A stretch of DNA of 48,423 bases. It comes from a virus. This document shows, piece by piece, positions 1 to 48,423 of this stretch (position 1 is the first letter of the stretch; each line of letters opens with the position of its first letter). Both the position numbers and the translations under genes were made by a program. The stretch is from the IMG/VR virus record IMGVR_UViG_3300048927_000791, positions 1 to 48,423 of that record. One strand, written 5' to 3'. Below the pieces are notes generated by a model. The model did not search any database. It saw only the letters and a list, made by a program, of their open reading frames with translations, and had not been told where the DNA came from.

Positions 1-975
1 TCACCACGTCAGCGCAGCCGCAGCCCCAGAAAGGAAATCCGGGCTAAATTTCGCATACGTTCTCTCGGTGATGCGGCTGTCAGAGTGTCCAAGGAATCGC
101 GCAATCTGCGTCATGGGGATGCAAGCCTCTGCCATCCACACAGCGGCGCTATGCCGAAGCATATGTGGCGTGACGCTGATCCCCGCCCGCTTGGCCGCCG
201 CGGCGAAACCCTTCTTGACCGACCCGACCTTGCTCATGCCATGCTCGATCACATACTCGGACAGCGCCCCAGCTTTGGCGTCCTTAAGCGCCGCGCGGAG
301 CTGGTCGTTCATCGGCACGGTGGCGCGATACTTGCTGGTCTGGATGCGCTCGTAGGGGTTCAGCACGATAAACCCGCGCTCGAAGTCCACCCGGTCCCAT
401 GTCAGGTCCAGGATTGCGTTGGTTCGCGCTCCGGTGCCCACGGCAAGTTGCATGAACAGCCGGATATGCACAGCCTCGGAATGCTCCAGCAGCCGGCGGA
501 ATTGCTCTTTGGTGAGGTGCCCGACCTGGTACGGCGGAATCTTGGGCATCTGGATGAACGGGGCCCGCTCGATCAGCTTCTGCTTCTCGGCCCAATTGAG
601 CGCTGCACGGATCACGGCAAGCTCATTGCGGACGGTGATCGCCTTGCAGTGCTTCCGGCGCTCCCGGTAGCCCTCTGCCGCCTTCACGTCCACGCGTGCG
701 ATCGGCAGGCTATCCCAATAGTCCTTTGCGGCCTTCCATGCGGTCTCGGCGCGGAAGTGCGACGCCATCTCGGTCTTAGCCGATAGGTACGCCCGCACTG
801 CCTCGCCTACTGTGTGCGCGGCTCCGCCGGTTGTCCGCTTTTGCCAGAATGCACGAGCTGCGGCCTCGGCTGACGCTCGATCAGTCGTTCCAAGCGAATG
901 TCGGTGGCGTCGTCCCTCCTCGTACCAGACGATTGCGAGCATTCCCCGGTATCGTTGCAGGCTGTAGTCTGGCAC
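1..975 (-). CDS. int: Tyrosine-type site-specific integrase
   Basis: 324-aa tyrosine recombinase that would integrate and excise the phage at an attachment site. An N-terminal arm-binding-like region (about 1-50) and a SAM-like core-binding domain (about 55-140) precede the catalytic domain. The catalytic residues are all visible: R184 (in TGAR), K215, H271 and R274 (HMLRH), H297 (LGH) and the nucleophile Y307 (ERTYAKF). It starts with GTG at 975, inside the 3' half of the excisionase-like gene, in another frame on the same strand. The stop codon is the first three bases of the window, so the attachment site beyond it is not visible. Family assignment is firm; the integration target is unknown. 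Confidence 0.97.
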   Translation of the reverse strand: MPDYSLQRYRGMLAIVWYEEGRRHRHSLGTTDRASAEAAARAFWQKRTTGGAAHTVGEAVRAYLSAKTEMASHFRAETAWKAAKDYWDSLPIARVDVKAAEGYRERRKHCKAITVRNELAVIRAALNWAEKQKLIERAPFIQMPKIPPYQVGHLTKEQFRRLLEHSEAVHIRLFMQLAVGTGARTNAILDLTWDRVDFERGFIVLNPYERIQTSKYRATVPMNDQLRAALKDAKAGALSEYVIEHGMSKVGSVKKGFAAAAKRAGISVTPHMLRHSAAVWMAEACIPMTQIARFLGHSDSRITERTYAKFSPDFLSGAAAALTW

Positions 976-1133
976 TCGAATCGCTCCACTTCATCCCCAC
1001 GGATGCGGAGCAACTTGCCTCCTACCTTAAACGCCCGCAATTCGCCGCCTCGGATTAGGGCGTACACCGTGTCCGGGTGGCAGCCCCAATGGCTCGCCAG
1101 CGTTGCGACGCTGTAGACCTCGCTCGCCCCCAT
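807..1133 (-). CDS. Excisionase-like MerR/HTH_17 DNA-binding protein
   Basis: 108 aa. Residues about 5-50 form a helix-turn-helix of the excisionase/HTH_17 type (YSVATLASHWGCHPDTVYAL, then a wing with GELRAFKVGGKLLRI). The C-terminal half has no recognisable fold and lies over the integrase start for 169 bp. The ATG at 1133 is chosen because it overlaps the TAA of the next upstream gene (TAATG), as is usual in this operon. The position beside int supports a role as recombination directionality factor, although such proteins can also be regulators. Confidence 0.8.
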   Translation of the reverse strand: MGASEVYSVATLASHWGCHPDTVYALIRGGELRAFKVGGKLLRIRGDEVERFECQTTACNDTGECSQSSGTRRDDATDIRLERLIERQPRPQLVHSGKSGQPAEPRTQ

Positions 1134-1477
1134 TACCCACCCTTTCCGATAAGCTGGAGGATGGCGTCGGCTTTGCCTAGGGCCTCCTCTTTGTCCTTGC
1201 CGTGCGCCCAATCAGCCGTTTTGCGCGCCTCTTGCTCATCATCACCCTGGCGCAGGCAATATTCGTAGAAGCCCTGCCACTGGCGAAACGGGTGTGGGGC
1301 AACGATCCTCGCCACCTCCTCCCGTGTTGGTGTGGGGAGGGACGACAGGACGGCATCAGCATCGGCGCGGAACACGGCCATCATGCCATAGGTGCGCGCC
1401 TCTTGGGCAATGCCACGACTGTCCGCGATGGCAATCGAAGCGCGTTCGACGGCCTGCTCTTTTTCGAGTGGTGTCAT
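1133..1477 (-). CDS. Hypothetical early protein
   Basis: 114 aa, acidic and helical, with no family that I recognise. A motif around residues 62-75 (PHPFRQWQGFYEYC) is the most distinctive part. It starts at ATG 1477, overlaps its upstream neighbour by 4 bp and the excisionase-like gene by 1 bp, so it belongs to the leftward early operon and is probably translationally coupled. Confidence 0.65.
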   Translation of the reverse strand: MTPLEKEQAVERASIAIADSRGIAQEARTYGMMAVFRADADAVLSSLPTPTREEVARIVAPHPFRQWQGFYEYCLRQGDDEQEARKTADWAHGKDKEEALGKADAILQLIGKGG

Positions 1478-1731
1478 GAGGGGTCTCCGGGGATAAGGGA
1501 GAGGATCGCGAGTCGTCCTTCGTGCAAAGCGGTGAATGCCGAGCCGCGCTTATTCACGCCCAGCGCAAGCAGCCTCTCCGCCGCCTCCCGTAGTGCTTCT
1601 TCACGGGCGGAGATGATGGCCTTCTCAGCCGCTACAAGCGAAATGACCTGGATATCCCAGTCAAACTGATAAGCTGCGGCAGATCGCTCGGACAGGATCT
1701 CCCGCGCCCGCTCTCCCATATGGTCGGTCAT
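1474..1731 (-). CDS. Hypothetical early protein
   Basis: 85 aa, mostly alpha-helical by composition, with no recognisable domain. It overlaps both neighbours by 4 bp (ATGA-type junctions), which supports genuine translation in the early operon. It begins with MTD, as does the next upstream gene, but otherwise does not resemble it. Confidence 0.6.
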   Translation of the reverse strand: MTDHMGERAREILSERSAAAYQFDWDIQVISLVAAEKAIISAREEALREAAERLLALGVNKRGSAFTALHEGRLAILSLIPGDPS

Positions 1732-1958
1732 GGCTGCGCACTCCGAAGGGCCGAGGCTATCGCAGCCTGGGCAGCAGCGTCATCATCTGGGTGAACGAAC
1801 GCGCCTTGGCCGTCCGGTGCCCGCCGGTGTCGCACGCCGGCGCCCTTGAAAACAGACGCGTCTTCGGCCCACCATGACCATCGCACCCCGCCAATCGTTC
1901 TGTAGCAAGCGGCACCATCCTTCACTCCGGCCTCATTGCGCTGCCACTGGTCGGTCAT
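1728..1958 (-). CDS. Hypothetical early protein
   Basis: 76 aa with a Trp-rich centre (VRWSWWAED) and an Ala-rich C-terminal helix. No family recognised. Four-base overlaps with both neighbours place it in the early operon. Confidence 0.6.
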   Translation of the reverse strand: MTDQWQRNEAGVKDGAACYRTIGGVRWSWWAEDASVFKGAGVRHRRAPDGQGAFVHPDDDAAAQAAIASALRSAQP

Positions 1959-2425
1959 GGCTGCACCTCGCGGAGGGCTGCGCGATCTAGGCGCTCGATC
2001 TCAGCCAGGATAAGGGCGGCGGCTCGGACAAGGTTGGTCCGTCGATCCTTGGGCTTCCATTCCCACCGATACGGCCAGACCTGTTGCGGAACCTGGAGAG
2101 CGGTAATCCAGAAGGGGCCGTTGCCGCCCATACCGGCCAGTGCGTAGCAGGAGGCGGCCTTTGCTAGACGGCCATCCGTACAAGCGTCGTCGCCATCGAG
2201 CGTCCAGCCTTCTGCCGACACCTGACGCTCCCTCTCGGCCAACACGTCCCGGTGCGCCTCCACCAGCGGCTTTACCGCTTCTGTGCGGTGGCGGGCGGCA
2301 TCGGTGGCAAAGCGGATCGCTGCTTTCACGTCGCGCGGGCCGCCAGGGAGATACTGCGTCGCGAGCCATTCCAGCGTCTCGATATGCCGCCGTGCCTCAC
2401 GATCGGCCTGTGTCACATCAACCAT
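1955..2425 (-). CDS. Phage protein of a widespread unknown family (RQ-x-EGW-DD motif)
   Basis: 156 aa. The central segment (about 69-100) has the pattern ERERQVSAEGW, then DDACTDGRLAKAASCYA, which recurs in many phage and prophage proteins of unknown function. A Trp-rich stretch follows (WPYRWEWKPKD). ATG at 2425 is preferred over the longer upstream reading because the upstream part is coded by the neighbouring gene in another frame. It overlaps the next upstream gene by 8 bp. Confidence 0.75.
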   Translation of the reverse strand: MVDVTQADREARRHIETLEWLATQYLPGGPRDVKAAIRFATDAARHRTEAVKPLVEAHRDVLAERERQVSAEGWTLDGDDACTDGRLAKAASCYALAGMGGNGPFWITALQVPQQVWPYRWEWKPKDRRTNLVRAAALILAEIERLDRAALREVQP

Positions 2426-2858
2426 GGGTTTGCTCTCCCAGTTCGGACGGGTGGTGCAAGATCGTCTCGCCCATGATGCGATTGCCGTCGTTGTCTTCTT
2501 GAACAAGGCGGTGCCCGCTGGCGGTAGTGCGACCAGGTGAATCTGAAGCGTCGTTCGTCCCCCACACTGCATTACGCTCCGGCGCCGGGTGCATGGCTTC
2601 GATCATCGCGAAGTTGGCCGCATCGACAAGGAAATGCTTATTGCCGCTGGCCCGGTACTTCGACATGCGCGCCCGCACGTCGTCGGCGGCGTTGAACTTG
2701 AGCGGATAGGCCTGGGCGACCCGACCGTATTTGTGGAAGCTTACCATCATCGCCGAAACCATGCGGGTTACGAACTTGGGGTCAAACTCAGTTACCGGGA
2801 CCCCTGCCGCAGTCATGTATTCGGAGATTGCGCTTTCCAGCTTTTCGGGAGTGCTCAT
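2418..2858 (-). CDS. Conserved phage protein, unknown function (HFLVDAANFAMIE motif)
   Basis: 146 aa. The motif KHFLVDAANFAMIEAMHP around residues 72-90 marks a family often seen in prophages next to DNA-modification and recombination genes. Its biochemical role is unknown to me. It overlaps the methyltransferase start by 4 bp, so the two are probably translationally coupled. Confidence 0.75.
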   Translation of the reverse strand: MSTPEKLESAISEYMTAAGVPVTEFDPKFVTRMVSAMMVSFHKYGRVAQAYPLKFNAADDVRARMSKYRASGNKHFLVDAANFAMIEAMHPAPERNAVWGTNDASDSPGRTTASGHRLVQEDNDGNRIMGETILHHPSELGEQTHG

Positions 2859-3580
2859 TTGCTTTGCTCCTGGGTGGAGAGGGTGGCGCGTAAAGCGTTG
2901 CCAATCAGTTCTGGGATTGCTGGGACGACGGCGTTGCCGAGGGCCGCGAGGCGGTCCACCCTATCGGGAACCCCATCATCCACTCGACAAACGGCGGGTT
3001 CGGCGCTCCACCAATCACGGTAGACAAGCTGGTCCCACCCTGTGCAAATTTCGATCGCCGGAAGCCCGTCTCGCTCGCCAGTGGGGTAGGCAATAACCCA
3101 GACGCGATCCCGCCTGTGAGGCGCGTCAAGGGAGTTAGCAGGAATACAGTGCCACTCCGCATCATACCCGATCTCGCAGAACTGGCCGAGCATTTGCTCC
3201 AGTCCGCGAGAGCGAAGGACCGGACTGTTTTCAATGATGACAACCCGTGGCCGTAGATCGGAGATAAGGCGGAACATCTCGTTCCAAAGCCCGCTTTTGG
3301 CGCCTCCGATGCCGGACATTCTGCCGACGAGGCTGATGTCTTGGCAGGGGAAACCGCCACAGATTGCGTCCACGGAAATTCCATCTGCTGCAAGCCGCTC
3401 GGCAGTGAGCTTGTTGACGTCTTGGTAGCAGGGGACGTGGGGCCAGTGCTGCGCGAGTACATGGCGGGGGAACTCCTCTATCTCACAGAATGCGACCGTC
3501 TCGAACCCCCCGGAACGCTCCAAACCAAGCGAGAAACCGCCGATGCCGCTGAACAAGTCGAGCAGGTGAAGGGGTTTCAC
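2855..3580 (-). CDS. C5-cytosine DNA methyltransferase (orphan)
   Basis: 241-aa compact m5C methyltransferase that would transfer a methyl group from AdoMet to cytosine in a specific DNA site. Motif I (DLFSGIGGFSLGLE, 7-20), motif IV with nucleophile C79 (GGFPCQ), motif VI (ENSPV, 117-121), motif VIII (HRRDR, 155-159) and motif X (GNAVVP, 215-220) are all present. The region for the target-recognition domain (about 160-210) is very short, as in other phage enzymes. No restriction endonuclease is adjacent, so it most likely protects phage DNA from host restriction or has an epigenetic role. The recognition site cannot be predicted. Confidence 0.95.
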   Translation of the reverse strand: MKPLHLLDLFSGIGGFSLGLERSGGFETVAFCEIEEFPRHVLAQHWPHVPCYQDVNKLTAERLAADGISVDAICGGFPCQDISLVGRMSGIGGAKSGLWNEMFRLISDLRPRVVIIENSPVLRSRGLEQMLGQFCEIGYDAEWHCIPANSLDAPHRRDRVWVIAYPTGERDGLPAIEICTGWDQLVYRDWWSAEPAVCRVDDGVPDRVDRLAALGNAVVPAIPELIGNALRATLSTQEQSK

Positions 3581-4386
3581 GCCCCCTCCCCCTTCACGAT
3601 AGCCGCGATACCTTCGACATCCTTGCGGGGTATGTGGCTGTACGCCTCACAGGCGAGGTCTATGGGGGTGCGCAATATGCCGAGGCGGCTGGCTAGGTAT
3701 GCGGCGAAACTCATTGCCGGCGCGTCGTCGTTGCCGATCCAATCCGCGCACAGATTGGTTAGCTCGCTCTCCGTCATCGCCTTCACCGCGACCATGCCCG
3801 CCCGCTTGCAAGCAGCCCGCGCGAAGTCCTCCGGGCTTTCTTCGATGCTCTCGGCATAGCCGGAGGCGTGGAAGTCGCTGCCGTCGATTGGGGTAAGTTT
3901 GAACCCTTCCGGCTTCTCCCCATCTGCCTTGCGTTGCAATGCGTCGAGGTACTGTTCGCTTAGCTCCTCCACCGTCTCGGTATGGCTGGTGGGAGAGCGG
4001 CGGGAATAGCCAATCACGCCATAATCACCGCATTCTGCCAGCCAGCTTAAAGGGTTGCGCGCATATTCCCCGCTTACAGTATCTCCGTTCCGAAGCAGCA
4101 CAGCACCCTCGTTCCAATCATCGGGGATTTTGTCGGTGCCATAGTTCGGAAACAGCGTCGGCCAGTCCGGATGCGCTTCGTTCCACGCGAGGCACCGATA
4201 TACGATGTCGGAGGCGTCGAGAGAGAAGCCGTTAGTGAGCGGCCATATCCAGTTTTTTGCCCATGCTTGACTGAGCTTGGCGCCTGCTGGGCGGACCAAC
4301 ACATTGTCCCGCAACCAGCTAGGACGATCGCCGTCCCAAAGCGGGTTTGAACGCGTGATGATGTCGCCGGGGGTGAAGGTGCTCAT
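3577..4386 (-). CDS. Hypothetical early protein, 269 aa
   Basis: No family recognised. The N-terminal half is Trp-rich (WDGDRPSWLRDN, AKNWIWPL, NEAHPDWPTLFP). The C-terminal half is helical and acidic, with a segment (ESIEESPEDFARAACKRAGM) that could be a helical binding domain. ATG 4386 is chosen since it directly follows the 40-aa upstream gene (ATGA overlap). It ends 4 bp inside the methyltransferase gene. Confidence 0.65.
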   Translation of the reverse strand: MSTFTPGDIITRSNPLWDGDRPSWLRDNVLVRPAGAKLSQAWAKNWIWPLTNGFSLDASDIVYRCLAWNEAHPDWPTLFPNYGTDKIPDDWNEGAVLLRNGDTVSGEYARNPLSWLAECGDYGVIGYSRRSPTSHTETVEELSEQYLDALQRKADGEKPEGFKLTPIDGSDFHASGYAESIEESPEDFARAACKRAGMVAVKAMTESELTNLCADWIGNDDAPAMSFAAYLASRLGILRTPIDLACEAYSHIPRKDVEGIAAIVKGEGA

Positions 4387-4505
4387 GCTGCCCTCGCCTC
4401 CTCGACCACGCGAAACGAAGTCTCGCGCAACCGGCGCGCACGGATCGCCTCGACGCAACGGGCCTCATGCTCGACGTTGCGGATGCGGATGATGTTGGCG
4501 GTCAT
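4383..4505 (-). CDS. Small basic protein, 40 aa
   Basis: MTANIIRIRNVEHEARCVEA followed by an Arg-rich helix. A good ribosome-binding site (AAAGGA about 8 bases before ATG) and an ATGA overlap with the following gene support translation. Function unknown; it could serve mainly to couple translation of the next gene. Confidence 0.55.
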   Translation of the reverse strand: MTANIIRIRNVEHEARCVEAIRARRLRETSFRVVEEARAA

Positions 4506-4527
4506 GCTGCTATCCTTTCGTGTGGTG

Positions 4528-4560
4528 GGGCCGGTGCCTGCTGGGTCGCGACACCGGCCC
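4528..4560 (-). other. 9-bp inverted repeat in an early-operon leader
   Basis: GGGCCGGTG (4528-4536) and CACCGGCCC (4552-4560) form a perfect 9-bp stem with a 15-base loop in the 87-bp gap between the HD-domain gene and the 40-aa gene. On the transcribed (minus) strand there is no U-tract after it, so it is not an obvious intrinsic terminator. It lies just before the AAAGGA ribosome-binding site and could stabilise a processed mRNA end. Confidence 0.5.
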
Positions 4561-4592
4561 GGCGCCTGCGGTGTGCAGGGGCCTTCAACTGG

Positions 4593-5195
4593 TCAGCCGG
4601 TCAGTTGCTCGTATCGGGCGATAAAGCGCTCGGCGGCCTCATCGAATTCCCAAGGAGAGACAATCTCCCAGTCGTACGGCTCATGACCGGCAACCCAGGA
4701 CCAGCTATGAGCAGCAGCGGCTGGCATCAGATCGCGCTTCTCGGTCGCAAGCATGCGCAGATCGTGCCGCTTGATCAGGGCTGGATCGCGCATCGTGATG
4801 CCGAACTGGACCAGCGCCGCAGCCTCGCACCGCTTTTCGATCGCCTTGAAATCCGGACACATCGATTTCAGCGGCCCGGTCATGTCGCCGCACGTCGGCT
4901 CTCCGAGCTCGTGCATCAGCGCATCAAGCGCATCGCCGGGTTCCGCTTCGGGGTCGTCTTCAACCTCGAAGGACATGCGTACGCAGTGCTCGGCGACCGT
5001 GTAACGGACGCGCTTGAAAGTGATCGAGCTAACGCACTGGCCAGCAAACCGACTGGCCGACGCGAGGCCATAGGCGACGTCCTCGATGGTGAGGCGTGAA
5101 GCTTCCGGAGCTTCGAAATCGAAGTAGGTTCCGGAGCCGAGCATGATCGTCGGCCCAACTATGCGGGTTACGCCCGGAGCGACCTGGGCGCCCAT
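4593..5195 (-). CDS. HD-superfamily (YfbR-like) nucleotidase-like protein with HD changed to HE
   Basis: 200 aa. The order of motifs fits phage YfbR-like 5'-deoxynucleotidases: YTVAEH (H70), then LMHELGE (H95-E96), then GDMTGPLK (D104, K110). In the usual family the central pair is HD; here it reads HE, with a second acidic residue at E99. Such enzymes bind a divalent metal and hydrolyse deoxynucleoside monophosphates, so a role in nucleotide metabolism during replication is inferred. The first motif lies in the region that also carries the YGLASASRFAGQ signature common to these phage proteins. ATG at 5195 is one base after the stop of the upstream gene. Confidence 0.75.
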   Translation of the reverse strand: MGAQVAPGVTRIVGPTIMLGSGTYFDFEAPEASRLTIEDVAYGLASASRFAGQCVSSITFKRVRYTVAEHCVRMSFEVEDDPEAEPGDALDALMHELGEPTCGDMTGPLKSMCPDFKAIEKRCEAAALVQFGITMRDPALIKRHDLRMLATEKRDLMPAAAAHSWSWVAGHEPYDWEIVSPWEFDEAAERFIARYEQLTG

Positions 5196-5196
5196 C

Positions 5197-5610
5197 TCAA
5201 GCCGCCTCCGCCTGCATGCCGGTATCGTGGCCCGGCGGCGGGTTGGCCGGCTCAAGCCGAACTGCAGGCATCCTGCGTAGTTCAGCCGCAGCCTTCCGCC
5301 GCGCATTCGCCGCAGACAGGTTCGCCAGCTGCTTGGCCCGGCGTGCCTCGGCTTCAGCCTTCAGCGCATCCCGCTCGGCCAGAACCTCCTTCAGCGCGGC
5401 GCCGATCACACGGCTTGCCCGCTGTTCCCTGGCGACGGCTTCGTGCAGCTCGGCGTTCTGCTTGTCGGCCTGCATCAGCGTGGCGCGCAGGCTTTCGACC
5501 TGGCGGCGCGCGTCCTGCAACTGTCCGTGCAGCCGTTCTGCCGTGGCCCGTGCTACGTCGCGCTGGTCTTCTGCCGTGCGCAGTTTGGTGTTGGTCAGTC
5601 CGAACATCAT
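5197..5610 (-). CDS. Coiled-coil early protein
   Basis: 137 aa. Residues about 10-110 are an almost uninterrupted predicted coiled coil rich in Ala, Glu, Arg and Gln; the tail (APNPPPGHD-like) is Pro-rich. No family recognised. It sits between the HD protein and the recombination ATPase, overlapping the latter by 4 bp, so it may be an accessory factor of the recombination module. Confidence 0.65.
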   Translation of the reverse strand: MMFGLTNTKLRTAEDQRDVARATAERLHGQLQDARRQVESLRATLMQADKQNAELHEAVAREQRASRVIGAALKEVLAERDALKAEAEARRAKQLANLSAANARRKAAAELRRMPAVRLEPANPPPGHDTGMQAEAA

Positions 5611-6698
5611 GCGTTCTCCATCTGCTTGGTCGGCTCATCGCCGGGATGCTGGTCGCCATGCTGGGCATCGGTGCGACCGAACGGAACATCATCAGAAATC
5701 TCGGCGACCTGGTCCGCGGTCGCGCACAGAGCCTGGATCTCTTCCATGATCGGGCGAACCACCGGACGGGCGGCCTTGCCTTCTTCGCTGTTCCACCAAG
5801 CTGTGAAGGTTGCGGTGCCGGCGCGAGCGTGCTCGCGGGCGGCGTCCATGGTTTCCTTCTGCTTGTTCGCCCCACCCTGCCCTGCGGCCCACTCCGCCAT
5901 TGCACGGCCGGTATGCTCACCCATCGGCCGGTTGCGGTCGAACAGGCCCTTGAACTGGTCGGCCACCTTGATCTGGTGCACCGGGCAGCCCGGCGCTGAC
6001 GGATCCAGGATGATCATTGCGGTCATCTCGAACATCAGGTCACCGTCGCTGGCGGGGTCCCACGGCACGTCTTGCCGGCGCGTCTTGGTGGTGCGCGCGT
6101 TCTTGGCCTTGTCGCCGAAGCCCTGCTGCATGACCGGCTTGGCGCGGGTGCAGATGATGATGTTGGTCTTGGCGCGCACGATGCGGTCGATCAGCCTGCG
6201 ATAGCGGGGCTTTACCTCCGCCCATGCAAGCTGGCTGAACTTGGCCGGGTCGACTTCATAGCGGCCATTGGCACGGACCTGCGCGGCCTGCACCAATCGG
6301 TCCAGGACCTGTGCGTGGAGGTCCAGCACGCCGCCGACGCCTTCCCATGCATGGCTGAAGCTGTCCATGATCAGCACGGGCAGTTCGGCCGCCTCGGCTG
6401 CGTCGATCACCTCAATCCAGCGCTCCGGGCCGAAGCCCACCAGCTCGCCGTCTGCGTTGATCGCAGTGAAATCGAAGTGCGCCATCTCCGGGAACGTCGC
6501 CTTGTAGTGGAGGGCGCGCTTGTTCTCGGTGTCTACGTAGCCAATCGGCGAGCCTTTCTTGCCGGTCATGGCTTCGGCGATGCCACGGGCGACACGTAGG
6601 GCGGTGAACGTCTTTCCGGTGCCGCTTCCGCCTGAGATGCCGAGGGCGATCGTCAGAGGGTCGTGGATCTCGGAGACGGGTACGAACCTGATGCTCAT
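5607..6698 (-). CDS. Sak4-like RecA-fold ATPase (AAA_24), phage recombination
   Basis: 363 aa. Walker A is GISGGSGTGKT at 20-30 and Walker B is LPVLIMDS near 110. The RecA-like core runs to about 250. Proteins of this AAA_24/Sak4 type are single-strand annealing or pairing proteins of phages, normally working with an exonuclease and an SSB. Here the RecE-like exonuclease gene is immediately upstream with a 4-bp overlap, which strongly supports that role. ATG at 6698 is preferred to a longer upstream reading because it fits the overlap and has a Shine-Dalgarno (GGAGGA). No SSB gene is recognisable nearby. Confidence 0.88.
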   Translation of the reverse strand: MSIRFVPVSEIHDPLTIALGISGGSGTGKTFTALRVARGIAEAMTGKKGSPIGYVDTENKRALHYKATFPEMAHFDFTAINADGELVGFGPERWIEVIDAAEAAELPVLIMDSFSHAWEGVGGVLDLHAQVLDRLVQAAQVRANGRYEVDPAKFSQLAWAEVKPRYRRLIDRIVRAKTNIIICTRAKPVMQQGFGDKAKNARTTKTRRQDVPWDPASDGDLMFEMTAMIILDPSAPGCPVHQIKVADQFKGLFDRNRPMGEHTGRAMAEWAAGQGGANKQKETMDAAREHARAGTATFTAWWNSEEGKAARPVVRPIMEEIQALCATADQVAEISDDVPFGRTDAQHGDQHPGDEPTKQMENA

Positions 6699-7627
6699 TG
6701 GAAGTCCTCCTGAAATTCGCGTTCGATAAGCCAGGCGGGGGCGTCGACCTCGTGGAGGCCGACCGGGTACCCCGGCCAGGAATTGGTGGAGAGGCATTCG
6801 CCCCAGATCCGGCGAGCGCGTGCAGCACGGGCCTCGCCGACATCGCGGAAGGATCCGGACAGCGTGATCAGCGTCACCTCATGCGGCGCCGGCTTCTCTT
6901 GGAAAATGAAGACAAACTTGCGGTCTTCGCCGGTGATCGCCTTCCATACAGCCTGATAATGCGCGGCCTGCACATCGTAGCCGTAGTTGATGATCGACTT
7001 CATGCAGGCTTGCGGACTGGCATCCTCGCAGGTCTTGTAGTCGTAGATCGGCAGCGTCGGATCCGCGGGCACGTTGTCGTACATCGCGCGGCACCACACG
7101 CCGTCGATCTCCGCCAGCGCGGCCAGCTCCGAGCGCTCCGGATCCAGCTTGATGCCGTATTCGGACAACTTCAGCACGGCGGCCACTTGCATGGCCTCAA
7201 TTTGCTCAACCTCGGATTGCTTGAGCGGGGTAAGATTGCGGGCCCGAGCGTCTGCGACGAATGCCTTTGCTGCCGTCGTCGTCGCAGCGCCGTTCGCCGC
7301 AAGGATTTCCTCCGGGATTGCGACATAATCGTCGCCGCAGCCCAGTACCGCGCGGTGTGCTGCCGTACCAATGTCGAAGGTCTTGCGCTCCACCGACACA
7401 TAGTTCGGGTTCAGCCGGCGGCAAGCATGCCAGACATGGTGCGGCGACTTAGCCGTGATCAGCTTGGCGATGGTCGACGACAGGCTCGGCAGCGGCGCTG
7501 GATCGGCGTGATATTCAGCCGATGGCAGCCGGTGGACACCGGCGGCGAGGAATGGCGATGCAGCCGGTGTTGGCGCCGCATACTCGGTTGCTCCGGGCAC
7601 GAAGCCCATATCGAACGGGTTCTCCAT
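6695..7627 (-). CDS. RecE/ExoVIII-like PD-(D/E)XK exonuclease
   Basis: 310 aa. Family hallmarks are visible: GTAAHRAVLG (conserved His, about 87-96), an acidic residue in EIDGVWCRAMYDN, the IYDYKT motif (D and K of the catalytic site), and YDVQAAHYQAV (the Gln-x-x-x-Tyr helix). Such enzymes resect double-stranded ends to give 3' overhangs for annealing. Translationally coupled to the Sak4-like ATPase downstream. The N-terminal 30 residues (Pro/Ala-rich) look unstructured. Confidence 0.9.
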   Translation of the reverse strand: MENPFDMGFVPGATEYAAPTPAASPFLAAGVHRLPSAEYHADPAPLPSLSSTIAKLITAKSPHHVWHACRRLNPNYVSVERKTFDIGTAAHRAVLGCGDDYVAIPEEILAANGAATTTAAKAFVADARARNLTPLKQSEVEQIEAMQVAAVLKLSEYGIKLDPERSELAALAEIDGVWCRAMYDNVPADPTLPIYDYKTCEDASPQACMKSIINYGYDVQAAHYQAVWKAITGEDRKFVFIFQEKPAPHEVTLITLSGSFRDVGEARAARARRIWGECLSTNSWPGYPVGLHEVDAPAWLIEREFQEDFQ

Positions 7628-7630
7628 GGC

Positions 7631-8821
7631 TCAGAACTCCAGCCGAATGTGCGGGACTTCGCCGGCCTGAATGGCCAGCACGATCTTCTTGGCGGTCTCC
7701 TCGTCGGCGCCGCAGGACATGATTGCGGCCTTGGCGCGCGACTTCACCGCCGTGCGGTGCGCCTGATCGGCCTCCCGCTTGGCCTGTTCGTCGGCGATGC
7801 GCTTGGCCTCTGCGACGCGGGCGGCTTCCTCGCGGGCGATCCGGTCGCGCTCGACCTGGGCAGCGCGCTCGGCTTCCTCGGCACGGTGGCGCTCGGCGGC
7901 CAGCTGCTCGGCATGTGCCTGCTCGATCCGCGCGCGCTCAGCTGCGGCGGCTTCCTCGGCGGCCCGGCGGGCGCGCTCCTCGGCTTCGACCTTGGCGCGC
8001 TCGATGCGCTCGGCTTCCGCCTTCTCAGCAGCGACGCGGCGATCTTCCTCGGCCTTGGCGCGCTCGGCAGCTTCCTGCGCCGCACGCTCGGCTGCAACGC
8101 GCTCCGCCTCGACGCGCGCAGCCTCTTGCCGCTGCGCCTCGGCCTGCTCGGCTGCAATCCGGTCCGCTTCCGCGCGGGCGGCGGCCTCGGCACGCAGCTG
8201 CTCCAGTTCGGCGCGCTCGGCTTCCTCGCGGGTCAGCCGAACAAGCGCGGCCTTCAGCGTCTCGACGGTGGAAGCTTTGGTGGCTTCCGCCTCACTCGCC
8301 AGATCGCCGAAGCGCTCGGGATCGATCGCCGTGTTCCAGGCGTCCATGCCGCGCTGGCGGACGGTCGCGGCGGTGTCGTCTAGCGTGATCACGCCCGACG
8401 CCTTCAGCGCGTCGATGATCGAGCGGCAATCGTCGATGCGCGCCTTCTCGGCAGCTTCCCACTCGGTCAGCGGCTGGCGGACTTCGGCGGCGAGTGCGGC
8501 CAGCCGCTCCTCGATCACGCTGCCGGCGGCGTTCGCCTTCTTGACGTTCTCGCGCCACTCAGCGGTCAGCCCGAGGCGGGCCTTGTCGATCGCGGCCTTG
8601 GACCGGGCGACCTTGGCGGCCATGGAGCGGATCTCGTCGCGGCCCTTCGCGGTGCTGGTGTCGGGGACGAGCTTGTCCGTCTCCGCCTTCATCCGGGTGT
8701 AGAAGGCGTCGAACTTCTCGGTGTCGAGCAGCACGAGGCCGGGGTTCTGCGTTACAGCGACGACGATGTCGTTGCCGGCGACGGCGGTTTCAGGCGGCAG
8801 CACTTCAGCGGCGGTTGCCAT
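7631..8821 (-). CDS. Long Ala/Glu-rich coiled-coil protein of the recombination operon
   Basis: 396 aa. Residues about 25-180 resemble a helical N-terminal domain of phage proteins found beside exonuclease and annealing genes (DUF1351-like; tentative). Residues about 190-370 are a nearly continuous charged helix built from A/E/R repeats such as AERAAQEAAERAKAEE, similar in composition to TolA domain II. The C-terminal 30 residues (CGADEETAKKIVLAI) form a small helical cap. Position directly upstream of the exonuclease suggests a structural or scaffolding partner. ATG 8821 is preferred to TTG at 8827. Confidence 0.75.
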   Translation of the reverse strand: MATAAEVLPPETAVAGNDIVVAVTQNPGLVLLDTEKFDAFYTRMKAETDKLVPDTSTAKGRDEIRSMAAKVARSKAAIDKARLGLTAEWRENVKKANAAGSVIEERLAALAAEVRQPLTEWEAAEKARIDDCRSIIDALKASGVITLDDTAATVRQRGMDAWNTAIDPERFGDLASEAEATKASTVETLKAALVRLTREEAERAELEQLRAEAAARAEADRIAAEQAEAQRQEAARVEAERVAAERAAQEAAERAKAEEDRRVAAEKAEAERIERAKVEAEERARRAAEEAAAAERARIEQAHAEQLAAERHRAEEAERAAQVERDRIAREEAARVAEAKRIADEQAKREADQAHRTAVKSRAKAAIMSCGADEETAKKIVLAIQAGEVPHIRLEF

Positions 8822-8823
8822 GG

Positions 8824-9009
8824 TCAAATCCTTCCGGTGATGTTGCGGTTGAGACGGCGCACCAGCCGGGCGCCTTCGCGCTCGATGCGGGCGATACGGT
8901 CGCGCTCGTCACGAGCCGCGATGTGCTGGAAGTGGTGCGGGGTGAAGCCGTCGAACGGGTAGCTAGCCTCCGCATAGTTTGCGTAGGGCAGTGGGTTGAA
9001 GCGGGTCAT
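8824..9009 (-). CDS. Hypothetical small protein, 61 aa
   Basis: Aromatic N-terminal half (YANYAEASYPFDGFTPHHF) and a strongly basic C-terminal helix (RIEREGARLVRRLNRN). It overlaps its upstream neighbour by 4 bp and ends 2 bp before the coiled-coil gene. No family recognised. Confidence 0.6.
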   Translation of the reverse strand: MTRFNPLPYANYAEASYPFDGFTPHHFQHIAARDERDRIARIEREGARLVRRLNRNITGRI

Positions 9010-9221
9010 GCTGCACCGCCAGTCTTCGGCTTGATCCGCCAGAAGCCGAAGCTCTTCTCTTCGCGGGCACGCCGTGCGGCAACGCTATCGCACGATACAA
9101 GGTGCGTACTTGTTTCGATCATGCCGCGCGGCCATTTGGGATAGTGCGCGCTATAGTCGATCACGAACGCGGCGGTCGGGCTGTCGCTTGCCAAGTATGT
9201 TTCGTGCAGGTGTCGGCTCAT
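9006..9221 (-). CDS. Hypothetical small protein, 71 aa
   Basis: MSRHLHETYLASD start, a central SAHYPKWPRGM and C-terminal FGFWRIKPKTGG. ATG at 9221 overlaps the stop of the preceding gene (TGATG). No family recognised. Confidence 0.6.
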   Translation of the reverse strand: MSRHLHETYLASDSPTAAFVIDYSAHYPKWPRGMIETSTHLVSCDSVAARRAREEKSFGFWRIKPKTGGAA

Positions 9222-9343
9222 CAAAAAGCACTCCTGAAGATCTCAGCAATTCGCGCGCGCTGGCCCCAGACCGACGCGAACAGCGTGGCCCCCGACACAG
9301 GCAGGGCGGAGTAAATCAGGGCGTATTCGAGGGCGGCGGTCAC
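9221..9343 (-). CDS. Small membrane-type protein, 40 aa
   Basis: GTG start at 9343 overlaps the upstream TGA (GTGA). The sequence from about residue 5 to 27 (LEYALIYSALPVSGATLFASV) is hydrophobic enough for one membrane segment, followed by a basic tail. Overlaps at both ends support it as a real gene too short for most gene finders. Confidence 0.5.
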   Translation of the reverse strand: MTAALEYALIYSALPVSGATLFASVWGQRARIAEIFRSAF

Positions 9344-9639
9344 AGCGCAGGTTCCAGCACCGGCAGCTTGCGAAGTTGCTCGCGGAACTCGTCCGTCACC
9401 TCGTCGTCGATCTTGCGGAAGCGGTTGATATGGCCCGACTTGCCATCGGCGAGCACCAATGCCGTGCAGCCGCAAATTCTGCCGTACTTCAGGCCGGGCA
9501 TGGTAGGGCGGACCCCCACCACGCGGCCAACATAACCCTTTGTGAAATACAGTCCGCGATGCCTTGTGTTGCCCGCGCAGTGGATAATGCCAGCATCCAC
9601 GCACACGACGACATCGCCCGGTTCGAACGGCCCGCTCAC
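9340..9639 (-). CDS. Hypothetical protein with SH3-like beta features, 99 aa
   Basis: The first 65 residues read as a small beta-barrel (FEPGDVVVCVDAG, KGYVGRVVGVRPTM, CTALVLADGK), as in many phage proteins of unknown function that regulate or bind nucleic acid. Cys at 13, 21, 56 and 58 could bind metal. GTG start in a GTGA overlap with the upstream gene. Function not assigned. Confidence 0.6.
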   Translation of the reverse strand: MSGPFEPGDVVVCVDAGIIHCAGNTRHRGLYFTKGYVGRVVGVRPTMPGLKYGRICGCTALVLADGKSGHINRFRKIDDEVTDEFREQLRKLPVLEPAL

Positions 9640-10217
9640 AGCACACCGCCCGTGCGGTTGCGCACGAAAGGCTTGTTGTTTCCGCCCAATCCTTCCGGGC
9701 TGACACAGCGATCGACATCCAAGCCAATCCTCTCGCCGTCCTCTCGGCGGATCCAGTAATCGCCGTCTTTATCAGGATTGCTTTGAATGCCCTCGTCTTC
9801 GGTGACGAGGCGGACGGGCGTGCCATCCATCAGTTCGAGCGGCTTGGTCCAATCTACCGCAGGCATGCGGACACCGAGCCCCAGCGCACCGCCTTCCTGG
9901 CCGAGGGCCTTGGCGATGGCGGCGCGGGCTGCTTCAATCCGGTTGAACGGAATGCTGTAGAACCCAGCATTTCCCTCTGGCTTGGATGGAATTTCAAGCT
10001 GCGCGAACAGCTTCAATGCTTCCAGCAGCTCCGGCGCGGCGGCGATCAGGCGGGCGTTGGCGGCGCTTTCTTCGTCGTGTTTTGCAAAGGTGCTACCAAG
10101 ATCGAAATAGGTGATCTTGGCTACGGAGCGGCCGCTAGGCGATGCAACGATAGGCGCGCCCACAACTGACGAAAATGGCGCCGCAATCCAAGGCCCCGGA
10201 GTATGACCCCCGCTCAC
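9636..10217 (-). CDS. Phage protein of the HTPGPW / AANARLIAAAPELLEAL family
   Basis: 193 aa. The N-terminal domain (SGGHTPGPW at 2-10, then SAANARLIAAAPELLEAL at about 50-68) is a widespread phage family of unknown function. The C-terminal part (about 120-193) is separate, beta-rich, with DGTPVRLVTEDEG and YWIRREDGERIG, and may be a second small domain fused here. GTG start in a GTGA overlap. Confidence 0.75.
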   Translation of the reverse strand: MSGGHTPGPWIAAPFSSVVGAPIVASPSGRSVAKITYFDLGSTFAKHDEESAANARLIAAAPELLEALKLFAQLEIPSKPEGNAGFYSIPFNRIEAARAAIAKALGQEGGALGLGVRMPAVDWTKPLELMDGTPVRLVTEDEGIQSNPDKDGDYWIRREDGERIGLDVDRCVSPEGLGGNNKPFVRNRTGGVL

Positions 10218-10369
10218 AGCCCGCGCACCCGAACATGCGTGGAGCCGCCGAACGGCCCGCGCGGGTTGGCGGTCACGTAGTCGAGGCAGGCCTTCCAGCT
10301 ACCGACGAACAGGTTCCGGCAGGCGCCGCTGATGTCCGAGTAGACGATGTGGTCGAAGGTGGTTTGCAC
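10214..10369 (-). CDS. First gene of the leftward early operon, 51 aa
   Basis: GTG start at 10369 is preceded by a GGGAGA ribosome-binding site. The protein begins VQTTFDHIVYSDISGACRNL and contains a Lys-Trp-containing helix and a Gly/Pro-rich end. It overlaps the next gene by 4 bp. The start lies about 35 bases downstream of the start point predicted for the leftward promoter. No family recognised. Confidence 0.6.
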   Translation of the reverse strand: MQTTFDHIVYSDISGACRNLFVGSWKACLDYVTANPRGPFGGSTHVRVRGL

Positions 10370-10410
10370 CGGTTGTCTCCCGTCGCCGCTCGTTCGCGGC
10401 TGATGGGGAG

Positions 10411-10439
10411 ATAATGCACATGTGCAGCTTGGCGGTCAA
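10411..10439 (-). promoter_or_regulatory. Leftward early promoter (PL-like)
   Basis: On the minus strand TTGACC (10439-10434), a 17-bp spacer and CATTAT (10416-10411) make a near-consensus sigma70 promoter reading into the early operon. The perfect palindrome TGCACATGTGCA overlaps the end of the spacer and the start of the -10, so a bound repressor would block RNA polymerase. Confidence 0.8.
10415..10426. promoter_or_regulatory. Operator OL1, TGCACATGTGCA
   Basis: Perfect 12-bp palindrome lying in the leftward promoter. The same sequence with one change recurs at 10448 and 11151, as expected for sites bound by one repressor dimer. Confidence 0.75.
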
Positions 10440-10447
10440 CCAAAAAA

Positions 10448-10459
10448 TGCATATGTGCA
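10448..10459. promoter_or_regulatory. Operator OL2, TGCATATGTGCA
   Basis: Matches OL1 at 11 of 12 positions and is identical to the operator at 11151. It lies just upstream of the leftward promoter's -35, at three helical turns (33 bp) from OL1, which would suit cooperative binding. Confidence 0.7.
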
Positions 10460-10462
10460 GTC

Positions 10463-10472
10463 AGACATGTCT
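10463..10472. promoter_or_regulatory. Palindrome AGACATGTCT
   Basis: Perfect 10-bp palindrome next to OL2 in the A/T-rich control region. It shares the central ACATGT of OL1 but has different flanks, so it may be a weaker operator or a site for another regulator. Confidence 0.45.
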
Positions 10473-10518
10473 AAAAAATCATGTTGCGCTCAAAAATATA
10501 ACGGAACACCATTGAAAC

Positions 10519-10833
10519 ATGGCAGACATTAATAGAGAGGCGCCTCGCGTCGAATTGACGGCGTGCGGCTGTGAAAGCGCGTGCGACCCCTGCTATATGG
10601 ATTGCGCCATGTGCCGGGTCGCAATCAGCTGTTTAGATCGCGAAATCGCGCAATTACACCGCGAGAGGCCACCCCAAGGGCACTGTGATCAGCGATGGCT
10701 TGCTGCTCTCCAAGCAGCTCAAGACCATGCCTCAGTGCTTCAGCTAAGGCTTTCAATGATGCGTCCGAAGCCCGCCCAGCAGGAGCAAGCGGCAGCACCG
10801 CCGCCAGCAGAGTCGCAAGCGTCTCTACACTAG
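10519..10833 (+). CDS. Possible Cys-rich small protein overlapping the repressor gene
   Basis: 104-codon reading frame beginning MADINREAPRVEL. The first 45 residues contain seven Cys (CGCESACDPCYMDCAMC), more than expected by chance and compatible with metal binding. From 10625 on it is antisense to the repressor gene, so only the first third has independent support. There is no clear Shine-Dalgarno. It could be a real gene convergent with the repressor or a chance frame. Confidence 0.3.
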   Translation: MADINREAPRVELTACGCESACDPCYMDCAMCRVAISCLDREIAQLHRERPPQGHCDQRWLAALQAAQDHASVLQLRLSMMRPKPAQQEQAAAPPPAESQASLH

Positions 10834-11089
10834 GCAGCGTTTGGGCCGGCACCCTTGCGCCTACCGTCTGGTCAGCCAGGAAATCCAGGATCGAACGCTC
10901 GCCGGCAGCCTCCGCAAGTTGATGTAATGTCTTCACACTTGTGATGGATTCGTAATCCGGCTTCATCGCTCGCGTTAGGGTTGTCGCCGATCCTATCCTC
11001 GCCTTCTCGGCCCATGCCGCGAACGACCATCCGTGTTTTTCCCGGATTGCGGACATCCAACGGGCAATAATTTTCTGTTCAGGCTGCAT
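10625..11089 (-). CDS. Phage repressor-like HTH protein
   Basis: 154 aa. The N-terminal domain (about 1-70) has an HTH of the lambda-repressor class (HGWSFAAWAEKARIGSATTLTRAM). The rest is helical, without the Ser/Lys peptidase domain of LexA/CI-type repressors, so induction by RecA-assisted self-cleavage is not expected. ATG 11089 is preferred because the longer reading would run through the operators. Divergent to the Cro-like gene with paired operators between them, the position expected for the lysogeny repressor. Confidence 0.75.
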   Translation of the reverse strand: MQPEQKIIARWMSAIREKHGWSFAAWAEKARIGSATTLTRAMKPDYESITSVKTLHQLAEAAGERSILDFLADQTVGARVPAQTLPSVETLATLLAAVLPLAPAGRASDASLKALAEALRHGLELLGEQQAIADHSALGVASRGVIARFRDLNS

Positions 11090-11127
11090 TGCAGCACGAT
11101 AGCATTTCGTATTCACCGGCCGCACGC

Positions 11128-11139
11128 TGCACATTTGCC
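11128..11139. promoter_or_regulatory. Degenerate operator OR2, TGCACATTTGCC
   Basis: Matches the OL1 palindrome in its left half and most of the right half. It lies 23 bp upstream of the good operator at 11151, in front of the rightward -35 hexamer and upstream of the repressor gene. Confidence 0.5.
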
Positions 11140-11140
11140 G

Positions 11141-11170
11141 TTGACCATGCTGCATATGTGCAGCTATACC
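11141..11170 (+). promoter_or_regulatory. Rightward early promoter (PR-like)
   Basis: TTGACC at 11141-11146, an 18-bp spacer and TATACC at 11165-11170. The -35 hexamer is identical to that of the leftward promoter and the spacer again contains the operator (11151-11162). The predicted start point falls at about 11177, the A of the Cro-like ATG, so this mRNA would be leaderless. Confidence 0.7.
11151..11162. promoter_or_regulatory. Operator OR1, TGCATATGTGCA
   Basis: Identical to OL2 at 10448 and placed between the -35 and -10 of the rightward promoter. Confidence 0.72.
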
Positions 11171-11176
11171 GGTCAT

Positions 11177-11395
11177 ATGCTAGATCCACTGGACCCGAGG
11201 ACCCTTAAGCCAGCCCGAGAGGCGCTTGAGATGTCGCGCGCAGCTCTGGCGAAGGAGGCCGGGGTCAACGAAACCACCGTGCTCCGTATCGAGCGCGGCG
11301 ATGTAGACCCGCGCATTGAAGGCACATGGGCTCCTATAGCTCGCGCATTGATGGCGGCCGAGAAGCTGCGCAGCCGCAAGGCGCGCGCCGCATGA
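11177..11395 (+). CDS. Cro/CI-family HTH regulator
   Basis: 72 aa, essentially one XRE-type HTH domain: MSRAALAKEAGVNETTVLRIERG (about 17-39) has the classical helix-turn-helix spacing. It is divergent from the repressor and first in the rightward operon, so it is the Cro-like antagonist. No Shine-Dalgarno precedes ATG 11177; the predicted transcript begins at the start codon. The next gene starts inside its stop codon (ATGA). Confidence 0.85.
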   Translation: MLDPLDPRTLKPAREALEMSRAALAKEAGVNETTVLRIERGDVDPRIEGTWAPIARALMAAEKLRSRKARAA

Positions 11396-11874
11396 GCGTC
11401 TACCTCGTCGAGGCGGTCGGCGCCGATCGGGTAAAGATCGGCTACAGCCAAAATCCCGCTGGCCGCATCCAGTCTATCGCCACCAGCAGCCCCTTCCCAA
11501 TCGCAGCGCTGGCTATCCGCGATGGCGACATGGCTCTGGAAAAGGCCATGCACCGCGCGCTTGCGGATAAGCGCACCACCGGCGAGTGGTTCAGCAAATT
11601 CGACGGCGTCGTAGAATGGTTCGCGGGCTTCACTCCGACTGCCGACGCAGCGACCGGGATCCCGCAGCGAGTTCACACGGTCACCGTTCGTCGCTTTGGC
11701 GCGCAGGCGATGGCCGACATGTTCGGCCTGTCGGTCAACACCGTTCTGGCGTGGGCGCAGCGCGATTCCATCCCAGGTGAATACTGGTGGCCGCTCGCAG
11801 AGGCCGGCGTCGCCGACCTGGAGACCATGGCGGTTCATGCCGCAGCCAATCCGCGCAAGGTCCGAGCAGCATGA
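11392..11874 (+). CDS. GIY-YIG (T5orf172-like) nuclease domain fused to a DNA-binding HTH
   Basis: 160 aa. Residues about 1-75 fit the short GIY-YIG-like T5orf172/Bro family: VYLVEA at the start, DRVKIGYSQNPAGRI with the conserved Arg, then EKAMHRALADKRTTGEWF with the conserved His and Glu. Residues about 100-140 look like an HTH of the YdaS/Cro type (FGAQAMADMFGLSVNTVLAWAQRDSIPGEYW). The combination suggests a DNA-targeting nuclease or a regulator that kept the fold. Coupled to the Cro-like gene by an ATGA overlap. Confidence 0.75.
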   Translation: MSVYLVEAVGADRVKIGYSQNPAGRIQSIATSSPFPIAALAIRDGDMALEKAMHRALADKRTTGEWFSKFDGVVEWFAGFTPTADAATGIPQRVHTVTVRRFGAQAMADMFGLSVNTVLAWAQRDSIPGEYWWPLAEAGVADLETMAVHAAANPRKVRAA

Positions 11875-12014
11875 CACGCCGCCTCCCCGCGGCCCTGCGC
11901 CCATACCACCCCATCCCCAAGCCGGGCACCCCCTGCCCTCAGCCCGGCCACCTGGAGCCCCGTCGCGTATCGGCTCCACCTTCTTCCAATAATCAAACCG
12001 GAGAGGAATGCTGA
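11871..12014 (+). CDS. Small Pro-rich protein, 47 aa
   Basis: MTRRLPAALRPYHPIPKPG followed by more Pro-rich sequence. It overlaps the preceding stop by 4 bp and its TGA directly abuts the next ATG at 12015, with GAGAGGAA near its end serving as the ribosome-binding site of the next gene. Function unknown; it may exist mainly for translational coupling. Confidence 0.4.
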   Translation: MTRRLPAALRPYHPIPKPGTPCPQPGHLEPRRVSAPPSSNNQTGEEC

Positions 12015-12185
12015 ATGGTTCAGTTCATTCTCGACACGTCGCGCGCGCTGGTGATCGGCACGCCCTTCGTCGTCATCGCTGCGCTTGGTGCGCGCGTGTT
12101 CATCGATCGCGTCATGCTGCCTTGGGTGGCTGGGCTGCAGGGTCAGCATGAGGGTCAACTCCGTATTCATACGGAGCAGCTCTAA
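12015..12185 (+). CDS. Small membrane protein, 56 aa
   Basis: MVQFILDTSRALVIGTPFVV begins the protein; residues about 10-32 (LVIGTPFVVIAALGARVFI) form one probable membrane segment, with a polar C-terminal tail. Preceded by GAGAGGAA at a good distance. Its TAA overlaps the ATG of the following gene. No family recognised. Confidence 0.6.
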   Translation: MVQFILDTSRALVIGTPFVVIAALGARVFIDRVMLPWVAGLQGQHEGQLRIHTEQL

Positions 12186-12649
12186 TGGCAACGTTTGGCA
12201 AAGTCTCACGGGTCGAGCCCCTCGGGAAGGACATCTTTCAGAGGAAATTGTCGGTCGCGTGGTCGCGGCTGTGGGCCAAGGGTCACAGCAAGGTCGACAT
12301 GGCCAAGGCGATGGATCTGAAGGACACCGGCCCGCTTGACCGCGGTCTGTCGGGTTCGAACCTCCCCAGCGCGCACGTCATCTTCAACTCGCTGCTGGTC
12401 GATCCCACCGCGCTCGATGAAATCCTGAACCACTACGGCGTTCGCGCTGTTCCGGTGGCGGCGAACCCGGCGAACGACATCGTAACTGCGGCGGGCGTGA
12501 TGGACGCCATGGCTGCACTGGTCCGCGCGTTTCAGGATGGCCACCGCGATCACCAGGAGACGCTGGAGGTTGCCGATCTGCTGCAGCCGCATCTGGCGGC
12601 TATGGCTGCGATCGTGAACGAGGCTGCTGCCCTGCGAGGTGCAGCATGA
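12185..12649 (+). CDS. Hypothetical early protein, possibly regulatory
   Basis: 154 aa, helical. The N-terminal half (WSRLWAKGHSKVDMAKAMDL) has spacing that could form a DNA-binding helix-turn-helix, as in phage CII-like proteins, and SNLPSAHVIFNSLLVDPTAL resembles the second half of such proteins. The C-terminal half is Ala-rich and helical. The assignment is tentative; its place between Cro and the replication genes is where lambda carries cII. Confidence 0.6.
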   Translation: MATFGKVSRVEPLGKDIFQRKLSVAWSRLWAKGHSKVDMAKAMDLKDTGPLDRGLSGSNLPSAHVIFNSLLVDPTALDEILNHYGVRAVPVAANPANDIVTAAGVMDAMAALVRAFQDGHRDHQETLEVADLLQPHLAAMAAIVNEAAALRGAA

Positions 12650-13098
12650 TCGGCCGCGCCATCCCGGCCAAGGGCTTCCCCTGGCTGAAGCACTGCACTG
12701 CCGCTGAGGCGGCATCTCGCTGCTGCAAGCGGTGCGGGTCCGAACTCAACGAGAAGAACCGGTCGGGCTACTGCCGTGCCCATCGGCAAGAGGCGCAGAA
12801 CGGGCCTCCGCCCCAGTTTGGCGAGCTGGTAGCCAAGCACTACGCGAAGGACATCGCCGAAATCCTCGGCGTCACTGCGACGACTGTGTACCGCTGGGCG
12901 CAGCGAAAAGGCTTCGCGCTGAAGGTTGCCCATAGGGGCGGCGCTTCGCACCTGAATACGACACCAGCGCCTCCACAGGTTGTTACCTTGCCGGTTACGG
13001 CGAAGCAGTGGTGCCAGCAATGTGAGCGCCGCGTGTCCGCCGCAGAGGCTTCCGCGTGTCGGTCGCAGTTCTGCAAGGCGCAGGCGGTTGCGGCATGA
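12646..13098 (+). CDS. Zinc-ribbon plus HTH protein, 150 aa
   Basis: Residues 26-50 contain CCKRCGS and YCRAH, a probable zinc site. Residues about 62-85 (HYAKDIAEILGVTATTVYRWAQRKGF) are a clear HTH. The C-terminal 35 residues contain a second Cys cluster (WCQQCERRVSAAEASAC). Likely a DNA-binding protein of the replication or regulatory block; no specific family named. Confidence 0.65.
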   Translation: MIGRAIPAKGFPWLKHCTAAEAASRCCKRCGSELNEKNRSGYCRAHRQEAQNGPPPQFGELVAKHYAKDIAEILGVTATTVYRWAQRKGFALKVAHRGGASHLNTTPAPPQVVTLPVTAKQWCQQCERRVSAAEASACRSQFCKAQAVAA

Positions 13099-13232
13099 TC
13101 GCCCGCATCCTCCGCGCCCTCGCCTGGCGCCGCCGTCGTCGCGTGTCGACGAAGCTCACCCCGAAATACGAAGCCCGCCGATGCGCTGAACTGCGCGCGG
13201 CTCGGGCGAAATTTACCGGAGAAATCGCATGA
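13095..13232 (+). CDS. Small Arg-rich protein, 45 aa
   Basis: Begins MIARILRALAWRRRRRVST and stays basic throughout, so nucleic-acid binding is possible. It overlaps the genes on both sides by 4 bp (ATGA junctions). No family recognised. Confidence 0.5.
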   Translation: MIARILRALAWRRRRRVSTKLTPKYEARRCAELRAARAKFTGEIA

Positions 13233-13465
13233 GCGACAACGTTTCCGCCGAGCAACTGCGTCTTTTCATCGAGCGCGCCGAGCGTCTTATCGAAGAGCGC
13301 AAGGGCATCAGCGACGACCTGCGCGACGTGTTCGCCGAGGCCAAATCCACCGGGTTCGACGTGCCGACAATGAAGCGCGCCATCCGCGAGCGGGCCATCG
13401 ACAAGCAGAAGCGGCAGGAAGCCGAAGCGCTGTGGGAAACCTACCAGTATGCACTGGGGCTCTGA
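13229..13465 (+). CDS. gapR: GapR (DUF2312) homologue
   Basis: 78 aa, full length for the family. EQLRLFIERAERLIEERKGI (residues 8-27) and the following SDDLRDVFAEAKSTGFD-PTMKRAIRER match the alphaproteobacterial GapR pattern, ending with the ETYQYALGL tail. Cellular GapR is a nucleoid-associated protein that encircles overtwisted DNA ahead of replication forks and stimulates topoisomerases. A phage copy beside the nuclease and primase-helicase genes is likely to act on phage replication or on host chromosome topology. Confidence 0.93.
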   Translation: MSDNVSAEQLRLFIERAERLIEERKGISDDLRDVFAEAKSTGFDVPTMKRAIRERAIDKQKRQEAEALWETYQYALGL

Positions 13466-13467
13466 TC

Positions 13468-13692
13468 GTGGCCGGCTATCGCCCGCGCGGCAATGCGCAA
13501 CGTCACGGTGAGAAGCAACTGTCTGTCGAGCAGGCCAAGGCCCAGCTGACGATGTTCCTCTACAACGCGCCGATCCGCGCGCTGGATGCCTTCACCGTCG
13601 AAGGGTTGCAGCGGATGTATCGCGTGCAGCCGCGGGATATTGAGTATCTCCTGACGATTTGCCGCCAGAAAAGAGCCGGGGAAGCCCGGTGA
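13468..13692 (+). CDS. Small HTH-like early protein, 74 aa
   Basis: GTG start two bases after the gapR stop is preferred to an upstream ATG that lies inside gapR. The protein has a basic N-terminus and a likely HTH in the C-terminal half (FTVEGLQRMYRVQPRDIEYLL). No family recognised. Confidence 0.6.
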   Translation: MAGYRPRGNAQRHGEKQLSVEQAKAQLTMFLYNAPIRALDAFTVEGLQRMYRVQPRDIEYLLTICRQKRAGEAR

Positions 13693-14123
13693 ACTGCGCC
13701 CTGCACTTCCTGTCCGAGGATCTGGCCGAAACGCCGATCTTCCCCGTGGAGCCCAAGGACAAGCTCCCCGGCAGCGAGGTCGATCGTCAGCAGGCTTTCC
13801 GCAAGCTGCTCAAGTCGATCGCGCCCGAGGTGACTTCGTGGTCGGTGCCGAATGCTGGAAAGCGCGGGTTCAAGGCACAGGCACAGGCCAAGCGCGAGGG
13901 ACTGACTGCCGGCGTGTTCGATGAGCATTACGCCTGGAACCACGGCTACGCAGCGCTTGAGTGGAAAGATGGCAAGGGCAGCCTTTCGCAGCAGCAGGTC
14001 GATTGGGGAAATGCTCTCGCCCGTCGCGGTTTCCGTGTCGCCTGCGTCCGCACGCCTGAGTTTGCTGAGCAGATGTTCCGCGAGTGGGGTGTGACCTTCA
14101 TTGATCGGAGTGGGCGGCTGTGA
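13689..14123 (+). CDS. VRR-NUC PD-(D/E)XK nuclease
   Basis: 144 aa. The fold signature is visible: SWSVPNAGKRG, then LTAGVFDEHY (metal-binding acid), AALEWKDGKG (E and K of the catalytic motif) and LSQQQVDW (conserved Gln helix). VRR-NUC enzymes are often encoded in phage replication modules and act on branched or flapped DNA. GTG start in a GTGA overlap is preferred to a longer frame. Confidence 0.85.
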   Translation: MNCALHFLSEDLAETPIFPVEPKDKLPGSEVDRQQAFRKLLKSIAPEVTSWSVPNAGKRGFKAQAQAKREGLTAGVFDEHYAWNHGYAALEWKDGKGSLSQQQVDWGNALARRGFRVACVRTPEFAEQMFREWGVTFIDRSGRL

Positions 14124-14308
14124 CCGAGCGCGGCGACGAGCCTAAAAAGATCGGCGACATCGTCCACGGCCTGGTGCTGTCACGCATCGCCAGCGCGCCC
14201 GACGACGCAACACGCAAGCGCTACGTCATGCTCGCCCGCGAGCACGGCGCCATCACGGCTGAGGAAGCCGAGGACTGGCTCAAGATCATGGAGCTTCGGG
14301 CAGCATGA
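14120..14308 (+). CDS. Hypothetical small acidic protein, 62 aa
   Basis: Helical, with VLSRIASAPDDATRKRYVMLA in the centre and HGAITAEEAEDWL near the end. GTG start overlapping the VRR-NUC stop; its own stop overlaps the primase start. No family recognised. Confidence 0.6.
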   Translation: MTERGDEPKKIGDIVHGLVLSRIASAPDDATRKRYVMLAREHGAITAEEAEDWLKIMELRAA

Positions 14309-16638
14309 GCAGTATGCCGAACACTGGCGTTGCACAGCCCTGGAACAGCTTCCGGGTGGCGACATTCGCTGGCCAGCACGACAGCCATATCAAGACCGGG
14401 GAGGACTATGCCACCACGTCGCTGGCGGCGGTCTTCACCATGCAGCCGCAGTGCAAGCCGAAAATGGCGGGCGACGCTATCCTGGCATCGTCCTATGCCG
14501 ATTACGACGCCCGCAGCCATGATGCGCAGCGTAGCAATGGTTCGTTCGTCGCGCTCGTCGGTGACGTCGACCATGGCGACCTTGGCCTGCCCGCAATTCG
14601 CGCGGCCGCGGAGGCATTCTCCGATGGTTCTGCTTGGCTGATCTATTCGAGCGCGCACTCACGCGACGGCGATCAGCGCTGGCGTATCCTGTTCCCCCTC
14701 TGCCAACCCTGTGGGTTCCCCGAGTGGCACGACGCCCAGTGCGCCCTGTTCGCTTTCATGGAAGACCGCGGCGTCCCGATGGATCACGCGCTCGCCCGCG
14801 CAGGCCAGCCGATCTATCTGCCGAACGTTCCCGAGCGCTACAAGGACGGCACGCCGCTGCGCGATGCGGACGGCCAGCCCTTCTATTATCAGCATGCCCA
14901 TAGCGGCGTGGACCTGCCTGGCATCGACATCAAGCGCGGGATCGTGGCGGGCGGTATCGCTGCGCTGCGCCGGCAGCAGGTCGAAGATGATCGCCAGCGC
15001 GATGAAATGCGCAAGATCGCCGAGGCGAAGTATGCCAATCGCCCGCAGCGCTCGGGTGGGAACCTGATCGAGCAGTTCAACGCCTCCACCAGCGTAGACA
15101 CCATGCTCAGCCTGTGCGGCTATCAGCAGTCGCCCAAGCGCCCTGAGGACTGGCGCTCACCGCTGCAAACCGGCGAAACCTATGCCACCCGCGTCATCGA
15201 CGGCAAGTGGTTCAGCCTGTCCGGCAGCGATGCGGCCTCGGGCTTGGGCCAGAAGTGCAAGGCGGGCTGCTTCGGCGACGCCTACGACCTCTACGTCCAC
15301 TTCAAGCACAATGGCGACCACAAGGACGCCTACCGTGCAATCGGACGCGAGCAGAGCGGCTCCAACGTCGTTCACGCCAATTTCCGCGGTGACGAGCAGG
15401 ACCCCGGCTATCAGGAGATGCCGGAGTGGATCAGCCAAGCCGCCGAGCCGGATTATGAGCTGATGATGGGCGTAGAGCCGGAAGCCGCTACGCCTACCGA
15501 GGCGAAGCCCGACAAAGCCATCAAGGCAACGCCGTTTACCTGGCGTCCAACTGCCGAAATCCCCAAGCGCCAGTGGCTCTATGGCAAGCACCTCCTGCGC
15601 AAGTTCCTGTCGCTGGACGTAGCAGCTGGCGGCGTCGGCAAATCCTCGCTAAAGATCGGCGAGGCGCTGGCCATGGCTACCGGCCGCGACTTCTACAACA
15701 AAGGGCTGCCTGAGGGCGCGCTGCGCGTCTGGATGTGGAACCTTGAGGATCCGCATGACGAGATCGAGCGCCGGCTTCACGCAACGGCCCAGCGCTTTCG
15801 CGTGCGCCCTGAGGAGATAGAGGACAGGCTGTTCGTGGACAGTGGCCGCGATCAGCCCCTCGTCATGGCGACAGAAGGCCCGAACGGCGCGATGATCGTT
15901 CGCCCCGTGGTCGACGCCCTCATCGCCGAGATGATCGAGCGCAAGATCGACGTTCTCCAGATCGACCCGTTCGTTAGCTCGCACGCCGTCAGCGAGAACG
16001 ACAACAACGCGATCGACATCGTGGCACGCGAATGGAACGTCGTCGCCGAGCGCACCGGAGCTGCTATCAACCTCGTCCACCACGTCCGCAAGCAGAACGG
16101 CACCGAAGCCACAGCGGACAGTGCCCGTGGCGCATCCTCGCTGATCGGCAAGGCGCGCTCGGTCCTCGTCTACAACCGCATGACCGAAGACGAGGCCGCG
16201 CGCCTGAACGTGCCCGAGGACGAGCGGTTCTTCTACTTCCGCGTTGATAACGACAAGGCCAACCTCGCCCCGCCAGAACGCGGCGATTGGTATCGCATGA
16301 ACAACGAGGATCTGGAGAACGGAGATAGCGTCGGCGTCGCCTGCACCTGGACGCCTCCCGATGCCTTTGCAGGCGTCACCCGGCAGCACCTCTACGCGGT
16401 TCAGCGCGCCCTCTCTGACGGTGAATGGCGCGAGAACATCCAGACCAAGGATGCATGGGCGGGCCACCCTGTCGCAGCCGTCCTGGGTCTCGATCTTGAG
16501 AAGAAGCATGACCGCAAGCGGGTGCAAACCCTGCTGCATGTCTGGGTCCAGGAAGGCGTGCTTGAGATCGTCGAGAAAGAGGATCGGAAGCGTAACGTTC
16601 GCAAGTTCGTGACGGTCGGAAGGTGGGTCGAAGCATGA
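14305..16638 (+). CDS. Primase-polymerase (AEP-like) / RepA-type AAA helicase fusion
   Basis: 777 aa, the main replication protein. N-terminal half: ALVGDVDHGD with D87 and D89, then WLIYSSAHSRDGDQRWRILFP (about 111-132), the pattern of archaeo-eukaryotic primase domains in phage primase-helicases. A middle segment (about 250-360, with LCGYQQ, WFSLSGSD and CKAGCFGDAYDLYV) resembles the linker domain seen in that family. C-terminal half: RepA/AAA_25-type ATPase, Walker A AAGGVGKSS (440-448), Walker B VLQID with D554, then NLVHHVRK and ADSARGASSLIGKAR. The last 80 residues (about 695-777) form a probable winged helix. Directly followed by the repeat-rich candidate origin. Confidence 0.88.
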   Translation: MSSMPNTGVAQPWNSFRVATFAGQHDSHIKTGEDYATTSLAAVFTMQPQCKPKMAGDAILASSYADYDARSHDAQRSNGSFVALVGDVDHGDLGLPAIRAAAEAFSDGSAWLIYSSAHSRDGDQRWRILFPLCQPCGFPEWHDAQCALFAFMEDRGVPMDHALARAGQPIYLPNVPERYKDGTPLRDADGQPFYYQHAHSGVDLPGIDIKRGIVAGGIAALRRQQVEDDRQRDEMRKIAEAKYANRPQRSGGNLIEQFNASTSVDTMLSLCGYQQSPKRPEDWRSPLQTGETYATRVIDGKWFSLSGSDAASGLGQKCKAGCFGDAYDLYVHFKHNGDHKDAYRAIGREQSGSNVVHANFRGDEQDPGYQEMPEWISQAAEPDYELMMGVEPEAATPTEAKPDKAIKATPFTWRPTAEIPKRQWLYGKHLLRKFLSLDVAAGGVGKSSLKIGEALAMATGRDFYNKGLPEGALRVWMWNLEDPHDEIERRLHATAQRFRVRPEEIEDRLFVDSGRDQPLVMATEGPNGAMIVRPVVDALIAEMIERKIDVLQIDPFVSSHAVSENDNNAIDIVAREWNVVAERTGAAINLVHHVRKQNGTEATADSARGASSLIGKARSVLVYNRMTEDEAARLNVPEDERFFYFRVDNDKANLAPPERGDWYRMNNEDLENGDSVGVACTWTPPDAFAGVTRQHLYAVQRALSDGEWRENIQTKDAWAGHPVAAVLGLDLEKKHDRKRVQTLLHVWVQEGVLEIVEKEDRKRNVRKFVTVGRWVEA

Positions 16639-16705
16639 TTGCCCCACCTCAAAAACAGGCGGTGGGGCAAGGTGTGGCAGTGTGGCGGAATGGATACCCT
16701 GAAAC

Positions 16706-16752
16706 CTGCCCCACCACCACCCCCCCCCGTAGGGGGTGGGGTGGTGGGGCAG
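16706..16752. other. Long GC hairpin in the candidate origin
   Basis: CTGCCCCACCACC (16706-16718) pairs perfectly with GGTGGTGGGGCAG (16740-16752), and five further C-G pairs form inside around a GTA loop. A T6 tract follows at 16766-16771, 13 bp after the stem, too far for a normal intrinsic terminator. It could act as a terminator-like pause, a single-strand initiation site or part of the origin. Confidence 0.6.
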
Positions 16753-16757
16753 TGGGG
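16732..16757 (+). other. G-quadruplex motif
   Basis: Plus strand: five G, T, four G, TGGT, four G, CAGT, four G. This meets the strict criterion of four G-runs with loops of 1, 4 and 4 bases, with two more GGGG runs at 16775 and 16788. It competes with the hairpin at 16706-16752 because both use the same G-rich strand. Confidence 0.65.
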
Positions 16758-16815
16758 CAGGTCGGTTTTTTGGTGGGGCTCCGAGGTGGGGCAAATTCGG
16801 AAAGGAAGATCGGCA

Positions 16816-16965
16816 ATGGTGAACGTGGAATTGGAACGTGTGTCGAATGGCTGGCTGGTAACTGTCACCCGCGACGGCAACCGCATCACCCGGATGTTCA
16901 CGCTCGAAAGCGCGCTCGCCAAGGATGTCGCCTGGACCACGCTGCTCACGCTCTTCGAAGCGTGA
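16816..16965 (+). CDS. Small conserved-looking beta protein, 49 aa
   Basis: MVNVELERVSNGWLVTVTRD followed by a short helix ending LLTLFEA. AAAGGAAG precedes the ATG at a suitable distance. The longer upstream frame would translate the G-rich repeat region as Gly/Pro/Trp-rich sequence and is rejected. The fold looks like a two-stranded sheet plus helix; no family named. Confidence 0.55.
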   Translation: MVNVELERVSNGWLVTVTRDGNRITRMFTLESALAKDVAWTTLLTLFEA

Positions 16966-17020
16966 CGTCTTTCGCACCCACCCGCTGGCAACCCGCCGGC
17001 CCACCCACAGGAGCCCGAGC

Positions 17021-17260
17021 ATGACGATGACCAGGAAGCGATTGCGCTGGATCGCCCAGTTCGCATTGGGAGCCGCTATCACCGCGACGTTCGGACGGTG
17101 GCAGTACCATCGCGGCTTCGAAAACGGTGCGGATGCAGCGATCTGTGCCTTCGCGGTCGGAATCGACGGTGAAGCGAAGGCCCGCAGTTCGCAGGCATGT
17201 CAGCGCGTGGGTGGACCGAGGTGGATTGTCGAGGGCTTTGATCCGGGAGGGCGGCAGTGA
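17021..17260 (+). CDS. Small membrane-anchored protein, 79 aa
   Basis: A basic N-terminus (MTMTRKRLRW) precedes one hydrophobic segment (IAQFALGAAITATFG, about 12-26), then a soluble tail with Cys 46 and 63. A CAGGAG ribosome-binding site precedes ATG 17021. Function unknown. Confidence 0.6.
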   Translation: MTMTRKRLRWIAQFALGAAITATFGRWQYHRGFENGADAAICAFAVGIDGEAKARSSQACQRVGGPRWIVEGFDPGGRQ

Positions 17261-17577
17261 TGGCCACCCGCAAGCCCGACACCGGCTGCATCCGCCCGTA
17301 CCGCCATGCGCCGGCTGACTTCGTGCAGGTGTACCTCCAGCTCGGCCAGGACAAGGCGATCGAGGAGCACTTCCGGACGAACTGGAGGTGCATCACGCGC
17401 TGGATCGAGGAATGCGGTGGTGATGACCTGCGCGCCCAGCGTGCGGCGATCACCGGGGCGAAGTTGAAGCCGCATCGTCGCAGCGGACACGCACGGCGGT
17501 ATGTGCTCGGGCTGCGGTTGGGTAAGATCCCCGCGCCGTCGTTTTTTGATGCTGAGTTGATGGAGGATGGACGGTGA
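17260..17577 (+). CDS. Hypothetical protein, 105 aa, with HTH-like region
   Basis: Residues about 20-50 (DFVQVYLQLGQDKAIEEHFR then NWRCITRWIEE) have the character of a DNA-binding helix-turn-helix. The C-terminal part is basic. ATG 17260 overlaps the preceding TGA; GTG three bases earlier is an alternative start. It sits directly before the small terminase subunit, where phages often carry a regulator or a terminase helper. Confidence 0.6.
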   Translation: MATRKPDTGCIRPYRHAPADFVQVYLQLGQDKAIEEHFRTNWRCITRWIEECGGDDLRAQRAAITGAKLKPHRRSGHARRYVLGLRLGKIPAPSFFDAELMEDGR

Positions 17578-17960
17578 CTGCAGGGCGCCCCACGAAGTAC
17601 GACCCCGCCTATTGCGAGCAGGTCGTCGAGCACATGGCTCAGGGTGCGAGCCTGACCTCGTTCGCCGCGCAGATCAGTGTTGCCCGCTCCACGATCAACC
17701 AGTGGATGGACGATAATCCGGAATTTTCGGAAGCCGTACATGTGGCAAAGGCAAAATGTGCAGCCTGGTGGGAGCTATGCGGGCGCAACATCGCCATGGG
17801 CAACGGCGGTCCTGGTGCCTCGACGCTGGCTGTATTCGGCATGAAGAACATGGCCCCCGACGACTGGCGCGATAAGACCGAGACGGCGATCACCAACCCG
17901 GATGGCAGCCTGCGCCCGACCTTGGTTCGCATCGAGGCGGCACCTTGTCCGAAGCCGTAA
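17574..17960 (+). CDS. terS: Terminase small subunit
   Basis: 128 aa. GRPTKYDPAYCEQVVEHMAQ at the N-terminus followed by an HTH (SLTSFAAQISVARSTINQWM) is the standard opening of small terminase subunits, which recognise the packaging site and recruit the large subunit. A helical oligomerisation segment follows (AVHVAKAKCAAWWELCGRN). GTG start overlaps the previous gene; its 3' end overlaps terL by 16 bp. Confidence 0.88.
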   Translation: MTAGRPTKYDPAYCEQVVEHMAQGASLTSFAAQISVARSTINQWMDDNPEFSEAVHVAKAKCAAWWELCGRNIAMGNGGPGASTLAVFGMKNMAPDDWRDKTETAITNPDGSLRPTLVRIEAAPCPKP

Positions 17961-19165
17961 TCCAGCTACCGCCGAAGCTGGTGCCGGTATTCGCACCGGC
18001 AAGGGGTGCGGTACAGTATCGCAATGCGCATGGCGGGCGTGGATCGGGCAAGTCGTTCAACTTCGCCAAGATGGCGGCAGTGTGGGGGTATGCCGAACCG
18101 CTGCGAATACTTTGCACGCGCGAGTTCCAGGCAAGCATCTCCGAGAGCTTCCACGCAGAATTGAAGGCGGCTATTGCGTCGGAACCGTGGCTAGAAGCCC
18201 ATTACGACGTGGGCGTCGACTACCTCAAGGGCGCGAACGGGACGCAGTTCATCTTCCGCGGTCTTCGGCGCAACACGCAGTCGGTCAAGTCTCTCGCCAA
18301 GATCGATCTAACGATTGTCGAGGAAGCCGAGGATGTGCCGGAAACGTCGTGGCTGGCGCTTGAGGCCACCGTGTTCCGCCAGCCGAAGTCCGAGCTGTGG
18401 GCGATCTGGAACCCGCGCCAGAAGGGCAGCCCGGTTGACAAGCGGTTCCGGGTGACGCCGCCGGCAAACGCGATCACTGCGGAAATCAACTGGTCTGATA
18501 ACCCGTTCTTCCCGCCCGGCCTGGACACGCTGCGACGGCGCGAGCAGGAACGGCTTGACGATGCCACATATCAGCACATCTGGGACGGCGGCTATCTCGT
18601 CAACTCCGCTGCGCAGGTGCTGGCGGGCAAATGGCGCGTTGCTGAGTTCGAGCCCGGCGACGATTGGGATGGGCCGTATCAGGGCGGCGACTTCGGTTAT
18701 GCGCAAGACCCCACTGCGGCGGTGCGGTGCTACATCCACGGGGACACGCTGTACGTCAGCCACGAAGCCGGTGGGCGCGGTATCGAGCTAGACCACATCG
18801 CCGGGCGCGCGATTGAGGCTATCCCCGGTTACGAGCGCTACGTCAGCCGGTGGGATAGCGCTTCCCCTGGATCGATTAGCATCCTCACGCGGTCGGGCCT
18901 TACCCGCGCTCAAGGCGCTCCGAAGTGGCAGGGCAGCGTTGACGACGGCATCCGCTACCTGCGATCATTCCGAGAGATCGTCATCCACCCGCGGTGCCGT
19001 GAGACGATCAACGAGGCCCGTCTGTACAGCTACAAGGTTGACCGGTTGACCGGCGACATCCTACCCGTGCTGGTCGACGCCAACAATCACTACATTGATG
19101 CCCTGCGCTACGCGGTGTCGCCGATGATCAAGGGCAAGTCCTACAGCCTCTCCGCCCTAACTTGA
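17945..19165 (+). CDS. terL: Terminase large subunit (PBSX/Terminase_3 family)
   Basis: 406 aa, the packaging motor. Walker A GGRGSGKS at 30-37; Walker B LTIVEE with E126/E127; ATPase coupling segment IWNPRQKGS near 175. The RNase H-like nuclease domain shows GGDFGYAQD, a WDSASPGS segment and a C-terminal DANNHYIDALRY, which hold the metal-binding acids. TTG start at 17945 inside terS. The TGA stop codon (19163-19165) is part of the first copy of the late element, so the portal transcription unit may begin exactly at this gene's end. Confidence 0.96.
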   Translation: MSEAVIQLPPKLVPVFAPARGAVQYRNAHGGRGSGKSFNFAKMAAVWGYAEPLRILCTREFQASISESFHAELKAAIASEPWLEAHYDVGVDYLKGANGTQFIFRGLRRNTQSVKSLAKIDLTIVEEAEDVPETSWLALEATVFRQPKSELWAIWNPRQKGSPVDKRFRVTPPANAITAEINWSDNPFFPPGLDTLRRREQERLDDATYQHIWDGGYLVNSAAQVLAGKWRVAEFEPGDDWDGPYQGGDFGYAQDPTAAVRCYIHGDTLYVSHEAGGRGIELDHIAGRAIEAIPGYERYVSRWDSASPGSISILTRSGLTRAQGAPKWQGSVDDGIRYLRSFREIVIHPRCRETINEARLYSYKVDRLTGDILPVLVDANNHYIDALRYAVSPMIKGKSYSLSALT

Positions 19166-19175
19166 CGGCGGTAAC
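19162..19175 (+). promoter_or_regulatory. Late element copy 1 (TTGACGGCGGTAAC)
   Basis: First of seven copies of YTGACGGCGGTAAY. It contains the terL stop codon. ATA (19195) follows after 19 bp and the portal ATG 13 bp after that; no Shine-Dalgarno is present. Interpreted as a phage-specific late promoter or regulator site. Confidence 0.7.
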
Positions 19176-19207
19176 TCCCCCACCCCGCCGCCGCATACCG
19201 TCGCCGC

Positions 19208-21082
19208 ATGTGGATCGCCGACAGCCTCCGCGCCGCCATCGGCAGTGTTCGCACCGCATGGGGCCGTGATAGCAGCCCCATGGCGCAGGCGTTCGGGTCG
19301 CAGTTCGCGGTTGCCAAGTACCTTGAATCCGGTTTGCTCAAAAAGGTTATCGCCATCCCGGCGGCCGATCGCACGTCGAAATGGCGCGACTGGCAGGCAC
19401 CCCCGGAAGTCATCACCGCGATTGAGGGCGAGGAAAAGCGCCTCGGTCTGCGCGCCAAGACCAAGCAAGCGGAGATCCTGCGCGACATCGGCGGCGGCGC
19501 CATGGTGCTGATCACGGCGGGCGACCATGCGCAGCCGCTGACCACTGTGCCCAAGGGCGGTATCGTCGCGATCAACGTTCTGTCGCGCTGGCAGATCAGC
19601 GGGCTTGACTGGGATACCGACCTGGCCAGCCCGACGTACGGCGAGCCGATGATGTGGCAGGTGTCCGGCGGGCGCACGACGCAGCCCATCCACCCGTCGC
19701 GGGTGATCCCGTTCCGTGGGGAGCCATTGGCGGGCATCATGGGTGTGTCGACGGAGGATGCCTATTGGGGCGACTGCCGGCTGATGCGCGTTCTGCGGGC
19801 GGTCGAGATCAGCGATGAGACGCAGGTTTGGTTCTCCGCTCTGGTGCGCAAGGCGAAGTTGCTCAGGATTGGCATCCCGGGGCTGTCCGAGGCCCTTGTC
19901 AGCGACGAAGGCAAGAGGCGCGTCGCAGATCGGATGCAGACCATTGCCGAGGGGGAGAACATCCTCAATGCGGTGGTTTACGAGGCATCCGCGGGTCAGG
20001 ACCGGCCGGGTGAGGTCATCACCGACTACCAGGTTTCGTGGGCTGGCATCCCGGCGGTTATGGATGCGTTCGACCAGCGGGTTGCGGCGGTCTCGGGCAT
20101 CCCCTTTACGACCCTTTTCGGCCGCTCGCCCGCCGGGATGAATGCGACAGGTTCGCACGACGAAGCGAACCGGTGGGCGCAAACCTCTGAGGCGCAGGAA
20201 AACAGCCTTCGCCCGTGCCTGGAGCAGCTTGACCCGTTCTTGATCGCTTCAGCTGGCGTTCCGGCTGGGGGTGTGACGTGGAAGTTCGCCCCGCTGTCGA
20301 CACCGACCGACAAGGAAAACGCGGACACCTTCAAGACCACCATGGAGGGCCTCACCGCGCTCCGGGCCATGGAGATCATGCCCGAGGAAGCATTCAACCG
20401 CGCGGCCCAAAACATGCTGATCGAAAATGAGACTTTACCGGGCCTTGAGCAGGCCCTCAAAGGCTATTCCGATGACGAGCGTTACGGCGTTGCGCCTTCC
20501 GATGATGGCAGCGACCCGAGCGCGTTGAGCGAGATCCCCAACGGGGGAAAGGAGGTCGATCCAACATCTGCCGGCGGCGGGGGTAGTGGAAGTGCACCCG
20601 CCCGCCGTGCCGCGAATGATGCCAAGCCGATCCCGCTCTACGTCCAGCGCAAGCTATTGAACGCGTCCGAGCTGATCGCGTGGGCCAAGTCGCAGGGCTT
20701 CTCGGCCACCCTGCCCGCCGACGATATGCACGTCACCGTCCTATACAGCCGAACGCCGGTTGACCCGATCAAGATGGGCAACGGATGGGATGGAAACGAC
20801 AAGGGCGAGATCACCATCAAGCCCGGCGGCCCGCGTGCGGTCGAAAAGCTGGGCGAGGATGCGGTTGTTCTTCTGTTCGCGTCGTCGGACCTCGTGTGGC
20901 GTCACCAGTCGATGGTTGAGGCCGGCGCCTCCCACGATTACCCCGAATACCAGCCACACGTAACGCTCAGCTACGAGGCTGGCGACGTCGACCTCGCGAC
21001 GGTCAAGCCGTTCGCCGGTAAGCTGGTGTTCGGGCCTGAGATTTTCGAGCCGCTGCCGCTGCGGAAGGTGACCGAGGAATGA
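19208..21082 (+). CDS. Portal protein (DUF1073) fused to an Acb1-like anti-CBASS 2H phosphoesterase
   Basis: 624 aa. Residues about 1-450 are a DUF1073-type portal protein, the dodecameric ring through which DNA is packaged; SGIPFTTLFGRSPAGMNATG is typical of the family. A low-complexity linker with GGGGSGS (456-462) leads to a 150-residue domain with two HxT motifs, H508-V-T510 in MHVTVLYS and H584-V-T586 in PHVTLSY. That paired motif and the length match Acb1 of phage T4, which cleaves cyclic di- and trinucleotide signals of CBASS immunity. Fusion to a virion protein could deliver the enzyme with infection, though that is inference. The name Acb1 is attached to some DUF1073 proteins in databases as I recall, so the fusion itself may be known. 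Confidence 0.9.
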   Translation: MWIADSLRAAIGSVRTAWGRDSSPMAQAFGSQFAVAKYLESGLLKKVIAIPAADRTSKWRDWQAPPEVITAIEGEEKRLGLRAKTKQAEILRDIGGGAMVLITAGDHAQPLTTVPKGGIVAINVLSRWQISGLDWDTDLASPTYGEPMMWQVSGGRTTQPIHPSRVIPFRGEPLAGIMGVSTEDAYWGDCRLMRVLRAVEISDETQVWFSALVRKAKLLRIGIPGLSEALVSDEGKRRVADRMQTIAEGENILNAVVYEASAGQDRPGEVITDYQVSWAGIPAVMDAFDQRVAAVSGIPFTTLFGRSPAGMNATGSHDEANRWAQTSEAQENSLRPCLEQLDPFLIASAGVPAGGVTWKFAPLSTPTDKENADTFKTTMEGLTALRAMEIMPEEAFNRAAQNMLIENETLPGLEQALKGYSDDERYGVAPSDDGSDPSALSEIPNGGKEVDPTSAGGGGSGSAPARRAANDAKPIPLYVQRKLLNASELIAWAKSQGFSATLPADDMHVTVLYSRTPVDPIKMGNGWDGNDKGEITIKPGGPRAVEKLGEDAVVLLFASSDLVWRHQSMVEAGASHDYPEYQPHVTLSYEAGDVDLATVKPFAGKLVFGPEIFEPLPLRKVTEE

Positions 21083-21083
21083 G
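21065..21083 (+). repeat. 19-bp gene-junction repeat, copy A
   Basis: AAGGTGACCGAGGAATGAG spans the last codons of the portal gene (KVTEE, stop) and the start of the next gene, and includes its GAGGAA ribosome-binding site. An identical copy is at 21360-21378. Confidence 0.8.
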
Positions 21084-21273
21084 CGACCAGACCATTGCTG
21101 CCCTTGAGCGCATCCGCGACCACGCAGCGTCGGTGAACGCCGATGTCGAGCGCGTCGAGGTCAGCTTGAGCACGATCGACGGGAAAGTGCATGTGGAGTT
21201 CACAGCCCGCCTCACCCCCAAGCCGCTGCTGCAGACGCAGGTTTGCACCAGCTACATCCAGGGCGGCGAATGA
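21079..21273 (+). CDS. Small hypothetical protein, 64 aa
   Basis: MSDQTIAALERIRDHAASVN forms a helix, followed by a beta hairpin (DGKVHVEFTARLTPKPLL). Starts in an ATGA overlap with the portal gene. No family recognised. Lies within the segment bounded by the 19-bp repeats. Confidence 0.6.
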   Translation: MSDQTIAALERIRDHAASVNADVERVEVSLSTIDGKVHVEFTARLTPKPLLQTQVCTSYIQGGE

Positions 21274-21377
21274 TGGCGCCGCAGAAATGGTGGTCTGTCG
21301 CGCTGCTCAATAAGCGGCAGTCGTGGGCCATGTGGTTTCGGGATAGAGTTTACCGCCGAAAGGTGACCGAGGAATGA
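21270..21377 (+). CDS. Short protein sharing the portal C-terminal tail, 35 aa
   Basis: MMAPQKWWSVALLNKRQSWA begins a basic, Trp-rich peptide that ends RRKVTEE, the same last five residues (KVTEE) as the portal protein, because the 19-bp repeat is in the same frame in both. It overlaps its neighbours by 4 bp. Probably created when the segment between the repeats was inserted; a function is doubtful. Confidence 0.45.
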   Translation: MMAPQKWWSVALLNKRQSWAMWFRDRVYRRKVTEE

Positions 21378-21378
21378 G
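21360..21378 (+). repeat. 19-bp gene-junction repeat, copy B
   Basis: AAGGTGACCGAGGAATGAG, identical to 21065-21083 and 295 bp away. It supplies the ribosome-binding site and start of the next gene. Confidence 0.8.
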
Positions 21379-21586
21379 TACATTCGCTCTCATCATCGGC
21401 ATCGCGTGCGTCTGGTTGAGCGGGTATTCCCTTGGGCAAACGCGCCGACGGAGTGGCTATCAGCCCGCCCCCGGCGATCTCGGTATCCCGCCGCGCACCG
21501 GCAGTGCGGTCTATCGCGGCAATATCCCGCCTGTCCCGCCGGCCCGAGACCCGAGCGCGCCGTATCCAGCCCGCCCGTCGCGCTGA
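21374..21586 (+). CDS. Small membrane protein, 70 aa
   Basis: MSTFALIIGIACVWLSGYSL is one N-terminal membrane segment or uncleaved signal. The rest is Pro-rich and disordered (PPRTGSAVYRGNIPPVPPARD). Uses the ribosome-binding site in repeat copy B. Its stop overlaps the next ATG. No family recognised. Confidence 0.6.
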   Translation: MSTFALIIGIACVWLSGYSLGQTRRRSGYQPAPGDLGIPPRTGSAVYRGNIPPVPPARDPSAPYPARPSR

Positions 21587-22437
21587 TGCGCTACGACCTA
21601 GCCGCCATGGCATCCCGCGCCAAACCCAACCGCCGCAAGCGCGCAATCACCATCCCCGACAAAGCCCCGCCGGCAATGCTGGCGCAATCGCTGTTCGCGC
21701 GGGCCTATCGCCCGATGCTGGAGCGGTGGAACGCTGCGGTGCCGGGGATCGTGGCGGAATACGAGCGGACGCTTGCGGCCATGGTGCGGGATAGCGCCGA
21801 CGACCTGCAAGCGCGGCTTGATGCGGCTTCGTCTGAGATGGAGCGGCTGTTTATCCTGCTGGATGCGTCGATCCGGGAATGGGGTTTGCAGGCCGAGAAG
21901 TTCACCCGCGAGGCTTGGGCTGGTGCCGTGCTGACCGCTACCAAGGTCGACGTAACCATGTTCATCGGCCCCGCTGACTTCCGCGAAACCGTCTCCAGCT
22001 ACCTCAAGTGGAATTCCGAGCTGGTGCGCGATGTCTCCGCCGAGATCCGCCGCAAGATCAGCAACGCCGTGTTCGCCGGGGTGCAGAACCGCACGCCCGC
22101 GCGCGAGGTGGCGAAGGAGATCCGTGAAGCGACGGGCATGTCTCGGCGGCGGGCGCTGAACATCGCCAGCGACCAGGCCAGCAAGTTGACTTCGGCGCTT
22201 GCGGCGGAGCGTCGGCGAGAGGCGGGGCTGTCGATATACCGGTTTCGCCATAGCGGAAAAAAGCATCCGCGCGCTGATCACCTCGCCCGCAACGGGAAGT
22301 TGTACGCGGAAGCCAAAGCAGATGCCGGGCGCGAGGTTGATGGGCAGACCGTCAACGAACCGATTCCCGAAGATCAGCGAGCCGGTCGACCTCCCTTTTG
22401 TGGCTGTCGCGAGCAAGGCGTGCTCATCTTCGACTAG
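21586..22437 (+). CDS. Minor head protein (Mu gpF / SPP1 gp7-like)
   Basis: 283 aa. The C-terminal half carries the Phage_Mu_F signature: GMSRRRALNIASDQASKLTSA (about 185-205), then YRFRHSGKKHPRADHLARNGK with the His-rich stretch, and PFCGCREQGV at the end. Such proteins are minor capsid components present in few copies and injected or needed for head morphogenesis. Position after the portal is canonical. ATG 21586 is in a TGATG overlap; the longer frame is rejected. Confidence 0.88.
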   Translation: MRYDLAAMASRAKPNRRKRAITIPDKAPPAMLAQSLFARAYRPMLERWNAAVPGIVAEYERTLAAMVRDSADDLQARLDAASSEMERLFILLDASIREWGLQAEKFTREAWAGAVLTATKVDVTMFIGPADFRETVSSYLKWNSELVRDVSAEIRRKISNAVFAGVQNRTPAREVAKEIREATGMSRRRALNIASDQASKLTSALAAERRREAGLSIYRFRHSGKKHPRADHLARNGKLYAEAKADAGREVDGQTVNEPIPEDQRAGRPPFCGCREQGVLIFD

Positions 22438-22598
22438 CGCGAGACTCGCGGTGGTGGTATGGTGCGCAGGCTGCGGCAGATATGCCGTGATCACCGGGTG
22501 GCGGTCCATCTGGTGGCGGGCGGTGGATGACGGCACTGGACCGATGCGTGCCATTCCCCATCACTTGCCGCAGCAACGGCCCGACGAGGAATGCCACC

Positions 22599-22796
22599 AT
22601 GGATATTCAAAGCGCAATTGATGGACGGCATGGCCCCGATGCCGAGGAAAAAGCGAAGGCTTCCGTGGTGTTTGCGGTTTCCCAAGTAGCAGAAATGCTC
22701 CGGCCTATCGCGAATGATGACGCAGCAGCCGGCCTAGCATCCGGGGGAAGTTTCCAGCCTGCAAACTATCGAGTTGGCCAGCTAGGCCGCTCATAA
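22599..22796 (+). CDS. Small hypothetical accessory protein, 65 aa
   Basis: MDIQSAIDGRHGPDAEEKAK start; a helix (ASVVFAVSQVAEMLRPIAND) and a Gly/Ser-rich tail. GACGAGGA precedes the ATG. An in-frame ATG at 22527 is possible but lacks support. It opens the accessory stretch between the head and protease genes. The 161 bp before it (22438-22598) contain no other convincing gene. Confidence 0.5.
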   Translation: MDIQSAIDGRHGPDAEEKAKASVVFAVSQVAEMLRPIANDDAAAGLASGGSFQPANYRVGQLGRS

Positions 22797-22801
22797 TCAA
22801 C

Positions 22802-22866
22802 GGCCCGACGACCGCGCCAACGGGCGCCGGGCCTGACCACAACCGCCTCGGCATAGGAGAGCGATC
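22802..22866 (+). promoter_or_regulatory. Structured leader of accessory slot 1
   Basis: An inverted repeat (GGCCCG at 22802-22807, CGGGCC at 22828-22833) is followed by CTGACCACAACCGC (22833-22846), a GGAGA ribosome-binding site and GCGATCATGGCT. The 14-mer and the 12-mer around the ATG are identical to the leader at 33122-33189, in front of an unrelated gene. Confidence 0.55.
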
Positions 22867-23181
22867 ATGGCTGACGAGATCAATACCGCAAATAGCAAGT
22901 TCGACAACCGCAGAGAGCGCATTTCACTCGCTGCTGAGATTGTCATGCGCCACGATATCAACCCGTTGCATGCGGCCATCTCAATGCGATCCTGGGCGGA
23001 CGTTGAGCGCCATGCGAATGCTATTCGGGATCGGCTGTCCAGCGCGATCTTCACAGATCAGCGGGATAACCTAGGCGATCGGCTTGCCGCTCTCGACGTG
23101 GTTACCGAACACGACGGCTCCCAGTGGGTGCGGCACGAGGATATCGCATTCCTTCTTGATGCTATGAAGGTCAGCGCATGA
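22867..23181 (+). CDS. Hypothetical accessory protein, 104 aa
   Basis: Helical protein with DNRRERISLAAEIVMRHDI and NAIRDRLSSAIFTDQRDN; GSQWVRHEDIAFLLDAMKV at the end. No family recognised. First gene behind the shared structured leader; followed by four overlapping small genes. Confidence 0.6.
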   Translation: MADEINTANSKFDNRRERISLAAEIVMRHDINPLHAAISMRSWADVERHANAIRDRLSSAIFTDQRDNLGDRLAALDVVTEHDGSQWVRHEDIAFLLDAMKVSA

Positions 23182-23480
23182 CGCCGCTGGAGCGCGCAGT
23201 CGCAGCGATCGAGGCAGAAATTGAGCGGCAGCATGTTCCGACTTTGCCAAAGCGCTGGGATGAAGACACCGACCAAGAAGAAGCAGGCGTCTTGCATCTC
23301 GACGGCAGGGTCCAACTAGATCCCCTCGCCCGCGCCGTGATCGAGGCGATACGGGAGCCTTCGAGCGAGATGACCCACGCGGCTCAAGGTGAAAGCCATG
23401 TCGCTGGCGATTGCGAGGTTGATTATCATGGCATCTGGGCATCGATGATAGACCAACTGCTTGCGGAGGGCGGGAAGTGA
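23178..23480 (+). CDS. Hypothetical accessory protein, 100 aa
   Basis: Acidic and His-containing (RQHVPTLPKRWDEDTDQEE; GESHVAGDCEVDYHGIW). Starts in an ATGA overlap and ends in a GTGA overlap. No family recognised. Confidence 0.55.
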   Translation: MTPLERAVAAIEAEIERQHVPTLPKRWDEDTDQEEAGVLHLDGRVQLDPLARAVIEAIREPSSEMTHAAQGESHVAGDCEVDYHGIWASMIDQLLAEGGK

Positions 23481-23713
23481 GCGACACACTAAGGCTCGTC
23501 TGCACCAAGCATCGCGAGGCTTTATGGGTCGGCCAAGCTCCGTACGGGGAGCCGTCTAAGGCATACCTCTACACCGTTCCAGACGCGCTTGAGAAACTGC
23601 AGCGCTTTATCAAGATCCATGCCTTCTGCGAACCGATCCTGCTAAATGAGGAGGCGCAAGAGAAGGTGGACCCTGATCTAGATTTTTCGGAATTTGAGGA
23701 AAGCAACCCATGA
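23477..23713 (+). CDS. Hypothetical accessory protein, 78 aa
   Basis: GTG start. LRLVCTKHREALWVGQAPYG leads, and the C-terminal 20 residues are very acidic (DPDLDFSEFEESN), a charge pattern seen in small inhibitors and DNA mimics but not diagnostic. No family recognised. Confidence 0.55.
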   Translation: MSDTLRLVCTKHREALWVGQAPYGEPSKAYLYTVPDALEKLQRFIKIHAFCEPILLNEEAQEKVDPDLDFSEFEESNP

Positions 23714-23916
23714 TCCCCTGGCGCCCGATCGCGGAGCTACCCGACGCGCTCAAGGATGGGCGGGAGGTGTTGGTGTGGACTCACCATCCGCTCATCGTAT
23801 TCTGGTCTGCTTTTTATGGCACTGCGGGCGGCGGCACTTGGGAAAGTGACGGTGGCACCATAGAGCATAATAGCATCACACGATTTGCCGAGATCCAACC
23901 GCCGGATGGTGTGTGA
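23710..23916 (+). CDS. DUF551-like small protein, 68 aa
   Basis: Opens MIPWRPIAELPDALKDGREV, the W-x-PI-x-x-(L/A)P-DGR pattern of DUF551-type phage proteins, followed by a beta-rich body (VLVWTHHPLIVFWSAFYG). A second, less divergent member is encoded at 48019-48258. Function of the family unknown. Confidence 0.65.
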   Translation: MIPWRPIAELPDALKDGREVLVWTHHPLIVFWSAFYGTAGGGTWESDGGTIEHNSITRFAEIQPPDGV

Positions 23917-24104
23917 TGGCGCGCATCAGAACCATGAATCGCCGCGCAAAACAGCGCAGCCGGATCGTACGAGCAACGTGGGTTACCTGGCTGAAGCATG
24001 AGCTTTGGATGAGGCGCAGGGGTAAGCGAACCGGCGGCATCTCTGAAGGCTCCGCGCGCTGGTTCCTTTACCGCGCTACTGGAGATAGCCGCTACCTCTC
24101 CTGA
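23916..24104 (+). CDS. Small very basic protein, 62 aa
   Basis: MARIRTMNRRAKQRSRIVRA onward, with WVTWLKHELWMRRRGKR: strongly cationic and Trp-rich, so nucleic-acid or membrane binding is possible. Its stop codon (24102-24104) is inside late element copy 2. GTG at 23913 is an alternative start. Confidence 0.5.
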   Translation: MARIRTMNRRAKQRSRIVRATWVTWLKHELWMRRRGKRTGGISEGSARWFLYRATGDSRYLS

Positions 24105-24114
24105 CGGCGGTAAC
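24101..24114 (+). promoter_or_regulatory. Late element copy 2 (CTGACGGCGGTAAC)
   Basis: Contains the stop codon of the previous gene. ATA (24133) follows after 18 bp and the protease ATG 14 bp after that; no proper Shine-Dalgarno. Marks the right edge of accessory slot 1. Confidence 0.7.
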
Positions 24115-24146
24115 ACCCACACCCTAGCCCAAATACCCAAGGGCGC

Positions 24147-25253
24147 ATGGTGCAACTATGCGACACCCTTGACGCAGCTACGAACGCCCGCATTTGCGCG
24201 GACGGCAGCCTCGTGGCTGAAGTGTACGCTGCCAGAACGGGCCTGCAGGACTATGCCGGCCGCGAGGTAGATCCCCAGAACGAACGCGGCCTGCGTGATA
24301 AGGCCGTCGTCAAGGTGTATCGCCCCGAAAGCGAAGTGTTCCGCGAGGCCAGCCTTGCGACATTCGCCGCTGCTCCTGTGACCATTGATCATCCATCAGT
24401 GCCCGTCGATGCCGCCAACTGGCGCGAGCTGGGCCGCGGCGAGATCAACGGGGATGTGGTGCGCGATGGTGCTCGCGTCCGAGTGCCGATCATCGTGCGT
24501 GATGCCGCAGCTGTTAAGGCAGCGACCACGACGCACAAGCAGCTCTCCATGGGCTATGCGACAAACCTCGTGTTTCCGGCGGACGGCAAGCACCCTGATG
24601 GGACCGCCTGCGACGCCTACCAGACAGACATCAAGATCAACCACATCGCGTGGGTTCGGGCCGCACGGGGCGGGCCTGAAATGCGCGTGGTCGATGAACG
24701 CTCGCCCCAGGAGAAACCCAAGATGAAGATCCGTATCGGCGATGCCGAGGTTGACGCGACCAACGGTGAAGCCGTTCGGATCGCCGTCGACGCGGCCATG
24801 AGCGCGAAGGATGCCGAAGTAGGCGCCCTCACCGCCAAGCTCGCAACAGCAACCACCGCGCTGGAAGCCAAGGACGGCGAGATCGTCGGTCTGAAGGCCA
24901 AGCTGGTGGATGCCGAGATCACGCCCGAGAAGCTGCAGGCACTGGCAGATGCCCGCGCGCAGGTGATCGGCAAGGCGAAGTCGCTGGCCCCCGCTCTGGT
25001 GGTCGACGGCAAGACCGATGCCGAGATCCGCAAGGCCGCTGTCACTGCCAAGCTCGGCGATGCTGCTACCGCGATGTCTGATGCCGCGATCGAGGGTGCG
25101 TTCGCCGCGCTGACCGTCGACGCCAAGCCCGAGCAGCCGCGGATCACGCCGATTCCGCAGCCGCAGGTAATCGGTGACGCCGCCGCGCGCGAAACCGCCG
25201 CTTTCGCCAAGGCGAACGACTTCAACGCCTGGCGCACCGCCGGTCAGGCATAA
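24147..25253 (+). CDS. Prohead protease / scaffold fusion (DUF2213)
   Basis: 368 aa. The N-terminal 185 residues match DUF2213, a prohead protease-like family: VTIDHPSVPVDAANW with a conserved His, then QLSMGYATNL with the Ser, and DIKINHIAWVRAARGGPEMRV. Residues about 215-300 are a helical, Ala/Lys/Glu-rich scaffold-like segment (KDAEVGALTAKLATATTAL). Such a protein shapes the procapsid and is then removed by self-digestion. Placed just before the cement and major capsid genes, as expected. Confidence 0.85.
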   Translation: MVQLCDTLDAATNARICADGSLVAEVYAARTGLQDYAGREVDPQNERGLRDKAVVKVYRPESEVFREASLATFAAAPVTIDHPSVPVDAANWRELGRGEINGDVVRDGARVRVPIIVRDAAAVKAATTTHKQLSMGYATNLVFPADGKHPDGTACDAYQTDIKINHIAWVRAARGGPEMRVVDERSPQEKPKMKIRIGDAEVDATNGEAVRIAVDAAMSAKDAEVGALTAKLATATTALEAKDGEIVGLKAKLVDAEITPEKLQALADARAQVIGKAKSLAPALVVDGKTDAEIRKAAVTAKLGDAATAMSDAAIEGAFAALTVDAKPEQPRITPIPQPQVIGDAAARETAAFAKANDFNAWRTAGQA

Positions 25254-25265
25254 GGAGACATCACC

Positions 25266-25721
25266 ATGCCTTATCAGACCGCATATACGCAGTTCCAGCC
25301 GAAGGCCTTCGTCGGGCAGATGGTGAATATGGAGGAGTGGAACGGGATGACCCGTACCGCTACCGCCACCATCAATTTCGGCTCGCCGGCACAGCGTTCC
25401 GGCGGCAAGCAGTGCGCGCCGCTCGCCTCCGGGGGCGAATTCCTCGGCATCGCGATCGGCCATCATGTCATCACCAGCACCAACGGCGACAGCTATGGTC
25501 AGTATGACAACGTGCCGCTCGCCGATGAAGGTGTGATTGCCGTTCTGGCAGACGCAGCCATCACAGCTGGCGCCGCCCTCAACTTCAACACCGCCACGAA
25601 CCGTTACACGACGGCATCGGCCTCGGGCACCGTGATCGCGGTTCCTGGCGCCGAAGCGGATGAAGCCGCGTCCGGTGCGGGCGCAATCTTCCATCTGCGG
25701 CTTCGCCGCATCCCGTCGTAA
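25266..25721 (+). CDS. Structural cement (head decoration) protein, Gp24-like
   Basis: 151 aa, beta-rich. KAFVGQMVNMEEWNGMTRTA at about 13-32, GEFLGIAIGHHVITS and ADEGVIAVLADAAITAGAAL are typical of capsid cement proteins found just before DUF2184 major capsid genes. Binds the outside of the shell and stabilises it. Preceded by AAGGAGA, a good ribosome-binding site. Confidence 0.85.
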   Translation: MPYQTAYTQFQPKAFVGQMVNMEEWNGMTRTATATINFGSPAQRSGGKQCAPLASGGEFLGIAIGHHVITSTNGDSYGQYDNVPLADEGVIAVLADAAITAGAALNFNTATNRYTTASASGTVIAVPGAEADEAASGAGAIFHLRLRRIPS

Positions 25722-25734
25722 GGGGGCCTGATCC

Positions 25735-26694
25735 ATGTACATGAATGACGCACAGCAGGCCACTTTCGGCTTCGTCTATAACCAGTCGCTCGCGATCAAC
25801 ACGCGCGTCTATGAGACCAAGTTCCCAGACTTGGACTTCTCGCGTCTGGTATTCGTCGACAGCTCCGCGCCTGAGTATTCGCCGGGTCTGGTGACCTTCA
25901 TTTCGTCCACGGTTGGTCAGGCGGATTGGTATTCCGGCGCCGCCAAGGATGTGAAGAAGGCTGATGTCACCCGAGACCGTGTGGAGACCCGTTTCCACAT
26001 GGCGTCGGTGGGCTACGGCTTCAACATCGAGGAGGCTGGGCAAGCTCAGCTGATGGGCATGAACCTGGATTCGAGCAAGGCGCTGGCTGCCCGGCGCGCG
26101 TATATCGAGTTCATGTGGAACGTCACGCTGACCGGAGACACTACTAAGGGCCTGGCTGGCCTGATCAGCCAGAGTGGCGTAACCACCGGCACTGCGCCGG
26201 CAGACGGCACGGGCTCGGTGACGACGTGGTTCGACACCGCTGGCACGCTCACCAAGACGCCTACCCAGATCCTGCGCGACTTCAACAACGTGATCCTCGG
26301 CATCTTCACCGGCACTCTGACGGTGGAAATGGCGGACACGGTGTTGCTGCCCTATTCGACCGAGGCGTTCTTGGGTGCGACGCCCATGTCATCGACGAAC
26401 AGCGAGACGGTGATTTCCTTCATCGAGCGCAACAACGTCTATACCCGCCGCACGGGCTTGCCGCTGACGATCCGCGGCGAACTCGGGCTCGATACGGCCG
26501 GCGCGTCCAGCACCAAGCGCATGGTGGCCTATTCCAACCGTGAAGACGTGGTGAAGCTGCATCTGCCGATGCCGCACCGCTTCCTGCCGGTTGCGACCGC
26601 CGACAGCGTGCATTTCGACGTTCCGGGCATCTTCCGCACCGGCGGCGTGGAAGTGCTTCGTCCTGGTGCCTTCCGCTATCTCGACGGGATCTAA
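25735..26694 (+). CDS. Major capsid protein (DUF2184, HK97-fold)
   Basis: 319 aa, usual length for the family. Recognisable stretches: YETKFPDLDFSRLVFVDSSA, GFNIEEAGQAQLMGMNLDS, AYIEFMWNVTLTGDTTKGLAGL (the last common to this capsid family) and MPHRFLPVATADSVHFDVPG near the end. Forms the icosahedral shell. AAGGGGG lies upstream of the ATG. Confidence 0.93.
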   Translation: MYMNDAQQATFGFVYNQSLAINTRVYETKFPDLDFSRLVFVDSSAPEYSPGLVTFISSTVGQADWYSGAAKDVKKADVTRDRVETRFHMASVGYGFNIEEAGQAQLMGMNLDSSKALAARRAYIEFMWNVTLTGDTTKGLAGLISQSGVTTGTAPADGTGSVTTWFDTAGTLTKTPTQILRDFNNVILGIFTGTLTVEMADTVLLPYSTEAFLGATPMSSTNSETVISFIERNNVYTRRTGLPLTIRGELGLDTAGASSTKRMVAYSNREDVVKLHLPMPHRFLPVATADSVHFDVPGIFRTGGVEVLRPGAFRYLDGI

Positions 26695-26697
26695 GCC

Positions 26698-26976
26698 ATG
26701 AAGGTCACCAACACCACCAACGGCCCCAAGGTCGTCAACTCCACGCCCCCGGCAATCCTGACGCCGGGGGGAACCATGGACTTGGACATCAGCGAGGGCG
26801 AGCTGAAGGCCATGGAATCCACCGAATGGTTCGAGTTCGGCGACGCCAAGCCGGCTGCCCTGCCCCGTGGCAAGGCGGACCTGATCGCCGTCGCCAAGGC
26901 GGAAGGCGTCGAGATCGACGACGACATGACGGCATCCGACATCAAGGCGGCGATCGAGCTTCACCGCGAAGGCTGA
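26698..26976 (+). CDS. Small protein with HeH/LEM-like C-terminus, 92 aa
   Basis: The first 45 residues resemble a small beta fold (KVTNTTNGPKVVN, LTPGGTMDLDISEGEL). Residues about 58-90 (GKADLIAVAKAEGVEIDDDM, then TASDIKAAIELH) form a HeH/LEM helix-extended loop-helix as found in head-fibre and similar capsid-adjacent proteins. Likely a head-associated protein; the exact role is unknown. Confidence 0.65.
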   Translation: MKVTNTTNGPKVVNSTPPAILTPGGTMDLDISEGELKAMESTEWFEFGDAKPAALPRGKADLIAVAKAEGVEIDDDMTASDIKAAIELHREG

Positions 26977-27000
26977 TCGCCACCACACGAAGCACGAGGA

Positions 27001-27030
27001 GGGGCTGGGCAGCGATGTCCGGCCCCTTTC
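27001..27030 (+). terminator. Terminator-like hairpin after the capsid operon
   Basis: GGGGCTGGGC (27001-27010) pairs with GTCCGGCCCC (27017-27026) around AGCGAT, with G-T wobbles, followed by TTTCC. Likely an intrinsic terminator or attenuator. It ends three bases before late element copy 3, so transcription would stop and restart here. Confidence 0.6.
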
Positions 27031-27032
27031 CG

Positions 27033-27046
27033 TTGACGGCGGTAAT
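27033..27046 (+). promoter_or_regulatory. Late element copy 3 (TTGACGGCGGTAAT)
   Basis: Intergenic copy directly after the hairpin. ATA (27067) follows after 20 bp. The connector ATG is 30 bp from the element and here has its own GGAGG ribosome-binding site. Confidence 0.7.
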
Positions 27047-27076
27047 CGGCCGCCTGTGACCGGAGGATAAGGCGCC

Positions 27077-27481
27077 ATGGCATATACCGCCCCGACCCCC
27101 GCCGAGCTGCGCATCCGCTTCACCGCGTTCGCCGCGGTGACGGACGAGGTGATTGACTACTGGCTCACCGATGCCCGACTGATCGTCACAGACGCATGGA
27201 TCGAGGCCGACCGCGCACCAGGAGAGATGGAGCTTGCCGCCCACAACATGGCAGGCAACGGCTACGGCTCGGCTGGCGGCGCTGTTGCCGGGCTCGCGGC
27301 CATGGGCGTCACCGACTTCAAGAGCGGGGCCATGTCGGCATCGTTCGATGCTGAGACGGTGCGCGCGGCCAACGCTGGCGGGTTCGGCTCCACGCGCTAC
27401 GGGGTGCTGTTCCTGACCCGGCTGCGGCGCAATGTCGGCGGCGCGTTTTTGGCGGGCTGCGCTTATCCGGTGTGCGGCTGA
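27077..27481 (+). CDS. Head-tail connector (DUF4054)
   Basis: 134 aa. PTPAELRIRFTAFAAVTDEV, then YWLTDARLIVTDAW and AHNMAGNGYGSAG with a C-terminal YGVLFLTRLRRN match the DUF4054 connector family, which binds below the portal ring. First gene behind late element copy 3. The stop overlaps the next ATG. Confidence 0.85.
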   Translation: MAYTAPTPAELRIRFTAFAAVTDEVIDYWLTDARLIVTDAWIEADRAPGEMELAAHNMAGNGYGSAGGAVAGLAAMGVTDFKSGAMSASFDAETVRAANAGGFGSTRYGVLFLTRLRRNVGGAFLAGCAYPVCG

Positions 27482-27855
27482 TGGATATTGCCGCGGCGTT
27501 TGCCCAGATCATGGTTGCCGCGTCTGGCGCGCTTGGGGCTGGGTATTGGCCGGCTGTCGCGCGCTGGCCCGGCACACCAGTCATGGAAGGGGGCTCGATC
27601 GTCTCTCCCGGAACGCCGGTTGAGAAGGCGTGCAGTGCCCAGGTGGACGCGGCGAACGATGCCATGCGAGGTGAGGAGAGCTTCACCGATGGCGACGTGC
27701 GGCTGCTGATCCTGGCGGCGACGCTTGACGGTAGCATGGATACCGACGCGCGGTTGGAAATCACCGCTGGCCCACATGCAGGGCAATGGCTGGTCGCCAC
27801 CGTCGCGCGCGATCCTGCCGGGATCTATTGGGAATGCCGAGGCCGTCGTGCCTAA
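27481..27855 (+). CDS. Head closure-like protein
   Basis: 124 aa. Ala-rich N-terminal helix, then PGTPVEKACSAQVDAANDAM and ADGD-type turns followed by RLLILAATLDGSM and GPHAGQWLVATVARDPAGIY. This order suits small head-completion (stopper) proteins encoded between the connector and HK97 gp10-like genes. Assignment is by position and general fold, not by a strong motif. Confidence 0.65.
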   Translation: MDIAAAFAQIMVAASGALGAGYWPAVARWPGTPVMEGGSIVSPGTPVEKACSAQVDAANDAMRGEESFTDGDVRLLILAATLDGSMDTDARLEITAGPHAGQWLVATVARDPAGIYWECRGRRA

Positions 27856-28267
27856 GATCGCAGGGGTTGCCGACTTTCGCAAGAAACTGGCCCGCATCAC
27901 CAGCCCGGAGGCTAAGCGGCAGGTAGGCGCCGCGCTATTCGCGGCCGGCGAGCAAATCGAGGTTGAGGCGGCGCTGTCGATCACGAACGGCGCGGTATCG
28001 GGCGAAGGGCACGTCCGGTCTTCCCCAGGCGAGCCGCCGAACGCGGACACCCATACCCTCGATCGCTCTATCGAAACGAACCAGGTCGCGCCGTTGCGCG
28101 TGGAGGTTTCAGCCAATGCGCCTTACGCAGCGATGCTCGAATTCGGCACGTCTAAAATGGCTGCCCGGCCTTTCATGGCGCCAGCACTCGCGCGCAAGCG
28201 GGATGATGCTGCACGCCTTATCGCACGCGCGGTCTCGCACATTTCCAAAGGCGGGAAGGTGAGCTGA
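27848..28267 (+). CDS. HK97 gp10-like tail completion protein
   Basis: 139 aa, GTG start. SPGEPPNADTHTLDRSIETN (about 60-80), then VSANAPYAAMLEFGTSKMAA and RPFMAPALARKRDD are the classic HK97-gp10_like pattern (P-G-x-P-x-x-TG/L, YA-x-x-EFGT, RPFM-PA). Located at the head-tail joint. Overlaps both neighbours. Confidence 0.92.
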   Translation: MPKIAGVADFRKKLARITSPEAKRQVGAALFAAGEQIEVEAALSITNGAVSGEGHVRSSPGEPPNADTHTLDRSIETNQVAPLRVEVSANAPYAAMLEFGTSKMAARPFMAPALARKRDDAARLIARAVSHISKGGKVS

Positions 28268-28704
28268 TGGCGATCGACAGCACCCTCCCCGTTCGGCGTG
28301 GCATTATCACCGTGCTTGGCGCAGACGCTGCAGTGACGGCCATCGTTCCGGCGGCGCGCATCTTCCCCATGACGGCAAAGTCTCCTGGCTGGCCATTCAT
28401 CATCTATGGGTCATCCTCCACGGTGCCGATTCGCGCCACCTGCATCGACGGGTGCGAGATAACGGTTGCGCTGCACGGGTTCGCCAAGCCCCGCTATGCC
28501 GGTGATGTGATGATCGAGACGGCGGAGGATCACGCAGCCCGTCTGAGTGCTGCGATTGCCGCCGCAGTCGACGGCCAGCGCCTCACCATCCCCGGCGGCA
28601 ATGCTGGCGTGCGCCATACCGGCTCGCAGTTGCTTGTCGACGGCGCCGAGGCAGATGCTTTCCATTGCGTCGTGAACCTCCGCGTGCGATGCATCACGGC
28701 GTGA
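28267..28704 (+). CDS. Tail terminator/completion protein (DUF3168)
   Basis: 145 aa. The pattern PAARIFPMTAKSPGWPFIIY, then CEITVALHGFAKPRYAGD and a C-terminal FHCVVNLRVRCI is that of DUF3168 proteins, which cap the tail tube at the neck. ATGA overlap with the gp10-like gene. Confidence 0.88.
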   Translation: MAIDSTLPVRRGIITVLGADAAVTAIVPAARIFPMTAKSPGWPFIIYGSSSTVPIRATCIDGCEITVALHGFAKPRYAGDVMIETAEDHAARLSAAIAAAVDGQRLTIPGGNAGVRHTGSQLLVDGAEADAFHCVVNLRVRCITA

Positions 28705-28961
28705 AGTGGGCCATATTCCTCGGTGTCTGTGCGCTGGCTCTGGTCGGCGCGCTTATCTTGCTGTCTGCACCCGGCCCGAGCGCTGGGGAGTTGGCCGAGC
28801 GCGAATATCGCGTGGTCGATCAGCCGGGCAGCGCCATGCAGGACAAGTGCCAAGCCGCGCGCAAGGTAGCCGCCGCATATCTCGGCACCGACGATGCCAA
28901 GTACCGCAATTGGCAGATGACGGCGGATCTCAACTGCCTCAACGCCCGCATGGGCTTGTGA
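28689..28961 (+). CDS. Small secreted or membrane-anchored protein, 90 aa
   Basis: A signal-anchor-like N-terminus (MHHGVKWAIFLGVCALALVG) is followed by a soluble part with Cys 53 and 82, possibly a disulphide. It starts inside the DUF3168 gene. A small exported protein within the tail genes may act in superinfection exclusion, but that is a guess. Confidence 0.6.
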   Translation: MHHGVKWAIFLGVCALALVGALILLSAPGPSAGELAEREYRVVDQPGSAMQDKCQAARKVAAAYLGTDDAKYRNWQMTADLNCLNARMGL

Positions 28962-29230
28962 GCGACGATCTGGACGCTGAGCTGTTGCGCGAGGTCGTGT
29001 ATGCGCTGATCCGGCGCGGCGCGATCGATGCCGACATGCTTGGCGAGGTGCAGGCGAAATTCGAGAGGCTGGCGGCGTATCACCGTGGCAGCACCCGGCG
29101 CGCCCGATATGAAGCCCTCGCCCACCGCGCGGCCATGCTGCCCCTGGAAGCTACCACGGAAGACGAGGCGCAGTTCGCTGCCGCCCAGCGCCGTGCACGC
29201 ATCCGGCCTGTCCCTGACGGCGGTAACTAG
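28958..29230 (+). CDS. Hypothetical helical protein, 90 aa
   Basis: GTG start overlapping the previous TGA. DLDAELLREVVYALIRRGAI and a basic helix EALAHRAAMLPLEATTEDEA. The last five codons (PDGGN, stop) are late element copy 4 read in another frame from copies 1, 2 and 6, so the element is tolerated inside coding sequence. No family recognised. Confidence 0.55.
   Translation: MSDDLDAELLREVVYALIRRGAIDADMLGEVQAKFERLAAYHRGSTRRARYEALAHRAAMLPLEATTEDEAQFAAAQRRARIRPVPDGGN
29214..29227 (+). promoter_or_regulatory. Late element copy 4 (CTGACGGCGGTAAC)
   Basis: Lies in the last codons of the preceding gene. ATA (in CATAGCGT, 29246) follows after 18 bp. The tail-tube ATG is 50 bp from the element and has a GGAG ribosome-binding site. 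Confidence 0.7.
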
Positions 29231-29277
29231 GCCCACCTGCCCCGCATAGCGTGCCCGCGACTTAGCTGGAGCACGCA

Positions 29278-29718
29278 ATGAGCTATCCCACGGAAATCGA
29301 CTTGGTAGTCGTCAAGATTGGCGATGGCGGCTCGCCTGAAACCTTCGCGACGATTTGCGGGATCGAGAACGCCACGATTAACGAAACCGTTCAGTCGAGT
29401 GATGTTTTCCGCCGGGACTGCGCACGACCAGGCATGACGCCGACGCGCTCGGTTCGCGTGACCGGCAAGCAGTGGGATGCAACCGGCTCCGGTGTCACCA
29501 GCATCAGCCAAATTCCAGCGCTCAAGGCCGCACTTGGCGTATCCAAAAACTATCAGATGGTCGCAATCCAGAAGGACGGCAGCGACGCAGGCGTTGAACT
29601 CGGCACGTTCGAGGGCCCCGGCGTCCTCACTGCCCACAACCTCAATCTGCAGCTGAACGCCGGAACGGCGGAAATCACGATTGCAGGTGAGGACGAACTC
29701 ATCTGGACCCCGGCATAA
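29278..29718 (+). CDS. Major tail tube protein
   Basis: 146 aa, beta-rich. EIDLVVVKIGDGGSPETFAT, then NETVQSSDVFRRDC and RPGMTPTRSVRVTGKQWDAT and a C-terminal TAEITIAGEDELIWTPA match tail tube proteins of siphophages with this head module. First gene behind element copy 4; its position before the chaperones and tape measure is as expected. Confidence 0.87.
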   Translation: MSYPTEIDLVVVKIGDGGSPETFATICGIENATINETVQSSDVFRRDCARPGMTPTRSVRVTGKQWDATGSGVTSISQIPALKAALGVSKNYQMVAIQKDGSDAGVELGTFEGPGVLTAHNLNLQLNAGTAEITIAGEDELIWTPA

Positions 29719-29730
29719 GGATCGCGACCG

Positions 29731-30240
29731 ATGACGGTTTCAGCAAATATTGCGCTCCAGCTCGACGCCACCATGACCGGCGCGTCGGATCTCGGTAACC
29801 CCAAGCAGTCCGTCAAGATTTCGGAACTGCTACAGTTCACGCCCGGCACCAACACCATCGGCAAGGCTGACATCCTGTTCGCCGACACGCGCACACTGGC
29901 CGCGTCGGCCTCGGAATCGCTGGACCTTGCGGGAGTGCTGACGAACGCATTCGGCCAGACCATCACGGCGGCCGAAGTCACGGCGATCTTCCTTCGTGCG
30001 GCAGCGGCCAACACCAACAACGTCCTGTTTGGCCCGGCGGCAAGCAATGGCTTCCTCGGCCCGTGGGGCGCTGCAACCGATCGCACGAAGGTGAACCCCG
30101 GCGACTGGCACGTCCTTACCTGTCAGACTGGCTGGGCAGTCACTGCGACGACCGCGGACCTGATCTTCGCCGGTAACAGCGGCTCGGGCACGCCGGTCAC
30201 CTATGACATCGTGATTCTTGGGCGAACGGTTGCCGCGTGA
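29731..30240 (+). CDS. Virion structural protein, probable
   Basis: 169 aa, low in charge, rich in Ala, Thr and Gly, beta-like throughout (TASASESLDLAGVL; TYDIVILGRTVAA). Similar proteins lie after the tail tube gene in related phages; possibly a second tube or surface protein. No strict motif. Confidence 0.6.
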   Translation: MTVSANIALQLDATMTGASDLGNPKQSVKISELLQFTPGTNTIGKADILFADTRTLAASASESLDLAGVLTNAFGQTITAAEVTAIFLRAAAANTNNVLFGPAASNGFLGPWGAATDRTKVNPGDWHVLTCQTGWAVTATTADLIFAGNSGSGTPVTYDIVILGRTVAA

Positions 30241-30734
30241 CGGTACAGACCGCCCTTGAACTGGTCTTCGCCGATGGTTCGTATCTCTTCGACCTGAAGC
30301 TTCCGCAGCTGGCCGAACTCCAGCGGCTGCGCGAGTGCGGCGTGTTCAAGATCTACGGCCGGGTTCTGCGTGGGCGCTATTATCTCGGCGGCGAGCCCGT
30401 TGCGGTGGCCGAAGATGGCGAGGCGTTCGTCGAGGATCTGTACGAGACGATCCGGCTAGGCTTGATCGGCGGCGGCAAGGGTGTGGTGGGCGGGCAGGAA
30501 GTGACGGTATCGGCCTTGCGCGCTCGGCAGCTGGTGGAAACCTACTGCCACGCGGCGCCACTTCGGGAAAGCTGGGCAATCGCTGCGGCAGTGCTCGGTG
30601 CGCGCGTGGAGGGCTACACGCCCCCAAAAGCCGAGCCGGCCAAGGCGCCGGCAGCCGGAAAGCGAACCAGGAAGTCGACTTCGCCGAAGTCATCGCCAAC
30701 TGCGCCATCCTCGGATGCGACTGGCGGGAACTGA
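30237..30734 (+). CDS. Tail assembly chaperone, zero-frame product (gene transfer agent-type TAC)
   Basis: 165 aa. LELVFADGSYLFDLKLPQLA and then ELQRLRECGVFKIYGRVLRG with LYETIRLGLIGGGKG match the GTA-type/TAC_2 chaperone that coats the tape measure during tail assembly. The last 35 residues are Lys/Ser/Pro-rich and probably unstructured, being coded after the slippery site. ATGA overlap with the preceding gene. Confidence 0.87.
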   Translation: MTVQTALELVFADGSYLFDLKLPQLAELQRLRECGVFKIYGRVLRGRYYLGGEPVAVAEDGEAFVEDLYETIRLGLIGGGKGVVGGQEVTVSALRARQLVETYCHAAPLRESWAIAAAVLGARVEGYTPPKAEPAKAPAAGKRTRKSTSPKSSPTAPSSDATGGN

Positions 30735-30847
30735 CGTGGTGGGAATATCAGGCACGGCTCTCCAAGCATAACGACACGGTTGAGCCTGGATCGCGCCCGC
30801 CTGTGTCGGACCCTGAAGCCTTGCTCAAGATGATGGCGGTGCATTGA
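30237..30847 (+). CDS. Tail assembly chaperone, -1 frameshift product
   Basis: 203-aa fusion made by a -1 shift at CCCAAAA (30623-30629): 131 residues of the zero frame, then 72 residues beginning SRAGQGAGSRKANQEVDF. The added part contains VIANCAILGCDWRELTWWEY, close to the second chaperone domain of GTA and related phages (a G-T-type arrangement as in lambda). No ribosome-binding site or start codon exists for an independent second gene. It ends one base before the tape-measure gene region. Confidence 0.75.
30623..30652 (+). other. Programmed -1 ribosomal frameshift signal
   Basis: Heptamer C CCA AAA in the zero frame fits X-XXY-YYZ. A 5-base spacer (30630-30634) precedes a 6-bp GC stem: GCCGGC 30635-30640 with GCCGGC 30647-30652, loop CAAGGC. 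All parts are at the distances usual for tail-chaperone frameshifts. Confidence 0.78.
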
Positions 30848-30848
30848 T

Positions 30849-32954
30849 ATGGCAGTCGAAGCTGACCGCGTAGTCGTCGCCCTGATTGGCGATACGTCGA
30901 ACCTCGATAGCTCGGTCAACGGCGCAGAGCGTAATTTCACGCGCGCTATGTCGAAGATCGAGACGTCGGCGTCGTCGGCTGAACGTCAGATCGTGCAGTC
31001 GTCGCAGGCTTCTGCGTTTGCAGCGCGGAACCTTGGGTTTCAGATCGCCGACATCGGCACGCAGCTTTCTGGCGGGCAGTCCCCGTTCCTGATCATCGCT
31101 CAGCAAGGCCCGCAGGTAAGCCAAGCGCTGCAGGAAATAAGCGCGTCCGGCGCTGGACTTGGGCAGGTGCTGAAGACGGTGGCATTGCCGGGCTTCCTGT
31201 CGATCCTCGGCATCCTTGGGCCGTTCGTGGCGCAGTTGCTCGCAGGGGCTAACGCAGCCGGCACTAAAGCCGACGCGATCAAGCAGCTAACCAGCGCCAT
31301 CAACGATATGGTGAAGTCGACGGACGCTGCGATTGCTAGCGGATCGCGCGAGATCTCTGTCAACCAGAGCGCTGCCAATGCGCTGTTGGGGCGTGCGCAG
31401 GCTACGCGGGAGTTGACGAAGGCGCAGATCCAATCACAGATTGCAGCGGTTTCCGCAGCGCAGGCGACGGAGCGCGGTAGTGGCGGAACGGTGCCGGGGG
31501 CTGGGCTGTTCGGCCGTGGCGCAGCCTCACAAGAGGCGACGCTTGCTACCCTTCGCCGGCAGCTTGCTGAGGCCGAACAGGGCGAGCAGCGGGCGCGGCT
31601 CGCCGTGGGCAATGCCAACGCGCGCGCGATCCAGCAACGGGTGAAGGAGCGAACCGACCCACGCGAGGCCGCGCAGGGCCGCTACGACCGCGAACTCGAC
31701 AAGCTGAATAATCTGCGCCAAGCCGGCATCGTCTCGGATGGCCAGTATGAGGCTAGCCTGACCCGGATCACGGAAGCCCGCGACCGAGACATCAAGGCGA
31801 TCGGCGATTCTGCGAAGGCCGAGCGCACCCGCCTGTCTGCCGGCAAGAAGGCTGCTCGTGAGGCCGAGGCTGACCGCAAAAAGGAAATCCGCGACCTTGA
31901 CCAGCTTCGGAACCAGCTGAACAGTGTCGAGCGCCAGTATGACCCAACCGCAGCTGCGTCGCGGGAGTTCGCCGCCGACTTAGCCACGATCGGCAAGGCA
32001 ATGGAGCGCGGCATCATCACGCCTGCCCGCGCCGCCGAGTTGCGCCTGAAGGCCGTCGAGGCACGCATGCAGTCGTGGCTTGGTACTGTGAAGGGCGCGC
32101 AAGACACGCTGGGAACCGATCAGGTGTTCGGCAACACCGCCAACAAGATCGATGAGGACCAGAAGCGCCGCGAGGAGAAGTCCAACGAAGCCCGCACCCG
32201 CGCCGATGAGAAGTTTCAGCGCGCACAGCAGCGCAAGGCCGAAGAGAATATCCAGGATCTTGCGGATATCTATGAGACGCTGTTCACCGGCGGCACGGCA
32301 AACCTATGGGACGAGTTCAAGCGGCAGGGCCTTCGTGCGCTGGCCTTGATTGCTGCGCAGAAGACATTTTCCCTCCTGACCGGCTTCAGCGTTGGAACGG
32401 AAGGCGCCAGCAGTAGCGGGGGTGGGTTTTTCGGCAACGCGATCGGCGCCATCTTCGGAGGAAAGAAGGATTTCGCGTCCGGCGTCGGGGGCGGCGACGT
32501 GCTCGGTCTGGGCGGCATCTTCGGAAGCAGTTCGAGTGGCATCGTTGCCGGCGATGATACCTTGGGCAAGATCCTAAACCCAAAGAACCCCTTTGGCGGG
32601 CTCGGTGGTCTATTCGGCGGGCTGTTCGGCCGGGCATCCGGCGGCTACGTTGGCCCAGGCCAGACCGTGCGCGTGAATGAAAGCCGCGGCGGCGTGGAGC
32701 TTCTGCGCATGGGCAGTCAGGGCGGGACTGTCATCCCGCTGGGCCGTACCGATGCCGCTCGCCCCCAGGCATCGAGCACCGTCGTTAACGCGCCCCAGTT
32801 CAACATGAAGGGCGCCGTGATCACCCGCGAGCTGTTTGCCGAAATGCAGCGGATTTCGCAACAGAGCGCGGCGCAGGCATCGGCGGTCATGGGGAAGCAG
32901 GTGCTGCAAGCCGTCCCAGGCCGCGTGTCGCAGTACCAGAACGACGGGACTTGA
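30849..32954 (+). CDS. Tail tape measure protein
   Basis: 701 aa; it sets the tail length and forms the channel for DNA. N-terminal LIGDTSNLDSSVNGAERNFT, then coiled-coil regions (about 200-260 and 280-330) and a hydrophobic stretch near residues 100-145 (GFLSILGILGPFVAQLLAGA). The C-terminal part is Gly-rich (FGNAIGAIFGGKKDFASG) with the family-typical FGRASGGYVGPGQTVRVNE and a TVIPLGR segment. Larger than average for a short-tailed siphophage; the length suggests a tail of moderate length. No peptidase motif seen. Confidence 0.93.
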   Translation: MAVEADRVVVALIGDTSNLDSSVNGAERNFTRAMSKIETSASSAERQIVQSSQASAFAARNLGFQIADIGTQLSGGQSPFLIIAQQGPQVSQALQEISASGAGLGQVLKTVALPGFLSILGILGPFVAQLLAGANAAGTKADAIKQLTSAINDMVKSTDAAIASGSREISVNQSAANALLGRAQATRELTKAQIQSQIAAVSAAQATERGSGGTVPGAGLFGRGAASQEATLATLRRQLAEAEQGEQRARLAVGNANARAIQQRVKERTDPREAAQGRYDRELDKLNNLRQAGIVSDGQYEASLTRITEARDRDIKAIGDSAKAERTRLSAGKKAAREAEADRKKEIRDLDQLRNQLNSVERQYDPTAAASREFAADLATIGKAMERGIITPARAAELRLKAVEARMQSWLGTVKGAQDTLGTDQVFGNTANKIDEDQKRREEKSNEARTRADEKFQRAQQRKAEENIQDLADIYETLFTGGTANLWDEFKRQGLRALALIAAQKTFSLLTGFSVGTEGASSSGGGFFGNAIGAIFGGKKDFASGVGGGDVLGLGGIFGSSSSGIVAGDDTLGKILNPKNPFGGLGGLFGGLFGRASGGYVGPGQTVRVNESRGGVELLRMGSQGGTVIPLGRTDAARPQASSTVVNAPQFNMKGAVITRELFAEMQRISQQSAAQASAVMGKQVLQAVPGRVSQYQNDGT

Positions 32955-33121
32955 GCGCGAGTCGTGGCGGGTGTACGGTAGGCAGGCATTCGGCAACCTG
33001 CGATCCGCGCCGGGCCCGTCTTAGATTCGCGCGGTTGGGACTGGCAGACCACATCAAGAACGGCTGGAGCGGCGAGCTTTGGCCAGGACCGTGAGCCTGA
33101 CAGCCGGGAAAGACCGGCAAC

Positions 33122-33183
33122 GAGCCAGACCGGTGCGGTAACACCGATCCGGCTCTGACCACAACCGCGATGGAGACGCGATC
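33122..33183 (+). promoter_or_regulatory. Structured leader of accessory slot 2
   Basis: Nested inverted repeats (GAGCC 33122-33126 with GGCTC 33151-33155; CGGTG 33131-33135 with CACCG 33142-33146), then CTGACCACAACCGC (33155-33168), GGAGA and GCGATCATGGCT. The two oligonucleotides are the same as in the leader at 22802-22872. The 229-bp gap 32955-33183 holds no other gene that I can support. Confidence 0.55.
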
Positions 33184-34167
33184 ATGGCTACAACTGGATT
33201 ACACGCCCAAGCGGTTACCCGCAATTATTCCGCGCAGGTTGTCGACGCCATACCGGAGATAGTAAAAAACTTCAGCCGGCAAGGCATGCGCGAGGATGCG
33301 GAAACGCTCAGGGCGTGGTCTGGCATGATCCAGCGAGCCGTAAAGTTTTCTCTCCCAATTTCCGGGGACTTCTTCACAAAGGGGAAGGGGCTTCCTGCTG
33401 GGGTATTCCCACAGCGATTGCCCTACCCTCTTTTGGCTTTGGAGGTTCCCCATGTGGTCGACCACATTGGCGGAACATCATCGTCTCGGAGGTTGATCTT
33501 ATGCCAAGAGATGAACCTCTCCCCAAAGGGGTCGTACTTTGAAATAGATAATGCGCCGAAAGACCCGGAAGGCTTCTCCGTGTCCGTGTTCTCATATATC
33601 GATAAGGGCCGGCAATGGGTTCCTCAACCTTGTTCGGCCTATGTGAGATATGACGAGTCTACGATAAGCCATGACCAAATACCGGAAGGTACGGCGACAT
33701 ACATAAATGAGCGCCGTAGACAGCAAGCATCTTTCCAATTTCGCAAGATACCATTGCTAACCCAGTTGTGGGAGCGAGCGGTAATGCAACAAGGCAGGGT
33801 TGCTGCGGATCAGGCTTTTGCGCGGGACACGGCCGAAGAAGTTCGCATCGCTTTTGAGTTTCTCCAGGTGTTGCGATGCAGGAATGTCCGAGAGGTAGAG
33901 TATATGCCGAGCCCTGCTCTGAACGCGAAGCGCCAGAGAAACGGGAAAGCGCTAATCGATACATTCCGTGTCCTGATGATCGGCGACGTGCTGATCGGGC
34001 GACCATCCGGTAAATATGAGTTCTCCGGTGCGTACAAAGTGCGAGAGCATTATCGCAGCGGGCACATTCGCCGTCTGGGTGACCAGTCTGTGTGGGTTTC
34101 CGATACTATCGTAGCGGCAGGGTCACATCTCGGAATGGCGCAGAAACATTACGCCGTGCGGGCCTGA
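33184..34167 (+). CDS. Unknown 327-aa accessory protein (moron), A/T-richer than neighbours
   Basis: No family that I can name. The middle is beta-rich, and the C-terminal part contains YKVREHYRSGHIRRLGDQSV followed by WVSDTIVA and AQKHYAVRA. A motif of the type RGHxRR...VWV occurs at the C-terminus of other mobile-element proteins of unknown function, which may be relatives. The base composition is visibly lower in G+C and the codon choice includes AGA, ATA and TTA, rare in the surrounding genes, which points to recent transfer. Inserted between the tape measure and distal tail genes, behind its own leader. Confidence 0.7.
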   Translation: MATTGLHAQAVTRNYSAQVVDAIPEIVKNFSRQGMREDAETLRAWSGMIQRAVKFSLPISGDFFTKGKGLPAGVFPQRLPYPLLALEVPHVVDHIGGTSSSRRLILCQEMNLSPKGSYFEIDNAPKDPEGFSVSVFSYIDKGRQWVPQPCSAYVRYDESTISHDQIPEGTATYINERRRQQASFQFRKIPLLTQLWERAVMQQGRVAADQAFARDTAEEVRIAFEFLQVLRCRNVREVEYMPSPALNAKRQRNGKALIDTFRVLMIGDVLIGRPSGKYEFSGAYKVREHYRSGHIRRLGDQSVWVSDTIVAAGSHLGMAQKHYAVRA

Positions 34168-34192
34168 TGTACACTCCAAAGGAGAATGTGAC

Positions 34193-34477
34193 ATGACTGA
34201 ACCTAGCAAAGCAACCCGCATCCCCGCCGCCGATTGGGATATGTCAGCCAACGGCAGTGATGGGCACGAGGCCGAGTACACACCCGCAGCCGATAAGCCG
34301 GTGGAGGTATGGGCCAACAACGCAGCCGGCGAGCCCGTCCACTACGCCACGCACCAGTTGGACGGCACTTACACCATCCACGATGAGGCTGTTGCCAAGG
34401 CTGAACTCGACAAGGCCAAAACCATTGCCGCGCTATCCGCTGGCGATTTCGACAGGCTATTAGCTAAATACACCTGA
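34193..34477 (+). CDS. Small hypothetical protein, 94 aa
   Basis: N-terminal half acidic with WDMSANGSDGHEAEYTPAAD; C-terminal helix KAELDKAKTIAALSAGDFDR. An AAAGGAGA ribosome-binding site precedes the ATG. Second gene of accessory slot 2; the late element begins two bases after its stop. Confidence 0.6.
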   Translation: MTEPSKATRIPAADWDMSANGSDGHEAEYTPAADKPVEVWANNAAGEPVHYATHQLDGTYTIHDEAVAKAELDKAKTIAALSAGDFDRLLAKYT

Positions 34478-34478
34478 C

Positions 34479-34492
34479 CTGACGGCGGTAAT
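34479..34492 (+). promoter_or_regulatory. Late element copy 5 (CTGACGGCGGTAAT)
   Basis: Two bases after the stop of the previous gene. TAA (34512) lies 19 bp downstream in the place of ATA in other copies. The GTG start of the tail gene is 31 bp from the element with no Shine-Dalgarno. Confidence 0.68.
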
Positions 34493-34523
34493 CTGCGCCA
34501 CCCCTGCCCCGTAACCCCGGCAT

Positions 34524-35081
34524 GTGGCAGCCTATCGCGAGAGCTTTGTCGTCTACGTGGCGTGCGACCCGCCTGCCCTGTTCTGGACTGGGCAGGGCCG
34601 TTTGCCGCTCTCGGCTGATGCGGTGCTGCCAGAGGATATGATAGCGGTCGGCGCTGGCCGGCTGATCAACATCCCCGACTTCCAGCAACTGATCAACGGC
34701 ACCGCCGAGCGTCTGACGTTCGGGTTCTCGGGCGTGTCGGACGAAACGTTGCGCCTGGCATTCGAGGAGGCGCCATCCGTGAAGGGCGCGCTCGTCTGGC
34801 TTGGGCGGATCGACTTCGGCGAGGACTGGCAGCCGCTTGGCCCCGTCGAGTGGGAGGCGCTGTTCCAGGCCCGCGAAATGTCGATCAGCCGCCAGAACCA
34901 GACTGGCACCGCGGAACAGGGCATCACCATCACGCTGGCTAGCGGCGACACGGCACGCAGCCGCGCGCCCAACAACTTCTTCACCGACGCCGACCAGCGC
35001 CGGAAATATCCCACCGATGCCATCTTTAGCCATGTCGCGGGGATCTCGCAGGGCACGTCACGCCGCTGGGGGCCCCGATGA
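34524..35081 (+). CDS. Distal tail / hub-region protein
   Basis: 185 aa, GTG start. AAYRESFVVYVACDPPALFW opens the protein, followed by MIAVGAGRLINIPDFQQLIN and LGRIDFGEDWQPLGPVEWEA. The C-terminal DADQRRKYPTDAIFSHVAGI resembles the end of tail proteins that precede the NlpC/P60-like and tip genes in gene transfer agents and related siphophages. Assigned by position and general resemblance. ATG at 34522 is out of frame. Confidence 0.72.
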   Translation: MAAYRESFVVYVACDPPALFWTGQGRLPLSADAVLPEDMIAVGAGRLINIPDFQQLINGTAERLTFGFSGVSDETLRLAFEEAPSVKGALVWLGRIDFGEDWQPLGPVEWEALFQAREMSISRQNQTGTAEQGITITLASGDTARSRAPNNFFTDADQRRKYPTDAIFSHVAGISQGTSRRWGPR

Positions 35082-35461
35082 ACCTCGCCGACTTCCTCTA
35101 TGATGCGGGGAGCGATCGGTCAGCGTGGAACTGCTCCACCTTCGCCGCTGATTGGTGCGTTTCGCTCGGCTACCCCGACTTCGCGGCTGCCTGGCGCGGT
35201 ATCACCGATCCCGCCGAGTGCGATGCGACGGCGCCGAGCGGTGAGACGCTGGTGCAGCTGTGGGGCATCGGCATCGGCGACGGGCTGCCGCTGGCAAGCG
35301 CGCCCTATCGGGCCGGCGATATCGGCGTCATCTCTCGCGCGGGACTCTCCGCAGGTGCCGTCTACACCGGAGATATGTGGGCGCTGCGGCGTGACGGCGG
35401 GCTGGCGTTCATCGCGCTGCCCGATAGCGCCGTGCTGAAGGCGTGGCGGCCTTATGTCTAA
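35078..35461 (+). CDS. DUF6950-type (NlpC/P60-like) tail protein
   Basis: 127 aa. SAWNCSTFAADWCVSLGY puts C19 in the position of the NlpC/P60 catalytic Cys, and the tail-typical GDIGVISRAG and a C-terminal DSAVLKAWRPYV follow, as in DUF6950 proteins of phage tails. A conserved His is not obvious, so catalysis is uncertain. It overlaps the tip gene by 8 bp; such proteins help the tail open the cell wall or act structurally at the hub. Confidence 0.8.
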   Translation: MNLADFLYDAGSDRSAWNCSTFAADWCVSLGYPDFAAAWRGITDPAECDATAPSGETLVQLWGIGIGDGLPLASAPYRAGDIGVISRAGLSAGAVYTGDMWALRRDGGLAFIALPDSAVLKAWRPYV

Positions 35462-38258
35462 GACCATTGGCTCTATCCTTACCACGGTCGGTTCGATTGT
35501 CTCGGTTATCCCCGGAGGCCAGTTGATCGGTATCGGTCTCATTGTAGCCGGTGCGATCACTACTGGCCTTGCGTCCAACCCCAAGCCCGATACACAATCC
35601 AGCTCGGTCAAGCAGGCCCGCCCGCCCCGTGTCTCCGCCTATGGTACGTCGAAGCTGGCTATGGCCTATGTCCTCTACGAGACCGGCACCAACGGCCACG
35701 CAGTCGATGTCGGCGCAATCCACGATGGCAAGATGGATGGCGTCGTGCAGCTGTACCTAAACGACGACAAGGTCACCGTCTCAGGCGCCTATGTGCAGAC
35801 CGGCGCAGATGGCCGCTACGGCAACGACAACATCCGGCTGATGTACACGGACGGCAGCGCGCCGGGATCGTGGTTCAACCAAGTCGGCGCGATCGTGCCT
35901 GACTGGACGAGCAACCACCGCGGCGATGGTGTGGTGATGCTCGCCATGATCGCGAAGAACGTCAAGACGGAGAACTTCACCAAGTTCTATCCGAACGGCG
36001 CCCCCCAAGCTTCAATGGTGGCCCGCTGGCAGCGTTGCCCAAACCTCAACGCCTCCAACCCGCTGGATGAAAGCGGCTGGACGTGGACCGAGAACCCTAT
36101 CCGGCAGCTGGCCCATTACATGCTGGTGCGCGAGTGCCCGCAACCGACCATGCCGGCGACAGATGGCAGCTACGCCTCTACCTTGGCCGCGCTGCGCCTC
36201 GCCTATTACAACGCCAAGATCGCGCCGACGCTGTCCTATTGGCGGGCTGCCCAGAACGTTTGCGACGAGGCTGTCCCGCTCAAGTCAGGCGGCACGGAAG
36301 CGCGCTATCGGTCCTGCGTCGCCCATAGCCACACCGACACCCACAAGCAGGTGCGCGGGTCTATCCTGGCGACCTGCGATGGCTGGATGGCCCCGCGTGC
36401 GGATGGGGCTTTCGTTGTCTTCGCGGGCAAGGTCTACGAGCCCACGGTCACGATCGGTCCCGAGCATATCACGTCGTTCGAATGGAACGGTGTCGGCGTC
36501 GACGATGACAAGGCGATCAATGAGTTCGTCTGTTCGTATGTCTCAGATCAGCACGACTATGCCACTGTCGAAACCGATGCTTGGACCGACGAGGACGACA
36601 TTTCTGAGCGCGGGCAGCTGCTGTCCACGACACTCGACTTGCCGGTTCCATCGCATGGTCAGATCCGCCGCCTCGCCAAGCGCGAGATGTCGCGGCGCAA
36701 TGCCGTCTTCCGCGGATCGATCACCACCAACGTCGCCGGCCGTATCATCCGTGGGCAGCGTTATATCCGCCTGCGGCTGGTGGTCGCTGGCCGCACCTAT
36801 TTCGACGGCCCGGTGGAGATCACCGCGCTAACCCGGAATATCGCGAGCGGCGGCGTGACCTTCAGCTGGGTGGCGGCGGACGTAAACGTTGACACGTGGA
36901 ATCCGGCGACCGAGGAAGGCAACCCCGCGGCAACTGGTGACCGGGTGGCCGGGGAGCCACTGACCACGCCGACCATCACGGACGCAGTGGCAATCTACGA
37001 CACGGTGTCAGACACTGGCAGCGGCACGCGGATCCAGATCGAGGCAGCGGGGCTCAACCGGGATGACGTGACGTGGTTCGCGCGGTGGCGGAAGTACGGC
37101 GACACCGCCTGGAACACCGACAACTACCCAGACATTGACGCGGGCACCTCGGTTACGCTGCTGACATCGTTCGTTCCCGCCAATGCGTTGGTGGAAGTGG
37201 AAGTAGCCTATACCACCGGTGACGGTCGCATCTCGCCGTGGTCGACGCTCGCAACCGTCGACACGGCTACCGATGCGACGCCTCCGGGTGATGCAACGAC
37301 GATCACGCTCGTCAACTGGTCGGACACCCTTGACCTGTCGACGGCGGCTATCCCGCGCTCATCGTCCTACCGCTGGCGCTTCTATGCGTCGGACGGCACC
37401 ACGCTGGTGCGCACGATCAACACGCCTATCCCCAGTGTGTACTATACCGCGGCGCAAGCCGAGCTGGACGGAACGCAGCGGGCCTATATCGTGAAGGTGG
37501 CGGGCGTAAACGGGGCAGGTGCTGGCGGTGAGGCGACGACTTCGACGCTCACCAATGCCGCGCCTTCGACGGTGACGGGTGTTTCGGCAACGGGCGGGAC
37601 AACTGAGGCGGAAATCGACTTCACGCTGCTGTCCGAGTCCGACGTTGCCGGGTATGTTGTCTATGTCAGCACGGCGACGGGCTTTGATCCCCTTACGCAG
37701 GGCACAGCTTTCTACAACAACGGCGCGTCTCCGGCCTACCTGCAGAGCCTCGCTGCGGGCACGTTCTACGCCAAGATCGCGGCCTATGATGCCTGGACGC
37801 GGCGCCCTGACCTGCTCAACTTCTCGTCTGAGGTGACGTTCGACATCACGACGGGCGGCGGCGGCGTGGGCGGCGGCGGCGGCGATGGTGGCGGTGGCTA
37901 CTGCGTCACCACGGATACCTGCGTGCTGCTCGCAGACGGGACCACCAGGGCGGCCGGTGACCTCGCTGTCGGCGATATGGTCTGGACGCAGCACGAGACG
38001 ACGTTCGCTTGGGGCTCCTACCCTATCGAGGCGATTGAGTTCGTGGAAGACGACGTGTTCGCCGCTGACATTGGAGAGCGCCGCACCCGCGCAACAGCGG
38101 GCCACCTGATGCTGATCAACGGTGCCTGGCTGCGCATGGATGCGATCGGTACCCCAGCCGACCGCGCGATGGTCGCCAAGATCACGGTGACGGATGCCCA
38201 CACCTACGTGGCCAACGGCGTCCTGCACCACAACATCAAGCCCATCGAAGCACCCTGA
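35454..38258 (+). CDS. Tail tip / host-specificity (J-like) protein with C-terminal Hint domain
   Basis: 934 aa. N-terminal: a hydrophobic stretch (about 8-40, IVSVIPGGQLIGIGLIVAGA), then a hub-like region to about 480 (e.g. GSILATCDGWMAPRADGAFV, the TipJ hub core). Fibronectin-III-like repeats follow, clearest at about 702-796 (STVTGVSATGGTTEAEIDFT). A Gly-rich linker (about 798-815) joins a 111-residue Hint domain, C817 to N927. Binds the host surface at the tip of the tail. The stop codon is part of late element copy 6. Confidence 0.88.
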   Translation: MSKTIGSILTTVGSIVSVIPGGQLIGIGLIVAGAITTGLASNPKPDTQSSSVKQARPPRVSAYGTSKLAMAYVLYETGTNGHAVDVGAIHDGKMDGVVQLYLNDDKVTVSGAYVQTGADGRYGNDNIRLMYTDGSAPGSWFNQVGAIVPDWTSNHRGDGVVMLAMIAKNVKTENFTKFYPNGAPQASMVARWQRCPNLNASNPLDESGWTWTENPIRQLAHYMLVRECPQPTMPATDGSYASTLAALRLAYYNAKIAPTLSYWRAAQNVCDEAVPLKSGGTEARYRSCVAHSHTDTHKQVRGSILATCDGWMAPRADGAFVVFAGKVYEPTVTIGPEHITSFEWNGVGVDDDKAINEFVCSYVSDQHDYATVETDAWTDEDDISERGQLLSTTLDLPVPSHGQIRRLAKREMSRRNAVFRGSITTNVAGRIIRGQRYIRLRLVVAGRTYFDGPVEITALTRNIASGGVTFSWVAADVNVDTWNPATEEGNPAATGDRVAGEPLTTPTITDAVAIYDTVSDTGSGTRIQIEAAGLNRDDVTWFARWRKYGDTAWNTDNYPDIDAGTSVTLLTSFVPANALVEVEVAYTTGDGRISPWSTLATVDTATDATPPGDATTITLVNWSDTLDLSTAAIPRSSSYRWRFYASDGTTLVRTINTPIPSVYYTAAQAELDGTQRAYIVKVAGVNGAGAGGEATTSTLTNAAPSTVTGVSATGGTTEAEIDFTLLSESDVAGYVVYVSTATGFDPLTQGTAFYNNGASPAYLQSLAAGTFYAKIAAYDAWTRRPDLLNFSSEVTFDITTGGGGVGGGGGDGGGGYCVTTDTCVLLADGTTRAAGDLAVGDMVWTQHETTFAWGSYPIEAIEFVEDDVFAADIGERRTRATAGHLMLINGAWLRMDAIGTPADRAMVAKITVTDAHTYVANGVLHHNIKPIEAP
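37902..38234 (+). other. Hint (intein/Hedgehog) domain within the tail-tip gene
   Basis: Block A starts at C817 (CVTTDTCVLLADG), block B has T881 and H884 (TAGHLM), and the C-terminal motif ends ANGVLHH-N927. No homing endonuclease is inserted. The residue after N927 is Ile, not Cys, Ser or Thr, and only seven residues follow, so normal splicing is unlikely and C-terminal or N-terminal cleavage is the expected activity (bacterial intein-like type). Confidence 0.87.
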
Positions 38259-38268
38259 CGGCGGTAAC
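38255..38268 (+). promoter_or_regulatory. Late element copy 6 (CTGACGGCGGTAAC)
   Basis: Contains the stop codon of the tail-tip gene. ATA (in CATAGCGT, 38287) follows after 18 bp and the ATG of the next gene 13 bp later; no Shine-Dalgarno. Confidence 0.7.
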
Positions 38269-38299
38269 TCTGGCGCAGGTGCGGCCATAGCGTCGCGCC

Positions 38300-38992
38300 A
38301 TGCTTCCGATCTTCCCGGCCCATACCTTCTGCCCTGAGACCGTCACGGCGGCGGTGGTGCCTGATGTGGTCTCGGGCGGCACGTCGCTGGCCGGTGAGCA
38401 GGACGTGATCGAGCAGGACGGCGGCGGGCGGTGGATGATCACCATGTCCGGCATCGCGCTCGATACGCCATACGAGCAGCGGCTTTGGAAGGCCCAGATC
38501 GCGAAACTGGCTGGCGGCGCGACCCGTATGCTGGTCCCCCTGCTGTCCGTTGCCACAGCGCCGAGGCCGATTGCCGGGAATGGATTTGCAACGCCTTCCG
38601 ACCTGTATGCGAACGATGACTATTTCCCGACTGAGGTTCGGTTCGCATCACCACATGTGATCGCGACCATCTCCGCCGCAGTCGCCCTCCGATCCACCAC
38701 GATGCAAATCACGGTAAGTCAGGGTGGCCAGGTGCAGCCCGGTATGGATTATTCGGTCGGCGTTCATGCCTACACCGTCCAGGAGGTGGTTTCGCGCTCC
38801 GGTCTGACGGCTGTTGTAAAGACCACGCCACCCGCGCGAGAGGCGATCTCCGCCGGCACCGCCGCGAACTTCGACTACCCCTGCGTCGTCTGCCGCGCGG
38901 TACCCGGCCAGTCCCTGTCCGCCGCGATCAACTCCGGCCTTTACGGCGATGTCGAGATCCAGTTCGTGGAGGACACAGCCTATGTCGCGTGA
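38300..38992 (+). CDS. Tail-associated protein, 230 aa
   Basis: Beta-rich. The first half (PYEQRLWKAQIAKLAGGATRMLV) resembles structural proteins after the tip gene in related phages; the second half has VSQGGQVQPGMDYSVGVHAY and DVEIQFVEDTAYV. No enzyme motif. Probably a minor tail or fibre-connector protein. First gene behind late element copy 6. Confidence 0.65.
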   Translation: MLPIFPAHTFCPETVTAAVVPDVVSGGTSLAGEQDVIEQDGGGRWMITMSGIALDTPYEQRLWKAQIAKLAGGATRMLVPLLSVATAPRPIAGNGFATPSDLYANDDYFPTEVRFASPHVIATISAAVALRSTTMQITVSQGGQVQPGMDYSVGVHAYTVQEVVSRSGLTAVVKTTPPAREAISAGTAANFDYPCVVCRAVPGQSLSAAINSGLYGDVEIQFVEDTAYVA

Positions 38993-39329
38993 CTTCAACA
39001 TCGAAGTGCCGCGGCAAGGTGACTGGTTCCGCGAGATGGTGCTGACCGACATCGACCGCGTGGCGATCAACCTGACGGGTTGCAGCATTGCGTGGAGTGC
39101 TCGGGCTATCGCAGGCAGCGGTGCCGTGCTGGCCACAGCTACAGTCGCGATCGTCGAGCCCACAACCGGCCGCATCACCGTGCGCTGGCATGGCCCTGAC
39201 TTCGATGCATTCGGTCTCCCCACCGAGGTCGTCCGCGCCGCTCATGATCTCAAGCTGACCTACCCTGACAGCATCATCGACGTGCTGGCGCGCGGGCAGC
39301 TCATCATTTATCCCGAGGTGACAGCATGA
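38982..39329 (+). CDS. Small beta-rich tail protein, 115 aa
   Basis: MSRDFNIEVPRQGDWFREMV, then INLTGCSIAWSARAIAGSG and LKLTYPDSIIDVLARGQLII. The pattern fits a BppU-like or baseplate/fibre-attachment domain found before tailspike genes; assignment is tentative. The ATG at 38982 lies within the end of the preceding gene. It overlaps the tailspike gene by 4 bp. Confidence 0.65.
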   Translation: MSRDFNIEVPRQGDWFREMVLTDIDRVAINLTGCSIAWSARAIAGSGAVLATATVAIVEPTTGRITVRWHGPDFDAFGLPTEVVRAAHDLKLTYPDSIIDVLARGQLIIYPEVTA

Positions 39330-41269
39330 CCGTCGAGCGCATCGAAGTCATCAACGCGCGCGGCGAGAGCTATCCCGACGTGCTGCGGCGCACTGGCCTT
39401 TTTGGTGTCCTGCCAAATGACACGGATGAGCAGGCTGTTTCAAAGCTGAATGCGGTTGCTGCGGAAAGCGCGGCTTTTGCAGAGGAGTTCTCTGGGCCCG
39501 CATATGCGACTGTATCCGCTGGCGAGGCAGCCACCACCGCAGGCCAATTCTTCCGAGTTCCGATTTCCGGTACCACTCCCGTCGAGTATGATCGGTATCA
39601 GCGGACGCCGGGTGGATCAGTTTTGGCTGCCCCTCTTGCTACTACCGTGGCACTCGCAGCTACGACTGGCGCCGGCCTTAGTGGATTCTCGCAATCGGTC
39701 GCTTATGCTGCCGGCGTTGGCAAGAAACTGCGTCAAACGCTATCGGTGACAGACGCGCCGTATAATGCAGACCCGACCGGCGCGGCGGATTGCGCGGCTG
39801 CGTTTAGTGCATGTTACGCAGATGCTATTGCACGTGGCTATGATGTAGACCTTACTCCGGGCCGCTTCAATTTCCTCTCAGCACCCACAATTCCCGCAGG
39901 CTCAATCTGTATTCGTGGTCGCGGCCCATCCCTCACTACGCTGGTGATCGCACATGGCGGCACAGCTATGCAATTCGCGCCAGCTAACGCAACGCAGTTC
40001 GTAGAGGTTTCTGGGTTCAGTTTAGAGGCGGCGCACACCGCGCCTTGTCCGCTAGGCTTCGACGTTGCATTCCCGGAAGTGTCCAGCTATCCGCTAACGC
40101 AGTTCCGGGCCCACAATATTCGGTTCGTCTCCAATTTAAATAACACGTCATCCCCTTATGCTCAAACTTGGGGACGCGGCTTTAAACTAGAGAATGTGTG
40201 GAACTCCAAGATTTTCGATGTGTCAGGTTCCAGTGCGCCAATTCCCGGCGATACGGGTAACACTGGTTTTCTTGAAGTAACTGGCGGCGATCTTGCATTG
40301 ATTGCTCCAGTTATAACGGATGTTCATTGGTACTATGGGGCCGACGTTATTCGCGCTTCTGCTTACATGGAAGGCGTTGACATATCTAATTGCGAGTTTG
40401 TCGGATTAACCCGCGGTATCTATGTACCTTCAACTACGCCAGTTGGTGGCGCAGATAACACCTACCGCTCACAGTCTGTTTGGCTTCGTTCGACGCATAT
40501 TGCCGCGCATACGGCTTGCATAGATTTTGATAATGTATTTGACTACTATCAAGACGACTGTAACTTACAGCGGTGGGCGCATTCTTCTGCAACTAATTGG
40601 ATCGGCCTAAAGCTAAACAACGTCCAGCGGCCGAACATCATCGGCGGGACGTTCGCCGGCAATGAAGGTGATGTAGGAATCACCACGGCGGGCATTGTCG
40701 CAACTGGTTCAAACTCGGCGCATGGCATCGTCACTGGTGTCGTGTTCGAGAACTGCGACACCCAATTCAGCTTGGATGGCAGCACCGCCGGATGGGTGAT
40801 CTCCGACAATAGATCTACCGGCGCCACGGCTGATGTTTACGTTCTGGATGGCGTTCATCACAAGCTGGAATGGCAGCGCACTGACGGTGTTATCCTATAC
40901 GCCAGCGATCAGATGTCCGGGCCAATCATGGGCGGCGCTTACACGCCGACGCTAACTGGCATCACAAACGTTGCAGCCGCTACCGCCTATGAGTGCCAGT
41001 ACTCTCGCGTCGGGAATATGATTACTGTCTCAGGTCGATTTGATCTCGATCCTACGACCACCAGCGTCGCAACGACTATGGATATTACGCTTCCTGTATC
41101 GTCTACCCTGGCGCTACCGCAGTATTGCTGCGGCACCGCATCAAATGCTTTAGGTGGCGCCGGCCTGATCGTTGGAAACACAGCCAATAACAAGGCGCAG
41201 TTTCAGGTAACTCCGCCGACAGCATCCAACCACGGCTATTCATTCATCTTAATGTACCGAGTAGCCTAG
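39326..41269 (+). CDS. Tailspike with pectate-lyase-like beta-helix
   Basis: 647 aa, the probable receptor-binding protein or capsule depolymerase. An N-terminal virion-binding part (about 1-130) precedes DAPYNADPTGAADCAAAFSA (about 145-164), the standard opening of phage right-handed beta-helices. Rungs such as NIIGGTFAGNEGDVGITTAG continue to about 510; a C-terminal domain (about 535-647) may trimerise. The gene is more A/T-rich than neighbours, as is common in host-range genes. No catalytic residues can be named with certainty. Confidence 0.85.
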   Translation: MTVERIEVINARGESYPDVLRRTGLFGVLPNDTDEQAVSKLNAVAAESAAFAEEFSGPAYATVSAGEAATTAGQFFRVPISGTTPVEYDRYQRTPGGSVLAAPLATTVALAATTGAGLSGFSQSVAYAAGVGKKLRQTLSVTDAPYNADPTGAADCAAAFSACYADAIARGYDVDLTPGRFNFLSAPTIPAGSICIRGRGPSLTTLVIAHGGTAMQFAPANATQFVEVSGFSLEAAHTAPCPLGFDVAFPEVSSYPLTQFRAHNIRFVSNLNNTSSPYAQTWGRGFKLENVWNSKIFDVSGSSAPIPGDTGNTGFLEVTGGDLALIAPVITDVHWYYGADVIRASAYMEGVDISNCEFVGLTRGIYVPSTTPVGGADNTYRSQSVWLRSTHIAAHTACIDFDNVFDYYQDDCNLQRWAHSSATNWIGLKLNNVQRPNIIGGTFAGNEGDVGITTAGIVATGSNSAHGIVTGVVFENCDTQFSLDGSTAGWVISDNRSTGATADVYVLDGVHHKLEWQRTDGVILYASDQMSGPIMGGAYTPTLTGITNVAAATAYECQYSRVGNMITVSGRFDLDPTTTSVATTMDITLPVSSTLALPQYCCGTASNALGGAGLIVGNTANNKAQFQVTPPTASNHGYSFILMYRVA

Positions 41270-41290
41270 TTCACCACGAAGGAGAACGAC

Positions 41291-41380
41291 ATGTACGACG
41301 ATGGTCAGGCGCACCCGCCACCCCAGCCCACCCCTACCCCGACGCCCACGCCGCCCAAGAAGCCGCGCGAGGCCGAGTAA
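41291..41380 (+). CDS. Very short Pro/Thr-rich protein, 29 aa
   Basis: MYDDGQAHPP followed by a PTPTP run and KKPREAE. AAGGAGA precedes the ATG perfectly and the stop overlaps the next ATG, so it is probably translated. A linker-like peptide of unknown use. Confidence 0.5.
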   Translation: MYDDGQAHPPPQPTPTPTPTPPKKPREAE

Positions 41381-41823
41381 TGCTGCAGCACCCCGAATAT
41401 CTCTACTGGTTCGCCCTAGCGGTGTTCGGGGTGCCTGCCATTGCGCTTACGCGATCTGTGGTGCCGGCGATGGCGATCCTGATCGTTCTGGTTAACCTGC
41501 TTGCCTGGCGAGCGGGCATGACGTGCGCGAGCGAAGGGCTGTTGCTGGCTGGGCTGTATGCAGTGATGTTCTCGGCGTCGCTTCGCCTGCGTCTCGGGGC
41601 TGCGGAAACGGTCGCCTTCGCTCTGTGGTCGCCGATGTTCTTCTGCGCGCTTGCCCAAGCAGCCGGCGCCTACCCGAACGCTACCTATTGGACAATCTAT
41701 TGGCTGGCGATGGCACAGGCTTTTGCGTTCAGCTTCATTGACGCGTGGCCGGCCTCACTCCTGCGCATGATGACCACCCGCTCGCGGGATCGCAGCGGGG
41801 GGTATCACGCATGTCGGGCGTAG
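41380..41823 (+). CDS. Multi-spanning membrane protein of the lysis region
   Basis: 147 aa with four probable membrane segments (about 10-25, 27-43, 49-66 and 80-100, then a fifth possible at 105-122). Cytosolic Arg-rich C-terminus. Location at the head of the lysis cassette makes it a candidate holin or antiholin, though the number of segments is higher than for most holins. Confidence 0.65.
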   Translation: MLQHPEYLYWFALAVFGVPAIALTRSVVPAMAILIVLVNLLAWRAGMTCASEGLLLAGLYAVMFSASLRLRLGAAETVAFALWSPMFFCALAQAAGAYPNATYWTIYWLAMAQAFAFSFIDAWPASLLRMMTTRSRDRSGGYHACRA

Positions 41824-42212
41824 ATCTGATGGGGCAGCACGGCGGAGAACTCGCGGCAGCTTATGCTGGCGGATTCGTGTCCGCCACCGGCATCATGATG
41901 GCGGCCGGTCGCTGGGTGTGGACCAAGTTCGGCGACAAGCGGATTGACGAGCTGAAGGCCGAGCTGTCCGCAGTGAAGGATGCGCGTGACGAAGATCAGC
42001 GCGAGCATGACCGGCAGCGCGAGCGCGATCGGATGGAATTCAACCGCATCCTCGATCGCCACTCCGACCGCATCATGGTGCTGGAAGGCTTGCTACTCCA
42101 GGTCGGCGGCGGGCTGCGCCAGTCAGTGCAGGCGGCGCTTTCCGAGACCAACGTCCGCGTGTCCGAGGTGGCGCACAACGCGGTGAAGATCGAAAGGGAA
42201 CCGGACCAATGA
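41811..42212 (+). CDS. Membrane-anchored coiled-coil protein
   Basis: 133 aa. One hydrophobic segment (AAAYAGGFVSATGIMMAAGRW, about 15-35) followed by a charged coiled coil (DELKAELSAVKDARDEDQRE, then REHDRQRERDRMEF). Proteins like this (with one N-terminal segment and a long coiled coil) appear next to endolysins in many alphaproteobacterial phages and may modulate the holin. Overlaps both neighbours. Confidence 0.65.
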   Translation: MSGVDLMGQHGGELAAAYAGGFVSATGIMMAAGRWVWTKFGDKRIDELKAELSAVKDARDEDQREHDRQRERDRMEFNRILDRHSDRIMVLEGLLLQVGGGLRQSVQAALSETNVRVSEVAHNAVKIEREPDQ

Positions 42213-42754
42213 CCGAGCTTCGCGATATTCAGCGGCATGTCGGCGTCACTGCTGACGGTATCCTCGGGCCCGCAACGCTCGCCGCGATCGGCAAGGCGCT
42301 CGGTCTCAACGGCACCGGCCGCAAGATCACCAGCCCCGCCGGCCTGCAGCTGATCAAGGATGCTGAGGGGCTGAGGCTGCAGGCCTATCAGGATACGGGC
42401 GGCGTCTGGACGATCGGCTACGGCCACACCGGCAGCGATGTAGCGAAGGGCAAGGTGGTCACCGAAGCGCAAGCCGACCGCCTGCTCGTCGAGGACGTGA
42501 AGGAGGCCGAGGACATCGTATCCCGGCTGTTCCCCGTTACCACGCAAGCGCAATTCGATGCGCTGGTTTCGTTCACCTTCAACCTTGGCGAGGGTCAGGT
42601 CGGACCCAGCACCCTGCGGAAGCTGCACAATGCTGGCGATTATGCCGGCGCCGCTGCGCAGTTTGCGCGCTGGAAGTTCGACAACGGGGTGGAGCTTGCT
42701 GGCCTGGTGAAGCGCCGCCGTGCTGAGGCCGTGCTGTATGGGAAGCAGTCGTGA
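42209..42754 (+). CDS. Endolysin, GH24 lysozyme with short N-terminal binding segment
   Basis: 181 aa. The catalytic domain starts near residue 43 (GLQLIKDAEGLRLQAYQDTG); E53, D62 and T68 have the spacing of the T4 lysozyme triad E11-D20-T26, followed by IGYGHTGSDV. C-terminal GLVKRRRAEAVLY is the usual end. The first 35 residues (RDIQRHVGVTADGILGPATL) look like a truncated peptidoglycan-binding PG_binding_1 motif. No signal sequence, so export depends on a holin. Confidence 0.95.
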   Translation: MTELRDIQRHVGVTADGILGPATLAAIGKALGLNGTGRKITSPAGLQLIKDAEGLRLQAYQDTGGVWTIGYGHTGSDVAKGKVVTEAQADRLLVEDVKEAEDIVSRLFPVTTQAQFDALVSFTFNLGEGQVGPSTLRKLHNAGDYAGAAAQFARWKFDNGVELAGLVKRRRAEAVLYGKQS

Positions 42755-43011
42755 GCATCCTCAACGCCCTCAAAGGCATCGGCGGCCAGTACGAGGTTCA
42801 GCGCGTCCTCGGCGCGTTCGGTACGATCACGTACATCGTCAGCGTCCCGGCGTTCGTATGGGCCAGCAAGGTGCAGGCGAGCTTGGAGGGCTTCTGTCTC
42901 GCTTACCCGGCTGGGCTTGCTGCGTGCGTCGGCGCGACGGCCGGAGCCATCGCGCTGAAGGACCGCCAAGTCGCCAAGGCGCGCGCTGAAACGCCGGAGT
43001 CTGCACAATGA
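42751..43011 (+). CDS. Holin candidate with two membrane segments
   Basis: 86 aa, GTG start in a GTGA overlap with the endolysin. Two hydrophobic stretches (about 22-44, FGTITYIVSVPAFVWASKV, and 50-70, LAYPAGLAACVGATAGAIAL) with a charged tail (KDRQVAKARAETPE) fit a class II holin. Position after the endolysin and before the spanins supports that role. Confidence 0.72.
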   Translation: MSILNALKGIGGQYEVQRVLGAFGTITYIVSVPAFVWASKVQASLEGFCLAYPAGLAACVGATAGAIALKDRQVAKARAETPESAQ

Positions 43012-43343
43012 TCGCCGGAGCCCTCGCCATCCTCCGCACGCGTACCGGCCAGATCGGCGCTGCGGTGATCGTAGTCCTCATCGCGTTCGGCATCTGGCTC
43101 TACTTCCACGATCGCAAGGTGGTCGCAAATTACACCACAGGAATCCAACAGAAGGCCGCCCCCGCCGCAGCACGCGCCGATGCTGACCGGGCCAAAACCA
43201 CGGCGGTGATCGCCAACGACACCCAGGAGGTGAAGAATGCAGTCGACAAGCTCCCCGATGCGCCGCTTACTGACCGTCAGCGTGCTCGCTTTTGCTCTAC
43301 ATGGGTGCGCCAACACGGGACTGATTGTCCCCCCGTCCGCTGA
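43008..43343 (+). CDS. Rz: Inner-membrane spanin (Rz-like)
   Basis: 111 aa. One N-terminal membrane segment (IGAAVIVVLIAFGIWLYF, about 15-33), then a periplasmic helix (KAAPAAARADADRAKTTAVI). It is the first member of a two-component spanin pair that connects inner and outer membranes after endolysin action. The 3' quarter encodes the outer spanin in another frame. Confidence 0.83.
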   Translation: MIAGALAILRTRTGQIGAAVIVVLIAFGIWLYFHDRKVVANYTTGIQQKAAPAAARADADRAKTTAVIANDTQEVKNAVDKLPDAPLTDRQRARFCSTWVRQHGTDCPPVR

Positions 43344-43515
43344 TATCCAGCCGGCGGCAGAGCCCATCATCACAGCGGAGGCAGCGACCTCGGCTGCCGC
43401 GCTCGACGCATTCGACATCGCCCACGAGGCATGGGGCCGCACCGAACACGAAAAGGTCGCGCGTCTGTGCCGCTTCTATCGCGACCTCGGCGTCAAGCAG
43501 CTAGTCTGCGAGTGA
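43258..43515 (+). CDS. Rz1: Outer-membrane spanin lipoprotein (Rz1-like)
   Basis: 85 aa, started at ATG 43258, within the Rz-like gene (+1 frame). The signal peptide MRRLLTVSVLAFALHGC ends in a lipobox with acylated C17. The mature part is short and Ala/Pro-rich at first (IVPPSADIQPAAEPI), with a Cys pair near the C-terminus. The overlap with Rz and the lipobox are diagnostic. The late element begins directly after it. Confidence 0.8.
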   Translation: MRRLLTVSVLAFALHGCANTGLIVPPSADIQPAAEPIITAEAATSAAALDAFDIAHEAWGRTEHEKVARLCRFYRDLGVKQLVCE

Positions 43516-43516
43516 C

Positions 43517-43530
43517 CTGACGGCGGTAAC
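43517..43530 (+). promoter_or_regulatory. Late element copy 7 (CTGACGGCGGTAAC)
   Basis: One base after the Rz1-like stop codon. An ATA (in GATAGCGG, 43543) is only 12 bp downstream, so the second part of the motif is off position here. The GTG start of the fibre gene is 49 bp away with GAGGAA as ribosome-binding site. Confidence 0.65.
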
Positions 43531-43579
43531 TTTCGCGGCTCGATAGCGGCACCACGGCGCAAACTGCCGAGGAACCGCC

Positions 43580-46171
43580 GTGGCGCTGAACGCTCTTACC
43601 CTTTCGATCACTCAGGGCGTCCAGGGGCGGCCTTTCGTTTCCGCCATCAATGGCCTCACCACCGGCCGCGTCGAGGTGCTGGTCGACGGCTCCCCCGGCT
43701 TCTCGGTCTCGAATGGCGTCCTGCTCAACAGCGGCCTTCCCTACCCCACCTCCACTGTCGTCCTGCGCGAATACGATCCCGGTGTCGGCGCCGGCTTCCG
43801 TGATAGCCGCATCGACATCACCGCGGCGACGAACGATGCGCTGCGGACTCAGGCCATTGCCGCGCTTGGCGTCGGTAGGTCTCTGATCAACTGGCGCGTC
43901 GGCTCGGTTCGCCAGTCCGATGGCAGCTATGTCTATTCGCTGTTCGTGCAGGACGACCTTGGCGCTACTGCCTCGCAGGCAATCGGTGGTACGCCGACGC
44001 CCACGCCTGGCGTTATCACCTCGGTGCAGGCGGACGGCGCTTCGGTCATTCCGTCCGACCCCAAGCTAGTCTATTATCCGGACGACCCGTTGCTCCGCGA
44101 GACGTTCCCGACGGTTGACCCTGGCTATGACACGTCCGGCAACCTGACGACGGTCAATCGCACCATCGTTCTGACCATGCGCCGGATGAACACGCCCCTG
44201 AAGTTCGGCAATGTTTCCGACATGGGAACGCTAGAGAGCACGACGTTTGGCGGTACGCTGACGGGCGCTACGGCAACGTCCGACTGGCTGTTCTCCACTA
44301 CCAGCGCAGATGGTGGTAAGACGAACTTGTCGTCGGTAGCACCCCCGAAGCCGATTGCGTCTTCGCTGACGCCCCCGTTTCAAGCAGTTTACGACAACGG
44401 CTCTGGCTCGTATCTGCTGCCGGTTGAGTGGGCGGCATTCACGCATCAGATGGATCTTGTGCCTGGTCAGACCGCGCCCTGCCTTCAGTACCGAGTGACC
44501 GACAGCGCGAGCAGTGTCGGCCCATGGACCAACGCGACGTGGGAAGACGTTCTTCCGAGCACCGCTCCAGGCCAAACGCATAGCAATGGCGCGCAGCGGA
44601 ACTGCGCTTCGGGCTTCTCCACCGTGGTAGACCTGACCAGCGCGGCGGCAGGCGGCGGCTGGATTGATTGGCGAGCGCTCCCGGCCATCGGTGACAGCGC
44701 CTCTATCCTATCTACGACCGGCGCTGGCCTCCCACGTTCCTGCTGGCGCATCGACTTCACCAAGTTCACCGCCGCGCAGACGGTCATGTACGTGGCTTCG
44801 ACGGGCAACGACACCACGGGCGACGGCACCACGGGTAACCCGTACCTTACGGTCGGCCGCGCAGCGCAGGCCATTGGCACCTCGCGCGGCGGACAGGTCG
44901 TGCGCCTCAAGGATACCGTGGCCTGGGGCAACCAGCCGTCGAACACGTCAAACAACACGGCCTTCTTCACGATCGAGAAGGACCCCGCAGCTAGCGGAAC
45001 GGTCGGCATGACGCTGCCGGCAAACAACACCTCGTTGCAGACGTACCGCGTGCTGTTCCGCAATCTGACGATCACTCGCTCTGGCGGCTATTTCATGAAC
45101 ATACTGTCCTCAGGAGGAGCAATCTGTTTCGATAATTGCGTCTTCAACTTCGCAGGATTCAACTCTGTCCCGCTCGCCGGCACCCCTACGGACTACTACT
45201 TCACGAACGGATCGCTCGCCAACTATGGGCCGACGTCCCTACAGGGCGGCGGTAACGTGCGCATCGTCATGGCATATGGCCTACAATCGCTGGCGGCGGT
45301 AGGCGCCGGCCTCGGCATCGACGGGCTGGTGATGGTCGGCTGCGACTTCGAGGGTATGCGCATCTCGCAGGGTGGCACGGCCCCAATCCTGTCTTACGAC
45401 AACGCCATTTTCGCATTCAACCGCTTCGGCAAAAGCGGGGGCAACAACGACATCATCTACATCTCGCCGCCGACTGGTGTGACCATGCTGAATGGGCAGG
45501 TCCTTTTCCAGAATGAAACCGAATGGTGCACGGGCGGCGGGGCTCCTGGCCCCGGCCTCGGGCTGTCGCGCGACCCCTCGCCGATCTTCGGCATCGATAA
45601 CATGATCTACTGTTCCTGCACTCTGGCTGGCGTATCTAACGCCGGTCGCCGTAATGGCCCCTACGACAACAACACCGACACCACCGTCCGCACCCACGGC
45701 GTCTGGTACGAGCGCAATAACGTGGAAGGCCAGACCAATATCAAGGGCGGCCAGGAGGCTTATCAGGTCGGCCTCGCGAGCGCAGCAAATGCGGCGCTAC
45801 ACATTGGGAACATCCCGCACATCTATGGCACGGGGTGCCGAAACAACGTCACGATCTACCAGGACGCCGCCAATGCCACTGCAAACGGCAACTACCTCAA
45901 CAACTTTTCGCGCATGTATGCTGGCCTCAATGCGACTGTGGGCAACAACGTCAATACCGCTACGGTCAACAGTTCGTATTTCGCAAGCTGGGTGGGCGTG
46001 ACCAGATCCGGCGGCACCTACACCGCAGGCTCCGGCGGGTCAGACCTCCGCGTCAAGGACACCTCGGCGCCGCACTACGGCAAAGTCCCTGTGCCCCTTA
46101 CGCGTCGCACCCTCGGCGGCAATGTCCGCCCCACCCCAGCCAGTGCCGGCGCTCGGGAGCTTGTCGCATGA
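43580..46171 (+). CDS. Second large beta-helix tail fibre/spike protein
   Basis: 863 aa, GTG start. N-terminal Ig-like region (about 1-140, LNALTLSITQGVQGRPFVSA, VSVRQSDGSY-like). Middle: concanavalin-like beta region. YVASTGNDTTGDGTTGNPYL at about 408-427 is the typical start of a right-handed beta-helix (DUF1565-like), with rungs to about 790, and the final KVPVPLTRRTLGGNVRPTPA. Lies far from the tip genes, behind the lysis cassette and its own late element. A likely alternative host-recognition protein or capsule-active enzyme; catalytic residues not identifiable by eye. Confidence 0.8.
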   Translation: MALNALTLSITQGVQGRPFVSAINGLTTGRVEVLVDGSPGFSVSNGVLLNSGLPYPTSTVVLREYDPGVGAGFRDSRIDITAATNDALRTQAIAALGVGRSLINWRVGSVRQSDGSYVYSLFVQDDLGATASQAIGGTPTPTPGVITSVQADGASVIPSDPKLVYYPDDPLLRETFPTVDPGYDTSGNLTTVNRTIVLTMRRMNTPLKFGNVSDMGTLESTTFGGTLTGATATSDWLFSTTSADGGKTNLSSVAPPKPIASSLTPPFQAVYDNGSGSYLLPVEWAAFTHQMDLVPGQTAPCLQYRVTDSASSVGPWTNATWEDVLPSTAPGQTHSNGAQRNCASGFSTVVDLTSAAAGGGWIDWRALPAIGDSASILSTTGAGLPRSCWRIDFTKFTAAQTVMYVASTGNDTTGDGTTGNPYLTVGRAAQAIGTSRGGQVVRLKDTVAWGNQPSNTSNNTAFFTIEKDPAASGTVGMTLPANNTSLQTYRVLFRNLTITRSGGYFMNILSSGGAICFDNCVFNFAGFNSVPLAGTPTDYYFTNGSLANYGPTSLQGGGNVRIVMAYGLQSLAAVGAGLGIDGLVMVGCDFEGMRISQGGTAPILSYDNAIFAFNRFGKSGGNNDIIYISPPTGVTMLNGQVLFQNETEWCTGGGAPGPGLGLSRDPSPIFGIDNMIYCSCTLAGVSNAGRRNGPYDNNTDTTVRTHGVWYERNNVEGQTNIKGGQEAYQVGLASAANAALHIGNIPHIYGTGCRNNVTIYQDAANATANGNYLNNFSRMYAGLNATVGNNVNTATVNSSYFASWVGVTRSGGTYTAGSGGSDLRVKDTSAPHYGKVPVPLTRRTLGGNVRPTPASAGARELVA

Positions 46172-46410
46172 CCACCGACGAAATCGCGGAGACCTTCCGC
46201 ACCATCCTGCGCATGGTCACCAGCATCAACCCGGTGGAGGGGTTCCCCGGCTATACGGGCATATCGCTCGCATCCGGGCACATCATCTTCATCGGCCGGG
46301 GCGTGTTCGTAGTCCTCGATCCCGATACAGATGGCGGGCCCCACGGCATCGAGAAGCTGAAGGCCCTACTCCGCTTCACCCACGAAGAAGGCGACCCGGC
46401 GGTCCTGTGA
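46168..46410 (+). CDS. Hypothetical protein, 80 aa
   Basis: MTTDEIAETFRTILRMVTSI, then a beta segment (GISLASGHIIFIGRGVFVVL). Overlaps the fibre gene and the following regulator by 4 bp. Looks like a two-layer small fold; no family recognised. Confidence 0.6.
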   Translation: MTTDEIAETFRTILRMVTSINPVEGFPGYTGISLASGHIIFIGRGVFVVLDPDTDGGPHGIEKLKALLRFTHEEGDPAVL

Positions 46411-46829
46411 GCGGGGTATGCCCTTGCTGTGGGCATGAGGCAGCGGAAGCCGTTGAATGGGGGCCTTGGCGCGTTGTGGGGCTACCTGGCGCTGAACCAC
46501 AGGTGTTCTTCGGAGATCGGCGGTGCGAGGTGGCATCAAAGCGGCCGATAGCGCTACTTGCGGCGATCATCCGGAAGCGCGGGGAGATCAGCCTGCACGC
46601 CGCTTCCCGTGTCGCTACGGCGGGATTGCAGCTGTCAGACTCTACAGCGCCTGTCGTGGCGTATAAGCTGCGGCCGGCGGTTGCTGCTGTGTCTGGTGGG
46701 AAGTGGCGACTGTCGTCTGCGCGGGGTGGGTTCTATCGGCTCGTCGAGACGGCCCAGACCACCAGAGACCGAACGGCCATGATCAGCACAGCCGCGGTGG
46801 CTGCTACGGCCGCCTCGATTGAGTGGTGA
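46407..46829 (+). CDS. Winged-helix DNA-binding protein with N-terminal Cys motif
   Basis: 140 aa, GTG start in a GTGA overlap. CPCCGHEA at 5-12 could bind zinc. Residues about 48-118 follow the OmpR/PhoB-type winged helix: PIALLAAIIRKRGEISLHAA, a recognition-helix region ending KLRPAV, then the wing hairpin KWRLSSARGGFYRLV (like the GxGYxL end of response regulators). There is no receiver domain. Last gene of the rightward late block; a candidate activator of the seven repeated late elements. Its last 32 residues overlap the convergent minus-strand gene. Confidence 0.75.
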   Translation: MSGVCPCCGHEAAEAVEWGPWRVVGLPGAEPQVFFGDRRCEVASKRPIALLAAIIRKRGEISLHAASRVATAGLQLSDSTAPVVAYKLRPAVAAVSGGKWRLSSARGGFYRLVETAQTTRDRTAMISTAAVAATAASIEW

Positions 46830-46909
46830 TAGAGTGTCAGCAGGACGGCGTTCGTCATGAGCACGGCAGCCGTAAACACTGGCAGAAAGGGCGGGGCTTG
46901 TCTCGTCAT
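46733..46909 (-). CDS. Small membrane protein, two segments, 58 aa
   Basis: MTRQAPPFLPVFTAAVLMTN begins a first membrane segment (8-27), and AAVAATAAVLIMAVRSLVVW (about 34-53) the second. ATG 46909 overlaps the stop of the upstream gene (ATGA). Its 3' end overlaps the plus-strand winged-helix gene by 97 bp. Could be a small lysogenic-conversion protein; unknown. Confidence 0.5.
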   Translation of the reverse strand: MTRQAPPFLPVFTAAVLMTNAVLLTLYHHSIEAAVAATAAVLIMAVRSLVVWAVSTSR

Positions 46910-47094
46910 CGTGGCGCATCCTCGACACATTCCAGCTCGCGGAATGTACACAGGCGAGGACGCTCCTTTGGCTTAACGCCATCGTCCCATGCGACCCGCG
47001 CCCATCCGGAGTCAGAGACCTTATCGACAGTGCCAAGATGCGCCATCCCGCGTTTTCTAACACGGCGGCCAACGGTTATCGCTTCACGCTGCAT
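46906..47094 (-). CDS. Small protein with KOW/Tudor-like beta fold, 62 aa
   Basis: ITVGRRVRKRGMAHLGTVDK and then GWARVAWDDGVKPKERPRLC make a compact beta-barrel pattern like KOW or Tudor-type domains, often RNA- or protein-binding. Overlaps the adjacent genes (11 bp upstream, 3 bp downstream). Function unknown. Confidence 0.6.
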   Translation of the reverse strand: MQREAITVGRRVRKRGMAHLGTVDKVSDSGWARVAWDDGVKPKERPRLCTFRELECVEDAPR

Positions 47095-47452
47095 CGGTGC
47101 CTCCTAGGGCTGTGTCGATCATGGCTTGGTAGGCGTTTACCGCATCGTCTTCGTAAGGCTCGATCGCGCGCCCGCTCGACAGGTTTGCCACGATACGTCC
47201 ACCGATGTGCTTCATAGGCTCACTGACCTCCCGCACTGCCGCGATGGCTGCTCGGGCGCGATATTGGGCCTTGCGCTGGCGGATGTGCTCGTAAAGCTCG
47301 TCCTGATCCTCAAACTCTAGGTACATGCCGTCGCTGTAGCGAAGGCTGTAGGTTGAAACGCCATCGACAAGCCGGATCAGCTTCATGTTGAAGCTGCAAT
47401 CCTCGTCCGCCTGCTGAATGGCATCGGCGACACGTTGCGTCATCTCACTCAT
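47084..47452 (-). CDS. Hypothetical protein, 122 aa
   Basis: MSEMTQRVADAIQQADEDCS, then a beta hairpin (IRLVDGVSTYSLRYSDGMYL) and a helical, Arg-rich middle (EHIRQRKAQYRARAAIAAVR). The C-terminal third includes a glycine-containing loop and YQAMIDTALGG. ATG 47452 is chosen for GGAGGAAGTG upstream, which lies in the 29-bp repeat. No family recognised. Confidence 0.6.
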   Translation of the reverse strand: MSEMTQRVADAIQQADEDCSFNMKLIRLVDGVSTYSLRYSDGMYLEFEDQDELYEHIRQRKAQYRARAAIAAVREVSEPMKHIGGRIVANLSSGRAIEPYEDDAVNAYQAMIDTALGGTDAA

Positions 47453-47470
47453 CACTTCCTCCACGGGCGG
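47442..47470 (-). repeat. 29-bp gene-junction repeat, copy A
   Basis: Identical to 47809-47837. On the minus strand it encodes the last residues (ARGGSDE, stop) of the gene before it, and at the same time the GGAGGAAGTG ribosome-binding site and ATGAGTGAGAT start of the gene after it. Confidence 0.85.
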
Positions 47471-47819
47471 GAGGGAAAAAAGCGAGAATGCGGCGCAGAT
47501 CACCCCACATTAGCGCATCATCATCTTCGATCAGGAGCACAGGCCAGTGGTCGGGCCTGTCTTCGTAAGCGGCCAAGAAAACGTCCAGCGCCGCGATAGT
47601 TGTCCGAAGTTCCTCCACCGGCACTCCTCCAAGTTCGGTGACGCATGCAGGTACCGTCCGGCGGTTCCAAGCCATGACTGCATCTTCGTTGACCATGTTG
47701 CCGTAAGGCCCGGCGCCGCATTCTTCGCAGGCTACCCATCCCTGGGTGTCGTCGTCTATGAACGTGGTCAAGAACGCCGCAGAGCCACCACAGAACGGGC
47801 AGTTCGTTATCTCACTCAT
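47445..47819 (-). CDS. Lar-like restriction alleviation protein
   Basis: 124 aa. CPFCGGSAAF (C7, C10), then CEECGAGPYGN (C31, C34), and DAVMAWNRR is the standard Lar family pattern of a small zinc ribbon followed by the A-x-x-x-WN-x-R signature. Lac/Rac-type Lar modulates type I restriction and boosts methylation; many family members are unproven. A C-terminal extension (about 55-124) has VLLIEDDDALMWGDLRRILA and ends ARGGSDE in the repeat. ATG 47819 chosen by the ribosome-binding site in repeat copy B. Confidence 0.82.
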   Translation of the reverse strand: MSEITNCPFCGGSAAFLTTFIDDDTQGWVACEECGAGPYGNMVNEDAVMAWNRRTVPACVTELGGVPVEELRTTIAALDVFLAAYEDRPDHWPVLLIEDDDALMWGDLRRILAFFPPARGGSDE

Positions 47820-47837
47820 CACTTCCTCCACGGGCGG
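47809..47837 (-). repeat. 29-bp gene-junction repeat, copy B
   Basis: Identical to 47442-47470, 367 bp apart. A shorter related sequence (TCACTCATCACT) recurs at the start of the next gene at 47981-47992. Confidence 0.85.
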
Positions 47838-47988
47838 AGAGTACGGCGGCGCGTCCCTTGTGGTAGAGCGCGGCCGGATAGTTGGCGTACTTGCTGCGGA
47901 AGCTGACTGTCTGGCCAGCCTTACCTACTGACGATGCGGTCAGGATCGCCTCCAGCGCATCGGCAAGCTTCTGTTCGCGCTCACTCAT
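47812..47988 (-). CDS. Small hypothetical protein, 58 aa
   Basis: MSEREQKLADALEAILTASS opens the protein, followed by VSFRSKYANYPAALYHKGRA and the tail SARGGSDE, the last seven residues being the same as in the Lar-like protein because both end in the 29-bp repeat. The N-terminal MSE is shared by the neighbours too. Overlaps the Lar-like gene start by 8 bp. No family recognised. Confidence 0.6.
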   Translation of the reverse strand: MSEREQKLADALEAILTASSVGKAGQTVSFRSKYANYPAALYHKGRAAVLSARGGSDE

Positions 47989-48018
47989 CACTCTACATCC
48001 TTATACCTAGGGGAGCGG

Positions 48019-48258
48019 TTATGCGGAGAGGGGTGGAGGAGGAAGGGGCATCCACCACTTGGGCTTTAGCCAGTAGGTGCCATCGTATTCCTCTCCGTAT
48101 GGCCCTTCCCACTCGCCATCGGACGAGTAGCGGGCGATCCAGACACCATCGAAGGGCCGCTCTTCTGGGAAGTATTCGGCATCGTAGGTATAGGTTCCAC
48201 CTGCTACGAGACATTCTATGTTGTGCGGCGCCGTCTCGATCGGTTGCCACTGTTCCAT
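48019..48258 (-). CDS. DUF551 protein, 79 aa
   Basis: MEQWQPIETAPHNIECLVAG and the end WWMPLPPPP are the defining ends of the DUF551 family, widespread in phages and prophages, function unknown. The middle is Tyr/Trp-rich (YDAEYFPEERPFDGVW). A relative occurs at 23710-23916. Confidence 0.85.
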   Translation of the reverse strand: MEQWQPIETAPHNIECLVAGGTYTYDAEYFPEERPFDGVWIARYSSDGEWEGPYGEEYDGTYWLKPKWWMPLPPPPLSA

Positions 48259-48297
48259 ATCAATATCCCTTCCTGTTATGAGAGGTAAGGCGGGCGA

Positions 48298-48423
48298 TCA
48301 CTCGTCCTCATCCACCCGAGGATTAAGCTTCCCCCTCCGCCAATCCCGGATGAACCCGTAGAGGGCCAAGAAAACGACGATGGCGAGGATCACCGCGCCG
48401 GCTATTGCTGCTGAGTTATGCAT
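48298..48423 (-). CDS. Small single-span membrane protein, 41 aa (at window edge)
   Basis: MHNSAAIAGAVILAIVVFLA is followed by LYGFIRDWRRGKLNPRVDED. One membrane segment (about 5-24) with a charged cytoplasmic tail. The ATG is the last three bases of the window, so an upstream start outside cannot be excluded. Function unknown. Confidence 0.5.
   Translation of the reverse strand: MHNSAAIAGAVILAIVVFLALYGFIRDWRRGKLNPRVDEDE

Follow-up and report, generated by a model that had tools for sequence, protein, structure and literature searches.

A repeat array behind a phage replication gene: a probable origin whose repeat word co-varies with a C-terminal winged helix

What is the function of the dense repeat array that directly follows the gene for a 777-aa replication protein (nt 14305–16638, + strand) in the viral record IMGVR_UViG_3300048927_000791? 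The window considered here is the whole 48,423 nt stretch of that record (nt 1–48,423). Within it, nt 16640–16793 very likely represents the iteron array of the phage, most likely its replication origin, read by the phage's own primase-helicase.

The original prediction described at least six repeat copies in both orientations within 152 bp, and all were recovered. Exact copies of GGTGGGGC lie at nt 16641 (-), 16661 (+), 16708 (-), 16743 (+), 16772 (+) and 16785 (+), spanning 152 bp, and only three more are found in the other 48 kb of the window. Near copies (GGTGTGGCA/AGTGTGGCG at nt 16671–16687 and AGTGGGGCA at nt 16751–16759) bring the total to about nine word-like sites. As 9-bp units, the sequence GGTGGGGCA makes up iterons 1 (nt 16640–16648, -), 2 (nt 16661–16669, +), 5 (nt 16707–16715, -, left arm of the hairpin), 6 (nt 16743–16751, +, right arm) and 9 (nt 16785–16793, +, directly before the next gene), while iteron 3 is GGTGTGGCA (nt 16671–16679, +), iteron 4 the degenerate AGTGTGGCG (nt 16679–16687, +), iteron 7 AGTGGGGCA (+) and iteron 8 GGTGGGGCT (nt 16772–16780, +). 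The 8-mer repeat count reaches 5–6 in the array and does not exceed 4 in any other 160-nt stretch of the window. The perfect 13-bp inverted repeat (nt 16706–16718/16740–16752) was also confirmed, and is nested in a larger, imperfect hairpin (nt 16704–16728/16738–16762) that carries iterons in both arms (nt 16704–16762) and has the apex CCCCCCCCC-GTA-GGGGG (nt 16720–16736). Folding of nt 16640–16800 as DNA is stronger than in shuffled sequences (z = -3.65). A strict G-quadruplex (G4) motif is present as a string at nt 16732–16757, overlapping the 13-bp arms. No AT-rich unwinding region was evident by eye in nt 16640–16800, which shows short A/T runs only. The cumulative GC skew of the window has its minimum at about 11–16 kb and rises after 17 kb, but decides nothing about an origin because gene orientation appears to flip near the minimum.

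The protein can be divided into an N-terminal region, a helicase and a C-terminal winged helix. The name primase-helicase, under which the gene was first described, holds for the helicase half (aa 406–598), which matches AAA_25 in Pfam (E 1e-39) and is homologous to RSF1010 RepA (1g8y, E 1e-12; profile, E 9e-23), superimposing on 1olo with Z 20.5 and rmsd 1.9 over 162 residues. The primase half fared less well: the N-terminal region (aa 1–383) is a probable primase, yet it gave no primase or other Pfam match above the cut-off and was modelled by AlphaFold2 with low confidence, which leaves AEP primase as an unproven label here; some relatives match Prim-Pol. The C-terminal domain (nt 16354–16635, +; about aa 684–777) is predicted by AlphaFold2 to fold as a winged helix. 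Structure comparison returned generic winged helices only (BLM/RECQ, PadR, FtsK gamma; best Z 7.5), and the corresponding domain of P4 alpha was absent among the matches listed. The surrounding record resembles a temperate phage, with integrase, terminase, portal and head protease genes. A cytosine-5 DNA methylase ORF (nt 2855–3580, -) covers only the first half of its Pfam model (3–163 of 324) and is possibly split or shortened, and nt 40001–41000, inside a 647-aa ORF (nt 39326–41269), have a G+C content of 0.52, where most of the window is at about 0.63.

With tblastn, relatives of the 777-aa protein were confirmed in viral contigs and at 80 bacterial-genome loci, almost all of which carry alphaproteobacterial names. 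Once duplicates were removed and plasmid and phage records added, 175 loci were testable. Behind the gene they share a layout of about 160 bp. It opens with a word in inverted orientation and continues with tandem copies at intervals of about 10 bp; a hairpin comes next, whose stem contains further words and whose apex is of the C-run/TA/G-run type, and one more word closes the array. The array was significant against shuffles at 148 of the 175 loci, and at 131 of these it was matched by none of 60 shuffles. By comparison, copy numbers above 2–3 are rare for any 7-mer in the final 170 nt of the gene. Absence of the repeats from relatives, named in advance as evidence against the idea, was not what was observed, as most relatives carry them; at fewer than 10 of the 175 loci (e.g. 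L032, L039, L098, L135, L159, L166 and L267) no array was found near the gene.

Several variations on this arrangement were seen. In alignment A4, relatives have a primase half of Toprim, Prim-Pol or RepB type, or a separate primase gene, while the helicase, winged helix and array remain linked. In ten sphingomonad loci (L137, L140, L170, L173, L176, L178, L180, L187, L188 and L190) the reading frame at the 3' end of the helicase gene continues through the array for 65–88 residues, and in most of them the translated array tail is followed by a conserved (G)NPALG-like motif. A distant relative in Roseobacter phage CRP-831 (L268, after nt 6190) has an AT-rich, TTTATACA-like word in a similar layout with a CCCTTTAGGG apex. 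At another locus (L275, nt 1445–1715, -) the same GGTGGGGCA repeats lie behind a different, DUF5906/VapE-like replication protein, and arrays of this kind may thus be used by helicases of other families.

The repeated word itself differs from locus to locus. Copies agree within a locus, but 30 distinct seven-base cores were counted in 117 loci; GTGGGGCA, GTGTGGCA, GTGGCGCA, GTGGAGCA, GTGCGGCA, CTGGAGCA, CTGACGCA, CCGATGCA, GTGAGGAA and many more were seen side by side. A locus's own word occurs in all three array segments at 57% of loci, compared with 0.65% for the word of another locus, and in the tandem region outside the main hairpin at 81 of 117 loci, compared with 2.4% for foreign words. 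Successive forward copies are mainly 10–11 bp apart. All words share the 9-bp frame (A/G)(G/C)TG-N6-N7-G-(C/A)-A, numbered here as positions 2–10, with bases 6 and 7 the most variable. Some arrays mix words differing at base 6 (G or T), which suggests that reading is loose there. The word can change between close relatives: it differs in 14 of 25 sister pairs with at least 85% helicase identity, and two Kaistia species (L139 and L133) have the words GGTGTGGCA and GGTGAGGA with the wing residues KRN and KSN, respectively.

Which part of the protein changes with the word was examined by calculating the mutual information of each word position with the 154 C-terminal residues. Residues 713, 763, 762 and 764 were singled out, although these four were chosen on the same 122 loci that provide the main statistics. 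With R763, base 9 is C at 90 of 90 called loci, and without it at none of 28. Q713 accompanies G3 in 93 of 93 cases, R or K at 713 accompanies C3 in 21 of 25, and R713 accompanies A2 in 23 of 23. Residues 762 and 764 co-vary with bases 6–7, as 713 does with bases 2–3; at 764, A7 is the usual partner of R and C7 that of K and H, G7 accompanies N, M, E and D, and C6 accompanies E/D. To reduce the influence of common descent, loci were grouped into 58 disjoint sister pairs with helicase similarity as the sole criterion. In these, residue 763 and base 9 changed jointly 14 times and separately never (table 40, 0/0, 14; p=3e-13), and the other associations were likewise strong (762 with base 7, p=3e-9; 764 with base 7, p=5e-7; 713 with base 3, p=8e-7). 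The four residues head 612 sister-pair tests, the next best value, 9e-5, falling short of them by two orders of magnitude.

The associations also have predictive value. A residue look-up, trained only on loci below 80% helicase identity, gave all five word bases correctly at 51 of 117 loci, as against 12 of 117 when the word of the nearest relative was used. In unseen genomes, a more distant set from outside the rule-making data that was brought in by joint alignment, C9 was present in 19 of 20 cases with R763 and in 2 of 6 without it (p=0.005), the latter being two loci that carry C9 despite lacking R763. There, G3 accompanied Q713 in 17 of 19 cases and C3 accompanied R/K713 in 5 of 6, while residue 764 predicted base 7 in 17 of 26 only (baseline 11). 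The rule linking 763 and base 9 was also obeyed at all 16 loci omitted from the statistics, namely the ten sphingomonad loci and six others, judged by eye.

In the AlphaFold2 model, residues 762–764 form the tip, or turn, between the two strands of the wing (753–759 and 765–771), and residue 713 falls at the beginning of the helix that starts with residue 712. Co-variation and these positions suggest that the wing tip K762-R763-N764 (codons nt 16588–16596, +) contacts bases 6, 7 and 9 of the word, and Q713 (codon nt 16441–16443, +) bases 2–3. That the C-terminal winged helix, our proposed iteron reader, physically binds the word is, judged by computation, almost certain. The further proposal is that a readable code exists, in which the wing-tip tripeptide and one other residue would specify most of the bases that vary in a 9-bp origin word, both having been rewritten repeatedly together to give dozens of mutually orthogonal origins on one scaffold, some inside the gene's own frame; this we favour, with more reserve. 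Diversifying selection on the specificity residues was considered and rejected: among 148 aligned residues ranked by change between close pairs, 762 is 29th, 764 is 21st, and 713 and 763 are near 90th. The specificity residues are not the fastest-evolving; they change when the word does.

An iteron origin beside an initiator-like protein, as originally predicted, is supported by the conserved layout and by the co-variation of word and C-terminal domain. As at iteron origins, several short repeats, some of them tandem and helically phased, adjoin an initiator gene, and they are specific for the cognate initiator as far as co-variation can tell. Origin function is probable, and is helped by pVL1_6, a circular plasmid of Methylobacterium indicum with the array, a Toprim primase, a RepA-like helicase, ParA and two toxin-antitoxin pairs, because no other recognisable replication module is present there (a Pfam scan of 38 genes recognised no other replication protein and no RepC). 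The array is likewise found on a phage-plasmid of Rhodoplanes. In the proposed mechanism the C-terminal winged helix of the phage primase-helicase would bind the 9-bp word (A/G)(G/C)TG-N-N-G-(C/A)-A, with K762, R763 and N764 at the wing tip reading bases 6, 7 and 9, and Q713 reading bases 2–3. With tandem words spaced by about one helical turn, helicase protomers would be loaded and aligned, and the hairpin with its C-run/TA/G-run apex might act as a melting or priming centre, a role for which we see roughly even chances. As reader and word are parts of a single module, their coordinated change would produce a new, non-cross-reacting origin, and this appears to have happened many times over.

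The original prediction was not supported in its account of how the hairpin is used. An apex of C-run, TA loop and G-run, searched for as a fixed pattern, is present at 70 of 122 loci compared with 3.1% of shuffles, and its loop occurs both as TTTA and as the complement TAAA, so that a double-stranded element fits better than a primase start on one strand. It had been proposed that the G-rich strand can form either structure, hairpin or quadruplex, and that switching exposes single-stranded DNA for an AEP primase, and in the window the strict G4 and the perfect 13-bp arms do overlap. The hairpin is conserved, but a strict G4 is kept at only 17 of 122 loci, and since 15 of these 17 have GGG in the word, the motif seems to be a side effect of a word rich in G; the layout is also retained with CTGACGCA, CCGATGCA or TTTATACA as the word. 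Such a switch is therefore highly improbable. Use of the hairpin specifically by an AEP primase is doubtful and was set aside, as the same array accompanies Toprim, Prim-Pol or RepB-type primase domains in relatives.

Whether the array might instead be an operator or copy-control element, through which the replication protein represses its own or the next operon or limits copy number while the origin lies elsewhere, deserves more thought, as the array lies between two genes of the same direction, its last word is just ahead of the next start codon, and co-variation shows recognition but not its consequence. Against this, the array is downstream of its own gene, the gene that follows varies among loci (an SSB-like start lies within 1.5 kb at 9 of 117), the sphingomonad clade has the array within a coding frame, an odd location for an operator, the hairpin is conserved and the words are helically phased, and pVL1_6 shows no other replication module. 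We consider it unlikely. A transcription terminator or structured RNA with co-varying stems would account for the strong folding and for stems that stay paired as the sequence changes, but not for words that track protein residues or that recur outside the main hairpin; together with the lack of a terminator call at the array and of any Rfam family at gathering score, this led us to discard both readings, which now carry very little probability. Repeat arrays are typical of centromere-like sites too, and a partition, packaging or recombination site for another protein, co-varying by linkage, can be imagined. Linkage alone is disfavoured, because its signal would spread over the whole domain, while the associations concentrate on four residues of one DNA-binding domain and persist in helicase-matched sister pairs; a site of this kind is accordingly given hardly any weight, and an origin read by the adjoining protein is preferred.

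A limited search of open papers found no description of the array, the word diversity or the residue-base code. How an initiator can change specificity jointly with all of its origin repeats is an old problem, because intermediates should replicate badly, and here close relatives with different words and few named residues make the path testable with natural alleles. If the interpretation is true, these loci would form a family of orthogonal origins governed by a protein-DNA code with predictive power, and the word would indicate which phages, satellites and plasmids are able to use the same replication machinery. The switching of words may tentatively be put down to avoidance of cross-talk, of satellites or of nucleases, an explanation that we hold at somewhat less than even.

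The locus thus appears to be a phage origin of the P4-alpha/RSF1010 style, with a specificity that has often been rewritten. The helicase of P4 alpha is of the SF3 type, unlike that of the window, which is an AAA_25, RSF1010 RepA-like protein with a RecA fold. In pRN1, P4 and RSF1010, repeats or an essential stem-loop adjoin replication proteins of this kind (PMC4234260). P4 alpha combines primase, helicase and C-terminal winged helix in one protein that binds origin repeats, unwinds and primes (PMC4234260); the window protein would resemble it in its C-terminal winged helix, predicted by AlphaFold2 and matching generic winged helices, but differs in that among its relatives the primase half is exchangeable and the word varies widely. 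With RSF1010 RepA/RepB'/RepC (PMC4234260; PDB 1g8y, 1olo) the family shares a homologous helicase and iterons with a stem-loop, but its functions are joined in a single module, either fused or as a pair, and the part of iteron reader is assigned to a winged helix carried by the helicase, with no separate RepC identified in the Pfam scan of the 38 pVL1_6 genes. RSF1010 has ssi stem-loops as primase start sites; the window family has a hairpin with a recurrent apex. The stem-loop origin of pRN1 ORF904 is essential and lies just 3' of a primase-helicase-winged helix gene, its structure kept and its sequence variable (PMC4234260), much as here, although pRN1 has an SF3 helicase and no iterons. The PrimQH proteins, PrimPol-PV1 primases of which some have a RepA helicase and a C-terminal winged helix, show the same domain order as the Prim-Pol members of the window family, and in the accessible text of PMC5862659 both this order and the idea that the winged helix recognises an origin are already in print; that text describes no origin or repeats, whereas the window family has the array, and many of its members have Toprim or unassigned primase halves. 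Geminivirus Rep and its iterons (PMC12548392), where repeat positions are conserved and sequences diverse, and the RepA_N/ori pair of PLE (PMC8263062), where binding domain and origin change together, offer parallels to the rewriting of words, and in both the diversification is attributed to conflict. Their proteins are unrelated to those described here, and it is in the window family that four winged-helix residues can be tied to single bases.

Follow-up and report, generated by a model that had tools for sequence, protein, structure and literature searches.

The window analysed here, a stretch of 48,423 nucleotides of viral DNA, encodes a portal protein that continues past its core into a C-terminal extension. 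The question raised by this locus is whether that extension is an Acb1-type phosphodiesterase directed against the cyclic nucleotides of CBASS and, if so, where and when such an enzyme would act. The relevant features of the window are as follows.

17945..19165 (+): terminase large subunit (TerL), PF04466/PF17288
19208..21082 (+): portal–Acb1 fusion ORF, 624 aa, ATG start
19313..20350 (+): Phage_portal_3 (DUF1073) core, residues 36–381; Pfam PF06381 E=1.8e-87, Foldseek match to 8hds E=2.3e-23
20495..20620 (+): flexible linker, residues 430–471, with GGGGSGS at 456–462 inside; pLDDT <50 in the full-length model
20618..20623 (+): Asp471-Ala472, where the linker meets the domain; conserved in Phage_portal_3 fusions and perhaps a hinge or a site of processing
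20636..21064 (+): Acb1-family 2H phosphodiesterase domain, residues 477–619; PF23474 E=1e-42, AlphaFold2 pLDDT 94.4, Foldseek match to 7t26 E=1.5e-8
20729..20737 (+): first catalytic HxT, H508-V-T510 (T4 H44/T46), from alignment
20957..20965 (+): second catalytic HxT, H584-V-T586 (T4 H113/T115), from alignment
21056..21064 (+): lid site, PLR in place of the DLDWKS/DLDWKR of relatives, with the T4 W147 equivalent lost; from protein and DNA comparison
21406..22437 (+): MuF minor head protein, PF04233 E=6.5e-9; an Acb1 fusion partner elsewhere (L048, L050)
24147..25253 (+): DUF2213 head protein, probable maturation protease, PF09979 E=1e-49; an Acb1 fusion partner elsewhere (L049, L052, L275)
25735..26694 (+): major capsid protein, PF09950 E=1.1e-78

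Architecture of the portal ORF and fold of its C-terminal domain

The ORF is identified as a portal by its PF06381 profile, its portal fold (8hds) and its place in a head operon that runs TerL, portal–Acb1, MuF, DUF2213 and capsid. The catalytic residues H508, T510, H584 and T586 and the GGGGSGS stretch lie exactly where the original prediction had put them. The start that it gave for the extension, 20561, falls on the first position of codon 452 (P452), and its end, 21082, is the end of the ORF; the Acb1 domain proper occupies approximately residues 473–619, after the linker. The PF23474 profile scores 145.7 bits on the window portal against a Pfam cut-off of 27, and because this match spans the paired HxT motifs they are not a chance pattern. 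A phmmer search of the PDB with the window portal returned both the portal of Pam3 (1.1e-35) and the Acb1 of FBB1 (1.2e-12).

An AlphaFold2 model of the domain, built on 38 related domains, shows a confident Acb1-like 2H fold. In a Foldseek search with this model, FBB1 Acb1 (7t26) ranked first (TM 0.68/0.73), followed by a phosphodiesterase of Burkholderia phage BCSR5 and then E. coli LigT. In the full-length portal model the core and the C-terminal domain are both predicted with confidence, and the low-scoring linker connects them. The PDB entry that this model matches best is 8hds, the Pam3 portal, from the single solved virion neck found with the portal–Acb1 architecture. The deposited 8hds model covers 442 of 621 residues. 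The sequence of that chain contains an Acb1-like domain at residues 457–609 that is absent from the model, which suggests that the domain is flexible, averaged out or removed in the Pam3 virion neck; 8hds was not retrieved by the Foldseek search using the domain model alone. Sequence, fold and catalytic tetrad thus strongly support the proposed Acb1-family identity of the portal C-terminus.

The substrate-contact residues of T4 Acb1 described by Hobbs et al. (PMC9117128) were compared with the window domain and its relatives. Of the 193 domains aligned, 172 have HxT/HxT as their tetrad and 15 have HxT/HxS, and the position of T4 Y12 is occupied by Tyr in 189 of 192. Of the base-stacking aromatics of T4 (Y12, W74, F107 and the lid residue W147), Y12 and F107 are kept in the window domain as Y478 and Y578 respectively; conservation of T4 W74 was not seen by alignment. 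E614 matched T4 E141, which contacts adenine, in one alignment, and this position could not be mapped in a larger one. In almost all of the nearest relatives the sequence ends in EPL-D-L-D-W-K..., resembling the EPLKLDW of T4, whereas the window ends in EPLPLRKVTEE, a small in-frame change through which the Asp-Trp of the lid is gone. At the DNA level, a tandem CCGCTG occupies window positions 21047–21067 where a relative (L203) has GATCTCGACTGG, consistent with a local change that removed the lid Asp-Trp. Because this pair, which includes the equivalent of T4 W147, is lost, the window copy may be less active than those of its relatives.

Fusion partners, linker border and evolution of the domain

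A total of 286 Acb1-domain loci were examined, some contigs more than once, giving 192 domains after removal of duplicates. Partners were assigned by Pfam on representatives together with local searches, and since sampling was seeded from the window the partner counts are not an unbiased census. Phage_portal_3 (PF06381) portals bear approximately 158 of the 192 domains. The other in-frame partners are Portal_Mu (PF06074; 11), HK97-type Phage_portal (PF04860; 5), XkdF protease (4), DUF2213 (3), MuF (2) and S78 prohead protease (1). None of the 286 loci has a second Acb1 copy, and wherever neighbouring head genes were seen, the other candidate partners lacked the domain. In two loci (L137, L275) the Phage_portal_3 portal is bare and Acb1 is carried by DUF2213; in L141 both portal and DUF2213 are bare and Acb1 is on MuF. 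The Mu-type portal is bare with Acb1 on XkdF in L155 and L171, with the reverse arrangement in L043, and Acb1 is on the HK97 portal beside a bare S78 protease in L228 and L247 and on S78 itself in L280. The breadth of this attachment to different head proteins is the new element of the present work.

Two apparent protease fusions, in Roseobacter phage DSS3P8 (L284:3989-4441) and Edwardsiella phage ZHS (L283:2116-2715), were set aside as free Acb1 genes misnamed 'prohead protease' in public records. Several ORFs had more elaborate arrangements. One of 966 aa (L041:1606-4503, +) joins portal, Acb1 and a C-terminal ADP-ribosyltransferase-like (ART) domain, a 2,465-aa ORF (L142:317-7711, +) contains Phage_portal_3, NUDIX and Acb1, and another of >1,400 aa (L044:2143-6441, +) contains NUDIX, Acb1 and ART. 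An embedded Acb1 domain is also present in a giant ORF (L139:644-8419, +; at least 2,592 aa), of which the 2,136-aa part scanned (L047) gave no other Pfam match, and is followed in L273:9827-10888 (+) by a Gp49/RelE-like domain in the same ORF. The Acb1-free Phage_portal_3 ORF of L141 (1-2586, +) has >600 extra residues past the core with no Pfam match. In T4, the free acb1 gene (57B) adjoins ipI, an internal head protein gene (L202:592-1411, -).

The linker of Phage_portal_3 fusions is variable except at its end, where an Asp-Ala pair stands six residues before LYV (Asp in 149 and Ala in 143 of 152 fusions, ~95%). The pair is missing from most fusions to other partners, and in the window Asp471-Ala472 is a possible processing or hinge site, to judge by this conservation pattern. 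The window linker also contains a strong Shine-Dalgarno-like sequence, AAAGGAGGT, at 20548–20556, and among 153 related ORFs, 33 have AAGGAGG in their linkers. The idea that the domain is also made on its own, from an internal start, was rejected, as no in-frame start lies within 90 nt after the window motif; starts with a nearby Shine-Dalgarno-like motif occur in 36 of 170 fused loci at scattered places, which also counts against it.

The domain has evolved differently from the portal core. Its identity to the window exceeded that of the core in all 145 comparisons (medians 60% versus 36%), and in close pairs the domain had a median dN/dS of 0.09, the core one of 0.19; judged by these ratios, the Acb1 domain is under purifying selection. 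A tree of 100 domains requires at least 23 partner changes, although bootstrap support was not fully settled. On this tree the label Phage_portal_3 changes 11 times (at least five forced by well-supported branches) and Portal_Mu five times (at least three forced). Pairs such as L074/L071, in which nearly identical domains (dN 0.03, dS 0.24) sit on very different cores (dN 0.72, dS 1.09), point to movement of the Acb1 module between portals by exchange. A related portal of 481 aa, that of RHph_N28_2, has no Acb1 domain, and the domain is therefore dispensable for portal function.

Proposed function, location and timing

The best explanation of the locus, and one that we consider probable, is that an Acb1-type domain on the portal destroys CBASS cyclic oligonucleotides. 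Judged from its sequence, the window domain would be expected to cleave CBASS signals, cutting cyclic di- and trinucleotides by a metal-free HxT/HxT mechanism. Portals have their C-termini on the inner side of the head, and the flexible linker would tether the domain to the lumen-side C-terminus of each subunit. Each virion would then carry 12 tethered copies, as the original prediction proposed, lining the inside of the portal vertex, a location suggested by portal biology. Counting against this explanation are the lost Asp-Trp of the window lid, the lack of conservation of T4 W74 and the confounded host comparison described below.

In the hosts, a SMODS cyclase domain scored over the cut-off in 15 of 50 genomes with such a prophage versus 6 of 99 comparison genomes, drawn from the orders of two hosts with centre genomes left out. 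Several factors confound the excess (one-sided Fisher, p=0.00015 for all genomes and p=0.014 for those of 3.5 Mb or more): genome size, bias between isolates and MAGs, the load of mobile elements, and uneven search sensitivity, one genome (G001) having been missed once and found in two other searches. The comparison is suggestive only of CBASS-type cyclases being commoner in hosts of such prophages. When the whole class was surveyed for Acb1, only 2 of 385 genomes, one of them the centre genome, exceeded the cut-off, which was too few for statistics. A search of the PADLOC library gave no match.

Portals are late proteins that normally stay in the capsid, so delivery of the domain into a cell would need cleavage, and no direct evidence for cleavage releasing the domain was found. 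Carriage in the head followed by release into the next cell has about an even chance; carriage is favoured because the portal, MuF and protease partners are all head-interior proteins. A more specific scheme, in which the inside of the head serves generally as a docking place for one Acb1 copy, whether on portal, MuF or protease, and portal copies are freed at Asp-Ala during maturation and ejected with the DNA, is put forward tentatively and is rather doubtful. Were it true, CBASS signals would be destroyed from the first minute of infection.

The late expression and retention of the portal would also suit a domain that is active only from late-made, unassembled portals and proheads when CBASS is triggered and is never delivered, the fusion setting dose and timing through head assembly, and we give this a chance somewhat short of even. 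It accords with the ties of CBASS to late head proteins, namely the interaction of the Bas13 prohead protease with a CBASS sensor (reviewed in PMC12409349) and escape from Ssc-CBASS by scaffold mutation (PMC10686824), and with the way T4 Acb1 works, unfused and produced inside the cell (PMC9117128). For such a role, however, a free gene would suffice, and repeated fusion to head-interior portal, MuF and protease argues for placement in the head.

Two further explanations question the activity itself. That the 2H domain acts on RNA, as an RNase or in Usb1-like RNA-end processing, or on other nucleotide signals is very unlikely. An RNase was one of two options given for portal- and MuF-fused 2H domains by Iyer et al. 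2017 (PMC5512222), Foldseek also matches LigT and AKAP18/Usb1-type 2H folds, and PHROG 755 is labelled RNA ligase. Acb1 is nevertheless closest by both fold and sequence, with LigT weaker; on the window portal the Pfam model for 2'-5' RNA ligase does not reach its cut-off, SMODS domains look commoner in hosts, and Iyer et al. noted that these 2H domains are not associated with RNA ligases. It is scarcely more probable that the domain of the window phage is an Acb1 relic, either retained for a part in portal assembly or inactivated recently. The loss of the lid DLDW would fit such a relic, but the window tetrad is intact, close relatives have intact lids and are under purifying selection, and the RHph_N28_2 portal indicates that assembly does not need the domain.

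Relation to known systems

Hobbs et al. 2022 showed cleavage of 3'3'-cGAMP and cAAA by T4 Acb1 and by nine other homologues, and the Acb1 tree of that study takes in 112 prophage sequences (PMC9117128). The window domain resembles Acb1 (T4 57B; FBB1 7t26/7t27) in its 2H fold, HxT/HxT tetrad, aromatic residue at T4 Y12 and PF23474 membership, and is ~30% identical to FBB1 Acb1. It differs from T4 Acb1, a free 152-aa protein, in being a C-terminal portal domain, in lacking conservation of W74 and in the loss of lid W147. Among the papers searched, none reported enzymatic activity for a portal-fused Acb1 copy. Acb1 has been described as fairly rare and confined to particular groups of phages (PMC11722364), a picture widened by the fused copies in many phages and prophages of Alphaproteobacteria, Pseudomonas, Xanthomonas and cyanobacteria.

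The portal–Acb1 fusion is real and has been described before, as the original prediction had suspected. Pfam recognises both domains, and Iyer et al. 2017 (PMC5512222) placed 2H domains on portal and MuF proteins and proposed destruction of nucleotide signals; Iyer et al. 2022 (PMC9503650) restated the fusion and added head packaging and injection against SMODS-type signalling. The window portal therefore adds one more member to an architecture already described, with the same head-packaging and injection proposal. That work is computational and, in the text available, names only portal and MuF as the 2H partners, while the loci examined here place the domain on portals of three Pfam families and on proteases of three families, always as a single copy per locus. 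The Pam3 portal has the same two-domain order and is related along the whole chain, differing in its second motif, HxS. The same fusion is present in the cultured phages Pseudomonas phiPSA1, Rhizobium RHEph04-06, Sinorhizobium HMSP1-Susan, Aminobacter Erebus and Synechococcus Yong-M3-232, where it is annotated only as a portal, head or hypothetical protein. With Pam3, phiPSA1 and RHEph04-06 are cultured phages that bear on the published idea of an anti-defence enzyme built into the virion head.

Follow-up and report, generated by a model that had tools for sequence, protein, structure and literature searches.

A-type bacterial intein-like (BIL) domains were first described two decades ago. Published accounts describe a thioester formed at their N-terminal end and cyclization of an Asn at their C-terminal end, resulting mostly in cleavage and sometimes in ligation by the freed amine (PMC4031507, PMC7765530), and give these domains no settled role (PMC7765530, PMC7664689, PMC4031507). 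Another Hint domain is BIL2 of the Tetrahymena BUBL1 polyubiquitin locus (PDB: 6y75, 6tmm), a eukaryotic domain positioned internally between ubiquitin-like domains, for which one study reports formation of an isopeptide bond with the epsilon amine of lysine (PMC8616854). We describe here a phage version, situated at the C-terminus of a tail-tip protein, which shares with the A-type BIL of Clostridium thermocellum (PDB: 2lwy) the Hint fold, the first-position Cys, the T-x-x-H motif, the terminal His-Asn, the lack of Cys, Ser or Thr at the +1 position and an association with variable host proteins. Unlike that domain, the phage Hint closes distal-tail proteins, is followed by a tail of just 3-10 residues with a Lys at +1 or +2, and displays a characteristic T-x-HE motif; it is also shorter, with 111 residues as against the 138 of the 2lwy chain. 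With Tetrahymena BIL2 it shares an N-terminal flank that could be passed to Lys, although isopeptide activity is reported for the former and the phage domain is known from its sequence. The Hint domain of the Hedgehog Hog region has the same fold and thioester-forming Cys; the phage version differs from it in retaining the His-Asn dyad, in being followed by only the seven residues IKPIEAP and in lacking a sterol-recognition region. Finally, the class 1 inteins in phage terminase, portal and helicase genes contain a homologous Hint and provide the nearest matches among named phages, but they bear Ser or Thr at +1 and, unlike the tip Hint, are embedded in conserved enzymes or in the portal.

The window, by which we mean the entire 48,423-base stretch of the virus record IMGVR_UViG_3300048927_000791 that was analyzed, encodes on its plus strand a J-like tail-tip protein of 934 residues (35454..38258), whose gene lies 3' of the tape-measure gene and other tail genes and 5' of further tail genes. 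Residues 8-736 of this protein match phrog_5616 (tail fiber protein) with an E-value of 3.5e-82. The body of the protein is followed by a Gly-rich linker, G801-Y816 (37854..37901), which directly precedes the Hint Cys and confirms the linker reported in the preliminary description; the Hint domain itself spans C817-N927 (37902..38234), and the protein ends with the tail I928-P934 (38235..38255), in which the +2 position is occupied by K929 (38238-38240). On the opposite strand, a 309-residue open reading frame (37359-38288) lies beneath the FN3 and Hint parts of the tip gene, and most likely owes its existence to the GC richness of the coding strand.

A scan of viral contigs with an alignment of the domain (A1) recovered 147 relatives, the best 80 of which were read and, together with the window and the fecal phage scaffold MT835519, yielded 72 distinct Hints. 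Within this set, the block A nucleophile, represented in the window by C817 (CVTTDTCVLLADG; 37902..37904), the block B T/S-x-x-H motif (T881-x-x-H884; 38094..38105) and both the penultimate His and the Asn of block G (H926-N927; 38229..38234, with the Asn codon starting at 38232) are each retained in 72/72. The T845-x-H847-E848 motif (37986..37997) typifies the phage family (T in 70/72, H in 64/72 and E in 69/72). A His in block F is found in 71 of the 72, a figure inflated by the scan pattern used to find the relatives having lain in that block. Thus, C817, T881/H884, H925-H926-N927 and the seven-residue tail stand exactly where the preliminary description had placed them, and the loss of the block A Cys or the terminal Asn among relatives, which it had regarded as counting against such a domain, is seen in none of the 72. 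The distance from Cys to Asn ranges from 109 to 133 residues across the family, and the shorter forms, including that of the window, are missing some 18 columns of the alignment that the longer relatives have between blocks B and F, because of which the domain could be slow. In 42 records, no match is interrupted by a stop. In the 42 members of the C-terminal class, the -2 to -11 positions are Gly-rich, with Gly itself at -2 in 36/42. The -1 residue, Tyr in the window, varies across the family.

As a single sequence, the window domain scores below the curated thresholds of the established profiles (17.2-18.1 bits against the cut-off of 35.8 for PF14890, and 15.4 against 15.6 for TIGR01443), and some of its relatives pass the cut-off of the Pfam PT-HINT model. 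The scFv chains that top a single-sequence phmmer search of the PDB are an artifact of the Gly linker. The window domain and 70 relatives were aligned (A2; 71 sequences, mean column identity 42%), and this alignment served as both a profile and the AlphaFold2 input. The profile recovered from the PDB, as its best match, Tetrahymena BIL2 (E=3.5e-11), followed by the DnaX mini-intein (8.1e-10), the DnaB intein (1e-8) and the Clostridium BIL 2lwy (1.3e-8). The model of the Hint domain attains a mean pLDDT of 96.6 and a pTM of 0.88, and superposes along its entire length on the DnaB mini-intein 1mi8 (Z=16.2, rmsd 1.9 Å over 113 residues), BIL2 6y75 (Z=15.9, also the top Foldseek match), the BIL 2lwy (Z=15.1, 1.7 Å over 110 residues) and Hedgehog 1at0 (Z=15.1). 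A total of 84 chains superpose with a Z of at least 8, the absence of a given family from this list not amounting to its exclusion. These profile matches and the confident model of the Hint fold rule out a chance occurrence of the motifs. The defining features of the HINT superfamily, namely the fold, the block A Cys and the block B T/S-x-x-H, are all present; residues 817-927 of the tip protein are, by sequence and predicted structure, a complete Hint domain, and the identification of an intein-like domain with an intact catalytic set in the preliminary description is thereby upheld.

The residue following the terminal Asn is informative with regard to the kind of Hint domain involved. In the 72 distinct Hints from the best 80 of 147 relatives, the +1 position is occupied by K (26), I (22), V (8), Y (6), L (5), A (3) or M (2), and by Cys, Ser or Thr in 0/72. 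The same reading of the Hints from Lak, Corynebacterium, Planktothrix and Gordonia phages gave Ser or Thr at +1 in 4/4; three of these lie in genes annotated as terminase, helicase and portal, and the Lak record is unannotated. The Hint of Prevotella phage Lak-A1 (L112), with Ser at +1, occurs in a short 159-residue frame under translation table 11, which may be truncated if a stop codon is translated as an amino acid in this phage. The invariance of the catalytic set, coupled with the absence of a +1 Cys, Ser or Thr, amounts to an A-type BIL signature rather than that of a splicing intein. The canonical class 1 intein features, a +1 nucleophile and the interruption of a continuous host protein, are both absent, as is the lack of the block G His-Asn that marks B-type BILs, since H926-N927 is present. 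Hence, we assign the domain to the A-type BIL kind on the basis of these sequence features, the retained His-Asn and the missing +1 nucleophile, as sequence comparison by itself does not separate it from inteins.

These observations bear directly on whether the domain might be an ordinary mini-intein that splices itself out of the tip. The fold and the conserved blocks are the same, but the 0/72 count at +1, the mere seven residues that follow, the want of a matching C-extein in tips lacking the Hint, and the location of the domain in the non-conserved Gly/Pro-rich ends of different proteins render this highly improbable; with Ile928 at +1 and no C-extein, we reject the splicing intein. The preliminary description was right that the first residue after N927 is Ile and hence no nucleophile, a condition now seen to prevail across the family. 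Its view of splicing as improbable is too strong, as A-type BILs that lack a nucleophile at +1 reportedly do splice, with cleavage dominating (PMC4031507).

Self-cleavage is, from these sequence features, the best reading of the domain, and the tail tip is probably trimmed by the virus, or covalently joined, once the protein has been made. More specifically, we propose, with a probability of about 0.68, that this siphophage tip protein has a C-terminal, self-processing Hint of A-type BIL character, which would trim or rejoin the tip as a maturation step, as suggested by the conserved motifs and the structural model. Under this proposal, C817 would attack the Tyr816-Cys817 bond, so that the Gly-rich linker ends in a thioester, and N927 would cyclize to cut off the short tail. 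The thioester would then be hydrolyzed or passed to an amine, such that the Hint departs, leaving the linker as the new C-terminus of the tip upon N-terminal cleavage, a flexible end either free or newly joined. As both the Asn and the Lys are retained, the C-terminal reaction is likely to be used too, and not N-terminal cleavage alone. The likely use would be tail-tip maturation, with the C-terminal block being removed or replaced once the protein has folded or assembled.

Estimates of selection against the two nearest relatives, rough as synonymous sites are near saturation, give dN/dS values of 0.069 and 0.068 for the Hint, 0.124 and 0.129 for the tip core, and 0.151 and 0.121 for the FN3 part; a comparison of these two relatives with each other shows little contrast (0.085 for the Hint versus 0.111 and 0.094). 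Thus, as a rough measure, purifying selection on the Hint is stronger than on the rest of the tip. Beta-rich domains form the end of many phage tips, and an inactive Hint could likewise have been kept as a structural or adhesive beta-domain, a view left room by the fact that self-processing is here predicted from sequence and model. Nevertheless, the first Cys, block B and the His-Asn are invariant in all 72 Hints, and we know of no reason why a structural domain should keep them; accordingly, we deem such retention distinctly improbable.

Two aspects of the domain go beyond the preliminary description: its recurrence as a phage family, and the Lys that follows the Asn. In the 72 Hints from the best 80 of 147, this Lys is the +1 residue in 26 and the +2 residue in 44, i.e. 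in 70/72, and of the two exceptions one ends at a contig edge and the other has its Lys at +3. Clustering at 60% identity retains it in 31 of 32 clusters. Among the members in which the Hint comes last (n=42, with L041 left out), it occupies +2 in 39 and +1 in three. The tails after the Asn are otherwise variable, 3-10 residues long and rich in Asp/Glu and Pro; Lys accounts for only 7 of 270 of their later residues, and the entropy at +2 is 0.48 bits versus 3.25 at +3 and 3.32 at +4. This pattern raises the possibility of lysine ligation, wherein a Lys side chain attacks the thioester formed at the Gly-rich end, so that the tip would be linked through an isopeptide bond instead of simply trimmed. 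The acceptor could be K929 in the protein's own tail, a different tail subunit or a host-surface amine. In addition to the near-constant Lys, the status of Tetrahymena BIL2 as the best profile match in the PDB speaks for this, as does the presence of two Hint-ending tail proteins in some phages (two tail proteins in L021; two Hint-ending proteins each in L072, L081 and L085). However, a manual reading of weaker alphaproteobacterial Hints outside the family, omitting those with no His-Asn or an internal or doubtful one, found Lys at +1 or +2 in 9 of the 14 with a terminal-type His-Asn, in varied settings, so that the Lys signature is not unique to the phage family. Moreover, the +2 Lys may merely aid Asn cyclization, and the likeness to BIL2 is unspecific, with ordinary inteins at 8e-10 to 1e-8 in the same search. 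We therefore hold lysine ligation to be unlikely. One might further imagine a chemically loaded tip, in which a Hint-held thioester is discharged onto lysine, so as to weld distal tail proteins by isopeptide bonds or to fix the tip to a host-surface amine at adsorption; this we regard as unlikely. As for the Hedgehog-like ester attachment entertained in the preliminary description, the invariant His-Asn and the absence of a sterol-binding region after the Hint leave it less supported and set it back as the main reading. Amine transfer, possibly to Lys, would better fit the conserved Lys.

The domain is, on comparison of sequences, an optional C-terminal module found on several distal-tail proteins. 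A search of viral contigs with tip residues 43-542 returned 13 relatives, two with a Hint, ten intact without it and one broken, i.e. 10/12 intact tips are free of the Hint. These ten have no Hint elsewhere in the fetched locus, show no matching C-extein continuation and end differently. A search starting from the Hint recovered more Hint-bearing tips, of which L011-L013, L016 and L101, a Stakelama locus, can be aligned over most of the tip's length. PHROG matches for 42 C-terminal-class proteins (window and L041 included, L007 left out, with more than one match per protein possible) comprise 5616 in 20, 376 in ten, 1101 in seven and 32 (tail assembly) in five; further bearers belong to PHROG 2048 and a minor tail protein family. 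The N-terminal parts of the bearers form 18 clusters unjoined by BLAST, 12 of which are singletons; the 5616 and 1101 bearers share one cluster, so that unrelated bearers are fewer than the PHROG count. In a tree of the 72 Hints, the bearer labels change 12 times, against a minimum of 6 and an average of 41 after shuffling. Stars mark only 10 of the 67 inner branches, however, and the tree compels few jumps, because of which it is no proof of the module jumping between tail proteins. The sharing of the module by N-terminal parts unjoined by BLAST is the firmer sign.

Endosialidase tailspikes furnish a precedent for self-cleaved C-terminal domains, and the Hint could similarly act as an intramolecular chaperone that aids tip folding before being cut off. 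Consistent with this, in 42/71 distinct sequences a flexible linker leads into a Hint at the very C-terminus, and the domain is fused to several distal-tail families. Against it, most intact tip relatives do without the Hint, and in 29/71 the domain is internal, inside long, often Pro-/Gly-rich proteins, some with a DUF4815 domain; hence, a chaperone role seems quite unlikely. In two loci (L065 and L080) two Hints occur in one protein with a short stretch between them, the pair in L065 being 84% identical; self-processing of such tandem Hints could release the intervening segment.

Certain other genes in these neighborhoods deserve mention. The distal-tail protein of the PHROG 2048 family in the window (34524-35081, plus strand) is Hint-free, whereas its counterpart in L021 (1416-2501) ends in a Hint and lies upstream of the Hint-ending tip. 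The record containing L027 (G018) has a second, split-looking Hint match (C1:13632-14498) in an 867-residue frame, perhaps an endonuclease-bearing intein in another gene. Downstream of the tip gene, the window encodes a 647-residue protein (39326-41269, plus strand) without a PHROG match, whose first ~78 residues are kept in the two nearest phages (76% and 65%), with the rest unmatched; judging from this, it resembles a tailspike that has retained its anchor and exchanged its receptor-binding part. Named bacterial genomes with the Hint are those of Stakelama pacifica, Sphingomonas desiccabilis and S. glacialis; loci L101-L103, from Sphingomonas or Stakelama, resemble prophages. Matches were found in 6 of 397 genomes drawn from the family of S. 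desiccabilis, three of them strong, and in 19 of 385 drawn from the class, where the one strong match was in the same S. desiccabilis genome. The hosts of these phages are probably Sphingomonadales.

Public databases already contain Hints in phage proteins, labeled plainly as, for instance, "Hint" or "Fibronectin type III". The window Hint, used as a query against 50,697 phage records, matched only one unannotated scaffold at E<=0.01, and we found no report in open-licence PMC text of a phage tail protein that terminates in a Hint or BIL domain. With more than 70 distinct phage Hints, many of them on distal-tail proteins that contact the host and free of the pressure to splice, the family offers a simple system for testing the role of BIL domains. 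If ATP-free ligation to Lys were true, the 111-residue domain would constitute a compact protein-joining tool; if it only trims, it would still represent a new maturation step for siphophage tail tips.
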